A DNA stretch of 64,000 nucleotides. Origin: Onthophagus taurus (Eukaryota > Arthropoda > Insecta > Coleoptera > Scarabaeidae). Where the stretch lies: the NCBI RefSeq assembly GCF_036711975.1, contig NC_091976.1, positions 10,788,001 to 10,852,000 on the forward strand, in the 5' to 3' direction. Position numbers and translations under genes: made by a program. Below are positions 1-64,000 of this stretch, in pieces (position 1 is the first letter of the stretch; the number at the start of each line of letters is the position of its first letter). The notes beneath the pieces are model-generated. The model did not search any database. It saw nothing but the letters and a program-made list of their open reading frames with translations, and was not told the DNA's origin.

Positions 1-950
1 GCAATCTCGTTTCTATGCGAATTGTTTCCGGCCGCATACGATGCATGCAACAATCGCAATCGATCTACCAATTCGTTAACATCATCCCAGTATTTATACT
101 GAATCCGATTGGAATTAACCTCTAGACCTGACCCTGCGGTTTCACCCGCACTGCTAAATAGCGGTTTAATTATTTTAATATATTTTTCAGAACGATTACT
201 CGCTATGGGACCGGTATAGTTCTGTTTATGAGCTCCCGTATACGTTAGAATCTCTTTATACTTGCGAAGATCCTCTTCCGTAAAATTTTTAGGTGCTTTC
301 AATTGTATGAGCTCGTATAAACCCGAGCTGGTTGGAATATTTAATTTACCACCGTCTAGTGATATGTGAGCGTCGGTAAATTCAACAGGTTTTGAACCAA
401 TCTTCCATCCATCTGTTTTAGAATCGTACCTTATACCCATTCTGAGATCAATTGAATCCCGTTTGCCGTACATATAATATAAATTTCTAATTCCGACGGG
501 TAGCCTTCCAATAGGTATACGCTCTAATTTTGCATCGGGTTTCGTCAACGTTGGCGTTGAAGGGGATTTTGATACATCAGCTCCCAAATTTTCAATCATT
601 TGCGAACCCTTGGGAATTACGGACGGACTTTTAACCTCAAACTTATCAACATCTTCATCACTAAACTTTATCTCTTTAATTTCACCCTTAACTGTTTTCT
701 GTTGAGTCTTTCGATGCAATTTTATCGGTACCTTTACGTCATCCAATTTTTTCGATATATCCTTCAAAGTATCGCTTAACGGTCGGTGGAGTTTAGCTAT
801 AAGCGCGTCATCGCGTTCCTGGCCTAGTCTAATCGCCAGGCGTTTACGCTTTATCGCATTCGTGATGTTTACTATAGCTCTATCACGTTCGGCGTTTGAC
901 AGCTTGCCTACTTTATGTTGTTTACTACTACTACTACTATAAGTGGCCAT
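1..950 (-). CDS. DUF8207-like Polinton protein, C-terminus beyond window
   Basis: This is the copy A version of the protein at 35335-36318. The start is taken at the ATG at 948-950 (reading MATYSS) because the same ATG exists in copy B. The N-terminal half is basic and predicted helical; the second half contains the segment SSGLYELIQLKAP, which I associate with a domain found in many insect Polinton proteins (recalled as DUF8207). It differs from B by a few substitutions and by extra serine codons near the start. I saw no disabling change. The function is unknown; it lies between the fibre-like gene and the packaging ATPase and is probably a virion or assembly protein. The stop codon is outside the window. 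Confidence 0.7.
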   Translation of the reverse strand, partial: MATYSSSSSKQHKVGKLSNAERDRAIVNITNAIKRKRLAIRLGQERDDALIAKLHRPLSDTLKDISKKLDDVKVPIKLHRKTQQKTVKGEIKEIKFSDEDVDKFEVKSPSVIPKGSQMIENLGADVSKSPSTPTLTKPDAKLERIPIGRLPVGIRNLYYMYGKRDSIDLRMGIRYDSKTDGWKIGSKPVEFTDAHISLDGGKLNIPTSSGLYELIQLKAPKNFTEEDLRKYKEILTYTGAHKQNYTGPIASNRSEKYIKIIKPLFSSAGETAGSGLEVNSNRIQYKYWDDVNELVDRLRLLHASYAAGNNSHRNEI

Positions 951-1008
951 CGATGATAATGGTGATGATGACCTCACACAAACGCATGTAAAATAGCAAT
1001 GCGTCTTT

Positions 1009-1352
1009 TCAATCTGGGTAGATGTATTTATCCATGCCTATACGATATCTACCATCCTTAATTTCAAAGTCTTTCATTATAATTAATGGGTTATATTTAC
1101 CGTCGTTCCAACAGCGTCTACACATCTCTTTAAATTCTTCAAACCTCATATCGGTATTTACATGTTCGTCGTATACATGTTTCAAGTTCACCTCATCCAG
1201 CTTGAAAAGCACTAACACGTTAGCGTTATCCCGAATTAGATGTTTAGGTATACGCGTATAGGTCTGTGTAAGGTAGAAAGAGTCTACGTTTCTATGTCTA
1301 CCCATAGAAAAATACGGTCGAATTTTATCCTGCTTATCGTACGCCACATCTA
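1009..1352 (-). pseudogene. Packaging ATPase, C-terminal fragment
   Basis: Only the last 110 or so residues of the A32/FtsK-HerA-like ATPase remain (segment DKQDKIRPYFSMGRHRNVDSF to the end). The Walker A loop and Walker B strand present in copy B (36380-37120) are missing, because a deletion joins this gene tail-on to the protease fragment on the other strand. The reading frame runs on into protease antisense sequence to 1398 and has no viral start. The product cannot be an active ATPase. Confidence 0.88.
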
Positions 1353-1670
1353 AATATCCCAAAATTCCGCGGCGTCTATATGCGAAACGCATTACCAAAA
1401 GGGGGCCCTAAAACGGATGAAGCGGCGGTGGTGAATTTAGATGTACAAAGCGGAGATGGAACGCATTGGGTAGCCTATAGAAAATCCGGTAATAGAGTGT
1501 TCTATTTTGATAGTTATGGGGATCTCAAACCCCCCAAAGAACTTTTAAAGTACTTTAAAGACACTCAAATTATATACAACCACGATAATTATCAAAAGGA
1601 CAATCAGTACAATTGCGGGCATTTATGTATAAAATTCCTACTTCAAACGGGAAACGGGTCATATGTATAA
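1350..1670 (+). pseudogene. Adenain-like protease, 5'-truncated
   Basis: This is the protease of copy B (38038-38421) without its first 20 or so residues; those and the slippage site were removed by the deletion at 1350. The catalytic His (GTHW), the Asp region (YFDSYGD) and the catalytic Cys (YNCGHLC) are all still readable, as in adenovirus-type cysteine proteases that mature the capsid. With the upstream PLA2/core gene gone there is no obvious way to express it; the ATG at 1380 is internal to the domain. I therefore treat it as a pseudogene. Confidence 0.8.
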
Positions 1671-1672
1671 CG

Positions 1673-2433
1673 ATGTCGCAGACGTTCACACTGGTTGGTA
1701 CGAAGAGCGAAATTTCTGACGAATACTTTCCACCTATACAATTGGATCCCAACTTTAACTATTCATTGGGACTGATTGGTCTGTACACATATAACAGCAT
1801 ACCCAACATTGAAGAGGGAGTTAACGATAAATTCCACTTTACAATAGTAAATCCCATCAATAAACAGCAGCAACAGCAGGGGCCTAAGAATACTTCAAAA
1901 GAGGTAATCGGAATTCCTACGGGCGTATACGAAATTTCAGATATTGAAAAATATTTGCAAAAGGAGATTCTACGGTTGGTCGGATTGGATAGGATAGATA
2001 GACCTGAGACCCTATTGTCCCTCAAGGCTAATAACAATACGTTACAGTGCGAGATTAGCAGCGACTACTTGGAGATTGATTTATTGCTTCGATTTTAGGA
2101 TTCTCCCAACGTACACTGAAACCCGAACAATTACACAGATCCGATCTCCCTGTAAATATAATACGCGTGAAGTCCGTTCGCGTGGAGTGTAATATAATTT
2201 CCGGATCATATTACAACAATAAGCAGTCACATACGCTATTCGAATTTGCACCGGCGGTAGATCCTGGCTTCAGTATAAATATAGAGCCTAGGAACCCAAT
2301 ATATTTCGCAGTCGACACCGATCGACCGATAACGAACATTACCCTTAGACTCCTGGATCAGCGCGGTAGATTGGTAAACTTTCGAGGAGAAGAAATCGTA
2401 ATTAGGTTAGAGCTGAAACGTGTTGCATTATAA
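1673..2433 (+). pseudogene. Minor capsid (penton-like) protein, frameshifted
   Basis: This is the homologue of the 258-residue protein at 38424-39200, starting MSQTFTLVG. A 16-bp deletion near 2082 shifts the frame after about residue 137, so the first part ends at 2098 while the rest stays open from 2167 to the stop at 2433. The intact copies in B and D share segments such as LGLIGLYTYNSIPNIE and FRGEEIVIRLELKR. Position next to the major capsid gene and size suggest the penton/minor capsid role known for Polintons; this role is inferred, not shown. Confidence 0.8.
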
Positions 2434-2642
2434 TGGGATTTATGTTTGAAACGCCTGGTGGTGGTGGAACCTATCGCCCACCACCACCATCACAACCTAC
2501 CTTGAAAAAGGGTAAAGGGTATAAATGTAAACGTAAGAGAACGTCTAGATCAGTCTGCAGAAAGACTTCGTTGCGACCTGACAACGTTCGTTTCCTTCAA
2601 GATTTGGGGTACCATGTCAACAAAAAAATTAAACATTTATAG
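2433..2642 (+). CDS. Small basic glycine/proline-rich Polinton protein
   Basis: This 69-residue protein starts on the last base of the minor capsid stop codon (TAATG) and overlaps the next gene by 29 nt, the compact coupling expected of viral late genes. It has a glycine run, a proline run, then a lysine/arginine-rich stretch with two cysteines (YKCKRKRTSRSVCRK) and ends in FLQDLGYHVNKKIKHL. Copy B (39200-39412) is nearly identical, and D has a 54-residue counterpart at 55823-55987 ending in a similar LKSLGFKI segment. It may be a DNA-binding or core peptide; no family function is known to me. Confidence 0.72.
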   Translation: MGFMFETPGGGGTYRPPPPSQPTLKKGKGYKCKRKRTSRSVCRKTSLRPDNVRFLQDLGYHVNKKIKHL

Positions 2643-3852
2643 AGATCCTATCGTGGATAATTCCATCGCTAGGGAAGAGGTGCACAGTTACCATCCTTCA
2701 ACAAATTCGTTTCAAAACAACGATGTGTTCACCATTGAACTGAACCAAGAAGATGTTTTATTTTCCTTTTTCGAGAGTTATATACGAATTGAGGGTAACT
2801 ATGTTAAAAAATTGACGGATCCTGCAGATAGCGTAAGTTTAACGCACAATTTGCCGGCATTTCTATTTGAGTACATCGCATTCGAACATAATGGCGTTGA
2901 AATAGAACGTGTTCGTGAACCAGGGCTCACATTGCTAATTAGAACCCTTCTACACCATAACGATGTGGAATGTAAATCATTGGAAATTGCCGGGTTAAAA
3001 TGGCCTCCTGAAGGAGCCTTACCCACGGTGGACAGCGCAAACGATAACTTTGTATTTCAAATCCCACTTGTGCACATTTTTGGATTATTTAGAGACTACA
3101 ATCAGGTTATGAGAGGTCGTTTCAAGTTTAGGTTTGTCAGAAGCCGCACAGATTCAAACTGTTTTAAATCTATATCGACTAAAGCCGACCCCAGCACTGC
3201 AGAGTTTACCATAAAGACAGTGTCATTACTGGCGAAGCATGTTTATCCCAGTCCATCGATAAAGATTAAACTTTTGGATGGGCTAAATAAAAATTCGAAT
3301 ATAGCTGTACCTTTTCGTAAATGGACGTTTTATGAATTGCCATCTATGAGACGGGGGAATAAAGAGATTTGGCCTGTTACATCAACTACTAACAGGGGTA
3401 GACCGCAATATGTCATAGTGGCATTCCAAACCAATCGAAAGGATCAGCCGAAATCTGATTGTACGCTGTTTGACCACTTGAACATTATAGATCTTAAAGT
3501 CTATTTAAATTCATATTCCTACCCATTCGAGTCTATGAATTTGGATTTTACGAAGGAAAACTACGTTGAACTATATAAAATGTATACGGAATTTCAATCA
3601 TACATTTGGGAATCTAACCGAAAACAACCGATAATGGATTTCAACAGTTTCAAGAAAAGACCTCTATTCGTAATTGATACCACAAAGAATAATGATGAGG
3701 AGGCAGCGCCATCTGCATCATGTGAAGTGTGGCTTGAAATTCAGAGTGATAAAGATTTTCCCGCCAACACGAAGGCATACTGTATCTTAATACAGGAATC
3801 TATGTATACCTATAAGCCGCTGAGTGGGGAGGTCTCAATCGTTATTAATTGA
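2614..3852 (+). CDS. Candidate major capsid protein (F54H12.2-like family)
   Basis: The 412-residue protein resembles the metazoan family usually annotated 'uncharacterized protein F54H12.2-like'. In Polinton/adintovirus-like elements a protein in this position, after protease and minor capsid, is the double-jelly-roll hexon-type major capsid protein; that assignment is by context and length, not by fold. Recognisable segments are YHPSTNSFQNNDVF near the N-terminus, FEHNGVEIERVREPG in the first third and PFRKWTFYELPSMR in the second half. The frame is intact, with only a few differences from copy B (39384-40622). It overlaps the small basic gene upstream. Confidence 0.72.
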   Translation: MSTKKLNIYRDPIVDNSIAREEVHSYHPSTNSFQNNDVFTIELNQEDVLFSFFESYIRIEGNYVKKLTDPADSVSLTHNLPAFLFEYIAFEHNGVEIERVREPGLTLLIRTLLHHNDVECKSLEIAGLKWPPEGALPTVDSANDNFVFQIPLVHIFGLFRDYNQVMRGRFKFRFVRSRTDSNCFKSISTKADPSTAEFTIKTVSLLAKHVYPSPSIKIKLLDGLNKNSNIAVPFRKWTFYELPSMRRGNKEIWPVTSTTNRGRPQYVIVAFQTNRKDQPKSDCTLFDHLNIIDLKVYLNSYSYPFESMNLDFTKENYVELYKMYTEFQSYIWESNRKQPIMDFNSFKKRPLFVIDTTKNNDEEAAPSASCEVWLEIQSDKDFPANTKAYCILIQESMYTYKPLSGEVSIVIN

Positions 3853-3884
3853 GTCAATTTCGATTACGCATCATAGTCAGAGTT

Positions 3885-4409
3885 ATGGAGTTGCGTAGAG
3901 CGGTAGTTGATATTCAGGGGTTCTATATAGACTCTGAATTCATAGTTAAAGAATTCACACTTCTGGACCTTATCACCGACTATGCCGTACATCTCCACTT
4001 CAAGGCTGACAGACCCTTTCGATGCTTATCGGTTCAAGATCAACGATCCGCCAAGTATTTAGAGCGAAATCACCATAAACTATCGTATATTGGAGGATGG
4101 ATGGATCTGTCGATGGGGTTAAATTTACTGGATGATATACTGTCGTTCTATGATGAGGTGTATGTGAAAGGTAGCCAGAAGAGGGAGTTTTTGGAAAGCA
4201 GACCCTATTATCGGTTCCGATGTCATCGGAATTTGACGATCAGGGATATTGCCTCGGAGTTTTCTGAGAAGGCGGTTGAAGAAGATACTAAATTGACGGC
4301 AACTTCCAATCCATGCTGGTTCCACAACGATGCTCCCGCAGTTTGCTCGCAAAATAACGCCATAATTTTAAAGAATTTTTTATGTAATTTGCATAGACGT
4401 GTTATATAA
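3885..4409 (+). CDS. Conserved 174-aa Polinton protein (VKG motif)
   Basis: I start this at the ATG at 3885 (MELRRAVVDIQGF) rather than at the upstream non-ATG codon, because the D homologue (58221) starts at the matching place. Shared features are an N-terminal VDIQGF-type strand, a ...WLERNHHKL-type segment, a central VYVKGSQK motif and a C-terminal Cys...His...N pattern. I recognise this as a protein common in insect genomes and Polintons without an assigned function. The strand-then-VKG layout could fit an RNase H-like nuclease fold, but that is speculation. Intact here and in B. Confidence 0.7.
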   Translation: MELRRAVVDIQGFYIDSEFIVKEFTLLDLITDYAVHLHFKADRPFRCLSVQDQRSAKYLERNHHKLSYIGGWMDLSMGLNLLDDILSFYDEVYVKGSQKREFLESRPYYRFRCHRNLTIRDIASEFSEKAVEEDTKLTATSNPCWFHNDAPAVCSQNNAIILKNFLCNLHRRVI

Positions 4410-4475
4410 GAAGTTGTTAAATTTTTTTAATACATATATTAACTTTTATTTATTGTATTTATTTTTGAATCCTTC

Positions 4476-6134
4476 ATGCATTCAGTGTCTGACCTCCATC
4501 ACGCAAACATGTACATTGCGAGAGTTATTTTAGTATATACGCTCTGGGCGCTTCCAATACGAATTTTAATGGAGGATTTGATGTACGATAGGGATATGGA
4601 AATCTATAAATATCTCAAAGCATTTGGATATTTAAATGGGAATATGAGCGGTTTACATCATCATCATCAGATGGGATATACAACAACAACAACAATGACG
4701 AAAGGGTTACGTAAATTGCAGGAATATTTTCACCTGCCAGTATCGGGTGAAGTTGATTTTAAAACTTTGGATTTGATTGGTAAACCAAGATGTGGGAATA
4801 AAGACTTGGAAGACATATCAGTAGACGCTAAACGTACGATACATCGAAAGTGGGGGATCCCAATAGTTAAATGGGCCATCTATAATAAATATCCAGATGG
4901 CTTTCCCAATATCGTTGAAAGGGCATTTGCGGTTTGGGCTAAGCATATAGATTTCAAGTTTCAGAGCTCGTTTACCGACGTCAACATTCTAATCGGGTTT
5001 AAAGGTTACAACCATACGTGCATAAGGAACGTTGGATCAATGTGTGGTAGTACATTCAAAAATGGAATTTTAGCTCACGCATACTATCCTTATATTAATG
5101 GACGTAATGTTGAAATCCACATAAATTCAGATTTAGAGTTTGATTTATCCAACTCTACAGTAGATGGGAAATATAACCTATTTTTGGTAATGGTGCATGA
5201 AATTGGACATTCCTTAGGTTTAATGCATCGAGTTGAACTCGATTCCATCATGCATCCCAACTATGGTAACATGAGAATTGAGGATTTCAAGTTGAATAAC
5301 AGAGATATTGTGGCAATTCAAGCTATATATGGTAGACCCAAATTGTATACATCATCGACTGTTTCAAGTCACGTTACATCATCATATAGGACCACGACGA
5401 GTCGGTCTACGACAAATCCTGCCGTTCAACCCTCACCCTTTAGAGACGTTTGTGATGTGGATTCAAAGTTTTCCGGTTTTTTGATTCACTATCAAACCAT
5501 GTACGTGTTTTACAAACAATGGGTTTGGTTAATAGATTTAAAGTCTAAACGACCTAAACAACCCAATCCTATAGACATAAATGATTGGCTGCCGACTTTG
5601 AGGAATGTTTTTCGTACTGTAGACTATAGTTATAAAGTGTCTATCTCGCCTATAGGTGACCTTATACTTATAATGGAAAATTCAATATACAGAATTGATT
5701 TTAAGAGTATGAATGTGCGGTCTGTGTGGCCGTTCACTTCCACCGAGTTAGGGTTTAATAATTTTACTCGAGTTAACGGGATAGTTACAAGCAATTACGG
5801 TTTACCTTACATATTTTTCGATGATATGTACGCAATTCAAGTGGATTTTAATTACTTTAGAAAGGAGAGAGTTATAGTTTCGATTGGTGAACTCTTTCCG
5901 GGAATCCCAACTTCTTTCAATGGGATTTACAAAGGTTCCGACGGCATATTTAATTTCTTTGTTGGCGATCGAATCCTCCAATACGATGAATATTTAAAGG
6001 AGGTTGTAGGCACCTCTGACAAGAGTCTATCGATATTAGGGATAACTTGCCCCTATTTATCAATTTTAGATCAATTGAAATCTCTCCTCTCAACAATCAT
6101 TTCAACCAATCTCTCAATTCCCATAAATTATTGA
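4476..6134 (+). CDS. Matrix metalloproteinase with hemopexin-like C-terminus
   Basis: This 552-residue protein has the full MMP plan. A hydrophobic N-terminal stretch (about 12-30) looks like a signal or anchor. A propeptide follows with peptidoglycan-binding-like helices and a cysteine switch PRCGNKD at 104-110, then a catalytic domain with the zinc motif HEIGHSLGLMH at 241-251 and the Met-turn SIMHP. After a Ser/Thr-rich hinge (about 290-320) comes a hemopexin-like region with a Cys near each end. MMPs cut extracellular matrix; baculoviruses are known to carry one, so this is a plausible virus-acquired gene helping spread through tissue (inference). It sits between the 174-aa and 228-aa genes in the same orientation. 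The B copy has lost 217 bp of the catalytic part. Confidence 0.88.
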   Translation: MHSVSDLHHANMYIARVILVYTLWALPIRILMEDLMYDRDMEIYKYLKAFGYLNGNMSGLHHHHQMGYTTTTTMTKGLRKLQEYFHLPVSGEVDFKTLDLIGKPRCGNKDLEDISVDAKRTIHRKWGIPIVKWAIYNKYPDGFPNIVERAFAVWAKHIDFKFQSSFTDVNILIGFKGYNHTCIRNVGSMCGSTFKNGILAHAYYPYINGRNVEIHINSDLEFDLSNSTVDGKYNLFLVMVHEIGHSLGLMHRVELDSIMHPNYGNMRIEDFKLNNRDIVAIQAIYGRPKLYTSSTVSSHVTSSYRTTTSRSTTNPAVQPSPFRDVCDVDSKFSGFLIHYQTMYVFYKQWVWLIDLKSKRPKQPNPIDINDWLPTLRNVFRTVDYSYKVSISPIGDLILIMENSIYRIDFKSMNVRSVWPFTSTELGFNNFTRVNGIVTSNYGLPYIFFDDMYAIQVDFNYFRKERVIVSIGELFPGIPTSFNGIYKGSDGIFNFFVGDRILQYDEYLKEVVGTSDKSLSILGITCPYLSILDQLKSLLSTIISTNLSIPINY

Positions 6135-6205
6135 GATGATGGGGGGAGGGGGTAATTAATTATATTTACCCGTTGCGTGCATTTAAATTCAGTTCTCCAT
6201 TGGAA

Positions 6206-6892
6206 ATGGATATCGAGGGAGGAGTGAGCGACGTCTGTGAAGAGATGGGCTTGGATTATTGGAATTCAATCGGCGCGCAGTGGAAACGGTATCGTGAATT
6301 GATAAAAAAGGAGACTAAATTTATCGGGGAAACGCAATTTTCAACCGAATCTTTCAGCATTAAAGTTGGAATTAGCGTCGCTAGAGGGGGTACAACCTGT
6401 GTAAAGTTCGTAGTTAGAACATGCAAAGGTTTGGAATCCCAGTCGCATCAAATTACGTTTTTACGTCAAGATTGGGAACATCTAATATCTACCCTTAAAC
6501 TGATACGTTTCAATGTAGAAGTTTCCTCGCAGACGCTACCATTAGCCGAAGGTAACCTAAAGGTCGAATTTGACGATGATGATGATTACCTGTATCTAAC
6601 GTATGTGATTGAGGATTCCGAAAGTGGTGTATTCATACCGATTTTACTTCATTCAACGGATATCGATAAGATTTTCGCAATGGAGAAGCTAATTACCTAT
6701 AAAATGAACCTTTTGGATAGCCTAAATTTTATGGAATACCTTAAATCTCTACAGCTTGTTGACGACGACGACGATGATATGTATAACACGACGTCCATTG
6801 AAGAATTCTGTTTAAATAATTTATCGGAAATTAATTTTTATGTGATGGAATACTTGGAAATAATAAACTCCACTACAACAGTTTCTATTTGA
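6206..6892 (+). CDS. Conserved 228-aa acidic Polinton protein, unknown function
   Basis: The start is set at the ATG reading MDIEGGVSDV, shared with copy B. The sequence holds two short Asp runs (near residues 120 and 195; the second varies in length between copies, a simple GAC/GAT repeat). The middle part, ending in HQITFLRQDWEHLISTLK, faintly resembles the beta-sheet plus helix of PC4-type ssDNA-binding proteins; I regard that only as a hypothesis to test by structure prediction. It lies directly upstream of the polymerase promoter region and is intact in both A and B. Confidence 0.6.
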   Translation: MDIEGGVSDVCEEMGLDYWNSIGAQWKRYRELIKKETKFIGETQFSTESFSIKVGISVARGGTTCVKFVVRTCKGLESQSHQITFLRQDWEHLISTLKLIRFNVEVSSQTLPLAEGNLKVEFDDDDDYLYLTYVIEDSESGVFIPILLHSTDIDKIFAMEKLITYKMNLLDSLNFMEYLKSLQLVDDDDDDMYNTTSIEEFCLNNLSEINFYVMEYLEIINSTTTVSI

Positions 6893-7051
6893 TCACGTGA
6901 TCACCTCGTAATATTGTCCGCCGCGCCTATCGGATCACGTGATCACCTCGTGATAGTGTCGACCGACCTTCATAACTCTAATCACACACCTAGCTGCTTA
7001 TCAGTTCAGCGTTAGCGGCCGTCGCGTACATTTATTCAATTTCGTAATAAA
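6888..7051 (+). promoter_or_regulatory. Palindromic E-box repeats and initiator upstream of PolB
   Basis: Two copies of a 21-bp unit, each holding the palindrome GATCACGTGATC with the E-box CACGTG at its centre, start at 6891 and 6933, exactly 42 bp apart, in the 159-bp gap before the polymerase start. About 50 bp further is TTATCAGTTCAGC, which contains TCAGTT, a fit to the arthropod initiator. The arrangement is kept base for base in copy B (43449-43609). It is probably the promoter of the polymerase gene; bHLH binding is inferred from the motif. Confidence 0.6.
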
Positions 7052-10000
7052 ATGTTTCTTTGCAAAGTGTGTAACGGTGCGTTTACCTTAAAACACAATC
7101 TTACCCGACATATACGTTTGAAACACGGTGATGTGCGGGAATCGAACTTTAAATGCAGTATCTGCGAAAAAGTTTATTCAAGATCCGACAAATTGAAACA
7201 CCATCAAAGAAGCGTACATGGACTAGATGTTCCACGTTATGTTGCGCCGCCGCCGCCGCCGCCACCACTACCACCATCTTTACAAAGTACATCGGTCGGT
7301 CCGGTTGAACAGACGTCATTGCGTCATCCGCCTAAACAACAACCCTCCAACCCTTCATCAAGTACGTCGGCGGAGCCTGTTCAACATGTGTCATCAACAT
7401 CATCACGTCCTTCACCTAAGCAGCGGCAACCCTCCAACTTATGTCCAATTTGCGGTGTTGACTTTATATCTACCACTCACCTACGGACTCATCTAAGATT
7501 GGAACATGCGACCCCGGTCGAAGGTGAAGATAACGTCGATAGATTGGAATCATGTTTTAAAAGTAGAGTTTGCACCTATAGAGTCGCAGACGTGTTGGTC
7601 GATGATGATATATCATCGTTCCTAACAAGATCAGAAGGAGCTGTTAAACGAATGATTGAGGTTAGTTTAGATCGCTGTGGTCCCTCTATAAAGGTTCAGA
7701 TTGAGTTTTTTGCGAATTATGTTAAAGCCGCGTATGATGAAAATGGGGATGAAGACGTATTAATGTCCGAGAAAAATTTTAATTGTAAATTTCAAGTTGT
7801 TTCGGTGGGTACGGATTTGCATGAGGTGTATGTTGGGATGTGTAGGGAAATTTTAGCTCAAAGCGAAGAATTTCAAGAACGGGACTCTGGGTGGGCCTTC
7901 TTCTCCGTATCTCACCTCCTGCTTAATATTAATAAATTTGAACCTATACCCGGAGCATCGTATATACGTTTACCACAGGTAATTGCTGAAAAACATGCGT
8001 GCGTAAATATTAAAAACTATACGGACGATGCTTGTTTAGCGTGGTGTTTGACGGCGGCTCTTCATCCTGCAAATCATAGTCACGATCGAACTACAAGCTA
8101 CCCTCATTATAGTCAAGTACTTAATTTGCGTGGGATTACATTTCCCATTACTTTAAAAGATATAATTAATGTAGAAAAATTAAATAATTTAAGTATTAAT
8201 GTTTACGAATTGATAAGTAGTAGTAGTGGTAAATACACGGTGGAAGGGCCAATTTATTTTACCAAACAAAGACGCGATATTCATATAAATTTGCTTTATC
8301 TATACGAAAACGGGAAGGGACATTTCGTTTTAATTAAAAATCTTTCAAGACTAATATCGAGTCAAGTCACGCGACGCGAACATTCTATACACCTTTGTGA
8401 TGGATGTTTAACGCGGTTTTCATCCGCAGACAAGTTACTCACACATCAGACTTATGATTGTAATCATGTGATGACCGTTTTACCTACAACCGATTTAAAA
8501 TCTAAACCAAACTTTTTCGGTTTAAAAACTCCGCAAAATATTTTAGAATTTTACAATTATAAATTCACTCAGATGGCACCATTTGTCATCTACGCCGACT
8601 TTGAATCGCTTTTAAAACCGATCGATTATTGTAAGCAGAGTATCGCTAAATCTTTTACGGAAAAAATTGAGGAACATCAACCTTACAGTTTTGCTTATTA
8701 CATTGTTTCCAATATTGATAGCAGTTTAAATAAATTTGAAACGTATACGGGACCGGATGCGCCTAAAATTTTTATCTCTAAATTAATTGATGATGTTAAA
8801 TTACTTTACAGCAAATACTTTAAAACTATAAAACCAATGATACCTTTAACGGCCGATGAGCAACGGCATTTCGATTCGGCCGAAAATTGTATTATTTGTC
8901 AAAATCCTTTTACTTCAAACCAGGTTAAGGTTCGTGATCATTGTCATATTAGCGGCAAATACCGAGGTCCCACCCATTCAAATTGTAATCTAAATTTCAA
9001 ACTTCAAAATTTTATTCCGATATTTTTTCATAACTTTAGTGGGTATGATTGTCATTTATTTATTAAAGAAATGGCTGATGCAGACAAAGATGGACTTGAT
9101 GTGTTACCTAATAATAAAGAGAGATACATTAGTTTTAGTAAAAGAGTGTTGGTTGATAAGGTAATTAGCGAAGACAAATCTGTTGAAAATGTTTTCTTTA
9201 AATTAAGATTTGTTGATTCATTTCGGTTCATGGCATCTTCATTAGATTCTTTAGCAGGTAACCTTAATGAGTTTGATTTTATTCACGTGCGTAAATTTTA
9301 CCCACACAATGATTATTTTAAATTGTTGACCAAAAAGGGAATCTTTCCCTACACCTTTATGTCATCATTTGATAGGCTTAATGCCACATCCTTACCCCCT
9401 AAAAAGGCATTTTTTAATAATTTAAATTTAGAGGGAATATCTGATGAGCAATATATCCATGCCCAAACTGTTTGGAAGAAATTTAATTGTCATACTTTTA
9501 AGGATTATTCCGATTTATACTTAAAGACCGATGTTCTTCTATTAGCTGATGTATTTGAGAAATTTAGACGAGTATGTTTCAAAACGTACGGTTTAGATCC
9601 CGCGCATTATTATACGGCACCGGGGTTATCTTGGGATGCTATGCTAAAATTTACGAAAATTAAATTGGAATTGTTGACGGATATTGATCAAGTTCATTTC
9701 GTTAAAAAAGGTATCCGTGGGGGCATGTCACAATGCTCTCTACGTCATGCTAAAGCAAACAATAAATATATGGAAAATTATGATGCTAATTCACCTTCAA
9801 AATTTTTAATGTATTGGGACGCTAATAATTTGTATGGGTGGGCAATGTCTCAATTTATCCCCGTTTCCGACTTTAAATGGTTGACTGAAAACGAAATTCA
9901 CAATTTAGATTTTAATAATACAGCCGATGATTACGATTTCGGATATATTTTAGATGTGGATATTGCGTATCCCGAACACTTGCACAACCTGCATAATGAT

Positions 10001-10501
10001 CTACCTTTCTTAGCCGAAAATTTAATCCCCCCTAACTGTAAATGTGAGAGCGATAAACGATTAATTCCAAATTTATTTGATAAGACAAATTATGTAATTC
10101 ATTACAGAAATTTAAAACAAGCCGTTGCACACGGATTAATTATAAGTAAAGTAAATAGAGTTTTATCGTTTAAACAATCCCCTTGGTTAAAGTCATATAT
10201 AGATAAAAATACAGAATTACGCCAATCGGCTAAAAATGATTTTGAAAAGGATTTTTTTAAATTAATGAACAACGCAGTTTTCGGTAAAACCATGGAAAAT
10301 GTTGATAAGCGAGTCGACGTCCGCTTAGTAACCAGTTGGGACGATATCAGGTTTGGCGAAACCGGAGGACGACCTAGACTTGGAGCTCGGAGTTTAATCG
10401 CTAAATTAAATTTTAAAAGTGTTAAAGTATTCACAGAAACGTTTTCGGCAATTCAAATGGAGCGTTTTTTTAATATACGTATTAACTTTAATTTTTTGTG
10501 A
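7052..10501 (+). pseudogene. Protein-primed type PolB, palm-truncated, with N-terminal zinc fingers
   Basis: The 1,149-residue frame starts MFLCKVC and has two C2H2 fingers (C4/C7/H20/H25 and C35/C38/H51/H56), a proline-rich linker and further fingers near 131-152 and 449-473. A central region (about 320-430) has a conserved DDACLAW...HFVLIKNLSRL pattern that may be a cysteine-peptidase-like domain. Then come the 3'-5' exonuclease motifs Exo I (YADFES, 514), Exo II (FHNFSGYD, about 658) and Exo III (LKTDVLLLAD, about 823), an endonuclease VII-like CxxC/HCH insert (about 612-650), polymerase motif A (DANNLYGWAM, about 924) and motif B (MNNAVFGK, about 1072). The frame then runs into TIR sequence, so motif C and the thumb are missing. 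It cannot be a complete polymerase. Confidence 0.88.
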
Positions 10502-10703
10502 TTTTCTCTTCCTCCTCCTCCTCCTCCTACCATCAATCAGTCAATCAATCAATCAATAATAATAATAAATAACCTATTTTAAGGTGAGTATTATTTCAAT
10601 TCAGTCATCGCTCCGCGGGGGATTAGCTTCCGCTGATAAACGTATGAGCGCCGTCGTCATCTCTACTTGAACGTTATTTAAACACTTTTAACTCATTTCC
10701 TTC

Positions 10704-10787
10704 GGTAGCCTAGCGAGCAAGACGCCCGACTCTCAACCAGACAGCCCGGGTTCGAACCTGAGCGTTGGCAAAAAAAAAAAAAAAAAT
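10704..10787 (+). other. tRNA-like segment (A box, B box, oligo-A) in TIR
   Basis: The segment contains TAGCCTAGCGA, one base off the pol III A-box consensus (the B copy at 47731 is a perfect TAGCCTAGCGG), and 40 bp later GGTTCGAACC, a B-box match, followed by GCGTTGGC and about 16 A. The order A box, B box, oligo-A is that of a tRNA-derived SINE. The anticodon and T arms do not pair well, so it is not a working tRNA. The same segment is in both TIRs of copy B. Confidence 0.6.
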
Positions 10788-11151
10788 TTATCCGACCGTT
10801 AGGGCGCTAGAGCGTTATCCCCTATCGTAGGGGGAGGCTTGGGGTTGAAGCGGGGTAGTAGGAAGCCATTAGGGCGCTAGCATGGGGTTGAAGGGGGTGA
10901 TGGGGTTGAAGGGAGCCAATATGGCACTAATAGGGGTTGATGGGGTTGAAGGAGGCCAATAGGGCACTAACATGGGGTTGAAGGGGTTGAAGGGAGCCAA
11001 TAGGGCACTAACATGGGGTTGACGGGGGGATGGGGGTTGAAGGGCCAATAGGGCACTAACATGGGGTTGAAGGGCCATTAGGGCACTCACATGGGGTTGA
11101 AGGGGGATGGGGGTTGAAGGGCCAAAAGGGCAGTCACATGGGGTTGAAGAT

Positions 11152-11272
11152 GACACCGGAAGTGACAAGATACCGGAAGTGACAAGATACCGGAAGTGAC
11201 AAGATACCGGAAGTGACAAGATACCGGAAGTGGGATGACACCGGAAGTGGGATGACACCGGAAGTGACGTCA
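11152..11272 (+). promoter_or_regulatory. Array of seven ETS-type motifs plus a CRE in TIR A
   Basis: ACCGGAAGTG, the textbook class I ETS-family site, occurs seven times in about 120 bp, spaced 16-18 bp apart, and the last copy runs into TGACGTCA, a perfect CRE/ATF palindrome. Copy B carries four motifs plus the CRE at each end. Binding is inferred from motif identity only; the array could also be a neutral minisatellite. Confidence 0.5.
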
Positions 11273-11331
11273 TGGGGGATTAGGGGGATGGGGATTGACT
11301 TCCGCTCCAGAACCGGCGTTTATTATCTACT

Positions 11332-11769
11332 GTCAAAGTTGTATGATTTTCTCAACAATGATTTTAGATTGTATTAAATAAAATTGTTTAACTGTTATTT
11401 ACTTAATTCGTTTTAATTTAACCCATCAACACCGCCCCACCGCTAGGTGCCTGCATGCACTCGCGGGCCGGAAGGTGCTTCACCGCCACCACAACAGAAA
11501 CCTACATTACTCACACCGCCGACACTCTCCAACAGATGGGCTTCACCCCCCACCACAACAGAAACCTACATTACCCACACCGCCGACACTCTCCAAAAGA
11601 TGGGCTTCACCCCCACCACAACAGAAACCTACATTACCCACACCGCCGACACTCTCCAACAGATGGCGCACTCCATGACGTCATACATTACGTCACACCA
11701 TCTGTGACGTCACACGTGACGCGGGAGCCGGATCCATTTCCGTTCCAGAACCGGAATTACTATACTACT
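11332..11769 (+). mobile_element. Probable right end of a diverged Polinton (element E)
   Basis: The last bases, TTCCGTTCCAGAACCGG followed by an AT-rich TACTATACTACT, closely resemble the outer TIR end of A and B (TTCCGCTCCAGAACCGGC...ATCTACT). Inside are three tandem units of about 63 bp (11478-11665) beginning CTTCACC and containing ACCACAACAGAAACC, and four TGACGT/ACGTCA half or full CRE sites, echoing the layout of the other TIRs. I infer a related element whose end lies here, into or beside which copy A inserted. Its other end and genes are not visible. Confidence 0.45.
11478..11665 (+). repeat. Minisatellite, three units of about 63 bp
   Basis: Units start at 11478, 11541 and 11604 and share ACCACAACAGAAACCTACAT and CCGCCGACACTCTCC with few changes. 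They read through as open frames in all three forward frames, but the translation simply repeats and has no start context, so I do not call a gene. It occupies the same relative place as the G-rich arrays of the other Polinton TIRs. Confidence 0.85.
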
Positions 11770-12100
11770 GAAGTCCCTCAAACAGTTTCCACATATGCTA
11801 CCATGTTCGGTATCTATATAACCAAACCATGCGCATAACTGCAGGCCCTCATCGTCGTTGTCAAACAGGTCGTCTCTAAAATTTACTTTTTTATTTTTAC
11901 ACTGTATTTTTTAATTTCTTTCAACTTTACCTATAGAATTCTATATTTCAAAACAGTTGACACTGTGCTTCATGACTTAATTTCTATTTAAATATATCCG
12001 GGTCCATAATACCCATTGTATTCGGGTCATGGCAGTGTGCAGGGGCGCCCAATTCGGCCAATTATAGTCAAACCAACTATCCCACAATTCACGCACTAAG
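11770..12100. other. Unassigned stretch between element E and hAT
   Basis: No coding frame, RNA or repeat is recognised. The sequence is moderately AT-rich and contains only short open frames. It may be the host flank into which the hAT element and element E inserted. Confidence 0.5.
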
Positions 12101-12241
12101 GTCTAGGGCAGCGATGCACAGACTTATTAAGACTAGGGGCCACTCGGGCAAATCATGAACTGATGGCGGGCCGCCAGAAGTATAGGTAATTAAAGACAAT
12201 AAAGAATTGATAATAATGTATTAAAATTGAAAAGGAATTTA

Positions 12242-14074
12242 TTAATTTGAAGCGTGGCACTGCATAGTGCTTAGAATCTTTTTTATATTTGACTCAAATT
12301 TACTTGTAGCAACACGTAAAACTGCTTCCAAACTATCATTTGCAAGGCGGTTTCGATTCTTTGTTTTATTATTATTTAGTATTGAAAAAGTTTGTTCACA
12401 TATATAGGTAGAACCAAATAAGCTGGCACATTCAGAGCGTTTATGCGCAACTCTTTGTACATATTTTTATCAATGCAGCGGTAAAAGTTCTACAAGTCTC
12501 CTTCGTTGAATTTGTTGCGTAAATGGTGGTTTGGTCGTTTTGAATGTCGATAATTTCTAACTGCATTGACTCTGGCGCATTTTCAACTGAAATCGTGAAA
12601 GGATTGCTGAATATGTCCAACAGAGGTTTCACTTTTTTAAACTCCGAAAATCTGTCTTGAAAAGATTGAATCAAAATATCTAGCTTTTCTACATAACTGA
12701 AATTAATCGCAGTTTTGTTGAATTTTTTAGCCATTTTCTTATAATTCGGAAAATGATTGTAATTTTCAGAATTCAATTGCGATTTGAAAAGTGTCAGCTT
12801 GCTTTGAAAGGATGATACATGAGCGTAGAGCTGGGATATCAGTTTTCAGATATCAGATTTTTGCCTTGAAGCCGTGTGCTCAAGACATTCAAATGATTTG
12901 TAATGTCAACTAAAAAAGCCAAATCACACAACCAATCAGGATTGTTAAGTTCCGGGACATCCTTTTGCTTTTCCGCCAGAAATATTCCAATTTCTTCTAT
13001 TAAATTTAGAAATCGTTCCAGTATCAATCCACGACTTAGCCACCTTACTTCTGTATAATACAGTAAATCTCCATATTCGCTTTCGATGTCATCAAGGAAT
13101 TGTTTGAATTGCCTGTGATTGAGTCCTCGTGATTTTATGAAATTTACAGTCGAAACTACCACTTTCATGACATTTTGAAATTCAATTTTTTTAGAACAGA
13201 GGGCTTCTTGGTGTATAATGCAGTGAAACTGCATGAGATCTTCAGCGTTTATGTTTTTTTCTTGCAGATGCTTTTTCAGCAAAGTAACTAGCCCGGAATT
13301 GACACCAATCATCGAAGGAGCACCGTCAGTCGCAACTCCCGATAATTTTGATAAGTCCAAATCAGTTTTTGAACACTCATCCAAAAGTACATTGAGTATA
13401 TCAACTCCTTTGATTTGACCTTTCAATGAACACATTCCTAATAACTCTTCTAAGACTTCAAAATCTTGAGTAACACCTCGTATGAATATGAGAAGTTGAG
13501 CTGTGGAACTAATATCAGTGGATTCGTCGAGTGCTAATGAAAAAAATTCAGTGATCTTAGTTTTTTCAGTTAATTGTTCCGCAATATTACCTGACAAAGA
13601 CATAATTCGTCTTTGGATAGTCATACGATTCAGTTGAATTTTCTCAAACTTTTTTGCTGCTTGTGGACACATTTTCTTAGCGGCAATTTCTATGCATTCT
13701 TTTACAAAATCCCGATCATTGAAGGGGCGACTTCGCTTTGCTATCATTCGAGAAATTTCATAACTAACTTCTGTAGCTGTTTCTGAATCTTGAATGGGTT
13801 TTATAAACATAGCTTGCTGACCAATAAGCTCCCGTTTTAAAGACAACATTTTTTGCTTTCTTAATTCGCCTGTAAACTTGGTAAAAGTAGGATGCTGCGT
13901 TTCATAGTGCCTTTTTACATTATATTCCTTTGCAATCGCAACAGAATTCTTGCAAATTAAACAAACGACTTTGTTATGCGACCATACGAAAAAGTATTTC
14001 TCAGTCCAAATTTCTTGAAACTGCCGATTTTCAACTTTAACTTTACGTTTTTTACTATTTCCTGGCTTGTCCAT
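12242..14074 (-). pseudogene. hAT transposase (GTF2IRD2/ZBED-like), frameshifted
   Basis: Starting MDKPGNSKKRK, the first 411 residues hold a BED-type zinc finger (CLIC...H...H, about 38-60), the catalytic Asp region LALDESTDISS (about 195) and the conserved TEVRWLSRGLILERF segment (about 340). The family is the one annotated 'GTF2I repeat domain-containing protein 2-like' in animals. The frame breaks near 12839, continues at 12441-12776 in another frame, and breaks again near 12430. The hATC dimerisation segment (YICEQTFSIL) and tail are then readable in a third frame down to a stop at 12242. At least two frameshifts make it non-functional. Confidence 0.85.
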
Positions 14075-14122
14075 GTTGTGTTCTAATCCTGGCTAGGATT
14101 AACACAGCACCTAAAAACAATT

Positions 14123-15824
14123 GAATCGTTTATTACAAAAAGGGCCTAAGTCACATTGCTAGAGTTTTGAGAAAACTAACAAAAACTATTTTATTTTGAG
14201 CAGCAGCAGATTTTTCAAAGTTTTTATATATGAACTGTTTTATTAGATAACAGTCTTATATTATTTAGAATTTATTAGAAAATGATAAGATTGGGGTCAC
14301 TGTATTCAAGATTAAAGGTTCAGAACTTAGGTCCTTTTAACAATAAATGGCATTTTAGCTATCTTTTTTTAAGTTTATTTAAAAAAATTCAAAAAATTAC
14401 AAGTAATATAAAAGTTTAATTTGCATCAGCCGAATTTTTGTTCTTTCCCTTCTTAGTTTTCCAATTTCTTATTTGTATGGTTCTTATTTTGACCTGAACA
14501 TTCACACTCAATTGCGTCAAATAAAAAAGATCTTGGACTGGAACTTCAGGTAGATGTAAATTTTGCATAAAGTCAAAGGCAATTGCTTCTATATCGTTCC
14601 GTTCTTTAGTTTCTTCGGTAGTGTTTTGCAAAGAAGTGTAAAACTTTTTCGCCCTTCGCTTGTGCACTATCATTTCTGCAACTGCAGCCCTCTTTGAATT
14701 TCCACATAGCGAAGGACTTTTAATTTTTAAAGATAAATCTTCACACTGGCAACATGTATCCATTTGTGGCCGTCCAAAATGCAAATTAAAATGTTCGTGG
14801 AATATTTTTAGGTAGTAGCTATATCTTATTAGCGATTTCGGATGCTTCTCCTTAAACATCTCATACATTTTTTTAACATTTAATTTTGCGTTTAGGTAGT
14901 GATATGCCTTTCCCGAATAGTGACTTTCCTTTACGGGAAAGAAACCTATATGTTCTCGAATTAAGATATTATCTATTTCTGGTATGGCATTTGATTTCAA
15001 TGTTTTTCCTCGCATATCCTGGGGTATTATATTATTAACCAACAAATTCTTCAACCTCTTTAAACGTTTGTTAGTAATACCATGTAAATTTAAAAAGGCC
15101 GTCTGGCATACTTTTACTTTAGTGATTCCTTTCAAAACGTAGTGACAACATGAATTTTGCCTCTCTTTTCCATTTTCGTTGCGTTTTCTGTGTCTTACAA
15201 CATTGGTTACTTCGATGCATCCTTGTAGATAAATATCTCGTCTTCGGTTAGAGTAACAAAGCATTTCAAACGGCACCTAAAGGATAGAAAAGTTGCGTTT
15301 AATTTACTAAATTCATAGTATCTGTTTATGATTTACCTGCAGTCTTCTCCTACTGTTTTAGCAGGCACTATCTTTCCTACATGATTCTTATGTTCTGTTC
15401 CCTTTACTTTGGCTTTCTTTATAGCGTTTCGGGAATAATTATCATCATTCCTTACTCCTCTACGCCTTTTCTTGGAGGATTCATGTTGTGTTTCTGCACC
15501 ACTTTCACTTTCATCTATGCTACTGTTTAACATTTTTATAAGATTCACTAGTCTATAAATCTAGGTTAGGTTTACCACGTGTTGGTTCGCGCACGTATAG
15601 ACACTACCTGCCTCTATATGGTAATTTGTAAAAGGAACTAAGTCCATGGACTTAGGCCCTTCTTACACTAAATGCATTTCATGGAGTATGCAAACACAGC
15701 ATGCGTTGCTCGGACTTAGTTCTTTTTAACACCAAACGAGTAGGCTTCTTCGATTTAGTTAATAAATATTAAAAGCTCAAAATCGCCAAAATGTGACTTA
15801 GGCCCTTTTTGTAATAAACGATTC
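14123..15824 (-). mobile_element. Sola-like DNA transposon, deletion derivative, TSD AATT
   Basis: A perfect 35-bp inverted repeat (GAATCGTTTATTACAAAAAG and 15 more) spans 14123-14157 and 15790-15824, flanked by the 4-bp direct repeat AATT (14119-14122, 15825-15828). Variants of the motif CTTAGGCCCTTTTT recur inside near both ends (14326, 15645, 15715, 15800). A 4-bp target duplication and this type of protein fit the Sola superfamily, but that name is tentative. It encodes only the front half of a transposase, so it cannot move itself. Confidence 0.8.
14416..15548 (-). pseudogene. Sola-like transposase, N-terminal half only
   Basis: Two exon-like pieces are seen: 15333-15548 (MNLIKMLNSSIDES..., acidic then lysine-rich) and 14416-15276. 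The second shares with the protein at 23148-25024 the patterns HYSGKAYHYLNAKLNVKKMY, a FNLHFGRPQMDTCCQCE zinc-type CxxC motif and LPEVPVQDLFYLTQL. It stops just where the catalytic DDE core should begin, ending in lysine-rich sequence. A GT-AG intron between the pieces (about 15277-15335) is plausible, with AG at the right border (CTGCAG/GTAAATC in reverse). The catalytic part is absent. Confidence 0.65.
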
Positions 15825-15828
15825 AATT

Positions 15829-16260
15829 ACAGTACCTACTTAAATTACCCATCCTTTTTTAAATTACCAAAAATAATTGATTAAATAGGTAGGGAAACAC
15901 TTATTAATAACAGAGTTTTACTTACGATTTCACAACACAATTATACACGGCACTTGGCGGGTTAACACTGCAACAGGTAATCTACGTTGAATGTGGATCA
16001 AAAATATGACACCGGCTAGTCGAGTTAAAATCTACACTAGAACTATTGCCTTCCAAAAACACTATTAAACTGCACTTATTCTCAATCACTTGTAACTTCG
16101 CTTTGTATTTTCGCGCTTATTTCTTTCTGTTGACACTTCACTCAAATTTAAACCTGTCGGTCGCTGCGGTTAGCGTGGCTTTTATACCGCGCGTATAGAG
16201 TCAAAAACTGTCTGGAGAAATCTCGAAAATTGCTATCGACTTAAGTCGATGTTACTTGAC
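15829..16260. other. hAT subterminal non-coding region
   Basis: This is hAT sequence between its two nested elements. No gene is seen. A region rich in GGCGGGTTAAC/GCGGTTAGCGTGGC-type motifs near 16160-16190 may be the hAT promoter side, since the transposase reads leftward from 14074; no clear TATA box is found. Confidence 0.4.
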
Positions 16261-16492
16261 TTATGCCCGTTTGCACCGCAATAGTTAAGCGTCGCTTTAC
16301 GCTAAGCTTTCCTTAAATTTTTAAATCGGTTTGCACCGTTGTTTAAGCTACGCTTATTTTCAGCTTAATTTAAGCGTTCAATGTTCGGAGTTTACCGGTT
16401 AAGCGTAGCTTTAAATTACGTGAAAAAATTTATTTGTCATTGTGTGACGTGAAAATTGTGAAAACTTGGATATTTTTGACGACGATGAAGAT

Positions 16493-17723
16493 ATGTTTGG
16501 AAATGATGCAGAAATATTAGAGATTGTTGGTTATGGATTTCCTAAACGGATATATCTACGGCGCAATCATTTTGAAGATTTGGATAACCTTACATTTTTT
16601 CAACGATTTCGTTTAACAAAGAATGCTGTTTTAAACATTTTACCACTAATTGAAGAAAAGCTTGAATATCCTACAGACATGTACGTAAAATATTATGTAA
16701 ATAAAAAATATGTAATTAATTATTGATTCTTTTTGTAGAAATAACAGCTTAAGCCCTATGGACCAATTATTAACATGTCTACGTTTTTATGCTACAGGTG
16801 GACATTTGTCAACCATATCAGATTTTATGGGGACTCATGTTTGTACATCATCAAGAATTATTAAAAATGTTTCAATTGCATTAGCTAGTCTATTTCATGC
16901 TTACATAAAAATGCCAACAGAAAATAATATTCAAAAAATACAAAGAGATTTTTATAATATTGCATTATTTCCAAGTATTGTAGGATGCATTGATGGCACC
17001 CACATAAAGATACAATCTCCAGGTATATTGACAAAATTCAATAAAAAAGAACCTTAACTAAATAAATAAATAATATATTCTAGGAGGTGAAGATGGTGAG
17101 ATATTCAGAAACAGGAAAGGCTATTTCTCTATAAATGTCCAAGTTGTGGGAGATTCTGACCTTAAGGTGCAAGATATTGTAGCACGATGGCCAGGATCAA
17201 CACATGACATGAATATTTATTCAAATAGTAGAATACGTGCTAGGCTAGAAGGTGGAGAATTTAGAAATGGAATTATTCTAGGTAAATTGTAAAATGACAT
17301 TCCTTGAACCATTAACATAATTACCATGTTATAGGCGATAGTGGTTATGGTGTAGGTAAATATCTGCTAACACCATTACAAAATCCAGAAACTGCAGCAG
17401 AAAAATTGTACAATAAGGCCCATATCACAACACGAAACTCTGTTGAACGCTTGTGTGGTGTATGGAAAAGGCGATTTCCCATATTAGCATATGGCATTAG
17501 GTTAAAATTAGCCACTGCTTACGCTGTAATTGTAGCATCAGCAGTACTACATAATATAAGTATTAGTATGCATGAAGAAGAACCCCCGGAACCTGATATA
17601 AATGCAGATGAATTTGAAAATCTAATTCAAGTAGGAAATATACCAGAAGTAATTAATGGCGATAATATTCAAGGAAATGTCAGAAGAAATGAGATGATAA
17701 ATTACTTTAACCGTCTATTATAA
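16493..17723 (+). CDS. HARBI1-like Harbinger transposase, four exons
   Basis: Four exons join in frame through canonical GT-AG introns: 16493-16680, 16739-17022, 17084-17281 and 17335-17723. The first in-frame ATG is at 16493; open frame extends a little upstream without an ATG. DDE_Tnp_4 core motifs are VGCIDGTHIKI (first Asp, exon 2), GDSGYG (second Asp, start of exon 4) and NSVERLCGVWKRRF (Glu). The N-terminus has the usual FFQRFRLTKNAVLNIL and SPMDQLLTCLRFYATGG segments. Introns are only 53-61 bp, typical of insects. No disabling change is seen, so it may be a working transposase. Confidence 0.9.
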
Positions 17724-17774
17724 AATATCAACATTATTATATAACATTTATAAAAGATTAAATTAATTTAGATT

Positions 17775-18774
17775 TTAAATATTTTCTAATTGTTTTTTTT
17801 TAATTTCTAAATCTAATTTTAATGCTTCCATACGAAGTTTATGCTCTTCTTTAAGGCATTCCATATACTCCAACTTTTTGCAAACTAACTCTTCGTATTT
17901 TTCAGCCAATCTTGTTGATATAAATGTTTTCACAGTTGTTGGCCTCCGACGACTGACTTTATTTCTTTTTATTTGTGACTGTAAATTATAAATCGTTATC
18001 AATGATAAACAATATTTTAGAATATATAAATATCTACTTGTAAGTTATTTATATTACAAATGCGAAACACGAACACTTTTAAAAAATCTGATGAAAATTA
18101 TTATAATTTCTAATTATTACATTTAACTAAGCACATACTTACATAATTATTTTTCTTTGATGTTGTTGAACTGGTACTTTGTCTCAACGTATTTGAAGTA
18201 ATGTGAAATAAATACATGTGACGTTGTAATTCATATTTGTTATGTTTACAGCTTACCTGATCTAAATCTTCATTAATTCCATCCATGTAGTCTTCAATTA
18301 CAGTTGTTGTTGTTTCTTCAGTATTATTATTTTCTGTTAAGCATGGATCGATTGGATGTTCTTCCACATTCTGAATAAAGTCACTATCAAATTCATTTTG
18401 GAACCCGTACAACGTTTTCTTGTTGACTAGGGACAACAATAAACCGTCGTCGGGTTCAATAATCGTGAATTGTTTTCCTCCGCCTGTTTGTATATGTGTT
18501 TTCTTTCTTCTGCTACTTTTTTTCTTAATATTTTTTTTTGATTTTCATAATACTTTTTCAACGAATCAACGCTTCTATAACATGAATTTGGCGACTGACT
18601 GTTAAATTCGTCAGCAATAACTTTCCAAATACTTAATTTTTGTTCCGCAGACACACAGTCTGTTTTTCTGTTTTCGACAATGTTTTTGTAACTGGAAACT
18701 ATTGATAATAGTACTTCCTTTTCGCGGCAACTATAATTAAGAGAACGCATTCTCTTTTTCTTTTCCACGTCCAT
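17775..18774 (-). pseudogene. Harbinger Myb/SANT-like DNA-binding partner
   Basis: The first piece (18427-18774) begins MDVEKKKRMRSLNYS and contains a Myb/SANT-like domain (SCREKEVLLSIV...IWKVIADEFN...YRSVDSLKKYYENQKK). After KHIYK the frame slips by one base in an A-run, and the expected TGGG segment continues in the neighbouring frame (18110-18439). A last piece at 17775-18002 is a Lys/Glu-rich coiled coil, a usual C-terminus for these proteins. Harbinger elements need such a protein to bring the transposase to DNA. The single-base slip, if not a read error, inactivates it; the pieces are probably separated by introns. Confidence 0.72.
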
Positions 18775-19259
18775 TCATATTCGGAGTTGTAAAAAGTAGA
18801 AATTTCGCACACTAACTTTGAAATGTCAAAACCAATTATTAAAAAAAGATTATCGGTAATACAGTTTCCCATTTTCACCGATTTAGTGCGTTGTTGCCGA
18901 GTTTATTTTTGCTTTACTAAACTTTCTTAAATATATTGCGGTGTAACGGATTACATTTAAAGCTTGGCTTAAAAATTAAGGGACGCTTAGTTAAGCAAAG
19001 CTTAACTCAAAAACGGTGCAAACGGACATTAGTATTTTTGGGCGCTTGAGGCGGCGCGGCCGCGGCGTTGTTTCATTCATGAACTGGCGCGGTATTTGAA
19101 TGATTTTCATAAGTTTTATGGACGTCGCTCATAATATCAAAAGAAACAAAGTACTTTAATATTTATTATTTTTCGAATGTACGAGAATATTATTTTTGCT
19201 GTCGGCGGGCCACCAGTATTCGACCGGCGGGCCGCGGTCTGTGCATCTCTGGTCTAGGG

Positions 19260-19716
19260 TATTTTTTTTATTGTTAAATTAACTTTTTGTAAGGTTAACT
19301 CCTTTAAAGAGGAAACTTGAACTTTTACACCGTTTTGATTCATCGTAAAAAAATCAGCAACTACTCCTAGCACTAACACTTGTGAAATGCAGATGTATAT
19401 TTATATTTAGCCTTGAACTCATATCTACATATTTTTAAGTGGCTATTATCCAAAAAAGGGTGTTTAGGTTTAACAAAAAAATAGAAATAAAGAAGATAAT
19501 GTGTCTAATAAATATTAATTTATTATTATTAATTAAATAAAAAATAAATTTAATAATGCAATTGCTGTTTAACAAATTGATATCCATCACGGTCATCAGT
19601 CATAGGTTTCTTGATGAAATCCATTAAAAATACAGGCTGAGTTTTACTGATATCACTGCATCACGTACGGCCGAGAACACGTATTAAGAGCATATAATTA
19701 ATTATCGAAAAGTGAC
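19260..19716. other. AT-rich stretch, nothing recognised
   Basis: No gene, RNA or repeat could be supported here; it is AT-rich with only short open frames. Confidence 0.5.
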
Positions 19717-19983
19717 TTGAGGCTTCTCACCCACTTCCTGACCGGACACTGCAGGTTACGTAAGCACATGTTTTACATGAAGCTGGCGAATACACCCCTC
19801 TGTAGAGGGTGTGAAATGGAAGACGAGACGGTAAGTCATATTGTTTGTGACTGTCCAAACCTCGTGTACTTAAGGGAATCTATTTTCGGAGTACCATGGC
19901 TCCAAATTTCGGATATAAGGAACATACCTTTCTGTTCTATATTAACGTTCATGATAAGATTGGGCTGGTTTTCTGACCCTTGA
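19717..19983 (+). pseudogene. Non-LTR retrotransposon 3' fragment
   Basis: The 88-residue frame reads LLTHFLTGHCRLRKHM...LCRGCEMEDETVSHIVCDCPNL, the zinc-type CxxC...H...C tail found after the reverse transcriptase/RNase H of many arthropod LINEs (R1/I/Loner-like). Nothing upstream encodes the reverse transcriptase, as expected for a 5'-truncated or old insertion. There is no poly-A tail visible at the right end. Confidence 0.7.
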
Positions 19984-20579
19984 ATGAACAGTAAATTGTG
20001 GGGACGTACAAAGGGTCCGCTGGGGGTTAAGTGCTGTGAGTAACTCACCCCCACGTGAAACTACATACAACTACACATAATTATTGTAATTAATTTAATT
20101 TAATTTCAATGTAATTCACACGGCTTTAAAACAGGAAGTATGTTATCGTAAAAAAATAGCGTTAATGTTTTTTTTTATTCAGTTTAGTGTTTCGCGTAAA
20201 ATGAGTCGCTTGAATCAACCTTTAACATTGCGCGAATTAGCGGCCTAAAAAAATGACCTTAAAGTTAGATAGTAAGGAGTCGCTTGAAACCGCTTTAACC
20301 CTGGAACTGCACACTTATTTTTAATTTCATGTACTTCATACGTGGGGTCTTAGATACCCACGACTTTATTGCTTTATAACATAGTTGCTACAAATATTTT
20401 TCTGATTTTGTTGCTTCTGTTACGTATAAATATCACCAAGTAAAGGTTTTGTTGAAAAAGAAGATCACATTTAAATCAAAAACTTTATTTAATTCAGGCT
20501 ACTACAGGCTACTGTTCCATAGAGTTAGTTTGTGTTAGTTTATGTAACAAACTAAATTATATGGCCATGTGCTATACAG
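19984..20579. other. AT-rich stretch, nothing recognised
   Basis: The sequence is AT-rich with no supported gene or repeat; the only long frame on the minus strand is the antisense of the LINE fragment. Confidence 0.5.
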
Positions 20580-21143
20580 TTTTGCTTAGCCAGATATCTA
20601 AACGTCGCCCTGGTAAGGTTGGCATAGCTTTGCCCTGTTCACAAACAGTAAGGTTTGCGACATGAGAGGCAGACAAAATTTGTTTTGCTGTCCTTCTCAC
20701 TGTCGCAAAATCTTCATCTCACTCTTTTTGCCAATGTGACTGGAATATTTTGTGCACATCAAGATCGTGAACGCCTAATATTTCTACAATCTTCATCCGC
20801 AGTGGTCTACGCAACGTGGCGACTTCTAATCTTCCCCTTAAACGCTGTTCTATCATCGTCATCCCAAGAGTCTTTAGAAAAGCACGACGATTGTTGTTTT
20901 TATCTTTTTCCACTGTGGGTTAGCCAGAGATAATAGAACCATGGCGTTTATTCCGCTTGCATCCAACATGTTAAACCACATTCTTAGGGGCCAGCGTCTC
21001 GTTTTACGTGGAGTTGTGTAGGAATAATATAGCTGTTCAAAACTATCCACCCTTTGTTTCATTGTATGTATGAATGATAATTGGTTTATGTGTATATTGG
21101 TTGATAGTATTGCCATGATGAATTGTGGAAAGAAGGATGACAT
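20580..21143 (-). pseudogene. piggyBac-like transposase, C-terminal fragment
   Basis: On the minus strand, 20874-21143 reads MKQRVDSFEQLYYSYTTPRKT followed by RRWPLRMWFNMLDASGINA, the well-known C-terminal part of the piggyBac DDE domain. The next piece (20719-20913) gives RRAFLKTLG...LRGRL in a shifted frame, and further down CEQG/GKAMPTLP-like tail residues follow. The catalytic aspartates lie upstream and are not found. It is an old, frameshifted fragment without visible inverted repeats. Confidence 0.7.
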
Positions 21144-21180
21144 TTTTGTTCCTTTTTGGAGTACACGTCCTTCTGTCTTA

Positions 21181-21756
21181 GAAATTCAACTGGTATTTCC
21201 CTCTTATCTTTTATATCAGTTGGTAATTTTTTTCAATTGTCTATAGCAGCGGAGCCCTATAACTTGCGGAGCCCTTTTTAGAATCAATTTCTGTGGCGAA
21301 GCCCCTTATACCTACCTTATGTACCAAAAATCAGTTAGACTTTGGTCTTGAAATGAAGTTTTTAATTCGCCGTGAGATTTCAAATCTATGAGGACTTCGT
21401 ATTCTGCTGAGTTTAAGCTGGGTGGTTTTTGGTTCACACTGAACACATTCTGTACCCACATAAAGTCATCAAGCACCTTCTCTTGAGCTGTCGGAAAATA
21501 ATATTCAAACGAGTCTTTTAAAGATGCAACTGAATATTTTTCAGTATTTTTTCTTGAAACTTGATATTATTTTCATTCAGAAAGTTTTTTGTAAGAGGGA
21601 AGCAATCGATATCTTTCTTTTCCACGCACTTCAACCCATACATAAGTTTCCTCTTAAAAGCAATCACTTCGTTCAATTTGCTGAATGTCAGCCAAATACG
21701 CCAGTTTGCATACCCAATCTTTATTATTTAAAACCGTGGTCAATGAAGCGTTAAGG
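21181..21756. other. Unassigned degenerate sequence
   Basis: It contains two near repeats (GCGGAGCCC at 21249 and 21268, GGCGAAGCCCC at 21293) that look like a remnant of a transposon end, but I could not pair it with another end or with a protein. Confidence 0.4.
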
Positions 21757-22112
21757 CTCATTCATAGTGGGAGCGCCGAGAGTCGCGTCGCGCCCGCATG
21801 CAGTTTTCAGAGTGACGGCGTATTTGAAGTGTTTTGCTTTTAATATTTTATTTTTTAGTTTCTAAAATGGCTCCCATAAGAGCACTTCATTTATATCTCT
21901 TGCTTGAAACACTATATTATTTAAAAAGAATAAGAAGAAAGCGAATTGGGATTCACCCTATTAATCTAGAGAGACAGTATATTTGGGGAATACCATCATT
22001 TATATCCTGAGTTAAGACAGTATCCAGACCAATTTCTGAATTACCTAAGAATGTCTATTTATACTTTTCATTATTTGTTGGAAAAAGTCCAAACGGTAAC
22101 CGTTGGACTTTA
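21757..22112 (+). pseudogene. Harbinger N-terminal transposase remnant
   Basis: The translated stretch around 21920-22095 gives IGIHPINLERQYIWG, then after a one-base slip EYHHLYPELRQYPDQF and LNYLRMSIYTFHYLLEKV. This is the conserved front part of Harbinger transposases (HPLN...GEFHHL...FRTYFRMS...FDELL). It is preceded by GGCTCATTCATAGTGGGAGCGC, which looks like a Harbinger terminal repeat. No DDE core follows. Confidence 0.65.
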
Positions 22113-23147
22113 CGTTGGAAAAGAATGCATCAAATTTTGTGAAAAATAGATAAATTTGACCAACGGAACGACTCATTATAACTAAACGAACGTTAATAAC
22201 TTAATTTAACTCTTACTATACGATAAGAACATACACTTACTTAACAAAGTAACAAAAAAAAACATTATACAAAAAATAATGATTTTTAAAAACCATCTTT
22301 TAGTATTGTTGATACTGATATTGATTTTCGGCATAATTAGTGTTATTCGAAAATGTAGAAAATGTATGTATGTATGTGCCCCTGCTCTTGTAATGTTTTC
22401 CATAGATGACAATTTGTTTAAAATCACTTGCTGTATATCATTTCGAACATGCTTTCTGAATAGGATTTTTTATTCTCTCCATGTAGGGTATCAAACTTTT
22501 AAAAAAATTTAAATCTTCGTTTTCTGGTTTTTCTACGTCTTTCGTCAAATTTTGTGAGCCCTAATTTTTTGTTTTCTAATTTTAAAAATTTGTCATCTCT
22601 AATATCGCACAACCTTTTAAATTTGGTTGGTAGTAAAAGTAACTAGATCTGGTGATCTTTTATAAAAAGTAACCAGAAAAATTAAAAAAAAAAAATGTAT
22701 AAAGTATAAAATATTAATTTATTCTAACTTAAAAATCTTTTTCTTTTAACTAATAATGTAATACTAATAATGTAACTATACTAATAAATCTGTACTTTAG
22801 AGCTAAAGGGACTTAAGTCCAAAATGACATAATTGTGAAATAACGAAAAATATACTATTTTTAATTTGAAATAATAATTTTCATATTCTCAGCTCATAAA
22901 CAATTTACCTCATAATCGCGAAGATATTGTTATTTTATACTAATAGTCTGTCTTTGTTCATTAACAAAACATTTTTATGAAATTTTTTTATTTTTACGAA
23001 TTTATTGGACTTACTACATTTTGGCTTCAAAAAATTATTTCTGAATGTCTGTATGGACTTACAACAAAACAATAATTTGGGACAATAATAACATGTATGA
23101 ACTTATTACAACAAAGAATAAATTTTAAAATATATTAACTCATAAAC
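22113..23147. other. AT-rich stretch with possible Sola-like subterminal motifs
   Basis: No gene is supported. GGGACTTAAGTCC near 22808 and GGACTTACTAC near 23008 resemble the CTTAGGCCC motifs of the element at 14123-15824 and probably belong to the non-coding end of the transposon whose gene follows. Its exact left end was not found. Confidence 0.4.
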
Positions 23148-25024
23148 TTATTCATCATCAGGGAAATCTGATGCTTCTTCAGTATGGGGTAAGTTTCTGA
23201 AATAATCCTGATATTCTTCAAGGACCCACTTAAGGAGAGTTACAAGATTGTCGTACTTTGCTTTACTTATAGATTTTCTAAAAAATCTTAATTGTGTCAA
23301 ACTTTTTGGTATATTTGACGGTTTTCGAATATTTCTATACAAATTAATGGAGCAAAAATTGTCATTAAATGACGTTTTATAAAAAAGAGTTCCATATACC
23401 TCTCGCCGAAGCTGATGCCAAACAATGTTGGACAGTTTAAACTCTTGGCCATTATTGCTTTTCTTTCTAGATATAAATGGCGCTGTTGATAAGGAGTACA
23501 ATGTACTAAAATTTTTAAAATCGATTACTAATCTAGGGCCATGGAGTACACATTAAATGGAGGCTTTTTACAATTGCGAATAAAATTTAGCCAATCGTTA
23601 CAAGTAAAACTTGTACATGGTTTTGCTTTCTTCTTTGCACGTTCAATGATGCTGTGCTGGCAGTCTACTTCCATATGAGTATGACCCCGTAATAAGAATT
23701 TATGATTTATAACTTTAAGACTGGGAAATGCTTGCATTGCGTATAAATACATTACGATCATCATCATATTTCGGTTTTGTCCTGCACAGTTGTCAGTCCA
23801 AATTGTTAACACCTCAGTGTTTTGATGTTTTGGAATCTCTATAGATAGCCATTTAAAAAAACAAGAAGCCATTTCGTTACCACCCCTTCCAGCTTTGACT
23901 TCATCCCACATCATGCACCACGTATTTTTGTTACAAGGATCATGAATTGTGTAATTTAGGGACCACAGTTTTCGAAGATAAAAGCTTTCCGAATTTGTCA
24001 AAAAAGGAGTAGGAAGACATTTTTGAAGATCAGGCATTACTACAAGTTGACGTTCATTACTTTCCAAAGCATATTTCTTATCGTCATTCTTCATCTTATA
24101 TCTACCATTTGCGTCATCTAAGTGTAAGTCTTGCTCTTTAGTAATGGCTTGTTTCTGCGCTAAGGTCAGTTTTTAGTTTTATATTAAAATAATCACACAA
24201 ATCGCAAGTGTCGTTGTCTGGCAAATGAAAGGACAAATTAAACTGTTCATTAAAGATTTTTCTAAATACCCATTCTTTAGCTGGTTCTTCACCTTCCTTT
24301 GTTAATTCTTCACAATATAATGTATACATTTTTGAAATATTTAGTTCCTGTCCAAGATACTTTTTAGTAGACCTTTCTCGGGAATAATGGCTTTCATAAG
24401 TAGGATAAGTCTCAATGTGTTTAACAATTCTTTCGACAATGTCATTAGAAATTTTATTAATAGGGACTTTTATTCCTCTTTGATCCGGTACTGACATATT
24501 ACGGGTAGATTTCTTTCGTAGAGCGTTATAAACAAATTTCTCGCTGACTGATAATGTGTTCATAAAAAACTTTTCTTGAATATTAAAAGAATAAAAATGT
24601 TGGTGTGTACGGCTTTTTTGGGACACAGCGTCTCGTGGTCTGCGTCGTTTAACTTCTTCACTAGAAACACAAGAAATGATGAACTGTCCTTGCACACCCA
24701 AGAAAGGATTTTTTTCCAAAAATCAGTATGAATTTGTTGACGTTGATTTTCAGGTATTAACGAACTGCACTTGTATGTGTAGGTCAAGCGACATGGCTTT
24801 TTTAATTTTTTATTTGGTACAAGTTTGTTTTTGCTAGATAAATATAATTCACCTTGTTGCCTTCTACATTTTCGCACATTTTTCTTCCAATCCTTTTCAC
24901 GTCTGATACGTTTTCTAGTTTTCGGTTTAGCAATTGCATTATTTTCTGTATCTGATTGTGTTTCAGATGAAGAATTTGAAGAATATGGCACTAATTTAAT
25001 AAATGTTTCTTCATTAGTTTCCAT
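23148..25024 (-). pseudogene. Sola-like transposase with GQNRN core, frameshifted
   Basis: The gene reads leftward in overlapping frames: 24560-25024 (METNEETFIKL..., basic N-terminus), 24138-24719 (HYSRERSTKKYLGQELNISKMY, FNLSFHLPDNDTCDLCD), 23528-24094 (LPTPFLTNSESFYLRKLW, WDEVKAGRGGNE, then LTIWTDNCAGQNRN, a catalytic Asp motif, and HTHMEVDCQHS) and 23148-23501 (acidic end). I recognise the protein type from many insect genomes; placement in Sola is tentative. Frame changes near 24570, 24140 and 23520 may be partly introns, but at least the first overlap looks like a frameshift. It ends about 90 bp before Polinton C. Confidence 0.7.
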
Positions 25025-25113
25025 GATTACAAACTAAGATTAGCAATAGAACGATTCAACTATAGAAACAAAATTTTGACTTAACATAATGTCAACTTTT
25101 CATTTATTTTATA

Positions 25114-25376
25114 AGTAGATAATAAATGCCGGTTCTGGAGCGGAAGTCAATCCCCCATCCCCCTAATCCCCCATGACATCACTTCCGATGTCATCCCACT
25201 TCCGGTATCTTGTCACTTCCGGTGTCATCTTCAACCCCATGTTAGTGCCCTAATGGTCCCTTTAACCCCTTCATCCCCTATTAATGTCCTATTGACCCCC
25301 TTCAACCCCCATCCCCCCTTCAACCCCATGTTAGTGCCCTAATGGGCCCCTTCATCCCCCTATTAGTGCCCTATTG
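25114..25376 (+). repeat. Left TIR fragment of Polinton C
   Basis: It carries the outer end, a CRE-like ATGACATCAC, three CACTTCCG motifs (ETS type; one altered to TTCCGATG), and the CCTTCAACCCC/TTAGTGCCCTA array. It stops abruptly and joins coding sequence, so the inner TIR with the tRNA-like segment is deleted. Confidence 0.85.
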
Positions 25377-25848
25377 TACCGTTCACGACATCGGTCGCTA
25401 AATTGTAATAGAAACCGCCTTGGTTACGTTCATGAAGAGGGGCCCGTGCTGCCCCATGATATCGTCTGCTGACGGGTGTGGACACTTCCGGAACAGTATG
25501 GGCCACCACCAAATTTTCAGCGACGTCCGCTACCGGAGAAGGAATCGTATAAATTTTCTGATCGAATCGGATTAAATTCACAGGATTCTGTTTCCCGAAA
25601 TCCCTCTTTTCGAGATATACTAAAGACATCCTATCGAGGGACCGTAACTCTTCATCAGTTATAGCTTCGGCAATTCTCAACGGTAAATATACCGCAAAAC
25701 CATCTTCCAACTCAACAATAACGGAGGGCCATTTGTTCGATGCGATTCTTTTAGCTCTCACAATCGGGTAAGGATGATCGATTTGTAGCGAAGAAAGCAA
25801 ACGTTTCAATGGGAAAACGTATGAACCCAAAAGATTTAGACGAGACAT
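25363..25848 (-). CDS. OB-like small protein of copy C (MSRLNL paralogue)
   Basis: Near-identical to 30959-31438, starting MSRLNLLGSYVFPLKRLL. The core pattern HPYPIVRAKRI...PSVIVELEDGFAVYLPLR...ITDEEL recurs in insect Polinton-associated proteins and in D (60359-60929). Alternating short beta-type segments suggest an OB-like fold, possibly ssDNA binding; this is my inference. In C the gene's own stop is lost: the frame runs nine or so bases into the TIR array before ending, because of the deletion that joined the two. Confidence 0.65.
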   Translation of the reverse strand: MSRLNLLGSYVFPLKRLLSSLQIDHPYPIVRAKRIASNKWPSVIVELEDGFAVYLPLRIAEAITDEELRSLDRMSLVYLEKRDFGKQNPVNLIRFDQKIYTIPSPVADVAENLVVAHTVPEVSTPVSRRYHGAARAPLHERNQGGFYYNLATDVVNGTIGH

Positions 25849-26252
25849 CTTATCAGTATGAATGGCTACCTCGGACTACATTGAAATTACAGTATTGGTA
25901 GTAATTACCCTAAGCCAAACAGATGCGCGCGCATCAGTGAATCCACCAATTAGAAAATCTAAATTCTAAAAACCGCAAAATACCCTTGAAGTAAGGGAGT
26001 AGCTCCCTCATTATTGCATCATCCCTATCGCTGTCGTAAATCGAATTAGATTGATGTAAATTAAAAAGATGTAATTTAAAATAAATAAAATAATTTAACG
26101 TAATTATCACTAGAATAAAAATCTCGCAACCGTTAAATGGTGTTAATGTGGTTAGATAAAGATTACGAATTCTCGACTTTTCGCTTAAATACAATAGTTT
26201 TAAATTAAGGAGTTTAGTATCATTTAACTTGTTTTACGTTAACATATATACA

Positions 26253-26267
26253 ATGGCTTTGATCAAC
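26253..26267 (+). pseudogene. First five codons of copy C zinc-ribbon gene
   Basis: ATGGCTTTGATCAAC is the start of the gene that continues at 48313. Copy B inserted right behind it, duplicating ATCAAC. The unbroken counterpart within B starts at 31680 with the same bases. The gene is thus cut in exon 1 after codon 5. Confidence 0.93.
26262..26267 (+). other. Target site duplication (ATCAAC), left, of Polinton B
   Basis: The identical six bases occur at 48307-48312. A 6-bp duplication is the size known for Polintons. The undisturbed target is visible in the paralogue at 31688-31693. Confidence 0.95.
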
Positions 26268-27014
26268 AGTAGATAATAAATGCCGGTTCTGGAGCGGAAG
26301 TCAATCCCCATCCCCCTAATCCCCCATGACGTCACTTCCGGTGTCATCCCACTTCCGGTGTCATCCCACTTCCGGTATCTTGTCACTTCCGGTGTCATCT
26401 TCAACCCCATGTTAGTGCCCTTTTGGCCCTTCAACCCCCATCCCCCTTCAACCCCATGTGAGTGCCCTAATGGACCCTTCAACCCCATGTTAGTGCCCTA
26501 TTGGCCCTTCAACCCCCATCCCCCCTTCAACCCCATGTTAGTGCCCTATTGGCTCCCTTCAACCCCATGTTAGTGCCCTATTGGCCTCCTTCAACCCCAT
26601 CAACCCCTATTAGTGCCATATTGGCTCCCTTCAACCCCATCACCCCCTTCAACCCCATGCTAGCGCCCTAATGGCTTCCTACTACCCCGCTTCAACCCCA
26701 AGCCTCCCCCTACGATAGAGGATAACGCTCTAGCGCCCTAACGGTCGGTAAATTTTTTTTTTTTTTTTTTTTTTTTTTTGCCAACGGTCAGGATCGAACC
26801 CGGGCTGTCTGGTTGAGAGTAAGGTAGAGGCTACATTGGCGCCTGTTCAGGTCAGATCAGACCATACCAGACCAGACCAGACCAGACAAGATCAGATTAA
26901 ACCAGACACGTCCGATGTAGTGGCTTCATTTGTACGGTTTTGTACGGTGGATAATACCCGACGAGTAAACACGGGGTTATTATTATTTGGTAAAGTGCAG
27001 AGAAGAGGTTCATA

Positions 27015-29424
27015 ATGAATTCCTCAGATTCCGATGAATGGGATGAATGGCTAATGGAAAATATTACTAATAAATACAAAAAATCGAAGCGCCGTTATTG
27101 GATGCGCACATTATACCAATCACGCGAAGAAGGGGAGTATAGAAAAACTTCTCTAAAGCTTCGAAATTACCCCGAGAAGTTTAGAGAGTATTATCGAATG
27201 GATATAGCTACTTATGATTATATTTTAAGAGCTATTTCTGAAGATATAAAACGATATTCAAATTTCAGACGGTGCATTGAACCTGGGGAAAAACTTACAA
27301 TATGTTTAAGCTAAGATAAATGTGTATATTTTTCTTGGACCTTATTTTCATTGTATGGATGTACCTTTTCTGAGGGTTTCGGGTTCTTTGTATGACTTAT
27401 TTAAAAAAAAAACAACATAAACTTTTTTTCTTAACGTTTCAATTCTTGACAAGGAGATTCTTCAGAGTAATTTATTAAGTATTTATTAAGAATTTATTAC
27501 ATAGTTAAGTTAAGTTATTACATAATTAATACAGTGCATAGTTACGAAATATTTATTTTATTAAAGTAACTTACATAACATAATGTAGGCATCTACAATC
27601 TTTAGGAACCTAGGAGCTCTAAGTTGGCAATGTAATTCTGTAAGTCAGACGATGTTTGTGAGTGTGGTTGATTTGGTTCTTCAGGTTCATCATTTATTGT
27701 TATAGAAGAACTTTGTGTTTCTTCGTGAGTTGGTGTTAAAATGTAATGAATTCGGCTGGAACATCTACTGCTTGCTGGAGTTGATGTTGACAGTAGGTTG
27801 CTATCGTTTTGGTAGGTTCCTTGGTTAATATTCTGAAGTTCTCGTGAGATAATATTAATAAACTCCATTCTCACTTTCATTTTTTGGACATCTGTAAATT
27901 TGCGAATGTGAGGAAGTATGCTTTTAAAAAAATGCATATCGTCATCGTCTTCTTGGTTTTGTGGACAAGCTCGTGCCCGAAGTTTTTGCTCAAACAATTT
28001 TACCTTTTTTTTTTCAATATTGATTACCTCATCTTGGAAACTGTTTCGTTTTCGTTTAGGTTTCTCAGATACTTTATCTATTATTTCCGAATCTGTTTCA
28101 ACAACATCCTGTGAGGTAACATTTTCCGCATTTATTGCGGAAACTTCGCTATTTGGGGAGTTTCTTGATGATGCGTCTAGTAAATCACGTGAAGAAGAGG
28201 CAGATGGGATATTTGTTGCAGTTTTTCTGGGTAATAAAACATCTTTCAGGAACAGCATATATTTGAAGTAGGGCCATTTACAATCAGCCTCAATGTATTC
28301 ATCATCTGCTTCTTGACCTGACTGAGTTGCGTTGACTTTTTTAAATTCTCTTCTAAACGTGTCGCGTAGAAGTTCCCACTGTTTTTTTGCTTGCTCGACT
28401 AAAAAATAACAAAGCTCATAAGGTACTTGCATATAAAGTTTATGCTAATAAATATTCAAATGGACACTGTTATTGCAATTATATTTTATTTTTCAGATAT
28501 TTTGCGACTGGCTTGTCATTTCGTTCGCTAGCATTCTCTTTCCGTGTTGATCATTATACAATTGGAAAACTTGTTGAAGAGCTATGTGATGCGCTTTGGA
28601 ATAAATTAAGTGCTACACACTTGGCAGTTCCTAATCAAGACGGATTTCGAAAAATCTCATCAAAATTCAACGCAAGATGGAATTTTCCAAATTGTGTAGG
28701 TTGCATCGATGGAAAACATATAGAAATAAAATGTCCACCAAAGTCAGGAACTATGTATTACAATTACAAACATTTTTATTCGATTGTTTTGCAAAGAGTA
28801 GCGGATGCAGATTGTCGATTTATTTTTATTGACGTGGGCTCTTATGGAAGACAAAGTGACGGAGGAACTTTTGCCATTTCTAACTTGTACGATTTTCTGG
28901 AAAATTACAATAATACTTTACCTCCACCTGCACCCATTCACGGAATACCCGATGATATGCCGTTTGTTTTGTTGGGTGACGATGCCTACCCGTTAAAAAC
29001 ATACTTAATGAAACCTTATTCAAAAAGGCAACTTACAAATCAGGAACGAATATTTAACTACAGGCTGTCCCGTGCAAGGAGATGTATCGAATGCACTTTT
29101 GGTATTTTATGTGCTAAGTGGCGCTTGTTAAATAAGGCCATTGAAACGGATGTAGAAAAGGCTATTAAAATTGTTAAAACAATTTGCTTATTGCACAATA
29201 TGGTTATGGATTTTGAAGGCTCTCCTAATATTGCAATAGCGAGACAAGCGCTTGAAATTTACAGAAATCGAAATCAAAATAATGTCATCAATAACGCTAG
29301 AAGAATTGGCAGAACATTTAATAATAATTCAAATGACGCAAAACAAATACGAGAAGACTTGAACCGATATTTTAATGCACCTATCGGATCCGTTTCCTTT
29401 CAAACAAACTGTTTAAATATCTAG
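27015..29424 (+). CDS. Harbinger transposase, two exons, donor site damaged
   Basis: Exon 1 (27015-27310) reads MNSSDSDEWDEW...FREYYRMDIATYDYIL...GEKLTIC. Exon 2 (28497-29424) begins at a TTTTCAG acceptor with YFATGLSFRS and has the DDE_Tnp_4 motifs VGCIDGKHIEI (Asp), LLGDDAYPL (Asp) and RRCIECTFGILCAKWR (Glu). The two exons join in frame (phase 2) to about 407 residues. At the donor, the base expected to be G is C (AG/CTAAGA instead of AG/GTAAGA), so splicing is probably lost and this copy may be inactive. The intron contains the large exon of the MADF gene on the other strand. Confidence 0.85.
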
Positions 29425-29753
29425 TTTTGGTTCATTGTAAAATTCTAATGAAATATAGCTACCTAATAAATTACACTTTACATACCTGAAACGCCCATTT
29501 TGTCTCCAATGTCTTTCCATAATAGACTTTTTATATCCCTGTTGTGGTATCTTTTATCCCGTTGATCCCAAAGAGGTGGATTTTCTCTGATGATGTCGAT
29601 TAAAAGTGATTTGTCCATTGTCTCACAAATCAATTTACGGCCGTAGTCTGAGACAATGTCAAACACGTTTGATTCGTACCGACCGCCGGAACGTACACGT
29701 ACGTGTCTGGTGAAAACGTGTCTGACGCGGTCTGAACGGACAACTGTAGCCAC
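27602..29753 (-). CDS. Harbinger MADF-domain partner protein, two exons
   Basis: Exon 1 (29486-29753) starts MATVVRSDRVRHVF and holds the first half of a MADF domain (DKSLLIDIIRENPPLWDQRD...LLWKDIGDKMGVS). It ends at a GTATGT donor. Exon 2 (27602-28398) starts after TTTTTTAG and completes the domain (EQAKKQWELLRDTFRREFKK...WPYFKYMLFL). A Ser-rich linker and a BESS-like end (FFKSILPHIRKFTDVQKMKVR) follow. Phase 1 on both sides gives 354 residues with no break. MADF/Myb proteins carry the DNA-binding role in Harbinger elements. Its 1.1-kb intron holds the transposase's main exon. Confidence 0.88.
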
Positions 29754-30293
29754 TTATCTGGTCTGATCTGGTCTGATCTGGTCTGAACCGGCGCCAGTGT
29801 AGCCGTAGCCTAAGCGTCTTGCCCGCTAGGCTACCGAAGGAAATGAGTTAAAAGTGTTTAAATAACGTTCAAGTAGAGATGACGACGGCGCTCATACGTT
29901 TATCAGCGGAAGCTAATCCCCCGCGGAGCGATGACGACAACGACGACGGCGACGACGACGATGACGTCGACGATCGTATGCTTATCAGCGGAAGCTAATC
30001 CCCCGCGGAGCGATGACTGAATTGAAATAATACTCACCTTAAAATAGGTTATTTATTATTATTATTGATTGATTGATTGACTGATTGATGGTAGGAGGAG
30101 GAGGAGGAGGAAGAGAAAATCACAAAAAATTAAAGTTAATACATATATTAAAAATTTAAATTTAAATTAAACATGCCCAAAATGATAAACATATGCAGAC
30201 AGCGCTTGTGATAACATCGATCAAAGTGCAGAGAATTTCGGCGACAAAAGATAGTAAACTATTTAAACATTTACCCATTGTGTAGCAGTTTAA

Positions 30294-30611
30294 TTACAAA
30301 AGTTTAAATTTCAATCGTTCGGTAGCGGGTGTATATCCTTCATAGATTAATCCAAGCCTAATCGAATCGAGTTGCTCTTGTCCGTGGATGATATCTTTCC
30401 AAATGTTCTCAGCGTAAAGGGGTGGTATATATACCCTAACGTGCTCCAATTCTGCCAGAAGGTCTTGATACGATTCCGGATCTTGCGTGAAACGTATCAC
30501 CCGATACACCCTATTCTTCTCTAACGACGAAATGGGAACTTTTGGTTTGTTCGCGTTTATACCTAAGGCATTTAAACCTTGTATCGCAACAATCAAATCG
30601 CGTTGGGACAT
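30294..30611 (-). CDS. OB-like small Polinton protein (MSQRDL paralogue)
   Basis: This 105-residue protein starts MSQRDLIVAIQGLNALG. Its layout parallels the 159-residue neighbour at 30959: a NRVYRVIRF strand, an acidic loop, LAELEHVRVYIPPLY, then a DSIRLGLIYEG strand and a short basic end. Both lie just inside a copy of the inner TIR and read toward it, which points to an ancestral duplication of the TIR border with its gene. I suspect a nucleic-acid-binding OB-type fold; no function is established. Confidence 0.65.
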   Translation of the reverse strand: MSQRDLIVAIQGLNALGINANKPKVPISSLEKNRVYRVIRFTQDPESYQDLLAELEHVRVYIPPLYAENIWKDIIHGQEQLDSIRLGLIYEGYTPATERLKFKLL

Positions 30612-30744
30612 ATCGTAACGCTAAACGTCGACTGAAATATAAAACGGTGGCGATATATAATATATATTTGGGAGGAGAGAAAAATTACATAAGCGCCATC
30701 TGTATTACAATAGGTCGCACATAAATTTCAGATAACGCTCAATG

Positions 30745-30950
30745 GGAGACGGCGTCAACGATCGTATGCTTATCAGCGGAAGTTAATCCCCCGCGGAGCG
30801 ATGACTTAAAATATATTCTTTATTAGTATTATTGATTGATTGATTGATTGATTGACTGATTGATGGTAGGAGGAGGAGGAAGAGAAAATCACAAAAAATT
30901 AAAGTTAATACATATATTAAAAATTTAAATTTCAATTAAACATAATTAAC
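30745..30950 (+). repeat. Second copy of the inner TIR block
   Basis: The stretch from ACGATCGTATGCTTATCAGC to AATTTCAATTAAACAT repeats 29968-30174 in the same orientation, with a shorter (GGA)n run and a few differences. It precedes the gene at 30959 as the true inner TIR precedes the gene at 30294. Confidence 0.88.
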
Positions 30951-30958
30951 GGATAAGA

Positions 30959-31438
30959 TTAGTCTGTACCGTTCACGACATCGGTCGCTAAATTGTAATA
31001 GAAACCGTCTTGGTTACGTTCGCGAAGAGGGGCCCGTGCTGCCCCATGATATCGTCTGCTGACGGGTGTGGACACTTCCGGAACAGTATGGGCTACCACC
31101 AAATTTTCAGCGACGTCCGCTACCGGAGAAGGAATCGTATAAATTTTCTGATCGAATCGGATTAAATTCGCAGGATTCTGTTTCCCAAAATCCCTCTTTC
31201 CGAGATATACTAAAGACATCCTATCGAGGGACCGTAACTCTTCATCAGTTATAGCTTCGGCAATTCTCAACGGTAAATATACCGCAAAACCATCTTCCAA
31301 CTCAACAATAACGGAGGGCCATTTGTTCGATGCGATTCTTTTAGCTCTCACAATCGGGTAAGGATGATCGATTTGTAGCGAAGAAAGCAAACGTTTCAAT
31401 GGGAAAACGTATGAACCCAAAAGATTTAGACGAGACAT
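30959..31438 (-). CDS. OB-like small Polinton protein (MSRLNL paralogue)
   Basis: The 159-residue protein starts MSRLNLLGSYVFPLKRLL and carries YPIVRAKRIASNKWPSVIVELEDG, VYLPLRIAEAITDEEL and NLIRFDQKIYTIPS segments. It is about 97% identical to the copy C version at 25363 and more distantly related to 30294-30611 and to D's 60359-60929. The repeated pattern of short strands with LAEL/VELE and LPxR motifs suggests one compact beta domain, possibly binding ssDNA during replication (inference). Intact here, with its own TGA/TAG-type stop restored relative to C. Confidence 0.68.
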   Translation of the reverse strand: MSRLNLLGSYVFPLKRLLSSLQIDHPYPIVRAKRIASNKWPSVIVELEDGFAVYLPLRIAEAITDEELRSLDRMSLVYLGKRDFGKQNPANLIRFDQKIYTIPSPVADVAENLVVAHTVPEVSTPVSRRYHGAARAPLRERNQDGFYYNLATDVVNGTD

Positions 31439-31679
31439 CTTATCAGTATGAACTAAGGGAGTAGCTCCCTCATTATTGCATCATCCCTATCGCTGTCGTA
31501 AATCAAATTAGATTGATGTAAATTAAAAAGATTTAATTTAAAATAAATAAAATAATTTAACGAAATTATCACCAGAATAAAAATCTCGCAACCGTTAAAT
31601 GGGGTTAATGCGGTTAGATAAAGATTACGAATTCTCGACTTTTCGCTTTAGTATATGTTTTACGTAAACATATATTACA

Positions 31680-32419
31680 ATGGCTTTGATCAACGCACCT
31701 TCGCTGAAAGATTTGGCTCAAGCGAAAATCAATGTAACAATATCGAATCGTCTACATATACTATCACTCAAAGAATACTTGCCGTGGAAAGTAGTGTTAG
31801 ACTTATGGAACACGTGGTTCCAGGATAATTGGTTCGAGCTTGGAACGCATAAAAAATGTTCCGATGATGTGGACGTGAGGTGCATTACAATGGAGGTGTT
31901 TAATTATAAACTGAATCATAAGTTACAATGCGCCATCTTTAGAAATGTTGAAATTTTCAGGTAAATTAGAAATTAAAATATAGTCTTTAAAGATAATAAT
32001 TGAGATGTTAATAATAATACTTTAGTGATGAAATTTTCAATCAAATAAATGGGGATGGAGTAGTATACAAGAGCATATCATACGATCACACTAAACACGG
32101 ACCTGTTTGCGGCTATTGTTGGGATATGTTCGATATGGAGCTTAATTTTGGTGGTTTACGAAATAAAGAAGGATTTCAACTCAAACCACAAAACAGCAGA
32201 ATTCGGGAGTTTCAAATTGTAAATAAAAGTGGATCCATTCTTGGGGGGTTTCAAATTATAAATAAGAGTGAATTCATTGAGCTAGTGGAAAGCGAGAAAA
32301 TGTGGTGCGCGTTCTGCTTGAAGAAACCAAATTTTCAAGTAAGTTTAAGGGTAGGAGTTTCCGAAGTTGTATACCAATTTTTAATGGTAGAAGTAGCTCG
32401 TTATAAGCTTGTAAGTTAA
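31680..32419 (+). CDS. Two-exon zinc-ribbon-like Polinton protein
   Basis: Exon 1 is 31680-31960 (MALINAPSLKDLAQAK...) and exon 2 is 32026-32419, joined in frame through a 65-bp GTAAAT...TTTAG intron. The spliced product has about 224 residues. Exon 1 has an F-box-like or helical start (LSLKEYLPWKVVLDLWNTW). Exon 2 has two CxxC pairs (CGYCWDMF and MWCAFCLKK) about 60 residues apart, likely one zinc ribbon. The identical intron is kept in copy C (48579-48637). I do not know the function. Between the two CxxC pairs B has a small in-frame tandem repeat (FQIVNKS/FQIINKS) absent in C. Confidence 0.7.
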
Positions 32420-33245
32420 ATATAAAAGATAAGTTAGTTTATTATAATTTACGTATAATATTTTTAAATAAATTTTTTTGTAATATAAGCAATTGTTTGA
32501 TATTTTTAAATAATCCAAACGCATTGAGGAATTAATATTAAATAACTCTTTAAAGATATATGTATGGGGGATGGAAATTTGATAAAGAAAACAAATTAAA
32601 TTCAGGTCGAGGCATTTTAATCTAAATAAATTAAAAAATAAAAGTTAATATAAATATAATAACAATTTAAAATGAATAAACTCACTTTCTAATTTATATA
32701 AAATGGAGACATAAGTCCCCATATCCCTGTAAAATAATCCTGGCCCGAGGGGCGTATAACCCCTCGGACACTTGTATCGAGGTAGGAGCCTCGACATGAA
32801 AATCGATTTCTGCACCTTCTAAATTTAAAGATATAAATTAAAATAATGAAATTAAACCTCTGTATTGAGACTTACTTTTAAATGGGGAGGCAGAAGCCTC
32901 CCGGCTAATTCGGAAACAATTATTTTCACTGAAAAAATATGAATTTTAAACTCAAAACTTAAACTAAACTTTAACAATTTAGAGCTCACCTCTTTGATTA
33001 TACATTGTAGAAGAGAAAATGCGGTAAAACGGTATTACATAAGACTTTATACCCTTTACAGAGTATACCCTTATCAAGTGTGTGGTTTCCTAAGGAAACA
33101 ACTTGGGTGCAACGTTCTTATGCTGCAAACCCTTATCAAATGTGGTTTCTTAAGGAAAAAGAAACTCGAGTAAAATTCCATAAAATAGACGTTTAAAAAA
33201 TTAAATTTTATTTAAAAAAATAATTCACATCAATATAAAAAATTT
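32420..33245. other. Intergenic region with three perfect hairpins
   Basis: No gene is seen in 826 bp. Three short perfect inverted repeats stand out: CCGAGGGG with a 7-nt loop (32745-32767), TCGAGG with a 6-nt loop (32777-32794) and GGGAGGC with loop AGAA (32885-32902). Around 33060-33170 the pattern CCTTATCAA(G/A)TGTG...GGTTTC(C/T)TAAGGAAA occurs twice. Their role is unknown; possibilities are a structured RNA, a transcription end between converging genes, or a replication or packaging signal. Confidence 0.55.
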
Positions 33246-34184
33246 TTATGATATATCTTTATTTGATATCCAAGAATTATGGGATGAATCGAATCCTAAC
33301 CATTTTACGTACAACTTATCCTTCTTCCTCTTCAATACCTTTTCAACGAGGTAAACGTTGGGTTGAGCGGTCCTTTGAAGTTCGAATTCGTAAAAAGCGC
33401 CTTTAATCGGCTGGCCACGCACATCCTCCAATAAATATGAAATTGGATTTGTGATATTCACTTTAACGATTTTAAACAATTCGGCGGTCCAGTTGGGCAG
33501 ATATCCTTTATCAAACACATGTTTATATTTACTGATACGAACAGCGTCTCCAACTCTAAACTTTCCTCTGCCGGCAATTTTAATATGATTGTACACTGTA
33601 TCGAGAAGTTTATTCTCTACCGATTTCGAATTTATTTCAGACGGTTTCATTTTCGTAGTCGAATGTTTCGTACTGTTATATCGAGATGTTATATCCTCCA
33701 ATAGGTGCACCCATTTATGATTTCCATATAGACTGAAGAACTTGTAGATTCTTTGTTTAACGGTTCGAATTACACGTTCAGCCATCGACGCTTTCATAAC
33801 GCTATACGATGAAAAATGATTAATTTTAAAATCCGACATCAACCGTTTAAATTGACTGTTGTAGAACTCTTTGCCCTGATCGGTTTGTAGATTTCGAGGC
33901 GCGCGACCGTCGTCTGTGAGAATTGAGCGTAGCGCTGCGGTGACGTCCGTAGAATTTTTACTTTTTAACGGACGCGTCCAAAGAAACTTGGAGAAACAGT
34001 CTATAACCACTAATATATATTTATATCCGGAATTCAATCTGGCAAACTCAATCATTTCAATTAGATCCGCCTGCCATAGATCATCGATCCCCTTCAGGAT
34101 GGTTCTTCGTCTAGCGAAAATACGTCTAGCGGGGCGATGGAGCTCCTCCACAATGACACGTTTCGCATCTGACACCTTCTCCAT
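33246..34184 (-). CDS. DDE integrase with C-terminal chromodomain
   Basis: The 312-residue protein is a retrovirus-type integrase. The core runs from about 35 (WQADLIEM, first Asp) through VVIDCFSKFLW and TDQGKEFYNSQF (second Asp, about 101) to MAERVIRTVKQ (Glu, about 137). After an SH3-like segment (KFRVGDAVRISK) comes a chromodomain (VYLVEKVLKRKKDKLYVKWLGF...SWI, about 268-310). This is the Polinton integrase type (C. elegans relative F54H12.3). It inserts the element into the host, making the 6-bp duplication; the chromodomain may steer it to chromatin. The frame is intact. No HHCC zinc motif is seen before HRPARRIF, so the N-terminus may be slightly short. Confidence 0.92.
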   Translation of the reverse strand: MEKVSDAKRVIVEELHRPARRIFARRRTILKGIDDLWQADLIEMIEFARLNSGYKYILVVIDCFSKFLWTRPLKSKNSTDVTAALRSILTDDGRAPRNLQTDQGKEFYNSQFKRLMSDFKINHFSSYSVMKASMAERVIRTVKQRIYKFFSLYGNHKWVHLLEDITSRYNSTKHSTTKMKPSEINSKSVENKLLDTVYNHIKIAGRGKFRVGDAVRISKYKHVFDKGYLPNWTAELFKIVKVNITNPISYLLEDVRGQPIKGAFYEFELQRTAQPNVYLVEKVLKRKKDKLYVKWLGFDSSHNSWISNKDIS

Positions 34185-34192
34185 TGTGACAA

Positions 34193-35322
34193 TTAAGGTT
34201 TGAGACCAACCTTTTTCTCTAATATATCAAGTCGGGAAAATATAGCGGAATCCATGAGGTCAACTCGCGACTTTTGCGCACCGATCGACTGTCGTATATT
34301 CGATATGAGCGTATCAATCACCGATAGACGATTTGTAATGCGATTTAGATTTAAAGGTATATCGGTGTTTACCGTTTTAATTAGCGATGCGATCTGTCCG
34401 GTCTTAGATGGGTCTAATAAATTCGATACATCTTCGATATTCGATTTGTTAAGCTTTACTTGATTTAATAAATTAGTGAATTCCGTTTTAATTGCGTCCC
34501 CCAACTTTGTTAATCGATCGGAAAGTTGAGTTAAATCACCAGAGACGTCCTCGTAATTTCGATTAATAACATCTGTGAACTTTGCCGCCGCATTAGTTAA
34601 TTCGTTGGAAATTTCGGTAATTTTCACATCGCCAACATCAATTTTAGCATGCAGATTCTTAATATCGGATACCCAATGCGATTTTAAATTTAAAATCTGA
34701 TCCTCGATCGCTTCGATTGAAGGCTTTAAATTTCCGGAAACTTGCAGATCGATATATTTCTTGCTGGCATCAAATTCATCACGTAGGTTTGAATCTCCGG
34801 CGTAACTTGTTCGGATTTAATTTGCAAATCTTCAACACCCGATTTTAAATTTAAAATCTGATCCTCGATCGCTTCGATTGAAGGCTTTAAATTTCCGGAA
34901 ACTTGAAGATCAATATATTTCTTGCTGGCATTAATTTCATCACGTAGGGTTTCAATCACCGACGTAACTTTTCTGGATTTATCTCGCAAATCCTCAACCT
35001 CCGATTTTAAAGAATAATGAAGATTCCTATTGGCTCGCATTGTCCTACTTATTGAATCGAACATACGTTTATACTCCGTATCGTTTGTCTTAAACATCTC
35101 ATCTACATATGCTTTTATAACGCAATCGTTTTCTAACGATGGACTTTGTACATTACTAAGTTTACGTCCCTGCATATCATAATCCCCAGATGAGGTTAAC
35201 GGTAATCCAACCCCCCGCTGAGACGTTCCGGCTTCATCAATTATTCTACCCCATGAAGATGCGTGCAACGTACGTCCGAATTTATCGATACTGATAATAC
35301 TACCAACACCGCCTCCAAACAT
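34193..35322 (-). pseudogene. Fibre-like coiled-coil protein, frameshifted
   Basis: The N-terminal part (34726-35322) starts MFGGGVGSIISIDKFG, has a segment DYDMQGRKLSNVQSPSLENDCVIKAYVD like those in viral and phage tail-fibre heads, and then a long coiled coil. A 161/162-bp tandem repeat (units near 34681 and 34842) encodes about 54 residues of coiled coil twice; one unit lacks a base near 34785, shifting the frame, and the rest continues at 34193-34627 (heptads of Leu/Ile). It probably formed trimeric fibres or spikes on the virion (inference from shape). Position next to integrase is typical of insect Polintons. Confidence 0.7.
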
Positions 35323-35334
35323 GTCCGTAGTAAT

Positions 35335-36318
35335 TTATTTGATAACGTTGATTTCTTTCAGCTCCTCCACAATATACGCAATCTCGTTTCTATGCGAATT
35401 GTTTCCGGCCGCATACGATGCATGCAACAATCGCAATCGATCTACCAATTCGTTAACATCATCCCAGTATTTATACTGAATCCGATTGGAATTAACCTCT
35501 AGACCTGACCCTGCGGTTTCACCCGCACTGCTAAATAGCGGTTTAATTATTTTAATATATTTTTCAGAACGATTACTCGCTATGGGACCGGTATAGTTCT
35601 GTTTATGAGCTCCCGTATACGTTAGAATCTCTCTATACTTGCGAAGATCCTCTTCCGTAAAATTTTTAGGTGCTTTCAATTGTATGAGCTCGTATAAACC
35701 CGAGCTGGTTGGAATATTTAATTTACCACCGTCTAGTGATATGTGAGCGTCGGTAAATTCAACAGGTTTTGAACCAATCTTCCATCCATCTGTTTTAGAA
35801 TCGTACCTTATACCCATTCTGAGATCAATTGAATCCCGTTTGCCGTACATATAATATAAATTTCTAATTCCGACGGGTAGCCTTCCAATAGGTATACGCT
35901 CTAATTTTGCATCGGGTTTCGTCAACGTTGACGTTGAAGGGGATTTTGATACATCAGCCCCCAAATTTTCAATCATTTGCGAACCCTTGGCAATTACGGT
36001 CGGACTTTTAACCTCAAATTTATCAACATCTTCATCACTAAACTTTATCTCTTTAATTTCGCCCTTAACTGTTTTCTGTTGAGTCTTTCGATGCAATTTT
36101 ATCGGTACCTTTACGTCATCCAATTTTTTTGATATATCCTTCAAAGTATCGCTTAACGGTCGGTGGAGTTTAGCTATAAGCGCGTCATCGCGTTCCTGGC
36201 CTAGTCTAATCGCCAGGCGTTTACGCTTTATCGCATTCGTGATGTTTACTATAGCTCTATCACGTTCGGCGTTTGACCGCTTGCCTACTTTATTTTGTTT
36301 ACTACTATAAGTGGCCAT
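35335..36318 (-). CDS. DUF8207-like Polinton protein
   Basis: I prefer the ATG at 36318 (MATYSSKQNK), shared with copy A, over the one 30 nt upstream. The N-terminal third is basic and helical. The conserved domain, about 190-290, contains SSGLYELIQLKAPKNFTEEDLRKYREI and TGAHKQNYTGPIASNRS, then YKYWDDVNELVDRLRLLHASYAAGN at the end. D has a related, damaged copy (53240). It lies between the fibre and ATPase genes in the same direction, so a virion or assembly role is likely but unproven. Intact. Confidence 0.72.
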   Translation of the reverse strand: MATYSSKQNKVGKRSNAERDRAIVNITNAIKRKRLAIRLGQERDDALIAKLHRPLSDTLKDISKKLDDVKVPIKLHRKTQQKTVKGEIKEIKFSDEDVDKFEVKSPTVIAKGSQMIENLGADVSKSPSTSTLTKPDAKLERIPIGRLPVGIRNLYYMYGKRDSIDLRMGIRYDSKTDGWKIGSKPVEFTDAHISLDGGKLNIPTSSGLYELIQLKAPKNFTEEDLRKYREILTYTGAHKQNYTGPIASNRSEKYIKIIKPLFSSAGETAGSGLEVNSNRIQYKYWDDVNELVDRLRLLHASYAAGNNSHRNEIAYIVEELKEINVIK

Positions 36319-36379
36319 CGATGATAATGGTGATGATGATGATCTCACACAAACGCATGTAAAATAGCAATGCGTCTTT

Positions 36380-37120
36380 TCAATCTGGGTAGATGTATTT
36401 ATCCATGCCTATACGATATCTACCATCCTTAATTTCAAAGTCTTTCATTATAATTAATGGGTTATATTTACCGTCGTTCCAACAGCGTCTACACATCTCT
36501 TTAAATTCTTCAAACCTCATATCGGTATTTACATGTTCGTCGTATACATGTTTCAAATTCACCTCATCCTGCTTGAAAAGCACTAACACGTTAGCGTTAT
36601 CCCGAATTAGATGTTTAGGTATACGCGTATAGGTCTGTGTAAGGTAGAAAGAGTCTACGTTTCTATGTCTACCCATAGAAAAATACGCTCGAATTTTATC
36701 CTGCTTATCGCACGCCACATCATCGAATATAAAAATTGAATTCTCCTTAGCTTCATTCGGATCCACTACGGCGTCATTATCGCTGAATCGATAGAATCCA
36801 ATTTCCGGAAGTCGATTCAAAACTAAACTTAAAAGTTCATATTTCGGTTGCCCCAGTGACTTTGAGTAAATGTAGATATTTTCGAATGTCAGACCATTTT
36901 CATCAAATATTAGATTCAAAATTAAATTTGTCTTCCCACAGCCAGAAGGTCCGCAGACAATTGCGCGTAAACTGTTGGGTATTAAATCGCTATGTCTACG
37001 CTTCGTCTCTGTTGCTGATACCAGTCGATCGAGATCAGTCAATGGCATAGTTATAGAAGGGTGTTTCACTACACGCATGTTGTCAAAAATTGACTGAGAC
37101 TCTAACGTACCTGCACGCAT
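36380..37120 (-). CDS. A32/FtsK-HerA-like genome packaging ATPase
   Basis: The 246-residue protein has Walker A IVCGPSGCGKTN (about 54-65) and Walker B SIFIFDDVAC (about 134-143, with the double Asp usual for Polinton packaging ATPases). A sensor-like QTYTRIPKHLIRDNANVLVLF follows. By family it pumps the viral genome into the capsid. The gene is intact here, reduced to a C-terminal stub in A, and missing in D. It is divergently placed from the PLA2/core gene at 37166; the 45-bp gap CTAACGTACC...ATATATAAAGG contains a TATA-like ATATATAAA near 37119-37127. Confidence 0.9.
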   Translation of the reverse strand: MRAGTLESQSIFDNMRVVKHPSITMPLTDLDRLVSATETKRRHSDLIPNSLRAIVCGPSGCGKTNLILNLIFDENGLTFENIYIYSKSLGQPKYELLSLVLNRLPEIGFYRFSDNDAVVDPNEAKENSIFIFDDVACDKQDKIRAYFSMGRHRNVDSFYLTQTYTRIPKHLIRDNANVLVLFKQDEVNLKHVYDEHVNTDMRFEEFKEMCRRCWNDGKYNPLIIMKDFEIKDGRYRIGMDKYIYPD

Positions 37121-37165
37121 ATATAAAGGTCCCGGTTATGTTTGAAATCGCATCACTTGAGAGTA

Positions 37166-38044
37166 ATGCTCGCTCAAGGTAACACATCAACAGTAGCTTC
37201 AATTCGAGGTGGAGGAATTTTAAATTCAATTATCAACAAACTCCCCGTAGAGTTACACATTCCTGGATATTAATTTTGCGGGCCCCGAACAAAGTTGGAT
37301 AAACGCTTGGCACGAGGTGAAAAAGGCATAAATCCGCTAGATCGCGCCTGTAGAGAACACGATATAGCCTATAGGGATAATAAAACATTAGATCAACGTC
37401 ACGAGGCCGATAGGCGTTTAGAGGATACTGCTTGGGACATGGTGAAGGCGAAAGACTCATCACTTGGTGAAAAGACTGCGGCGTGGTTAGTTACAAACGC
37501 TATGAAAGCGAAACGTAAATTAGGCATGGGGCATAAGCGTAAAGGTGGTGGTAAAAGCCGGCGAAAACGTCGAGGTGCATCATTGAAGTCGAAAAGTGGT
37601 GGTAAACAGGTGACCTTTCAAAAGGGGATAGTTAAGCGTATAGCAAATGATTTACCGAAAAACACCGATAGTTTACGAGAAGCGGCGCGATTGGCGTTGA
37701 AAGGTGCTCGCATAGCCGTAAAGTCTGTAGGCGGAAAGCGAAAAGTTAAAATTCCACGAACAATCCCAATTCCAGTTAAACGAGGAGGAATATTACCACT
37801 TTTACCTGCGATATTCGCCGGACTGTCAGCTCTCAGCGCACTATCCGGAGGCGCGGCCGGAGTCTATAGAGCAGTAAAGAAAACTCAAGAGGCGAAGGAT
37901 AAAATGAAAGAAGCTGAGCGGCACAATAAAGCAATGGAGGACATTGCGATCGGAAATACGGGGAGTGGTATTTACATTAAAAGGTATAAAAAGGGATTGG
38001 GTATATATTTAACGAAGAAGAAGAAGACTCAAAAAAACTTTTAA
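37166..38044 (+). pseudogene. PLA2/core protein with parvovirus-like phospholipase domain
   Basis: The frame opens MLAQGNTSTVAS, meets an in-frame TAA at 37271 (codon 36), then continues without change of frame through the PLA2 domain. The calcium loop reads FCGPRTK where the family has GPGT, and the catalytic His-Asp is in ACREHDIAYRD. After it come very basic stretches (KAKRKLGMGHKRKGGG..., KRRG) and a hydrophobic glycine/alanine segment (LPAIFAGLSALSALSGG), resembling adenovirus-type core or membrane-lytic proteins. In parvoviruses this domain helps the particle leave the endosome. The stop and the Gly-to-Arg change suggest loss of function. Its 3' end holds the slippage site for the protease. 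Confidence 0.85.
38032..38038 (+). promoter_or_regulatory. -1 ribosomal frameshift site A AAA AAC
   Basis: In the PLA2/core frame the codons are CAA AAA AAC TTT TAA, so the heptamer A AAA AAC sits in exactly the phase needed for simultaneous -1 slippage, two codons before the stop. After slipping, translation enters the protease frame (LLRLLPKRPLTNFDIL...), which has no ATG before the domain starts. The same heptamer in the same phase occurs in D at 54700-54706. No strong downstream stem was found by eye in this copy. Confidence 0.72.
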
Positions 38045-38421
38045 GGCTGCTACCCAAGAGACCTCTAACCAACTTTGATATACTACGTTACGCTAAATCT
38101 CTAAATATCCCAAAATTCCGCGGCGTCTATATGCTAAACGCATTACCAAAAGGGGGCCCTAAAACGGATGAAGCGGCGGTGGTGAATTTAGATGTACAAA
38201 GCGGAGATGGAACGCATTGGGTAGCCTATAGAAAATCCGGTAATAGAGTGTTCTATTTTGATAGTTATGGGGATCTCAAACCCCCCAAAGAACTTTTAAA
38301 GTACTTTAAAGACACTCAAATTATATACAACCACGATAATTATCAAAAGGACAATCAGTACAATTGCGGGCATTTATGTATAAAATTCCTACTTCAAACA
38401 GGAAACGGGTCATATGTATAA
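38038..38421 (+). CDS. Adenain-like cysteine protease (by -1 frameshift)
   Basis: The open frame from the slippage site reads LLRLLPKRPLTNFDIL and then RYAKSLNIPKFRGVYM. The catalytic triad residues are His in SGDGTHWVAY, the acidic residue in YFDSYGDLKPPKEL and Cys in YNCGHLCIKFL. Adenain-type proteases cut capsid and core precursors during maturation. The only ATG (38131) lies after conserved sequence, so expression as a C-terminal extension of the PLA2/core protein by -1 frameshifting is the best explanation; splicing is a less likely alternative. About 127 residues lie after the shift. It ends 2 bp before the minor capsid start. Confidence 0.85.
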   Translation, partial: LLRLLPKRPLTNFDILRYAKSLNIPKFRGVYMLNALPKGGPKTDEAAVVNLDVQSGDGTHWVAYRKSGNRVFYFDSYGDLKPPKELLKYFKDTQIIYNHDNYQKDNQYNCGHLCIKFLLQTGNGSYV

Positions 38422-38423
38422 CG

Positions 38424-39200
38424 ATGTCGCAGACGTTCACACTGGTTGGTACGAAGAGCGAAATTTCTGAGGAATACTTTCCACCTATACAATTGGATCC
38501 CAACTTTAACTATTCATTGGGACTGATTGGTTTGTACACATATAACAGCATACCCAACATTGAAGAGGGAGTTAACGATAAATTCCACTTTACAATAGTA
38601 AATCCCATCAATAAACAGCAGCAACAGCAGGGGCCTAAGAATACTTCAAAAGAGGTAATCGGAATTCCTACGGGCGTATACGAAATTTCAGATATTGAAA
38701 AATATTTGCAAAAGGAGATTCTACGGTTGGTCGGATTGGATAAGATAGATAGACCTGAGGCCCTATTGTCCCTCAAGGCTAATAACAATACGTTACAGTG
38801 CGAGATTAGCAGCGACTACTTGGAGATTGATTTCACAGAATCCGATTCGATTGCTTCGATTTTAGGATTCTCCCAACGTACACTGAAACCCGAACAATTA
38901 CACAGATCCGATCTCCCTGTAAATATAATACGCGTGACGTCCGTTCGCGTGGAGTGTAATATAATTTCCGGATCATATTACAACAATAAGCAGTCACATA
39001 CGCTATTCGAATTTGCACCGGCGGTAGATCCTGGCTTCAGTATAAATATAGAGCCTAGGAACCCAATATATTTCGCAGTCGACACCGATCGACCGATAAC
39101 GAACATTACCCTTAGACTCCTGGATCAGCGCGGTAGATTGGTAAACTTTCGAGGAGAAGAAATCGTAATTAGGTTAGAGCTGAAACGTGTTGCATTATAA
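38424..39200 (+). CDS. Minor capsid (penton-like) protein
   Basis: I start at the ATG at 38424 (MSQTFTLVG), which aligns with the D homologue's start, rather than 20 codons upstream. The 258-residue protein has LGLIGLYTYNSIPNIEEG, a glutamine run (absent in D), IPTGVYEISDIEKYLQ, DFTESDSIASILGFS, IIRVTSVRVECNII and FRGEEIVIRLELKR. The overall pattern is mostly beta, and the same protein occurs in D. Given its place between protease and major capsid it is the likely single-jelly-roll penton protein of Polintons; that is inferred from context. Intact here. Confidence 0.75.
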   Translation: MSQTFTLVGTKSEISEEYFPPIQLDPNFNYSLGLIGLYTYNSIPNIEEGVNDKFHFTIVNPINKQQQQQGPKNTSKEVIGIPTGVYEISDIEKYLQKEILRLVGLDKIDRPEALLSLKANNNTLQCEISSDYLEIDFTESDSIASILGFSQRTLKPEQLHRSDLPVNIIRVTSVRVECNIISGSYYNNKQSHTLFEFAPAVDPGFSINIEPRNPIYFAVDTDRPITNITLRLLDQRGRLVNFRGEEIVIRLELKRVAL

Positions 39201-39412
39201 TGGGATTTATGTTTGAAACGCCTGGTGGTGGTGGTGGAACCTATCGCCCACCACCACCATCACAGCCTACCTTGAAAAAGGGTAAAGGGTATAAATGTAA
39301 ACGTAAGAGAACGTCTAGATCAGTCTGCAGAAAGACTTCGTTGCGACCTGACAACGTTCGTTTCCTTCAAGATTTGGGGTACCATGTCAACAAAAAAATT
39401 AAACATTTATAG
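39200..39412 (+). CDS. Small basic glycine/proline-rich Polinton protein
   Basis: Seventy residues, one glycine longer than in A. It begins on the last base of the upstream stop (TAATG) and overlaps the major capsid gene by 29 nt in another frame. The Lys/Arg-rich centre with two Cys (CKRKRTSRSVC) suggests nucleic-acid contact. Confidence 0.72.
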   Translation: MGFMFETPGGGGGTYRPPPPSQPTLKKGKGYKCKRKRTSRSVCRKTSLRPDNVRFLQDLGYHVNKKIKHL

Positions 39413-40622
39413 AGATCCTATCGTGGATAATTCCATCGCTAGGGAAGAGGTGCACAGTTACCATCCTTCAACAAATTCGTTTCAAAACAACGATGTGTTC
39501 ACCATTGAACTGAACCAAGAAGATGTTTTATTTTCCTTTTTCGAGAGTTATATACGAATTGAGGGTAACTATGTTAAAAAATTGACGGATCCTGCAGATA
39601 GCATAAGTTTAACGCACAATTTGCCGGCATTTCTTTTTGAGTACATCGCATTCGAACATAATGGCGTTGAAATAGAACGTGTTCGTGAACCAGGGCTCAC
39701 ATCGCTAATTAGAACCCTTCTACACCATAACGATGTGGAATGTAAATCATTGGAAATTGCCGGGTTAAAATGGCCTCCTGAAGGAGCCTTACCCACGGTG
39801 GAGAGCGCAAACGATAACTTTGTATTTCAAATCCCACTTGTGCACATTTTTGGATTATTTAGAGACTACAATCAGGTTATGAGAGGTCGTTTCAAGTTTA
39901 GGTTTGTCAGAAGCCGCACAGATTCAAACTGTTTTAAATCTATATCGACTAAAGCCGACCCCAGCACTGCAGAGTTTACCATAAAGACAGTGTCATTACT
40001 GGCGAAGCATGTTTATCCCAGTCCATCGATAAAGATTAAACTTTTGGATGGGCTAAATAAAAATTCGAATATAGCCGTACCTTTTCGTAAATGGACGTTT
40101 TATGAATTGCCATCTATGAGACGGGGGAATAAAGAGATTTGGCCTGTTACATCAACTACTAACAGGGGTAGACCGCAATATGTTATAGTGGCATTCCAAA
40201 CCAATCGAAAGGATCAGCCAAAATCTGATTGTACGCTGTTTGACCACTTGAACATTATAGATCTTAAAGTCTATTTAAATTCATATTCCTACCCATTCGA
40301 GTCTATAAATTTGGATTTTACGAAGGAAAATTACGTTGAACTATATAAAATGTATACGGAATTTCAATCATACATTTGGGAATCTAACCGAAAACAACCG
40401 ATAATGGATTTCAACAGTTTCAAGAAAAGACCTCTATTCGTAATTGATACCACAAAGAATAATGATGAGGAGGCAGCGCCATCTGCATCATGTGAAGTGC
40501 GGCTTGAAATTCAGAGTGATAAAGATTTTCCCGCCAACACGAAGGCATACTGTATCCTAATACAGGAATCTATGTATACCTATAAGCCGCTGAGTGGGGA
40601 GGTCTCAATCGTTATTAATTGA
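39384..40622 (+). CDS. Candidate major capsid protein (F54H12.2-like family)
   Basis: 412 residues, intact, about 98% identical to the copy in A (2614-3852). The start MSTKKLNIYRD lies inside the preceding small gene. The damaged D homologue shares FEYIAFEHNGVEIER-type, PFRKWTFYELPSMR-type and FVIDTTK-type segments over the full length, so the whole chain is under common constraint. Length is short for a Polinton hexon, but no other candidate exists in the element. Confidence 0.72.
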   Translation: MSTKKLNIYRDPIVDNSIAREEVHSYHPSTNSFQNNDVFTIELNQEDVLFSFFESYIRIEGNYVKKLTDPADSISLTHNLPAFLFEYIAFEHNGVEIERVREPGLTSLIRTLLHHNDVECKSLEIAGLKWPPEGALPTVESANDNFVFQIPLVHIFGLFRDYNQVMRGRFKFRFVRSRTDSNCFKSISTKADPSTAEFTIKTVSLLAKHVYPSPSIKIKLLDGLNKNSNIAVPFRKWTFYELPSMRRGNKEIWPVTSTTNRGRPQYVIVAFQTNRKDQPKSDCTLFDHLNIIDLKVYLNSYSYPFESINLDFTKENYVELYKMYTEFQSYIWESNRKQPIMDFNSFKKRPLFVIDTTKNNDEEAAPSASCEVRLEIQSDKDFPANTKAYCILIQESMYTYKPLSGEVSIVIN

Positions 40623-40654
40623 GTCAATTTCGATTGCGCATCATAGTCAGAGTT

Positions 40655-41179
40655 ATGGAGTTGCGTAGAGCGGTAGTTGATATTCAGGGGTTCTATATAG
40701 ACTCTGAATTCATAGTTAAAGAATTCACACTTCTGGACCTTATCACCGACTATGCCGTACATCTCCACTTCAAGGCTGACAGACCCTTTCGATGCTTATC
40801 GGTTCAAGATCAACGATCCGCCAAGTATTTAGAGCGAAATCACCATAAACTATCGTATATTGGAGGATGGATGGATCTGTCGATGGGGTTAAATTTACTG
40901 GATGATATACTGTCGTTCTATGATGAGGTGTATGTGAAGGGTAGCCAAAAGAGGGAGTTTTTGGAAAGCAGACCCTATTATCGGTTCCGATGTCATCGGA
41001 ATTTGACGGTCAGGGATATTGCCTCGGAGTTTTCTGAGAAGGCGGTTGAAGAAGATACTAAATTGACGGCGACTTCCAATCCATGCTGGTTCCACAACGA
41101 TGCTCCCGCAGTTTGCTCGCAAAATAACGCCATAATTTTAAAGAATTTTTTATGTAATTTGCATAGACGTGTTATATAA
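40655..41179 (+). CDS. Conserved 174-aa Polinton protein (VKG motif)
   Basis: Intact copy of the protein described at 3885, with only two or three substitutions. It starts 33 bp after the capsid stop. The D homologue at 58221 keeps the IDMQGF start, the WLENNLHHLNY segment and VVFVKGSQKE, so these are the parts most likely to matter for function. No known activity. Confidence 0.7.
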   Translation: MELRRAVVDIQGFYIDSEFIVKEFTLLDLITDYAVHLHFKADRPFRCLSVQDQRSAKYLERNHHKLSYIGGWMDLSMGLNLLDDILSFYDEVYVKGSQKREFLESRPYYRFRCHRNLTVRDIASEFSEKAVEEDTKLTATSNPCWFHNDAPAVCSQNNAIILKNFLCNLHRRVI

Positions 41180-41246
41180 GAAGTTGTTAAATTTTTTTTA
41201 ATACATATATTAACTTTTATTTATTGTATTTATTTTTGAATCCTTC

Positions 41247-42685
41247 ATGCATTCAGTGTCTGACCTCCATCACGCAAACATGTACATTGCGAGAGTTATT
41301 GTAGTATATACGCTCTGGGCGCTTCCAATACGAATTTTAATGGAAGATTTGATGTACGATAGGGATATGGAAATCTATAAATATCTCAAAGCATTTGGAT
41401 ATTTAAATGGGAATGTGAGCGGTTTACATCATCATCATCAGATGGGATATACAACAACAACAATGACGGAAGGGTTACGTAAATTGCAGGAATATTTTCA
41501 CCTGCCAGTATCGGGTGAAGTTGATTTTAAAACTTTGGATTTGATTGGTAAACCAAGATGTGGGAATAAAGACTTGGAAGACATATCAGTAGACGCTAAA
41601 CGTACGATACATCGAAAATTTTAGCTCACGCATACTATCCTTATATTAATGGACGTAATGTTGAAATCCACATAAATTCAGATTTAGAGTTTGATTTATC
41701 CAACTCTACAGTAGATGGGAAATATAACCTATTTTTGGTAATGGTGCATGAAATTGGACATTCCTTAGGTTTAATGCATCGAGTTGAACTCGATTCCATC
41801 ATGCATCCCAACTATGGTAACATGAGAATTGAGGATTTCAAGTTGAATAGCAGAGATATTGTGGCAATTCAAGCTGTATATGGTAGACCCAAATTGTATA
41901 CATCATCGACTGTTTCAAGTCACGTTACATCATCATATAGGACCACGACGAGTCGGTCTACGACAAATCCTGACGTTCAACCCTCACCCTTTAGAGACGT
42001 TTGTGATGTGGATTCAAAGCTTTCTGGTTTTTTGATTCACTATCAAACCATGTACGTGTTTTACAAACAATGGGTTTGGTTAATAGATTTAAAGTCTAAA
42101 CGACCTAAACAACCCAATCCTATAGACATAAATGATTGGCTGCCAACTTTGAGGAATGTTTTTCGTACTGTAGACTATAGTTATAAAGTGTCTATCTCGC
42201 CTATAGGTGACCTTATACTTATAATGGAAAATGCAATATACAGAATTGATTTTAAGAGTATGAATGTGCGGTCTGTGTGGCCGTTCACTTCCACCGAGTT
42301 AGGGTTTAATAATTTTACTCGAGTTAACGGGATAGTTACAAGCAATTACGGTTTACCTTACATATTTTTCGATGATATGTACGCAATTCAAGTGGATTTT
42401 AATTACTTTAGAAAGGAGAGAGTTATAGTTTCGATTGGTGAACTTTTTCCGGGAATCCCAACTTCTTTCAATGGGATTTACAAAGGTTCCGACGGCATAT
42501 TTAATTTCTTTGTTGGCGATCGAATCCTCCAATACGATGAATATTTAAAGGAGGTTGTAGGCACCTCTGACAAGAGTCTATCGATATTAGGGATAACTTG
42601 CCCCTATATATCAATTTTAGATCAATTGAAATCTCTCCTCTCAACAATCATTTCAACCAATCTCTCAATTCCCATAAATTATTGA
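41247..42685 (+). pseudogene. Matrix metalloproteinase, deletion copy
   Basis: Compared with the intact gene in A (4476-6134), 217 bp between the propeptide and catalytic motif are missing at about 41617 (equivalent to A 4850-5066). The deletion removes the start of the catalytic domain and shifts the frame; the first part ends at 41624 and the zinc motif HEIGHSLGLMH plus the hemopexin-like region continue in another frame from 41735. The cysteine switch PRCGNKD is still present. Not functional as an MMP. Confidence 0.9.
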
Positions 42686-42757
42686 GATGGGGGGGGGGAG
42701 GGGGTAATTAATTATATTCACCCGTCGCGTGCATTTAAATTCAGTTCTCCATCGGAA

Positions 42758-43450
42758 ATGGATATCGAGGGAGGAGTGAGCGACGTCTGTGAAGAGATGG
42801 GCTTGGATTATTGGAATTCAATCGGCGCGCAGTGGAAACGGTATCGTGAATTGATAAAAAAGGAGACTAAATTTATCGGGGAAACGCAATTTTCAACCGA
42901 ATCTTTCAGCATTAAAGTTGGAATTAGCGTCGCTAGAGGGGGTACAACCTGTGTAAAGTTCGTAGTTAGAACATGCAAAGGTTTGGAATCCCAGTCGCAT
43001 CAAATTACGTTTTTACGTCAAGATTGGGAACATCTAATATCTACCCTTAAACTGATACGTTTCAATGTAGAAGTTTCCTCGCAGACGCTACCATTAGCCG
43101 AAGGTAACCTAAAGGTCGAGTTTGACGATGATGATGATTACCTGTATCTAACGTATGTGATTGAGGATTCCGAAAGTGGTGTATTCATACCGATTTTACT
43201 TCATTCAACGGATATCGATAAGATTTTCGCAATGGAGAAGCTAATTACCTATAAAATGGACCTTTTGGATAGCCTAAATTTTATGGAATACATTAAATCT
43301 CTACAGCTTGTTGACGACGACGACGACGACGATGATATGTATAACACGACGTCCATTGAAGAATTCTGTTTAAATAATTTATCGGAAATTAATTTTTATG
43401 TGATGGAATACTTGGAAATAATAAACTCCACTACAACAGTTTCTATTTGA
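42758..43450 (+). CDS. Conserved 230-aa acidic Polinton protein, unknown function
   Basis: Intact copy of the protein at 6206-6892, differing mainly by two extra Asp in the second Asp run. A poly-G stretch (GGGGGGGGG near 42690) lies in the 70-bp gap after the MMP gene. See the copy A entry for the weak resemblance to PC4-type ssDNA-binding proteins. Confidence 0.6.
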   Translation: MDIEGGVSDVCEEMGLDYWNSIGAQWKRYRELIKKETKFIGETQFSTESFSIKVGISVARGGTTCVKFVVRTCKGLESQSHQITFLRQDWEHLISTLKLIRFNVEVSSQTLPLAEGNLKVEFDDDDDYLYLTYVIEDSESGVFIPILLHSTDIDKIFAMEKLITYKMDLLDSLNFMEYIKSLQLVDDDDDDDDMYNTTSIEEFCLNNLSEINFYVMEYLEIINSTTTVSI

Positions 43451-43609
43451 TCACGTGATCACCTCGTAATATTGTCCGCCGCGCCTATCGGATCACGTGA
43501 TCACCTCGTGATAGTGTCGACCGACCTTCATAACTCTAATCACACACCTAGCTGCTTATCAGTTCAGCGTTAGCGGCCGTCGCGTACATTTATTCAATTT
43601 CGTAATAAA
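43447..43609 (+). promoter_or_regulatory. Palindromic E-box repeats upstream of PolB (copy B)
   Basis: GATCACGTGATC occurs at 43449 and 43491, 42 bp apart, followed by TTATCAGTTCAGC with a TCAGTT initiator-like core. The whole gap is unchanged from copy A, although neighbouring genes differ by indels. Confidence 0.6.
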
Positions 43610-46600
43610 ATGTTTCTTTGCAAAGTGTGTAACGGTGCGTTTACCTTAAAACACAATCTTACCCGACATATACGTTTGAAACACGGTGATGTGCGGGAAT
43701 CGAACTTTAAATGCAGTATCTGCGAAAAAGTTTATTCAAGATCCGACAAATTGAAACACCATCAAAGAAGCGTACATGGACTAGATGTTCCACGTTATGT
43801 TGCGCCGCCGCCGCCACCACTACCACCATCTTTACAAAGTACATCGGCCGGTCCGGTTGAACAGACGTCATTGCGTCATCCGCCTAAACAACAACCCTCC
43901 AACCCTTCATCAAGTACGTCAGCGGAGCCTGTTCAACATGTGTCATCAACATCATCACGTCCTTCACCTAAGCAGCGGCAACCCTCCAACTTATGTCCAA
44001 TTTGCGGTGTTGACTTTATATCTACCACTCACCTACGGACTCATCTAAGATTGGAACATGCGACCCCGGTCGAAGGTGAAGATAACGTCGATAGATTAGA
44101 ATCATGTTTTAAAGGTAGAGTTTGCACCTATAGAGTCGCAGACGTGTTGGTCGATGATGATATATCATTTCCTAACAAGATCAGAAGGAGCTGTTAAACG
44201 AATGATTGAGGTTAGTTTAGATCGCTGTGGTCCCTCTATAAAAGTTCAGATTGAGTTTTTTGCGAATTATGTTAAAGCCGCGTATGATGAAAATGGGGAT
44301 GAAGACGTATTAATGTCCGAGAAAAATTTTAATTGTAAATTTCAAGTTGTTTCGGTGGGTACGGATTTGCATGAGGTGTATGTTGGGATGTGTAGGGAAA
44401 TTTTAGCTCAAAGCGAAGAATTTCAAGAACGCGACTCTGGGTGGGCCTTCTTCTCCGTATCTCACCTCCTGCTTAATATTAATAAATTTGAACCTATACC
44501 CGGGTCATCGTATATACGTTTACCTCAGGTAATTGCTGAAAAACATGCGTGCGTAAATATTAAAAACTATGAGGACGATGCTTGTTTAGCGTGGTGTTTG
44601 ACGGCGGCTCTTCATCCCGCAAACCTTCATCAAGATCGAACTAGAAGCTACCCTCATTATAGTCAAGTACTTAATTTACAAGGGATTACATTTCCCATTA
44701 CTTTAAAAGATATCATTAATGTAGAAAAATTAAATAATTTAAGTATTAATGTTTACGAATTGTTAAGTAGTAGTAGTAGTAGTGGTAAATACGCGGTGGA
44801 AGGGCCAATTTATTTTACCAAACAAAGACGCGATATTCATATAAATTTGCTTTATTTATACGAAAACGGCAAGGGGCATTTCGTTTTACATTTCGTAAAA
44901 CCGATCGATTATTGTAAGCAGAGTAGCGCTAAATCTTTTACGGAAAAAATTGAGGAACATCAACCTTACAGTTTTGCTTATTACATTGTTTCCAATATTG
45001 ATAGCAGTTTAAATAGATTTGAAACGTATACGGGGCCGGATGCGCCTAAAATTTTTATCTCTAAATTAATTGATGATGTTAAATTACTTTACAGCAAATA
45101 CTTTAAAACTATAAAACCAATGATACCTTTAACGGCCGATGAGCAACGGCATTTCGATTCGGCCGAAAATAGTATTATTTGTCAAAATCCTTTTACTTCA
45201 AACCAGGTTAAGGTTCGTGATCATTGTCATATTAGCGGTAAATACCGAGGTCCCACCCATTCAAATTGTAATCTAAATTTCAAACTTCAAAATTTTATTC
45301 CGATATTTTTTCATAACTTTAGTGGGTATGATTGTCATTTATTTATTAAAGAAATGGCTGATGCAGACAAAGATGGGCTTGATGTGTTACCTAATAATAA
45401 AGAGAGATACATTAGTTTTAGTAAAAGAGTGTTGGTTGATAAGGTAATTAGCGAAGACAAATCTGTTGAAAATGTTTTCTTTAAATTAAGATTTGTTGAT
45501 TCATTTCGGTTCATGGCATCTTCATTAGATTCTTTAGCAGGTAACCTTAATGAGTTTGATTTTATTCACGTGCGTAAATTTTACCCACACAATGATTATT
45601 TTAAATTGTTGACCAAAAAGGGAATTTTTCCCTACGCCTTTATGTCATCATTTGATAGGCTTAATGCCACTTCCTTACCCCCTAAAGAGGCATTTTTTAA
45701 TAATTTAAATTTAGAGGGAATATCTGATGAGCAATATACCCATGCTCAAACTGTTTTATACTTAACCGATTTATACTTAAAGACCGATGTTCTTCTATTA
45801 GCTGATGTATTTGAGAAATTTAGACGAGTATGTTTCAAAACGTACGGTTTAGATCCCGCGCATTATTATACGGCACCGGGGTTATCTTGGGATGCTATGC
45901 TAAAATTTACGAAAATTAAATTGGAATTGTTGACGGATATTGATCAAGTTCATTTCGTTAAAAAAGGTATCCGTGGGGGCATTTCACAATGCTCTCTACG
46001 TCATGCTAAAGCAAACAATAAATATATGGAAAATTATGATGCTAATTCACCTTCAAAATTTTTAATGTATTGGGACGCTAATAATTTGTATGGGTGGGCA
46101 ATGTCTCAATTTATCCCCGTTTCCGACTTTAAATGGTTGACTGAAAACGAAATTCAAAATTTAGATTTTAATAATACAGCCGATGATTACGATTTCGGAT
46201 ATATTTTAGATGTGGATATTGCGTATCCCGAACACTTGCACAACCTGCATAATGATCTACCTTTCTTAGCCGAAAATTTAATCCCCCCTAACTGTAAATG
46301 TGAGAGCGATAAACGATTAATTCCAAATTTATTTGATAAGACAAATTATGTAATTCATTACAGAAATTTAAAACAAGCCGTTGCACACGGATTAATTATA
46401 AGTAAAGTAAATAGAGTTTTATCGTTTAAACAATCCCCTTGGTTAAAGTCATATATAGATAAAAATACAGAGTTACGTCAATCGGCTAAAAATGATTTTG
46501 AAAAGGATTTTTTTAAATTAATGAACAACGCAGTTTTCGGTAAAACCATGGAAAATGTTGATAAGCGAGTCGACGTCCGCTTAGTAACCAGTTGGGACGA

Positions 46601-47342
46601 TATCAGGTCTGACAAAAACGCAGGTAGACCTAGACTTGGAGCTCGGAGTTTAATCGCTAAATTAAATTTTAAAAGTGTTAAAGTATTCACAGAAACGTTT
46701 TCGGCAATTCAAATGGAGCGTCTTCATATCGTTTACGATAAACCTCTATACGTTGGTTTTACAGTTTTAGAACTCTCAAAATTATTAATGTACGATTTTT
46801 ATTATGATTTTTTAAAACCTAAATACGGCGAGGACGTTCAGTTGTGTTACATGGATACCGACAGTTTCACCGTACTAATTAAGTCTGACGATGTGTATAA
46901 CGATGTTAAATTAAATTTAGATAAATTTGATACATCTAACTACAGTCCCGATAATCGGTTTGACATCCCCTTGCAAAATAAAGCGGTTTTAGGTAAGATG
47001 AAGGATGAAAATTGCGGAAACGTAATGGTCGAATTTATTGGCTTAAGATCGAAGGTGTACGCAAATCGGGTTGCTGATGGGCGGGTTACTAAAAAATCTA
47101 AAGGTATTAGGAAAGCTGTGGTTAAACAAAAGCTTTCATTTCAAAATTATTTCGACTGTTTACATTCAAATTCCATCGTGTCTAGAAAACAGTTATTATT
47201 TAGAAGTTTTAACCACACGGTTTTTACCGTTTTACAAAACAAATTGGCCCTTTCCCCACACGATTCAAAGCGATGTATCGATGCCGATGGTATTAAAACA
47301 TTGGCTTGGGGTCATTTTACAACTATTTCGAATAACGTTTAA
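43610..47342 (+). pseudogene. PolB with zinc fingers, frameshifted and lacking Exo I
   Basis: The first frame (43610-44197) holds the two N-terminal C2H2 fingers and a third finger. A 2-bp loss near 44167 shifts it; the rest runs in one frame from 44154 to 47342. Relative to A, about 280 bp around 44889 are gone, removing the fourth finger and the Exo I motif, and a smaller in-frame loss precedes Exo III. Exo II (FHNFSGYD), Exo III (LKTDVLLLAD), motif A (DANNLYGWAM), motif B (MNNAVFGK), motif C (YMDTDSF, about 46848) and the C-terminal LRSKVYAN and KKSKGI segments remain. The proofreading exonuclease is lost and the chain is split. Confidence 0.9.
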
Positions 47343-47389
47343 ATATATTTAAGTAGGTTAAGTAGAAAATAGTATGATTTTATTCGAGT

Positions 47390-48306
47390 ATGTTTAATTT
47401 AAATTTAAATTTTTAATATATGTATTAACTTTAATTTTTTGTGATTTTCTCTTCCTCCTCCTCCTCCTCCTACCATCAATCAGTCAATCAATCAATCAAT
47501 AATAATAATAAATAACCTATTTTAAGGTGAGTATTATTTCAATTCAGTCATCGCTCCGCGGGGGATTAGCTTCCGCTGATAAGCATACGATCGTCGACGT
47601 CATCGTCGTCGTCGCTGTCGTCGTTGTCGTCATCGCTCCGCAGGGGATTAGCTTCCGCTGATAAACGTATGAGCGCCGTCGTCATCTCTACTTGAACGTT
47701 ATTTAAACACTTTTAACTCATTTCCTTCGGTAGCCTAGCGGGCAAGACGCCCGACTCTCAACCAGACAGCCCGGGTTCGAACCTGAGCGTTGGCAAAAAA
47801 AAAAAAAAAAATTTATCCGACCGTTAGGGCACTAGAGCGTTATCCCCTATCGTAGGGGGAGGCTTGGGGTTGAAGCGGGGTAGTAGGAAGCCATTAGGGC
47901 GCTAGCATGGGGTTGAAGGGGGTGATGGGGTTGAAGGGAGCCAATATGGCACTAATAGGGGTTGATGGGGTTGAAGGAGGCCAATAGGGCACTAACATGG
48001 GGTTGAAGGGGTTGAAGGGAGCCAATAGGGCACTAACATGGGGTTGACGGGGGGATGGGGGTTGAAGGGCCAATAGGGCACTAACATGGGGTTGAAGGGT
48101 CCATTAGGGCACTCACATGGGGTTGAAGGGGGATGGGGGTTGAAGGGCCAAAAGGGCACTAACATGGGGTTGAAGATGACACCGGAAGTGACAAGATACC
48201 GGAAGTGGGATGACACCGGAAGTGGGATGACACCGGAAGTGACGTCATGGGGGATTAGGGGGATGGGGATTGACTTCCGCTCCAGAACCGGCATTTATTA
48301 TCTACT
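47390..48306 (+). repeat. Right TIR of Polinton B
   Basis: The inverse of the left TIR, uninterrupted. From inside: (TCC)n, (TCAA)n, two GCTCCGC(G/A)GGGGATTAGC blocks joined by a GTCGTC-rich spacer, the tRNA-like segment (47729-47795), 17 A, the G-rich array, four ACCGGAAGTG motifs (48179-48243) running into TGACGTCA, and the outer end. Left and right TIRs are nearly identical, which points to a recent insertion or to end homogenisation during replication. Confidence 0.94.
47729..47811 (+). other. tRNA-like segment with perfect A box in right TIR
   Basis: TAGCCTAGCGG matches the pol III A-box consensus at every position, and GGTTCGAACC at 47774 matches the B box; GCGTTGGC and an oligo-A run follow. 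The clover-leaf does not close (T-arm and anticodon stems mismatch), so I read it as a tRNA-derived SINE head fixed in the TIR. Confidence 0.6.
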
Positions 48307-48312
48307 ATCAAC
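48307..48312 (+). other. Target site duplication (ATCAAC), right, of Polinton B
   Basis: Second copy of the six bases at 26262-26267. The zinc-ribbon gene of copy C continues directly behind it. Confidence 0.95.
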
Positions 48313-48980
48313 GCACCTTCACTGAAAGATTTGGCTCAAACGAAAATCAATTTAAACATATCGAAACGTCTACATGTACTATCACTCAAAGAATACTTGC
48401 CGTGGAAAGTAGTGTTAGAGTTATGGAACACGTGGTTCCAGGATAATTGGTTCGAGCTTGGGGCGCATAAAAAATGTTCCGATGATGTGGACGTGAGGTG
48501 TATTACAATGGAGGTGTTTAATAGAAGGCTCAATCATAAGTTACAATGCGCCATCTTTAGAAATGTTGAAATTTTCAGGTAAATTAGAAATTAAAATATA
48601 GTCTTTAAAGATAATTGAAATGTTAATAATACTTTAGCGATGAAATTTTCAATCAAATAAATGGGGATGGAGTAGTATACGTGAGCATATTATACGATCA
48701 AACTAAACACGGGCGTGTATGCTGCGATTGTTGGGATATGTTCGATTGGGAGCTTAGATTTGGTTATTTAGGAAATAAAGAAGGATTTCAACGAAAACCA
48801 CTAAACACCGTAATTAGGGGGTTTCAAATTATAAATAAGAGCGAATTCATTGAGCTAGTGGAAAGCGAGAAAATGTGGTGCACGTTCTGCTTGAAGCGCC
48901 CAAATTTTCGAGTAAGTTTAAGAGTAGAATGTTCCGAAGTTGTATACCAATTTTTAATGGCAGAAGTAGCTCGTTATTAA
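48307..48980 (+). pseudogene. Zinc-ribbon-like gene of copy C, cut by Polinton B
   Basis: Exon 1 continues to 48578, a 59-bp GT-AG intron follows, and exon 2 is 48638-48980. Apart from the insertion after codon 5 no break is seen. Relative to B's copy at 31680 there are many substitutions (for example INLNISKRLHV against INVTISNRLHI) but the CxxC pairs (CCDCWDMF, MWCTFCLKR) are kept. This shows the intron and zinc motifs are conserved features. Confidence 0.85.
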
Positions 48981-49252
48981 ATCAATAGAAAAGGATATTG
49001 TAATAGTATATAAAAATATCATTAAGAGCACGTTTTACTGGAAATAGACTAATTTCAAATTAAATTTAAAGTTTTAAATAATGCAGGTATATTATTTTTA
49101 AAATAAGCTTGTAAGTTAAATATAAAAGATAAGTTAGTTTATTATAAATAAGGCATACTTTTTTAAATAAATATTTTTTTGTGATATAAGCAATTGTTTG
49201 ATATTTCTAAAAAGCTAATTAAATATGAACTTCAAAGTTATATGTAGGGTAT
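48981..49252. other. AT-rich non-coding remnant of copy C
   Basis: No gene. Parts match B's 32410-32570 (TAAGTTAGTTTATTATAA and AAGCAATTGTTTGATATTT). Confidence 0.6.
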
Positions 49253-52200
49253 GGAAAAGTTTTCCATCGGTGAGGAGACGAATCGAGCCAGTGCAGCACC
49301 ACCATTGAATCGGACCATGCGAAGATCTCAGGTTGAACGATACCGGAGATATTTAATAAGATAATAAGATGAATTTCACCATATTAGCCAACAGGACGGC
49401 GCCACAGAGTTCCAGTCGAGATAACGAAATAGTTTTTAGCGGAGCTACTCTAGACTTGGCACAAATCAAACTGACACTAATATTGTTATTAGGCAAAATG
49501 TATCGAAGGTACGCCACCGCACAGTACCCAACCGAAGATGCATCAGAAAACAGATGGAGCTCAACGTGTAAATCTTTAGCGGGAAGAATTAGCCTGGGAA
49601 TCTTCAACTGTGACAACATTGGGATTTGAAACTGATATTGAGTCCAATAATTTTGAATTTCCTCGGAAGGGAGATCGTCCCAATTCAATTTTTCTAACCA
49701 TAATCGTTGCATGAGGCATTTTGCAGCGAGAATACATGGCGTAATTAAACCAAGGGGATCAAAGATGCGTGCGATATTGGATAATATAGCCCTTTTACTG
49801 CAGAGGTGATCACGAGGTTGATAAGAGAACTCAAAATTGTCGTTATATTGCTCCCACTGGAGACCCAGAACCTTGACGACACCATCTTCTCTATTATCTA
49901 ATGATACCAGTTTTACACGAAGATCGGCACTAACGTTTTTTAATAGTTTAGGTTCGTTACTTGCCCACTTAGCTAACTTAAAACCAGCCAACAACATAAT
50001 GTTTATAATTTGATTTTGCAAGTCCAACGCGTCACGAACCGAAAAACTTCCCGTCACAACATCATCAACGTACATGTCGTGTAATAATACGCGGGAAGCT
50101 TCAGGAAATTGTGCTGCATTAAGTCGCGCAAGCTCTTGGATAGTACGCAAGGCCAAGTACGGAGCAGAAGAAACTCCGTAGGTAACGGTATTTAATTGGT
50201 ATTCATTAAGTTCACCACTTTTATAATCTCTCCATAAGATGCGCTGATAATCGCGATGATGAGGAACGATTAAGATTTGTCGATACATTTGTTGAATGTC
50301 ACACATGAAGGCAATCGGGTAACATCGAAACTTGATTAGAATTGAACTTATATCGTTTTGAAGTTTGGGACCAGGCAACAAAAGATCGTTCAACGAATTT
50401 CCGGTAGAAGTTTTTGCAGATGCATCAAAGACCACACGGAGTTTGGCTGAGGTATTAAGGTCATAATGATGAGGGATATAATAAGCGTTCTTGTTGTGGT
50501 GATCTTCTTTGCTAATCAGAGACATGTGGTTCTTTAGAAGATAATCGTTCATAAATTCCTTGTACTTCTTGAAAATTTCAGAATTCTTAATCAACCTTTT
50601 TTCTAAGTATATGAAACGTCGCAGCGCCTGGGAATATGATTCACCTAATTCTAGGTTAGTATTTTTAAAGGGTAGAGCTACCATAAATCGACCATCAGCG
50701 GTACGGCTGTGCGTTGATATGAAGTGATTCTCGCTTTGAGTATCTTCTAGAGTAACTGGAGTAGTTTCTTTTATCTGTTCAAGCTCTCAAAACTTCTGAA
50801 GGCAGACGTCAGTCGATGGTTCAATCAAAAGTGACAATTGAGATATTGGAGAAGGTAAATCAGCGGATTTTCCCATTAAAAGCCATCCGAAAATTGATCC
50901 CAAAGCTGCCGGTTCATTCATGGCACCAGCACGACGATCACCAGTGAGGATATAAGGGACCAGTTCAGCTCCCAATAGTAAATCAATAGGTCCTGGTAAT
51001 GTTTGGGTTTTATGAATGACGAGATCTTGTAAATGTGAATACTTAGAAACATCAACGGCTACAGTGGGATGAGTTGAGCATATGCGTTGACTTATGACAG
51101 CTGTGAATCGTAGTATAGGTTGGTACACATCGCATGGTTTAACATAACATTCAACGGAGCCTTTATTGCAAATAGAAGACATGCTGTTCAAGCCCTCAAT
51201 GGGTACAGAGTGAACACTTCGAACAAGTTGGAGTCGGTTTTGAAGGTCTTCTGGGATGAAGTTGATCATGCTGCAAGAATCGATCAAAGCTCTTACTCTA
51301 TGGTATCTTCCAAAACGGTCTTGGATGTCCAACTCAGCAACAGGTAGAAGAACTGTCATAAATGTATTAGTTACAGAGGCGACAGTATTTTTAGGAATTG
51401 ATGAACTGACGTCGGGTGCAGTTGTATCATGTGAAGAGCTGTTAAAATGTAACAGTGTATGATGACGTCTGCGGCAAACTCGACATGTTTTATTGGAATT
51501 ACATTTACTGGTAGTATGGCGATAGCCCAAGCAGTTTTTACAAAATTTATGATGGGAAATGAATTCGAATCTTTGCGAAGGTGTTTTTTCTAGAAACTTT
51601 TCACATTGATATAAATTGTGATTATATTGACATAAGATACAATTTAAATTCGATTTAATTTCAGTAGTAAAAGTTGATTGAATCTGTCTCGTAATTAATT
51701 TGCTCCCTTTTGCAGAAGAAGTCAGCTTAACTGAATCTAAGGCTTTCGATTGATTCTCTAAAAATTCCATTAATTGCTTATAAGTTGGAATTTCAACATT
51801 ACTGTGTTCTACTTCGAATTTGGTCCTGATTGAATTATCCAATTTTTGTAGAAGTATATTAAATAACATAAAATCCCAAGACTCAACCGGGAATCCTAAA
51901 GTTTTTAAACCTTCAACGTTTTCAGAGAACGTATCAATTAACAGCCGATACGCTTTTGATGAACCTTCTTGTTTTATTGTGACACATTGAATTTCGTTGT
52001 AATATAATGTAGCTAAATGTCTCTTATTTTGGTATCTCTTTTTTAAGGTGTCGAAAGCAATGGAGTAGTTTGCATCAGTCATAGGCAACCCTTTGATAAG
52101 GTGTAAGGGTTCTCCGGATAATGAGGTCACAAGGTACTGATATTTCGCAACGTCGGATAAAGTATCGTTATCGTGCACCAAGGATCGGTATAAATCGTAG

Positions 52201-52661
52201 AAACTCGGCCAAGATTTGTAATTTCCAGAAAAAATGGGAATGGTGATTTTATTTAACTTCGGTGATACAACGGATTTGACAGGATCTTGTGTGTCAGGAT
52301 GGGAAGGGGTGATTTTATGTAAAGTGGCTTTGGTACGAAAGTAAGCAACTTCAGCTTTACGACGTATAGCATCATGAGTATCGAAAGCTTCTTCTTCAAT
52401 GAGACCAATTATTTGATTATGAAGAGTTGTAAATTCGGTGTAAGTGTCGTCAATTTCAGAAGCGCGTGCAATAAAAATCAATTTTAAATCCGCGGATTGG
52501 TCAATGGTATCAACAGCACCCGCCGTTTCAAGGAGGCTGTTTAGAAGACCGTTACGGCGTAATGTTAATCTAGTGAGCTTATCAGGTAGGGCCATAATAA
52601 ATTTAAAGGAAAATAATAAATCAAAAAAATTTTCGAATAAGAGATTTATATAACAACCCAA
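49253..52661 (-). pseudogene. BEL gag-protease-RT polyprotein, broken
   Basis: Gag (50787-52661; the internal ATG reading MALPDKLTRL is the likely start) has a DUF1759-type region (IPIFSGNYKSWPSFYDLYRSL), CxxC zinc knuckles (CKNCLGYRHTTSKC, CRVCRRRHH) and an A17-type aspartic protease site (ALIDSCSMINFI). After a frame break near 50700-50790 comes RT (49353-50684) with FMCDIQQMYRQI, YGVSSAPYLA and the catalytic YVDD, then RNase H start (LFSDASSVGYCAVAY). The RNase H (WSDSMVVLHWL) continues in a shifted frame to about 49253. At least two frameshifts and loss of integrase. Confidence 0.85.
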
Positions 52662-53230
52662 AATCGTCGACCTTGTAAACGAAAATTCGCAAACACCAGA
52701 TGTGAAGCGACAAAGAAAGGCAACAAGCTATCTCGGAACTGGACTTGAATAACTGCAAATAAATTGACGCGAGAAATTGGCGTAAGAAAAAAAAAGAAAT
52801 GAAATAAAGTACACGTGAATTAAATTTAGAATAATCCGGCTCGAAGGACCAAAATTTGTTCGTACCAAAAGGGTCGAACCTAAAAACAGGTGCTGGTAGC
52901 GAAGTAAAAAAAAATGAGTAATAAATGAAATTGTATTAATAAAACAAAAAATAAACTTATAATGTGATTAATGGGCAAAAATGAAAGATAATAAAGAAAA
53001 TTAACAAAAATAATTATACATACGGTGAATGCGGTGTGAAAGGTGCGGTATGAAAGATGCGTGAGTCGAGCGAGCGGGTAATGCAGCGACGAAGTGATAT
53101 GCGCGAGCAATACATGCGGAATACATAAAATCACAAAATTCATACAAAATCTCGATCGATGCGCGATCGATTGCGCGTGAGCGAACAGTGGTATACAATT
53201 TGTATCGTGTTTTCATTGAAGTTTCCAAAT
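49253..53230 (-). mobile_element. BEL/Pao LTR retrotransposon, truncated
   Basis: Reading leftward there is a probable 5' LTR and leader (about 52680-53230), gag-protease (to 50787) and reverse transcriptase/RNase H to about 49253, where it breaks off; integrase and 3' LTR are missing. On the minus strand TTTGGTCCTTCGAGCCGGAT (52830-52855), a motif common in the leader of insect BEL elements, precedes gag. The exact LTR ends cannot be fixed with only one LTR. It lies between Polintons C and D. Confidence 0.82.
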
Positions 53231-53239
53231 TTATCCATT

Positions 53240-54010
53240 TCAATAAATGATGTTTGCTTCTTTTAGTTCTTCTATTATAGATACAATTTCGTTATTATGA
53301 GATGTATTACCTGCTTGTTGAGAACTAACTAGTAATCGCAGTCTATCTACAAGCTCATTTATATCATCAAAGTATACGTATTGATAGGGTCTAGTATCTC
53401 CAGCCATTAAATTTAAAGATGAGGAGCTATGTCCGAATCCAATACGTGAATTGAATGCTGTTGCTGCTGACATAGTTCTTTTACGAGAAGTGCGAGGCGT
53501 GTTCTCCCCTCCTTGACGATCAATCATCCGCTTAATAATATGTCTATATTTAAATGATTTGTTACCCTTTATTTGCCCATTAGGATCATTATTGCGTTTA
53601 TGGGCGTTTGTATCATCCACTATTTCTAGGTATTTATCTACATCATCTTCGTTATACTCTACAGGAAGTTTTTTAAACAGCAATTCATATAGACCAGGAG
53701 TTCCTCTGTATTTCTTTTTAGTCCTATCAATAATTATATCACCATTAACTTCAAGCGTAACACTACTATTTCCAATGCTCCATGACTCAATGACTGGATC
53801 ACGTACAATACCAAATGTTGGATCATGAAAGTCTTCCTTCTCCAACAATAAACCGCGTATATACTTTCTCGGTAGTTCATGATATTGTTCTAGATATTCA
53901 TTCGTTGATTCATTCGATATTTTCTTCGGTTCCTCTTTCTTTTTCTAATCTGTTGGAGATAAGAAATATTCAGGTTCGTACGTGAATATTTCATCGCTCA
54001 CTTGAAGAGG
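53240..54010 (-). pseudogene. DUF8207-like protein of element D, in-frame stop
   Basis: From 53240 to about 53945 the frame reads ...NEYLEQYHELPRKYIRG, TPGLYELLFKKLPVEYNEDDVDKYLEI, DDTNAHKRNNDPNGQIKGNKS and ends DDINELVDRLRLLVSSQQAGN, clearly related to B's 35335-36318. A TAG near 53947 interrupts it; upstream in the same frame IFTYEPEYFLSPTD is readable. Beyond about 54130 it joins the core-protein gene on the other strand, so the N-terminus and whole ATPase gene are deleted. Confidence 0.75.
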
Positions 54011-54163
54011 TGAAATTGTAGGTTGAGTTTTATTTCGATTCAAAGGTTCTGTTTTAAGTGGTGTAACATCTTTCGTTTCGGTTTGTTCCGTTTTAGGTTG
54101 TTTTTTAAGCGTTTCAATTAACTTATCCAGAGGTTTAACTATTGGTTAAACGTTTCGCCGGCA

Positions 54164-54724
54164 TTGAAAACGAAAAGAAAATTAGGATTAGGTATGAAGA
54201 AGTATAAACGAAGAAGGAAAGGTGTACGCAAAAATGGAGGTTCTATTGCTTTTCATTCAAACGTATTGAAGCCCATCAGAATTAAATTAAAATCGAAAAA
54301 TTTCTCTAATGAAAATTTAAATAAGTATGCAAAATACGCATTGGGTATAGCAAAAACGGTAGTAAAAAATGTTGGTGGTAAGAAAAAGGTCCGCACACCT
54401 CGCATTATACCAATTCCTTCCATCAATGGTAGTGGCATCGCTAGTAAATCGGGAGGTTTTCTACCATTTCTCGTACCTTTATTTGCTGGTTTGTCGGCCG
54501 CCGGTGCACTCGCATCCGGTGTAAGCAATGTCGTCAAAGTGGTAAGAGATGTGAGAGCAGCTAAAGAAAAATTTATCGAGGACCAACGGCATAACAAGGA
54601 AATGGAAACGATAGCAATCGGGAAACAAAAATCCGGACAAGGGCTTTTCCTAAAACCATATCGCAAAGGATTGGGTTTATTTTTAGGAAACAGAAAAACA
54701 AAAAACTCCCGCAGACGCCCTTAA
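54164..54724 (+). CDS. Core protein of element D, PLA2 domain missing
   Basis: The 186-residue frame matches the C-terminal two thirds of B's PLA2/core protein: basic start (KRKLGLGMKKYKRRRKG), a KTVVKNVGGKKKVRTPRIIPI segment, the hydrophobic GFLPFLVPLFAGLSAAGALASG stretch split here for length, RHNKEMETIAIG and YRKGLGLFLGN. The PLA2 domain and true start were removed by the deletion near 54135, so this is a 5'-truncated gene although its frame is open. It ends with the slippage site and stop. Confidence 0.75.
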   Translation: MKTKRKLGLGMKKYKRRRKGVRKNGGSIAFHSNVLKPIRIKLKSKNFSNENLNKYAKYALGIAKTVVKNVGGKKKVRTPRIIPIPSINGSGIASKSGGFLPFLVPLFAGLSAAGALASGVSNVVKVVRDVRAAKEKFIEDQRHNKEMETIAIGKQKSGQGLFLKPYRKGLGLFLGNRKTKNSRRRP

Positions 54725-54752
54725 CGGATGATATTATTATGCGTTATGGGCG
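54700..54752 (+). promoter_or_regulatory. -1 frameshift signal: A AAA AAC plus stem-loop
   Basis: Codons in the core frame are ACA AAA AAC TCC, giving A AAA AAC (54700-54706) in the right phase. After a 9-nt spacer, 54716-54726 (CGCCCTTAACG) pairs with 54742-54752 (CGTTATGGGCG): ten pairs around one T-T mismatch, loop of 15 nt. Slipping leads into LPQTPLTDDIIMRYG and IPNFRGVMY, which align with the protease of B. Heptamer, spacer and stem are as in known viral -1 frameshift signals. Confidence 0.78.
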
Positions 54753-55067
54753 AGAAAACATACCCAATTTTAGAGGGGTCATGTACACCCCTGTGGTACA
54801 TTACCTAAAAAACCGCTTAAAAAGGAATGTGCAGTTGTTAATTTATATTCAATTCAAGGATCTGGCACGCATTGGGTTGCATATTATAAGAATAATAATT
54901 TAGTACAATATTTTGATAGTTTTGGTAACCTAACACCTCCTAAAGAACTTCTAAATTACTTTGGATCCAATACAAAATTATTTTATAATCACGAGAGATA
55001 TCAAAAATTTAATGCAGTCAACTGCGGGCATTTATGTTTGGATTTTTTAGAGAAAGTACATATTTAA
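54706..55067 (+). pseudogene. Adenain-like protease of element D, frameshifted
   Basis: After the slippage site the frame reads to IPNFRGVMY; then a one-base change near 54790-54800 moves the rest (LPKKPLKKECAVVNLYS, GTHWVAYYKN, YFDSFGNLTPPKEL, NCGHLCLDFLEK) to another frame, ending at the TAA at 55065-55067. All catalytic residues are recognisable. The gene has no ATG of its own, as in B. Confidence 0.8.
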
Positions 55068-55096
55068 AATAAGACTGTAATGAATGATCATTAGTC

Positions 55097-55813
55097 ATGT
55101 CTTGTACATTCACGTTGCGAGGTAGGAAGGATATCCTTTCAGCCGATTATTATCCTCCTCTAGAATTGGAAGTAACATCGGAGTACGCATTAGGCTTGAT
55201 AGGTCTATTTACATACAATAGTATTCCAAATATCGAGACGGGGTGTAATAAAATATACTATGGAGGTAAAGGAGAATTTATCGAAATACCTACAGGTTCA
55301 TATGAAATAAAAAACATAAATGATTACGTGCGAGAACAATTACTTAAAAAGACTAATAAACAGGATACGGATGAAGATCCTTTTATCAGCATTAAACCAA
55401 ACCATAATACGTTGAAGTGTGTAATTATGTCTAAAACGGAAATAGATTTTACTAAATCAGATAGCATTGGATCAATGTTGGGCTTTAGTAGTAAAATAAT
55501 AAAACCTGGAGTAATGAGCGAGTCTGATCAACCAATACAAATAATCAGAGTATCAAGTATACGGCTCGAGTGCAATATCATAACGAGTGCCTTTTACGAT
55601 AACGAGAGATCGCACATGTTATTCGAATTTTCGCCTCAAGTTGCTCCAGGTTATGCTATAAATATAGAACCGAAAAATATTGTTTATTTACCTATCAGCA
55701 CTCGTAGAACGATCAGCAACATAACCTTGTCTATTATCGATCAAAACGGTAAACCTGTAAATTTTCGTGGTGAGGAAATAGTTGTTAGACTTGAATTGAA
55801 ACGAATATCATAA
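55097..55813 (+). CDS. Minor capsid (penton-like) protein of element D
   Basis: 238 residues, start MSCTFTLRGRKD. It aligns along its whole length with B's 38424-39200 (LGLIGLFTYNSIPNIETG, IPTGSYEIKNINDYV, DFTKSDSIGSMLGFS, INIEPKNIVYLP, FRGEEIVVRLELKR) but lacks the glutamine run. One of the few intact genes of D, which makes it useful for judging constraint. Confidence 0.75.
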   Translation: MSCTFTLRGRKDILSADYYPPLELEVTSEYALGLIGLFTYNSIPNIETGCNKIYYGGKGEFIEIPTGSYEIKNINDYVREQLLKKTNKQDTDEDPFISIKPNHNTLKCVIMSKTEIDFTKSDSIGSMLGFSSKIIKPGVMSESDQPIQIIRVSSIRLECNIITSAFYDNERSHMLFEFSPQVAPGYAINIEPKNIVYLPISTRRTISNITLSIIDQNGKPVNFRGEEIVVRLELKRIS

Positions 55814-55822
55814 AAAGAAAAA

Positions 55823-55987
55823 ATGGGATTAGTATCCAATCCATCGCCTTATGGATATAAAAACGCGATAAAACATCGTGGAAGAATAATTGGTGCCGGG
55901 TTGTCTACCAAGCAATATCAACATTTAACCAACGAAAATAGATTATATTTAAAATCCCTTGGATTCAAAATTAAAGCGCGAAAATGA
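55823..55987 (+). CDS. Small basic protein of element D
   Basis: A 54-residue frame, MGLVSNPSPYGYKN..., occupies the place of the 70-residue protein in B. It shares the MG start, basic middle and a closing LKSLGFKIKARK, similar to LQDLGYHVNKKIK. Its stop overlaps the next start as ATGA. The overlap and conserved position in both elements support it as a real gene. Confidence 0.65.
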   Translation: MGLVSNPSPYGYKNAIKHRGRIIGAGLSTKQYQHLTNENRLYLKSLGFKIKARK

Positions 55988-57187
55988 GTGGTGAAATTTT
56001 GAATGTGTATGATGCAGCAATATTTGATGATAGTTTATCGAGTGAAGAATATCATACATATCTACCTCGCATCCAATCATTCAATGCGAGTGATGAAATT
56101 AGAATACCAATAAACCATCAAGATATATACACATATCCTCATGACAGCTATATCTTTATTCAAGGAAAAATAGAAGAAACGCCTGGGAGGAACTGGAGAT
56201 GTTCAATTAGTTAACAATGCTTTTCTATTTCTATTCGATGAAATACGATATGAGATAAATGGTGTTGAAATAGATAGGAACATAAAACCAGGGATTACAT
56301 CAACGATAAAGGGTTACATTTCCTATAGCGATAATGAAAGTAAAGCGCTGCAATCGGCAGGATGGATTCCTAAACCGCAAAATAAACAACCAATGTTTAT
56401 TACGCCTCATTTCACTGCTTGCATACCTTTAAACTTTATCTTAGGATTTGCTGAAGATTATAAAAAAATCATTATTAATGCTAGACAGGAGCTAGTATTA
56501 GTTAGTATAGTTTAAAAGATGGTACAAAAAAAAATGAAAATATACCTCACCAATGTCGATTGGAGAATACGACATATAACTGTAAATGACAAGCATCGTT
56601 TGCAATTATTAAATGCTCTTAATAAGGACATGCCTATATTGTTACCCTTCAGAAAATGGGAATTGTTTGAATTACCGTCTCTACGTCCTACAAAGAAGGA
56701 TATTTGGTCTGTAAAATCGAGTACTAGCTTGGAAAGACCTCGATATGTTATAATTGCATTTCAATCTAAAGCAAAAGACGATCCTACTTTTGATTCATCC
56801 GATTTTCAGCATGCCAACATGAATAATATTAAATTACACTTAAACTCCTCTCATTATCCATACGATAATTTGAATTTATCCATGATTCAAAAACGTTATG
56901 GAAACGCCTACAATATGTATACAAGCTTCAGGAAAAGCTATTATGGCGGAAATAAAATCGGAGAACCACTACTAGATTTTAATCAATTTCATGATATACC
57001 GATACCGCTTTTCGTTATTGATTGCTCGAAACAACTGGAAAGCATAAAATCCTCTACGGTTGATATTAAACTAGATTTGGAGAGCGATGTTGCATTTAAT
57101 GATAATATTTATGCGTTCTGTCTCATAATTCATGATACCATCGTACAATATAGACCATTAACAGGTTTAGTGCAAAAAATTATTTAG
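55984..57187 (+). pseudogene. Major capsid candidate of element D, frameshifted
   Basis: The start MSGEILNVYDAAIFDDS and SSEEYHTYLPRIQSFNASDE correspond to B's 39384 gene. A frame change near 56190 (in a GGGAGGAACTGG context) moves on to NNAFLFLFDEIRYEINGVEI; another near 56500 moves to 56519-57187, with LPFRKWELFELPSLRP, QHANMNNIKLHLNSSHYPYD and PLFVIDCSKQ. At least two indels, so no complete protein. Confidence 0.8.
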
Positions 57188-57191
57188 AAAA

Positions 57192-58004
57192 ATGATTTTT
57201 AAACTTTTATTGTGTATCTGCTGCTACTACTGGTGCTACATTCACGCCGAACATTTTAATCTAACTTATTTTAAAAATGGATCTAGTTCGCTTACTCATA
57301 ATGTTAGAAACCGCAACAGCCAGATTCAACTAGGAGTAGCACCGTTTTCCAGTGAAATGGTTAATTTAAAAACAATATCGAAAAAAAGAAAGATAAAACA
57401 AAATCAGCATAATGTTAATGCAACAATTACAAATCCTTACGAGATAAGTACATCATCAAAACCTGTATTATCATCGACTTTAAAACCTTATAATGGAACA
57501 ACATCTACAATAAAGTCCATAGTGCACTCTTCGAATGAATATGAAACAACAGAACGCGCTAATTGTACTAATGATCTAAAAGAATGTAAATTACGAAACA
57601 CGGATCTAGTTTCAAGATATGCTCAATTATCCATTACAGCTCATAGAGATCTTAAAGATTTAGAAACTTGCAATGAGAATTTAAAAAATTTAGATTCCTT
57701 AAAAGAAATTACATCTTTAAGAGAATCTCTCGATGAAAAAATCCAGGAAATTATCGAGATTAGACAGGATTTAGCAAATTGTATGGCTTAAAATTTAGGT
57801 TTACGAGTTGAAATCTCTGCATGGGCTAGTAAATGTGTTCATGAAATGTTACCTAAGCCAGAGTTGCGTGTTATAACGCCTACAATGTCTACGATTAAAA
57901 CAATTACTCTAGAGTGTGGTTGGTATTGCTCTTCGTGTGAACAGGAAACAAAAAGACTAAAAACTAAATTAAATGAATGTAATTCACATAACTCGATATC
58001 TTAG
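57192..58004 (+). pseudogene. Signal-peptide, glycosylated coiled-coil protein, in-frame stop
   Basis: It starts MIFKLLLCICCYYWCYIHA, a clear signal peptide, then a Ser/Thr/Asn-rich region with several NxS/T sites (NLT, NGS, NAT, NGT, NCT) and a coiled coil from about 140 with paired Cys. A TAA at 57789 is followed in the same frame by 70 open codons (ISAWASKCVHEMLPKP..., LECGWYCSSCEQETKRL) to a TAG at 58002, so the gene was probably longer. Secreted or envelope-like; no homologue in A or B, where this slot is empty. Function unknown. Confidence 0.55.
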
Positions 58005-58009
58005 ACGAA

Positions 58010-58243
58010 ATGTATAGGAAAGAGGGGAAGGTGGAGGAGGAGAGAAGAAGATCGATTGTGTTTTCCTCAACTATAATCATTCATGAAATTGAATTAATAG
58101 AAATCGAGTCTCCTAATTGGGAACAAGTCGGTAGAGATCGTCTAATTGTAAGATTTTTGAAACGTATTAAAGAAATAGAAGTGATTTTATCTCCTATATT
58201 AAATCATCGTTTAAAAAATTATGGCATCACGAAATCCGATTAA
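58010..58243 (+). CDS. Possible 77-aa protein overlapping next gene
   Basis: An open frame MYRKEGKVEEERRRS... of 77 charged residues lies between the signal-peptide protein and the 160-aa gene and overlaps the latter's start by 23 nt, an overlap style common in these elements. There is no homologue to compare, so it may be chance. Confidence 0.3.
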   Translation: MYRKEGKVEEERRRSIVFSSTIIIHEIELIEIESPNWEQVGRDRLIVRFLKRIKEIEVILSPILNHRLKNYGITKSD

Positions 58244-58703
58244 AGTTATCGATATGCAAGGCTTTACGCTCTCTTCAGGATTTCGAGTAAAAGTACTAGC
58301 CATCAGCGATGGTGAGTCGATTTCGCATTTCCTTTTTCAACCCGACGTCGGTAAAGGAAGACTGAATAAACAAGAACGTAAGCAGGTTGTTTGGTTGGAA
58401 AATAATTTACATCATTTAAACTACGAGAGTGGTGATGTACCCTACAAACGACTAAAAGAAATTCTACTCGAACATACATGTGGGGTGGAGGTGGTGTTTG
58501 TGAAAGGTTCTCAAAAGGAAACGCTACTAAAAAATCTACTACCTTCAGAAAAACCGATTATCATTAATCTACAAGATAATTTGTATTGTCCTCTACTCTC
58601 AATTAGTTTAAATGCTTGTAGATATCATTATAAATCTACAAGTAATTGTGTAATTGAAAATGTTAAATTAATTACTAAATTTTTAAAATTAGCTAACAAT
58701 TAA
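58221..58703 (+). CDS. VKG-motif protein of element D (160 aa)
   Basis: It aligns with B's 40655-41179: start (KVIDMQGFTLSSGFRVK against AVVDIQGFYIDSEFIVK), WLENNLHHLNYESGDVP, VVFVKGSQKETLL and a closing C...H...C..EN pattern. The many substitutions between D and B with an open frame in both argue that the protein was under selection. Function unknown. Confidence 0.7.
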   Translation: MASRNPIKVIDMQGFTLSSGFRVKVLAISDGESISHFLFQPDVGKGRLNKQERKQVVWLENNLHHLNYESGDVPYKRLKEILLEHTCGVEVVFVKGSQKETLLKNLLPSEKPIIINLQDNLYCPLLSISLNACRYHYKSTSNCVIENVKLITKFLKLANN

Positions 58704-58793
58704 GTTATTCCTTTTCAAAGTATTTAGAAAATGTAGGAAATTGTTTGTAAAAATAACAAAAATTTTATATACTCAATTTTTTTTATTTTTCCT

Positions 58794-59732
58794 CTATTTT
58801 TTTAATTCCTCTACAATTTTAGAAAGAATTTTTATAATATTTTCAAGGTTTTCATTAATCCTTCGACTTTGACAGTACCTAGATTCCGGGAAAGGTCGTC
58901 TCAATTTCATCCTTTCAGGGGCCCGTTCTAATTCGGTCGGTATAAAGCGTGATTTTGGCGTTGTAAACGTTATGTATCCCTCATCCTCATCACCAACTCC
59001 CTCACCACTTATCTCACTCAGTGCTCTTATTGATGGGGGAGAAGGGGATGGGGACCTGGGGATAGCATATCCTCCCCATTCCGCTATGAAGAAAAAAAAA
59101 ATAATAATAATAAAATAATAGTTATTTTTAATACAAGATAGCGAGATGACACTTTTACATTCGAGAACGAAAGTTTTTTATGAGCTTTAGCGATCAAAAA
59201 AATCGTTCGAGAATGCAATAATAAAAATAAAATAATAATATTGTAAAGCAAGGGAAAAATAAGGACTTACAATCATCCTCCTTGTCATCCATCTCTCCCA
59301 TTTTTTGTAGCTCAAAAGGCGATTCTCCTCTGTTTGAAATACATCGCGATGATGAGGGGTTTGGTATGCTTACGAAGGATCTATTACTTGTCTAGATTAT
59401 TGTAGCATCATCATCCCATTCGGCTATGAAAAAAGCAACAAAAATAATGGTAATAAAATAAAATAGATAATGATATTGAGAAGCAAAAGAAAAACAAGAA
59501 CTCACAATCATACACCTCCATCTTGCTGATGATTTCTTTTTCTTCTTTTTTACTCTCTTCCGCTTCACTCTTCTGAGGGCCTAATTTACAAAAATATTAT
59601 AATTTATAAATAAATAATAATAAAAATGAACTCACCATCTTTCATCTCACATTCAAATTTAAATTTTCTGATGCTCGTTGTGCCATCAGGCTGTTCTTTG
59701 ATGATGGACACAAATTCATTACACTCGGACAT
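58794..59732 (-). pseudogene. Four-exon gene in element D, stop in exon 3
   Basis: Reading leftward: exon 1 59636-59732 (MSECNEFVSIIKEQPDG...), exon 2 59506-59580 (PQKSEAEESKKEEKEIISK), exon 3 59271-59423 and exon 4 58794-59083 (EWGGYAIPRSPSPSPPSIRA..., ending NIIKILSKIVEELKK). All borders are GTGAGT/GTAAGT and TAG, all introns are phase 1. Exons 3 and 4 both begin with the same SEW codons. Exon 3 has an in-frame TAG at 59392-59394; skipping it leaves a 153-residue frame. Nothing similar is seen in A or B. Function unknown; the product is charged with a Ser/Pro-rich middle. It may be active as the exon-3-skipped form. Confidence 0.65.
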
Positions 59733-60264
59733 TTTTTACGTACACAATAAACTTTCACAATGAAGTATGAGGAGAGAGGAAAAATCAAGTCAATTTATAA
59801 TGTTCTTTATCTATGTTTTACACGAGAAAGAGGAAAATTTTTTGAGGTATTGGTTAGGTATGCGGTGCAACGGTTTTTTCTAAACGATAGATACTTCCTA
59901 TTTTGTGGTGTTTCGTGAATTTATGAAATCTTTACAAACCTCGAATAATTACGTAAGAGGAAAATTTGTTGTTTTATCTCTAGGTATGTGGTGTAACGTT
60001 TTTTTCTGAATTTCCTATTTTTATGGAATCGGGTGAGTTTACGTAATCCTTGATAACCGCTATCATTCGAGCTGCGGTATAACGAAAAATTAATAAATCG
60101 CATTTTATTAAATTATAATATAATTAGCTTTACTGGCGGCGAATTTCAAAGGAGAAAAACGGTTGTCAAGAAAAACAACTTCACTGACGGCGAATTTCAA
60201 AGGAGAAAAGCGGTTGTCAAGAAAAACAATTTTGTAATTGCGGTTATAATAGATTTGTTTTCAG
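59733..60264. other. Non-coding region with tandem repeats in D
   Basis: A 54-bp tandem duplication (GGCGAATTTCAAAGGAGAAA in both units) lies at about 60130-60235. Upstream, TAGGTATG(C/T)GGTG(C/T)AACG occurs twice (59856 and 59981). The region separates the divergent four-exon gene and the OB-like gene, so it is a likely shared control region. Confidence 0.6.
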
Positions 60265-60272
60265 CTATAAAT
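60265..60272 (+). promoter_or_regulatory. TATA box before OB-like gene of D
   Basis: TATAAATA stands 87 bp before the ATG at 60359, in a region otherwise without coding potential. Transcription would start about 30 bp later, near 60297. A second AT-rich TTATAAT is 20 bp upstream. Confidence 0.5.
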
Positions 60273-60358
60273 AGGCGATCTGCTTTCCTGAAAATCATCA
60301 TTTGCTTGATAGAGCAACTATTGTTACTATTCTGTGCGTATAGCGAAAAAACATAAAA

Positions 60359-60929
60359 ATGCCTAAAATACAAAAACAAAAAAAAACTTCATCAACATCC
60401 CCATCGCTGTTGTCGGAGAATAGAGTAACGAAACAGTACTCGAAAACCAAGAAAGATCGTCTCGAGCACATCAAAGCATTATTAAATAAGGAGCAAAATC
60501 GGGAAGAAGAAGAATTAACAACTTCTTCTTCTCATTCCGAGATCAATGCTAGTAGCTCAGAATCGGAGACAGATTCACGAAGCTCTATGTCCATGTTAGT
60601 CCAAAAATTATTGAAAGTGAATAAGCCTGCGAATAGCTTTAGCGACAAACCTAAACTCGCTTGTAGTAATCTCGAGATTGGATTAATTTATCCCATAATT
60701 TCGTTGAAGAAATTAGATCGCAGATTCTAAATTTCCCTGTTTGTTGGCTGAGCTGCGCGAAAACATAGTTTTTTTACCTGAAAGATACATTCATCAAGTA
60801 GATGATGAGTTTATTAAAATAGTCAATTCAGCTAAACATCCTGAAGTGGGATTGAAATTAAAAGATCGTAAAAACGTTGGTAAGCCTAATCCAATGCTTA
60901 ATATCGAATTTGTGTTATGCGAGGAGTAA
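60359..60929 (+). pseudogene. OB-like protein of element D, frameshifted
   Basis: The first part, MPKIQKQKKTSSTS..., has a Lys-rich start and a long Ser/Glu-rich linker, then LEIGLIYPIISLKKLDRRF. The frame then breaks near 60730 and resumes as CLLAELRENIVFLPERYIHQVDDEF...PNPMLNIEFVLCEE. The YPI...LAEL...LPxR...DDEF pattern is that of B's 30959 protein. The break is one small indel. Confidence 0.65.
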
Positions 60930-61048
60930 CCCTTCTATTCTATTATTCTATATTATACTATTATTGCACTCTTCTGTTTTTATAATCGCTATACTAGTAC
61001 ATAGCCATATATTATAAACGTTTTGATATTTAGTTTATTATTACTACG

Positions 61049-63330
61049 ATGGAATATTTAAGTAATGAAACAGTTAAAACCACAAGATTATTGTTTAACA
61101 CTTCGAAAACTGAGGAGGAATTTAAATATTTAGATAAATTAAACAAGACAAATATTCGGTTGATTAATAAATTTTTACGCTCCAACACTGATGAAATTGG
61201 AGTTAAAAGAAGATATCAGACAATTCTTTGCGATCTAAAACAAATAGAGTTAAAAATCAAACGTTCTTTGGAAATTGCAAGAGGAATTAAACATGGAAGA
61301 GGACTTCATAAGAAACGTAGCGATCGTATTAGATGGCAAGATGTGGCTTCAGCATTTCAAACGCGTGTACGAACAGGAGCCATCATCAATTTAGTTCATA
61401 AAGACCCGAAAGCATTTCTTGAAGATTGCATTTCACTAATCAAGTCGAGAGTACAAAATGCATTAAAACGGGGTATGATTGGTTTAAAATTGAATTTAGA
61501 ACTTTCCGCAAATTTTATCATTCCTACGAGTGGAGAGGAAGATGCGAAATATTTTAATACATCTAACTCTGTAGTATTACAGTCTTCCTCTATTACATCA
61601 ATATTGAAGAATTTCATTGAGGATATATGTAATCAAGTAAGTTTATCATTTATTTCCCTGCGATTACTTAGCATATTTACATAGTTATTTTTATTTGTAA
61701 TACAGATGGGGGGATTCGCTGAACGCAATTCCGGATGGGCATTCCTCTCGATCAATTATTTATTGGTCTGCATCAATAAGTATTCACCGCTCCAAGCAGG
61801 AACCTACGTTTCGTTACCCCCGAAATTATCTAATCGAAAAAAGGCTGCAATCCTCAACATTCATAACAATGATAATCTTTGCTTCATTTATTGTATATTA
61901 GCGGGTATGTATAAGATGTATTCACGCGAAATCGCTTCTTATTCTCATTTCAATATAGAAAAAATGTTTAACTTAGCAGGAATTCAATTTCCGATTAAAT
62001 TAGCGGATATTCATAAATTTGAGAAACAAAATCCTTCAATATCTGTTAATGTTTTCGGGTTTAATGATAATTTAGAAATTGAAGGACCTTATTATCATAC
62101 AAATCAGATTAAAGAAATTCATTGTAATTTATTAATTTTAGAAAATGACAACTTACATCATTATTGCTTAATACAGGATTTATCTTCATTATTATACAGA
62201 ACGATTACGAAACATGATCATAAACTATATATTTGCTGTCGTTGCCTTAATCATTTTAATACAAACGATCGATTAGAAAAACACTCTTTAAATTGTATGA
62301 ATCATAAAGCTGTTAAGATAACTCTCCCCGAGAAAAATATTTTGGAATTTCAAAATTTAAAAGCGTTATCTCGAAAGCCGTTCGTTATTTACGCAGATTT
62401 TGAATCGCTACTTAAAAAGATCGAGGGTTGCTCAAACACAGACATAAAATCGTATACGCTAAATTATCAGCTACATGAAGCATGTAGCGTTGCTTTTAAC
62501 ATCGTTTGCTCATTTAATGAGAACTACAACAGTTTCAAATTGTTTCGAGGGAGAAATCCTCAAATATGGTTCATAGAGCAATTAGAATTACTTAGTACGG
62601 AACTTTTTTCAATTTTAAAAGCTAGCACTACAAATATCATGAATCCAATGAGTCGAGAGGAAAAATCTACATACTATTCTACAAATAATTGTCCTGTATG
62701 TTTATGCGAATTTTCCATCGCAAATCCAAAAGTTAGACATCATGACCACTTCACTGGAAACTTTATATCACCCCTATGTACGAACTGTAACTTACAAATT
62801 AAAATAGATTATAGCGTACCCATTTTTTTTCATAATTTAAGTGGTTACGACATACATTTATTTGTTTTAGATCTTGTTAAAAAATATAATGTGAATGTGA
62901 TTCACATTATATTTCATGAAACTTACATTTCTTTAGCGGTTAAAATTAATCAAATTAAATTTATTTTTCTGGATAGTTATAGATTTATGGCGGCTTCATT
63001 AAATGAACTTGTAAGCAATCTGAAATCCGAGCAATTAATTCATACTAAATCTCATTTCCCAAATCTCGATCAATTCGAATTAGTTACACGAAAAGGTATA
63101 TACCCCTATGATTACATAGATAACTTCGATAAATTTAATGAAACATGTTTACCTGAAAAACATCATTTTTTTTCGATGCTTGCAAAGGAAGAGATATCAG
63201 ATAATAACTATTCACATGCTATTAAAATTTGGAATATATTTGAGTGTAAAACTTTAGGTGAATACTCAGATTTATATTTAAAAACGGATGTTTTACTTTT
63301 ATCGGATGTGTTTGAAAATTTTAGAATTTT
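61049..63330 (+). pseudogene. PolB of element D, one intron, cut by pogo-like element
   Basis: Exon 1 (61049-61636) starts MEYLSNETVKT and is joined in phase 0 to exon 2 (from 61706) by a 69-bp intron GTAAGT...ATACAG; the junction restores the CNQ/MGGFAERNSGWAFLS segment matching B (QERDSGWAFFS). There are no N-terminal C2H2 fingers. Exon 2 has the DNLCFIYC...HYCLIQDLSSL region, a C2H2-like finger, Exo I (YADFES), the CPVC...HDHFTG endonuclease VII-like insert, Exo II (FHNLSGYD) and Exo III (LKTDVLLLSD). Shortly after FENFR the gene is cut by other DNA, so the whole polymerase domain is outside or lost. Confidence 0.85.
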
Positions 63331-63841
63331 TGTTTTCTCTTAAAACATTTCCTAAAAACTGAAAATAATTGTCAACAGTTTCTCTGTTAAGACCTTTTGC
63401 CCTCGCGATTGAAACACCCTCCGCTTGACGAATGGAGAGTTGTGGATTTCTAGATAGGAACGATAACAGCCAGTCATATCCTGCTTGTTTGCGTTCAGTG
63501 TTAAAGCTGTGTACTAACTTCAGACTTTCGGCCAAATAGTAAGCCATGTATCTAACGGAGTCTCTGGTAGGCGTGAAACCATGTGACTGTAATTTTTTTA
63601 TGTGTGCGGCGATTTTTTTTTCATTTTCGGTACCAAGGAGTGAAGGTTTCCCCATGGAACCCTTGCTAAAGTTATTTGATTTAAGACGCCTTTTTAGAGT
63701 TGTTTTTGGTATGCCGAAAGCTTTAGCAGCAGCATTTACACCAATTTCATTTTGTTTTATCGCTTTAACAGCATTTACTAACGACTCTTCGGACCAGTCT
63801 CCTCTTCTTGATGTCCCCTTTCTATTATATTTAGTTGGCAT
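63331..63841 (-). pseudogene. pogo-like transposase, DNA-binding part only
   Basis: Starting MPTKYNRKGTSRRGDWS, it has a psq-type helix-turn-helix (NAVKAIKQNEIGVNAAAKAF...TTLKRRL), then a CENP-B-type second HTH (GYDWLLSFLSRNPQLSIRQAE, NRETVDNYFQFL). The DDE catalytic domain expected after about residue 200 is absent because the sequence changes to Polinton D. Family: pogo/Tigger/jerky-like. Confidence 0.78.
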
Positions 63842-64000
63842 TTTTCTGTAACAATAAAAATACCAACCATTAGAGCCAATTAAACCTTACTATATATTAA
63901 TATTTTATGTTACAAGACTAGTTTGCAGATATGGTCCATCTATCACATACTTCTTACCTGGTCCATCTATCCCAAATTAACATGGTCCATCTATCCCGAT
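63331..64000 (-). mobile_element. pogo/Tigger-like transposon, 5' part
   Basis: On the minus strand from the window edge come three copies of GGGATAGATGGACCA-type motifs (63932, 63959, 63983; read here as TGGTCCATCTATC), then the transposase start. Repeated motifs at the end and a psq-HTH transposase fit the pogo group. The terminal bases and target duplication (TA) lie beyond the window, and the left border with D's polymerase is only placed to within about 20 bp. Confidence 0.7.

What the first reader, a model, noticed from the sequence alone, without database searches (positions are those of the whole stretch)
38026..38421. Protease expressed by -1 ribosomal frameshifting in a Polinton
The adenain-like protease has no ATG before its conserved start. 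The last codons of the PLA2/core gene are CAA AAA AAC TTT TAA; A AAA AAC is a canonical -1 slippery heptamer in the correct phase, and slipping joins directly into the protease frame (LLRLLPKRPLTNFDIL). This would make a core-protease fusion at a fixed ratio, as retroviruses do for Gag-Pro. I am not aware of this being described for Polintons or adintoviruses.
Basis: partly seen in the sequence, partly recalled or inferred. Interest (0 to 1): 0.88.

Follow-up and report, generated by a model that had tools for sequence, protein, structure and literature searches.

The report
Frameshifted protease in beetle Polintons
In virus-like Polinton elements of a dung beetle genome, the capsid-processing protease has no start codon of its own and appears to be made by the ribosome slipping back one base at the end of the gene before it, the trick retroviruses use for their protease, seen here in a DNA element.

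Summary
In detail: the PLA2/core gene ends CAA AAA AAC TTT TAA, A AAA AAC (38032-38038) is in the right phase, and the adenain-like protease lies in the -1 frame with no ATG before its conserved start. The host genome (Onthophagus taurus by NCBI names) holds many divergent Polinton families. Of 90 protease loci examined, 81 have an in-phase slippery heptamer at this junction, mostly A AAA AAC, T TTT TTA in one group. Of 13 representatives 12 have one, 1.7 expected. Of the 120 listed core relatives, 114 end in Lys-Asn, always after an NNA-capable residue. The protease is under purifying selection; a distant IMG/VR contig has the same layout. Against: the window copy has a stop early in PLA2; its family shows no downstream RNA structure; one family has a stop-start overlap with ATG, as some relatives may; around a wasp protein only 58 of 109 newly listed relatives keep the Lys-Asn end. 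No expression data. A 2024 preprint mentions possible slippery Hexon-Adenain fusions; my searches found nothing on PLA2-protease. Best reading: -1 frameshifting makes a minor core-protease fusion.

The parts
38032..38038 (+). slippery heptamer A AAA AAC, in phase with the core frame
   Evidence: conserved
38042..38044 (+). zero-frame stop TAA of the PLA2/core gene, one codon after the heptamer
37166..38044 (+). PLA2/core gene (PF08398); in this copy broken by an in-frame TAA at 37271-37273
   Evidence: Pfam E 4e-07 on 37274-38041
37990..38421 (+). -1 open frame holding the adenain-like protease (read from 38038 after a slip); no ATG before the conserved domain
   Evidence: fold model and PDB matches
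36380..37135 (-). packaging ATPase (Pox_A32-like)
38424..39200 (+). ORF directly after the protease, at the penton position (position recalled); no Pfam match
39390..40622 (+). major capsid protein, double jelly-roll (PF21738, E 2.4e-62)
33246..34226 (-). rve integrase; chromodomain match below Pfam cut-off
44100..47342 (+). long ORF at the PolB position (PolB by recalled motifs only; Pfam gave Endonuclease_7 below cut-off)
29814..30181 (.). left terminal inverted repeat, 368 nt, 99% complementary to the right one
47383..47750 (.). right terminal inverted repeat

Best explanation
In this group of insect Polintons the maturation protease is translated as the C-terminal extension of the PLA2/core protein. 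Most ribosomes stop at the core stop codon, 0-5 codons after A AAA AAC in the host-genome families (13-15 codons after T TTT TTA in the group that uses it), and make core protein. A minority slip back one base at the heptamer and continue into the protease frame, giving a low-level core-protease fusion. Shown by sequence: frames, heptamer, phase, conservation, lack of ATG, purifying selection on the protease. Inferred: that ribosomes slip, how often, and that the fusion both limits the protease dose and carries it into particles on the core protein. By analogy with adenovirus, whose protease is activated by the C-terminal peptide of pre-pVI (PMC8537868, passages), the fused core tail may also act as a tethered cofactor; this is speculation.
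For: Right heptamer, phase and stop in the window. 81 of 90 host-genome loci carry an in-phase heptamer before the domain: 54 A AAA AAC alone, 20 with T TTT TTA, 5 with G GGT TTA (4 of them also A AAA AAC), 1 A AAA AAA plus A AAA AAC, 1 (L066) A AAA AAA only; in 73 of the 81 the zero-frame ORF is still at least 100 aa. 12 of 13 representatives, 1.73 expected; overlap as short as 10 nt in L071, just holding the heptamer. Lys-Asn is invariant at the end of eight aligned core proteins, each NNA AAA AAC, although AAC is 35% of Asn codons there: chance 0.097 each, 7.7e-9 for eight, or about 8e-7 by my arithmetic for the six groups they form. 114 of 120 listed relatives end in Lys-Asn within 8 residues (4.7 expected), 114 of 114 after an NNA-capable residue (P 1.6e-10). 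8 of 11 protease pairs have dN/dS 0.09-0.18. Distant element L079. Adenain fold. A_AAA_AAC is among the most shifty heptamers on mammalian ribosomes (PMC5009743, passage of section 31).
Against: No expression, ribosome-profiling or proteomic data. No significant downstream hairpin in the window family (L011 z +0.5 to +1.1), and of nine representatives tested by a crude H-type pseudoknot search only L039 gave one; a strong hairpin only in L047 (z -5.7). L050 has an ATGA stop-start overlap and no heptamer. Around P0185 only 58 of 109 newly listed core proteins end in Lys-Asn. L066 has its long core ORF in another frame. Core-protease fusions in one frame occur (3 of 90 loci; P0241, P0252, P0308; P0069, P0077, by eye). 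Of the other three dN/dS pairs two are saturated and one, with damaged L077, is 0.62.
Confidence: 0.84

Rival explanations
1. Termination-reinitiation or another start next to the core stop: ribosomes that finish the core gene restart in the -1 frame, at an ATG overlapping the stop (ATGA) or at a non-AUG codon.
For: L050 has an ATGA overlap at the domain start. Contig-length-matched pairs P0130/P0084, P0201/P0032 and P0348/P0064 suggest the same elsewhere (inferred from proteins). 77 of 120 listed protease relatives begin close to the domain start.
Against: No ATG near the stop in the window family; apart from three one-frame copies, an ATG at or upstream of the domain start in 3 of 90 loci. 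Does not explain why NNA AAA AAC is kept in phase against a variable background or why T TTT TTA stands in its place in one group.
Confidence: 0.08
2. Transcriptional slippage on the A6-7 (or T7) run gives a share of mRNAs with the two genes in one frame.
For: The same runs would serve; both mechanisms yield the same fusion.
Against: The run is only six A in L047, L053, L064 and L071, and the C after it is kept, which a homopolymer mechanism does not need. Run lengths needed for such slippage are recalled, not tested.
Confidence: 0.04
3. Splicing gives the protease a leader exon with its own ATG, or joins core and protease in one frame.
For: Some NCBI core models are labelled isoform X1 or X2 (P0123, P0164).
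Against: P0123 ends at the Lys-Asn stop; splicing does not explain the conserved heptamer. No transcript data were available and splice sites were not searched for.
Confidence: 0.03
4. The protease is a pseudogene or starts at an internal Met.
For: The window copy is damaged in PLA2.
Against: dN/dS 0.09-0.18 in 8 of 11 family pairs; an internal start would remove helix 12-21 and strand 27-32 of the model.
Confidence: 0.01

Closest known systems
Retroviral gag-pro -1 frameshifting (use of A AAA AAC there is recalled; shiftiness of the heptamer from PMC5009743, passage)
   Same: Structural protein upstream, protease in the -1 frame, same heptamer, stop just after, presumed minor fusion.
   Different: dsDNA Polinton, papain-like adenain fold instead of aspartic protease, no downstream structure seen in the window family; not a retrovirus.
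Adintovirus Penton alternative C-termini and 'Hexain' Hexon-Adenain fusions predicted with KnotInFrame (PMC11071296, section 16 read)
   Same: Related viruses; a slippery sequence proposed to fuse a virion protein to adenain.
   Different: Upstream gene there is Hexon (or Penton with an alternative end), here PLA2/core; no conservation test is given in the section read.
Adenovirus adenain with its pVIc cofactor (PMC8537868, passages)
   Same: Same fold class; the activator comes from the C-terminus of a minor virion protein.
   Different: Adenain is translated as its own protein and takes the peptide from pre-pVI; here a minor virion protein would be fused to the protease.
Sf Maverick CAP (PLA2) and PRO genes (PMC5803895, passages)
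   Same: Same two genes in insect Mavericks.
   Different: Described as separate ORFs; no ribosomal frameshifting mentioned in the passages seen.

Membership tests
-1 programmed ribosomal frameshift site | X XXY YYZ heptamer in phase with the upstream frame | tested here: met
-1 programmed ribosomal frameshift site | downstream frame in -1 register, overlapping, without its own start codon | tested here: met
   window; apart from three one-frame copies an ATG at or upstream of the domain in 3 of 90 loci; L066 has the core in another frame
-1 programmed ribosomal frameshift site | conservation of the site across related sequences beyond chance | tested here: met
   weaker around P0185
-1 programmed ribosomal frameshift site | downstream stimulatory hairpin or pseudoknot | tested here: not met
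   not seen in the window family; strong in L047, moderate in L067, L064, L039. Usual but, as recalled, not obligatory, so membership stays a prediction
-1 programmed ribosomal frameshift site | measured frameshift product | not testable with these tools
   needs reporter, Ribo-seq or proteomics
adenain-like maturation protease | adenain/ULP1-type fold | tested here: met
   model pLDDT 85; ASFV pS273R 6ljb E 1.7e-4, Ad2 protease 4pie E 2.0e-4
adenain-like maturation protease | Pfam Peptidase_C5 above cut-off | tested here: not met
   13.1 bits against 21.3
adenain-like maturation protease | invariant His and Cys in a conserved order | tested here: met
   H60, D75, C110 invariant in the 8 aligned sequences; catalytic role assigned by analogy
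Polinton/Maverick | rve integrase, A32-type ATPase, double jelly-roll capsid protein, adenain-like protease | tested here: met
Polinton/Maverick | terminal inverted repeats | tested here: met
   368 nt, 99%
Polinton/Maverick | protein-primed PolB | tested here: inconclusive
   long ORF with motifs recalled as PolB; no PolB match in Pfam at E 0.01

The most novel reading that the evidence does not exclude
-1 frameshifting into the maturation protease is the ancestral and common expression strategy of insect (perhaps animal) Polintons: a DNA-virus counterpart of Gag-Pro in which the fused C-terminal tail of the core protein both delivers the protease into the particle and serves as its tethered pVIc-like activator, later bypassed in some lineages by an ATGA stop-start overlap.
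Probability: 0.35. Interest if true: 0.88.

Novelty: new variant of a known kind. Interest (0 to 1): 0.78.

Why it matters
It gives a testable expression mechanism for a Polinton gene whose start ordinary gene callers cannot annotate; such a start may be one reason why proteases are missed or shortened in annotations (inference). It extends the retroviral logic of a virion protein fused to its protease at a low ratio to a lineage of double-stranded DNA viruses, and it offers a translation-level signature (conserved frames and heptamer) that these elements are, or recently were, under selection to make particles.

Tried and rejected
Viral-contig scans with the window protease and A1 gave nothing; A2 gave L079; further scans with the L079 protease, two ATPase alignments and two near-identical DNA patterns only returned the same contig. 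Genome contigs gave nothing. Two more host-genome searches with metagenomic proteases were again filled by the same large families. Hairpin and crude pseudoknot searches found no stimulator in the window family. Considered and set aside: internal Met start, pseudogene, transcriptional slippage, and splicing (the last not testable here). Two Pfam calls failed for wrong coordinates (done correctly). Papers not held: Starrett 2021 and Kapitonov and Jurka 2006. In passages of PMC10120064, PMC8363768, PMC12567637 and PMC4028283 I saw no protease frameshifting. That PLA2-protease frameshifting is not in print rests on searches in the open library only, several with listings cut at 20.

Full report
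What is there. The window lies in a genome of 290.8 Mb that NCBI names on P0123 and P0126 place in Onthophagus taurus; the contig length given for P0126 equals that of contig C11. It holds a Polinton between inverted repeats 29814-30181 and 47383-47750 with integrase, ATPase, PLA2/core, adenain-like protease, double jelly-roll capsid gene and a long ORF at the PolB position. The core gene ends CAA AAA AAC TTT TAA; A AAA AAC is at 38032-38038. The protease frame is -1, open from 37990, without an ATG before PLTNFDIL. This copy's PLA2 gene is broken by an in-frame TAA at 37271-37273, so the window copy is a witness to the architecture and probably not a working example.

The protein. The protease model (pLDDT 85) matches ASFV pS273R and adenovirus protease best, while Pfam Peptidase_C5 stays below its cut-off. 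Helix 12-21 and strand 27-32 precede or reach the first Met, so an internal start is implausible. Of 11 compared pairs 8 have dN/dS 0.09-0.18; two are saturated and one, with the damaged L077, is 0.62.

Comparison inside the genome. A protease search scored 150 of 268 candidates, all 150 matching, at 49-100% identity. I examined 90 loci (L009-L078 and L084-L103), chosen to favour divergent hits and not at random. In one search, 81 have an in-phase slippery heptamer before the domain; in 73 of these the zero-frame ORF is still at least 100 aa. The other nine: three one-frame copies (L022, L051, L084; two were fetched with their long open frame in view); L050, without a heptamer but with an ATG overlapping the core stop TGA; L023, L043 and L091, truncated at the 5' side; L097, degenerate; L103, with the heptamer but a stop soon after it. 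The 81 include L066, whose heptamers are all-A and whose long core ORF is in another frame. Apart from the one-frame copies, an ATG at or upstream of the domain start occurs only in L050, L056 and L064; the fetched siblings of the last two lack it. One group uses T TTT TTA, and the L047 group adds G GGT TTA. Of 13 representatives (L066 left out), 12 have a heptamer in the overlap against 1.73 expected; by the 75% clustering they fall into ten groups, nine with a heptamer, so the P value of 4.5e-11 overstates independence. In eight aligned core proteins Lys-Asn is the invariant end of an otherwise variable tail; with local codon use, NNA AAA AAC in all eight has chance 7.7e-9, about 8e-7 by my arithmetic if only six groups are counted.

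Comparison outside. L079, an IMG/VR contig whose protease matches at 40% identity to the first sequence of A2, has a 207-aa ORF ending AAA AAA AAC CCA GAG TTT TAA and the protease in the -1 frame with its first ATG inside the domain; I did not test whether that ORF is a core homologue. Among the best 120 of 1539 core relatives, 114 end in Lys-Asn (4.7 expected), and all 114 have before it a residue that allows an NNA codon. A deliberate counter-test around a wasp protein without this ending, P0185, listed 120 of 2180 relatives, 109 of them new: 58 of 109 end in Lys-Asn, 57 of 58 after such a residue; of the other 51, 37 have KKK in the last 25 residues. All together 172 of 229. Of 120 protease relatives shown out of 3294, 21 extend upstream through KKL[LIV], the -1 reading of the slip site, but behind an apparent start; 77 begin close to the domain start. 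Gene callers may write M for GTG or TTG. So the frameshift layout is general among the relatives nearest to the beetle families, mixed around the wasp protein, and stop-start overlap is a live alternative in some lineages.

Structure. Downstream RNA folding is unremarkable in the window family, strong in L047 (z -5.7 at 50 nt), and moderate at one length each in L067, L064 and L039; L079 shows none. A crude pseudoknot search of nine representatives gave only L039. A_AAA_AAC is among the most shifty heptamers on mammalian ribosomes (PMC5009743, passage), so a low rate without a stimulator is plausible; the rate is unknown.

Reading. Most ribosomes make core protein, a few make a core-protease fusion. 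That would tie protease dose to core protein and bring it into particles. Adenovirus protease is activated by the C-terminal peptide of pre-pVI (PMC8537868, passages); a fused core tail as a built-in activator is an untested extension. Literature: PMC11071296 (section 16 read) suggests slippery sites in adintovirus Penton and possible Hexon-Adenain fusions; ten searches of the open library showed nothing on PLA2-protease frameshifting in what was listed, and two key papers were not held.

Noticed in passing
window 41214-42685 +: Matrix metalloproteinase-like gene inside the Polinton, in two ORFs in different frames: a PG_binding_1 prodomain, then a partial Peptidase_M10 domain. No in-phase slippery heptamer seen at that junction (by eye); perhaps a damaged captured host gene.
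   Followed up: partly
window 1341-1667 +: Second protease fragment of the same family, 96% identical over residues 19-127, truncated at its 5' side (L023).
   Followed up: partly
host genome G000: High Polinton load: tens of near-identical protease copies of one family on many contigs.
   Followed up: partly
L067, L062, L073: The group with T TTT TTA has a short core ORF of about 150 aa; no PLA2 part is seen upstream in the three frames read of these loci (by eye).
   Followed up: partly
L047: Strong predicted hairpin 9 nt after A AAA AAC, plus a second heptamer G GGT TTA upstream: the strongest candidate for a classic frameshift signal among the loci folded.
   Followed up: partly
window 28357-29424 + and 49353-52727 -: Flanking ORFs look like a PIF/Harbinger-type transposase and a BEL/Pao-type retrotransposon (by eye; families recalled).
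   Followed up: no
window 30839-30945: Additional partial inverted-repeat copy next to the left terminus, suggesting nested or rearranged ends.
   Followed up: no
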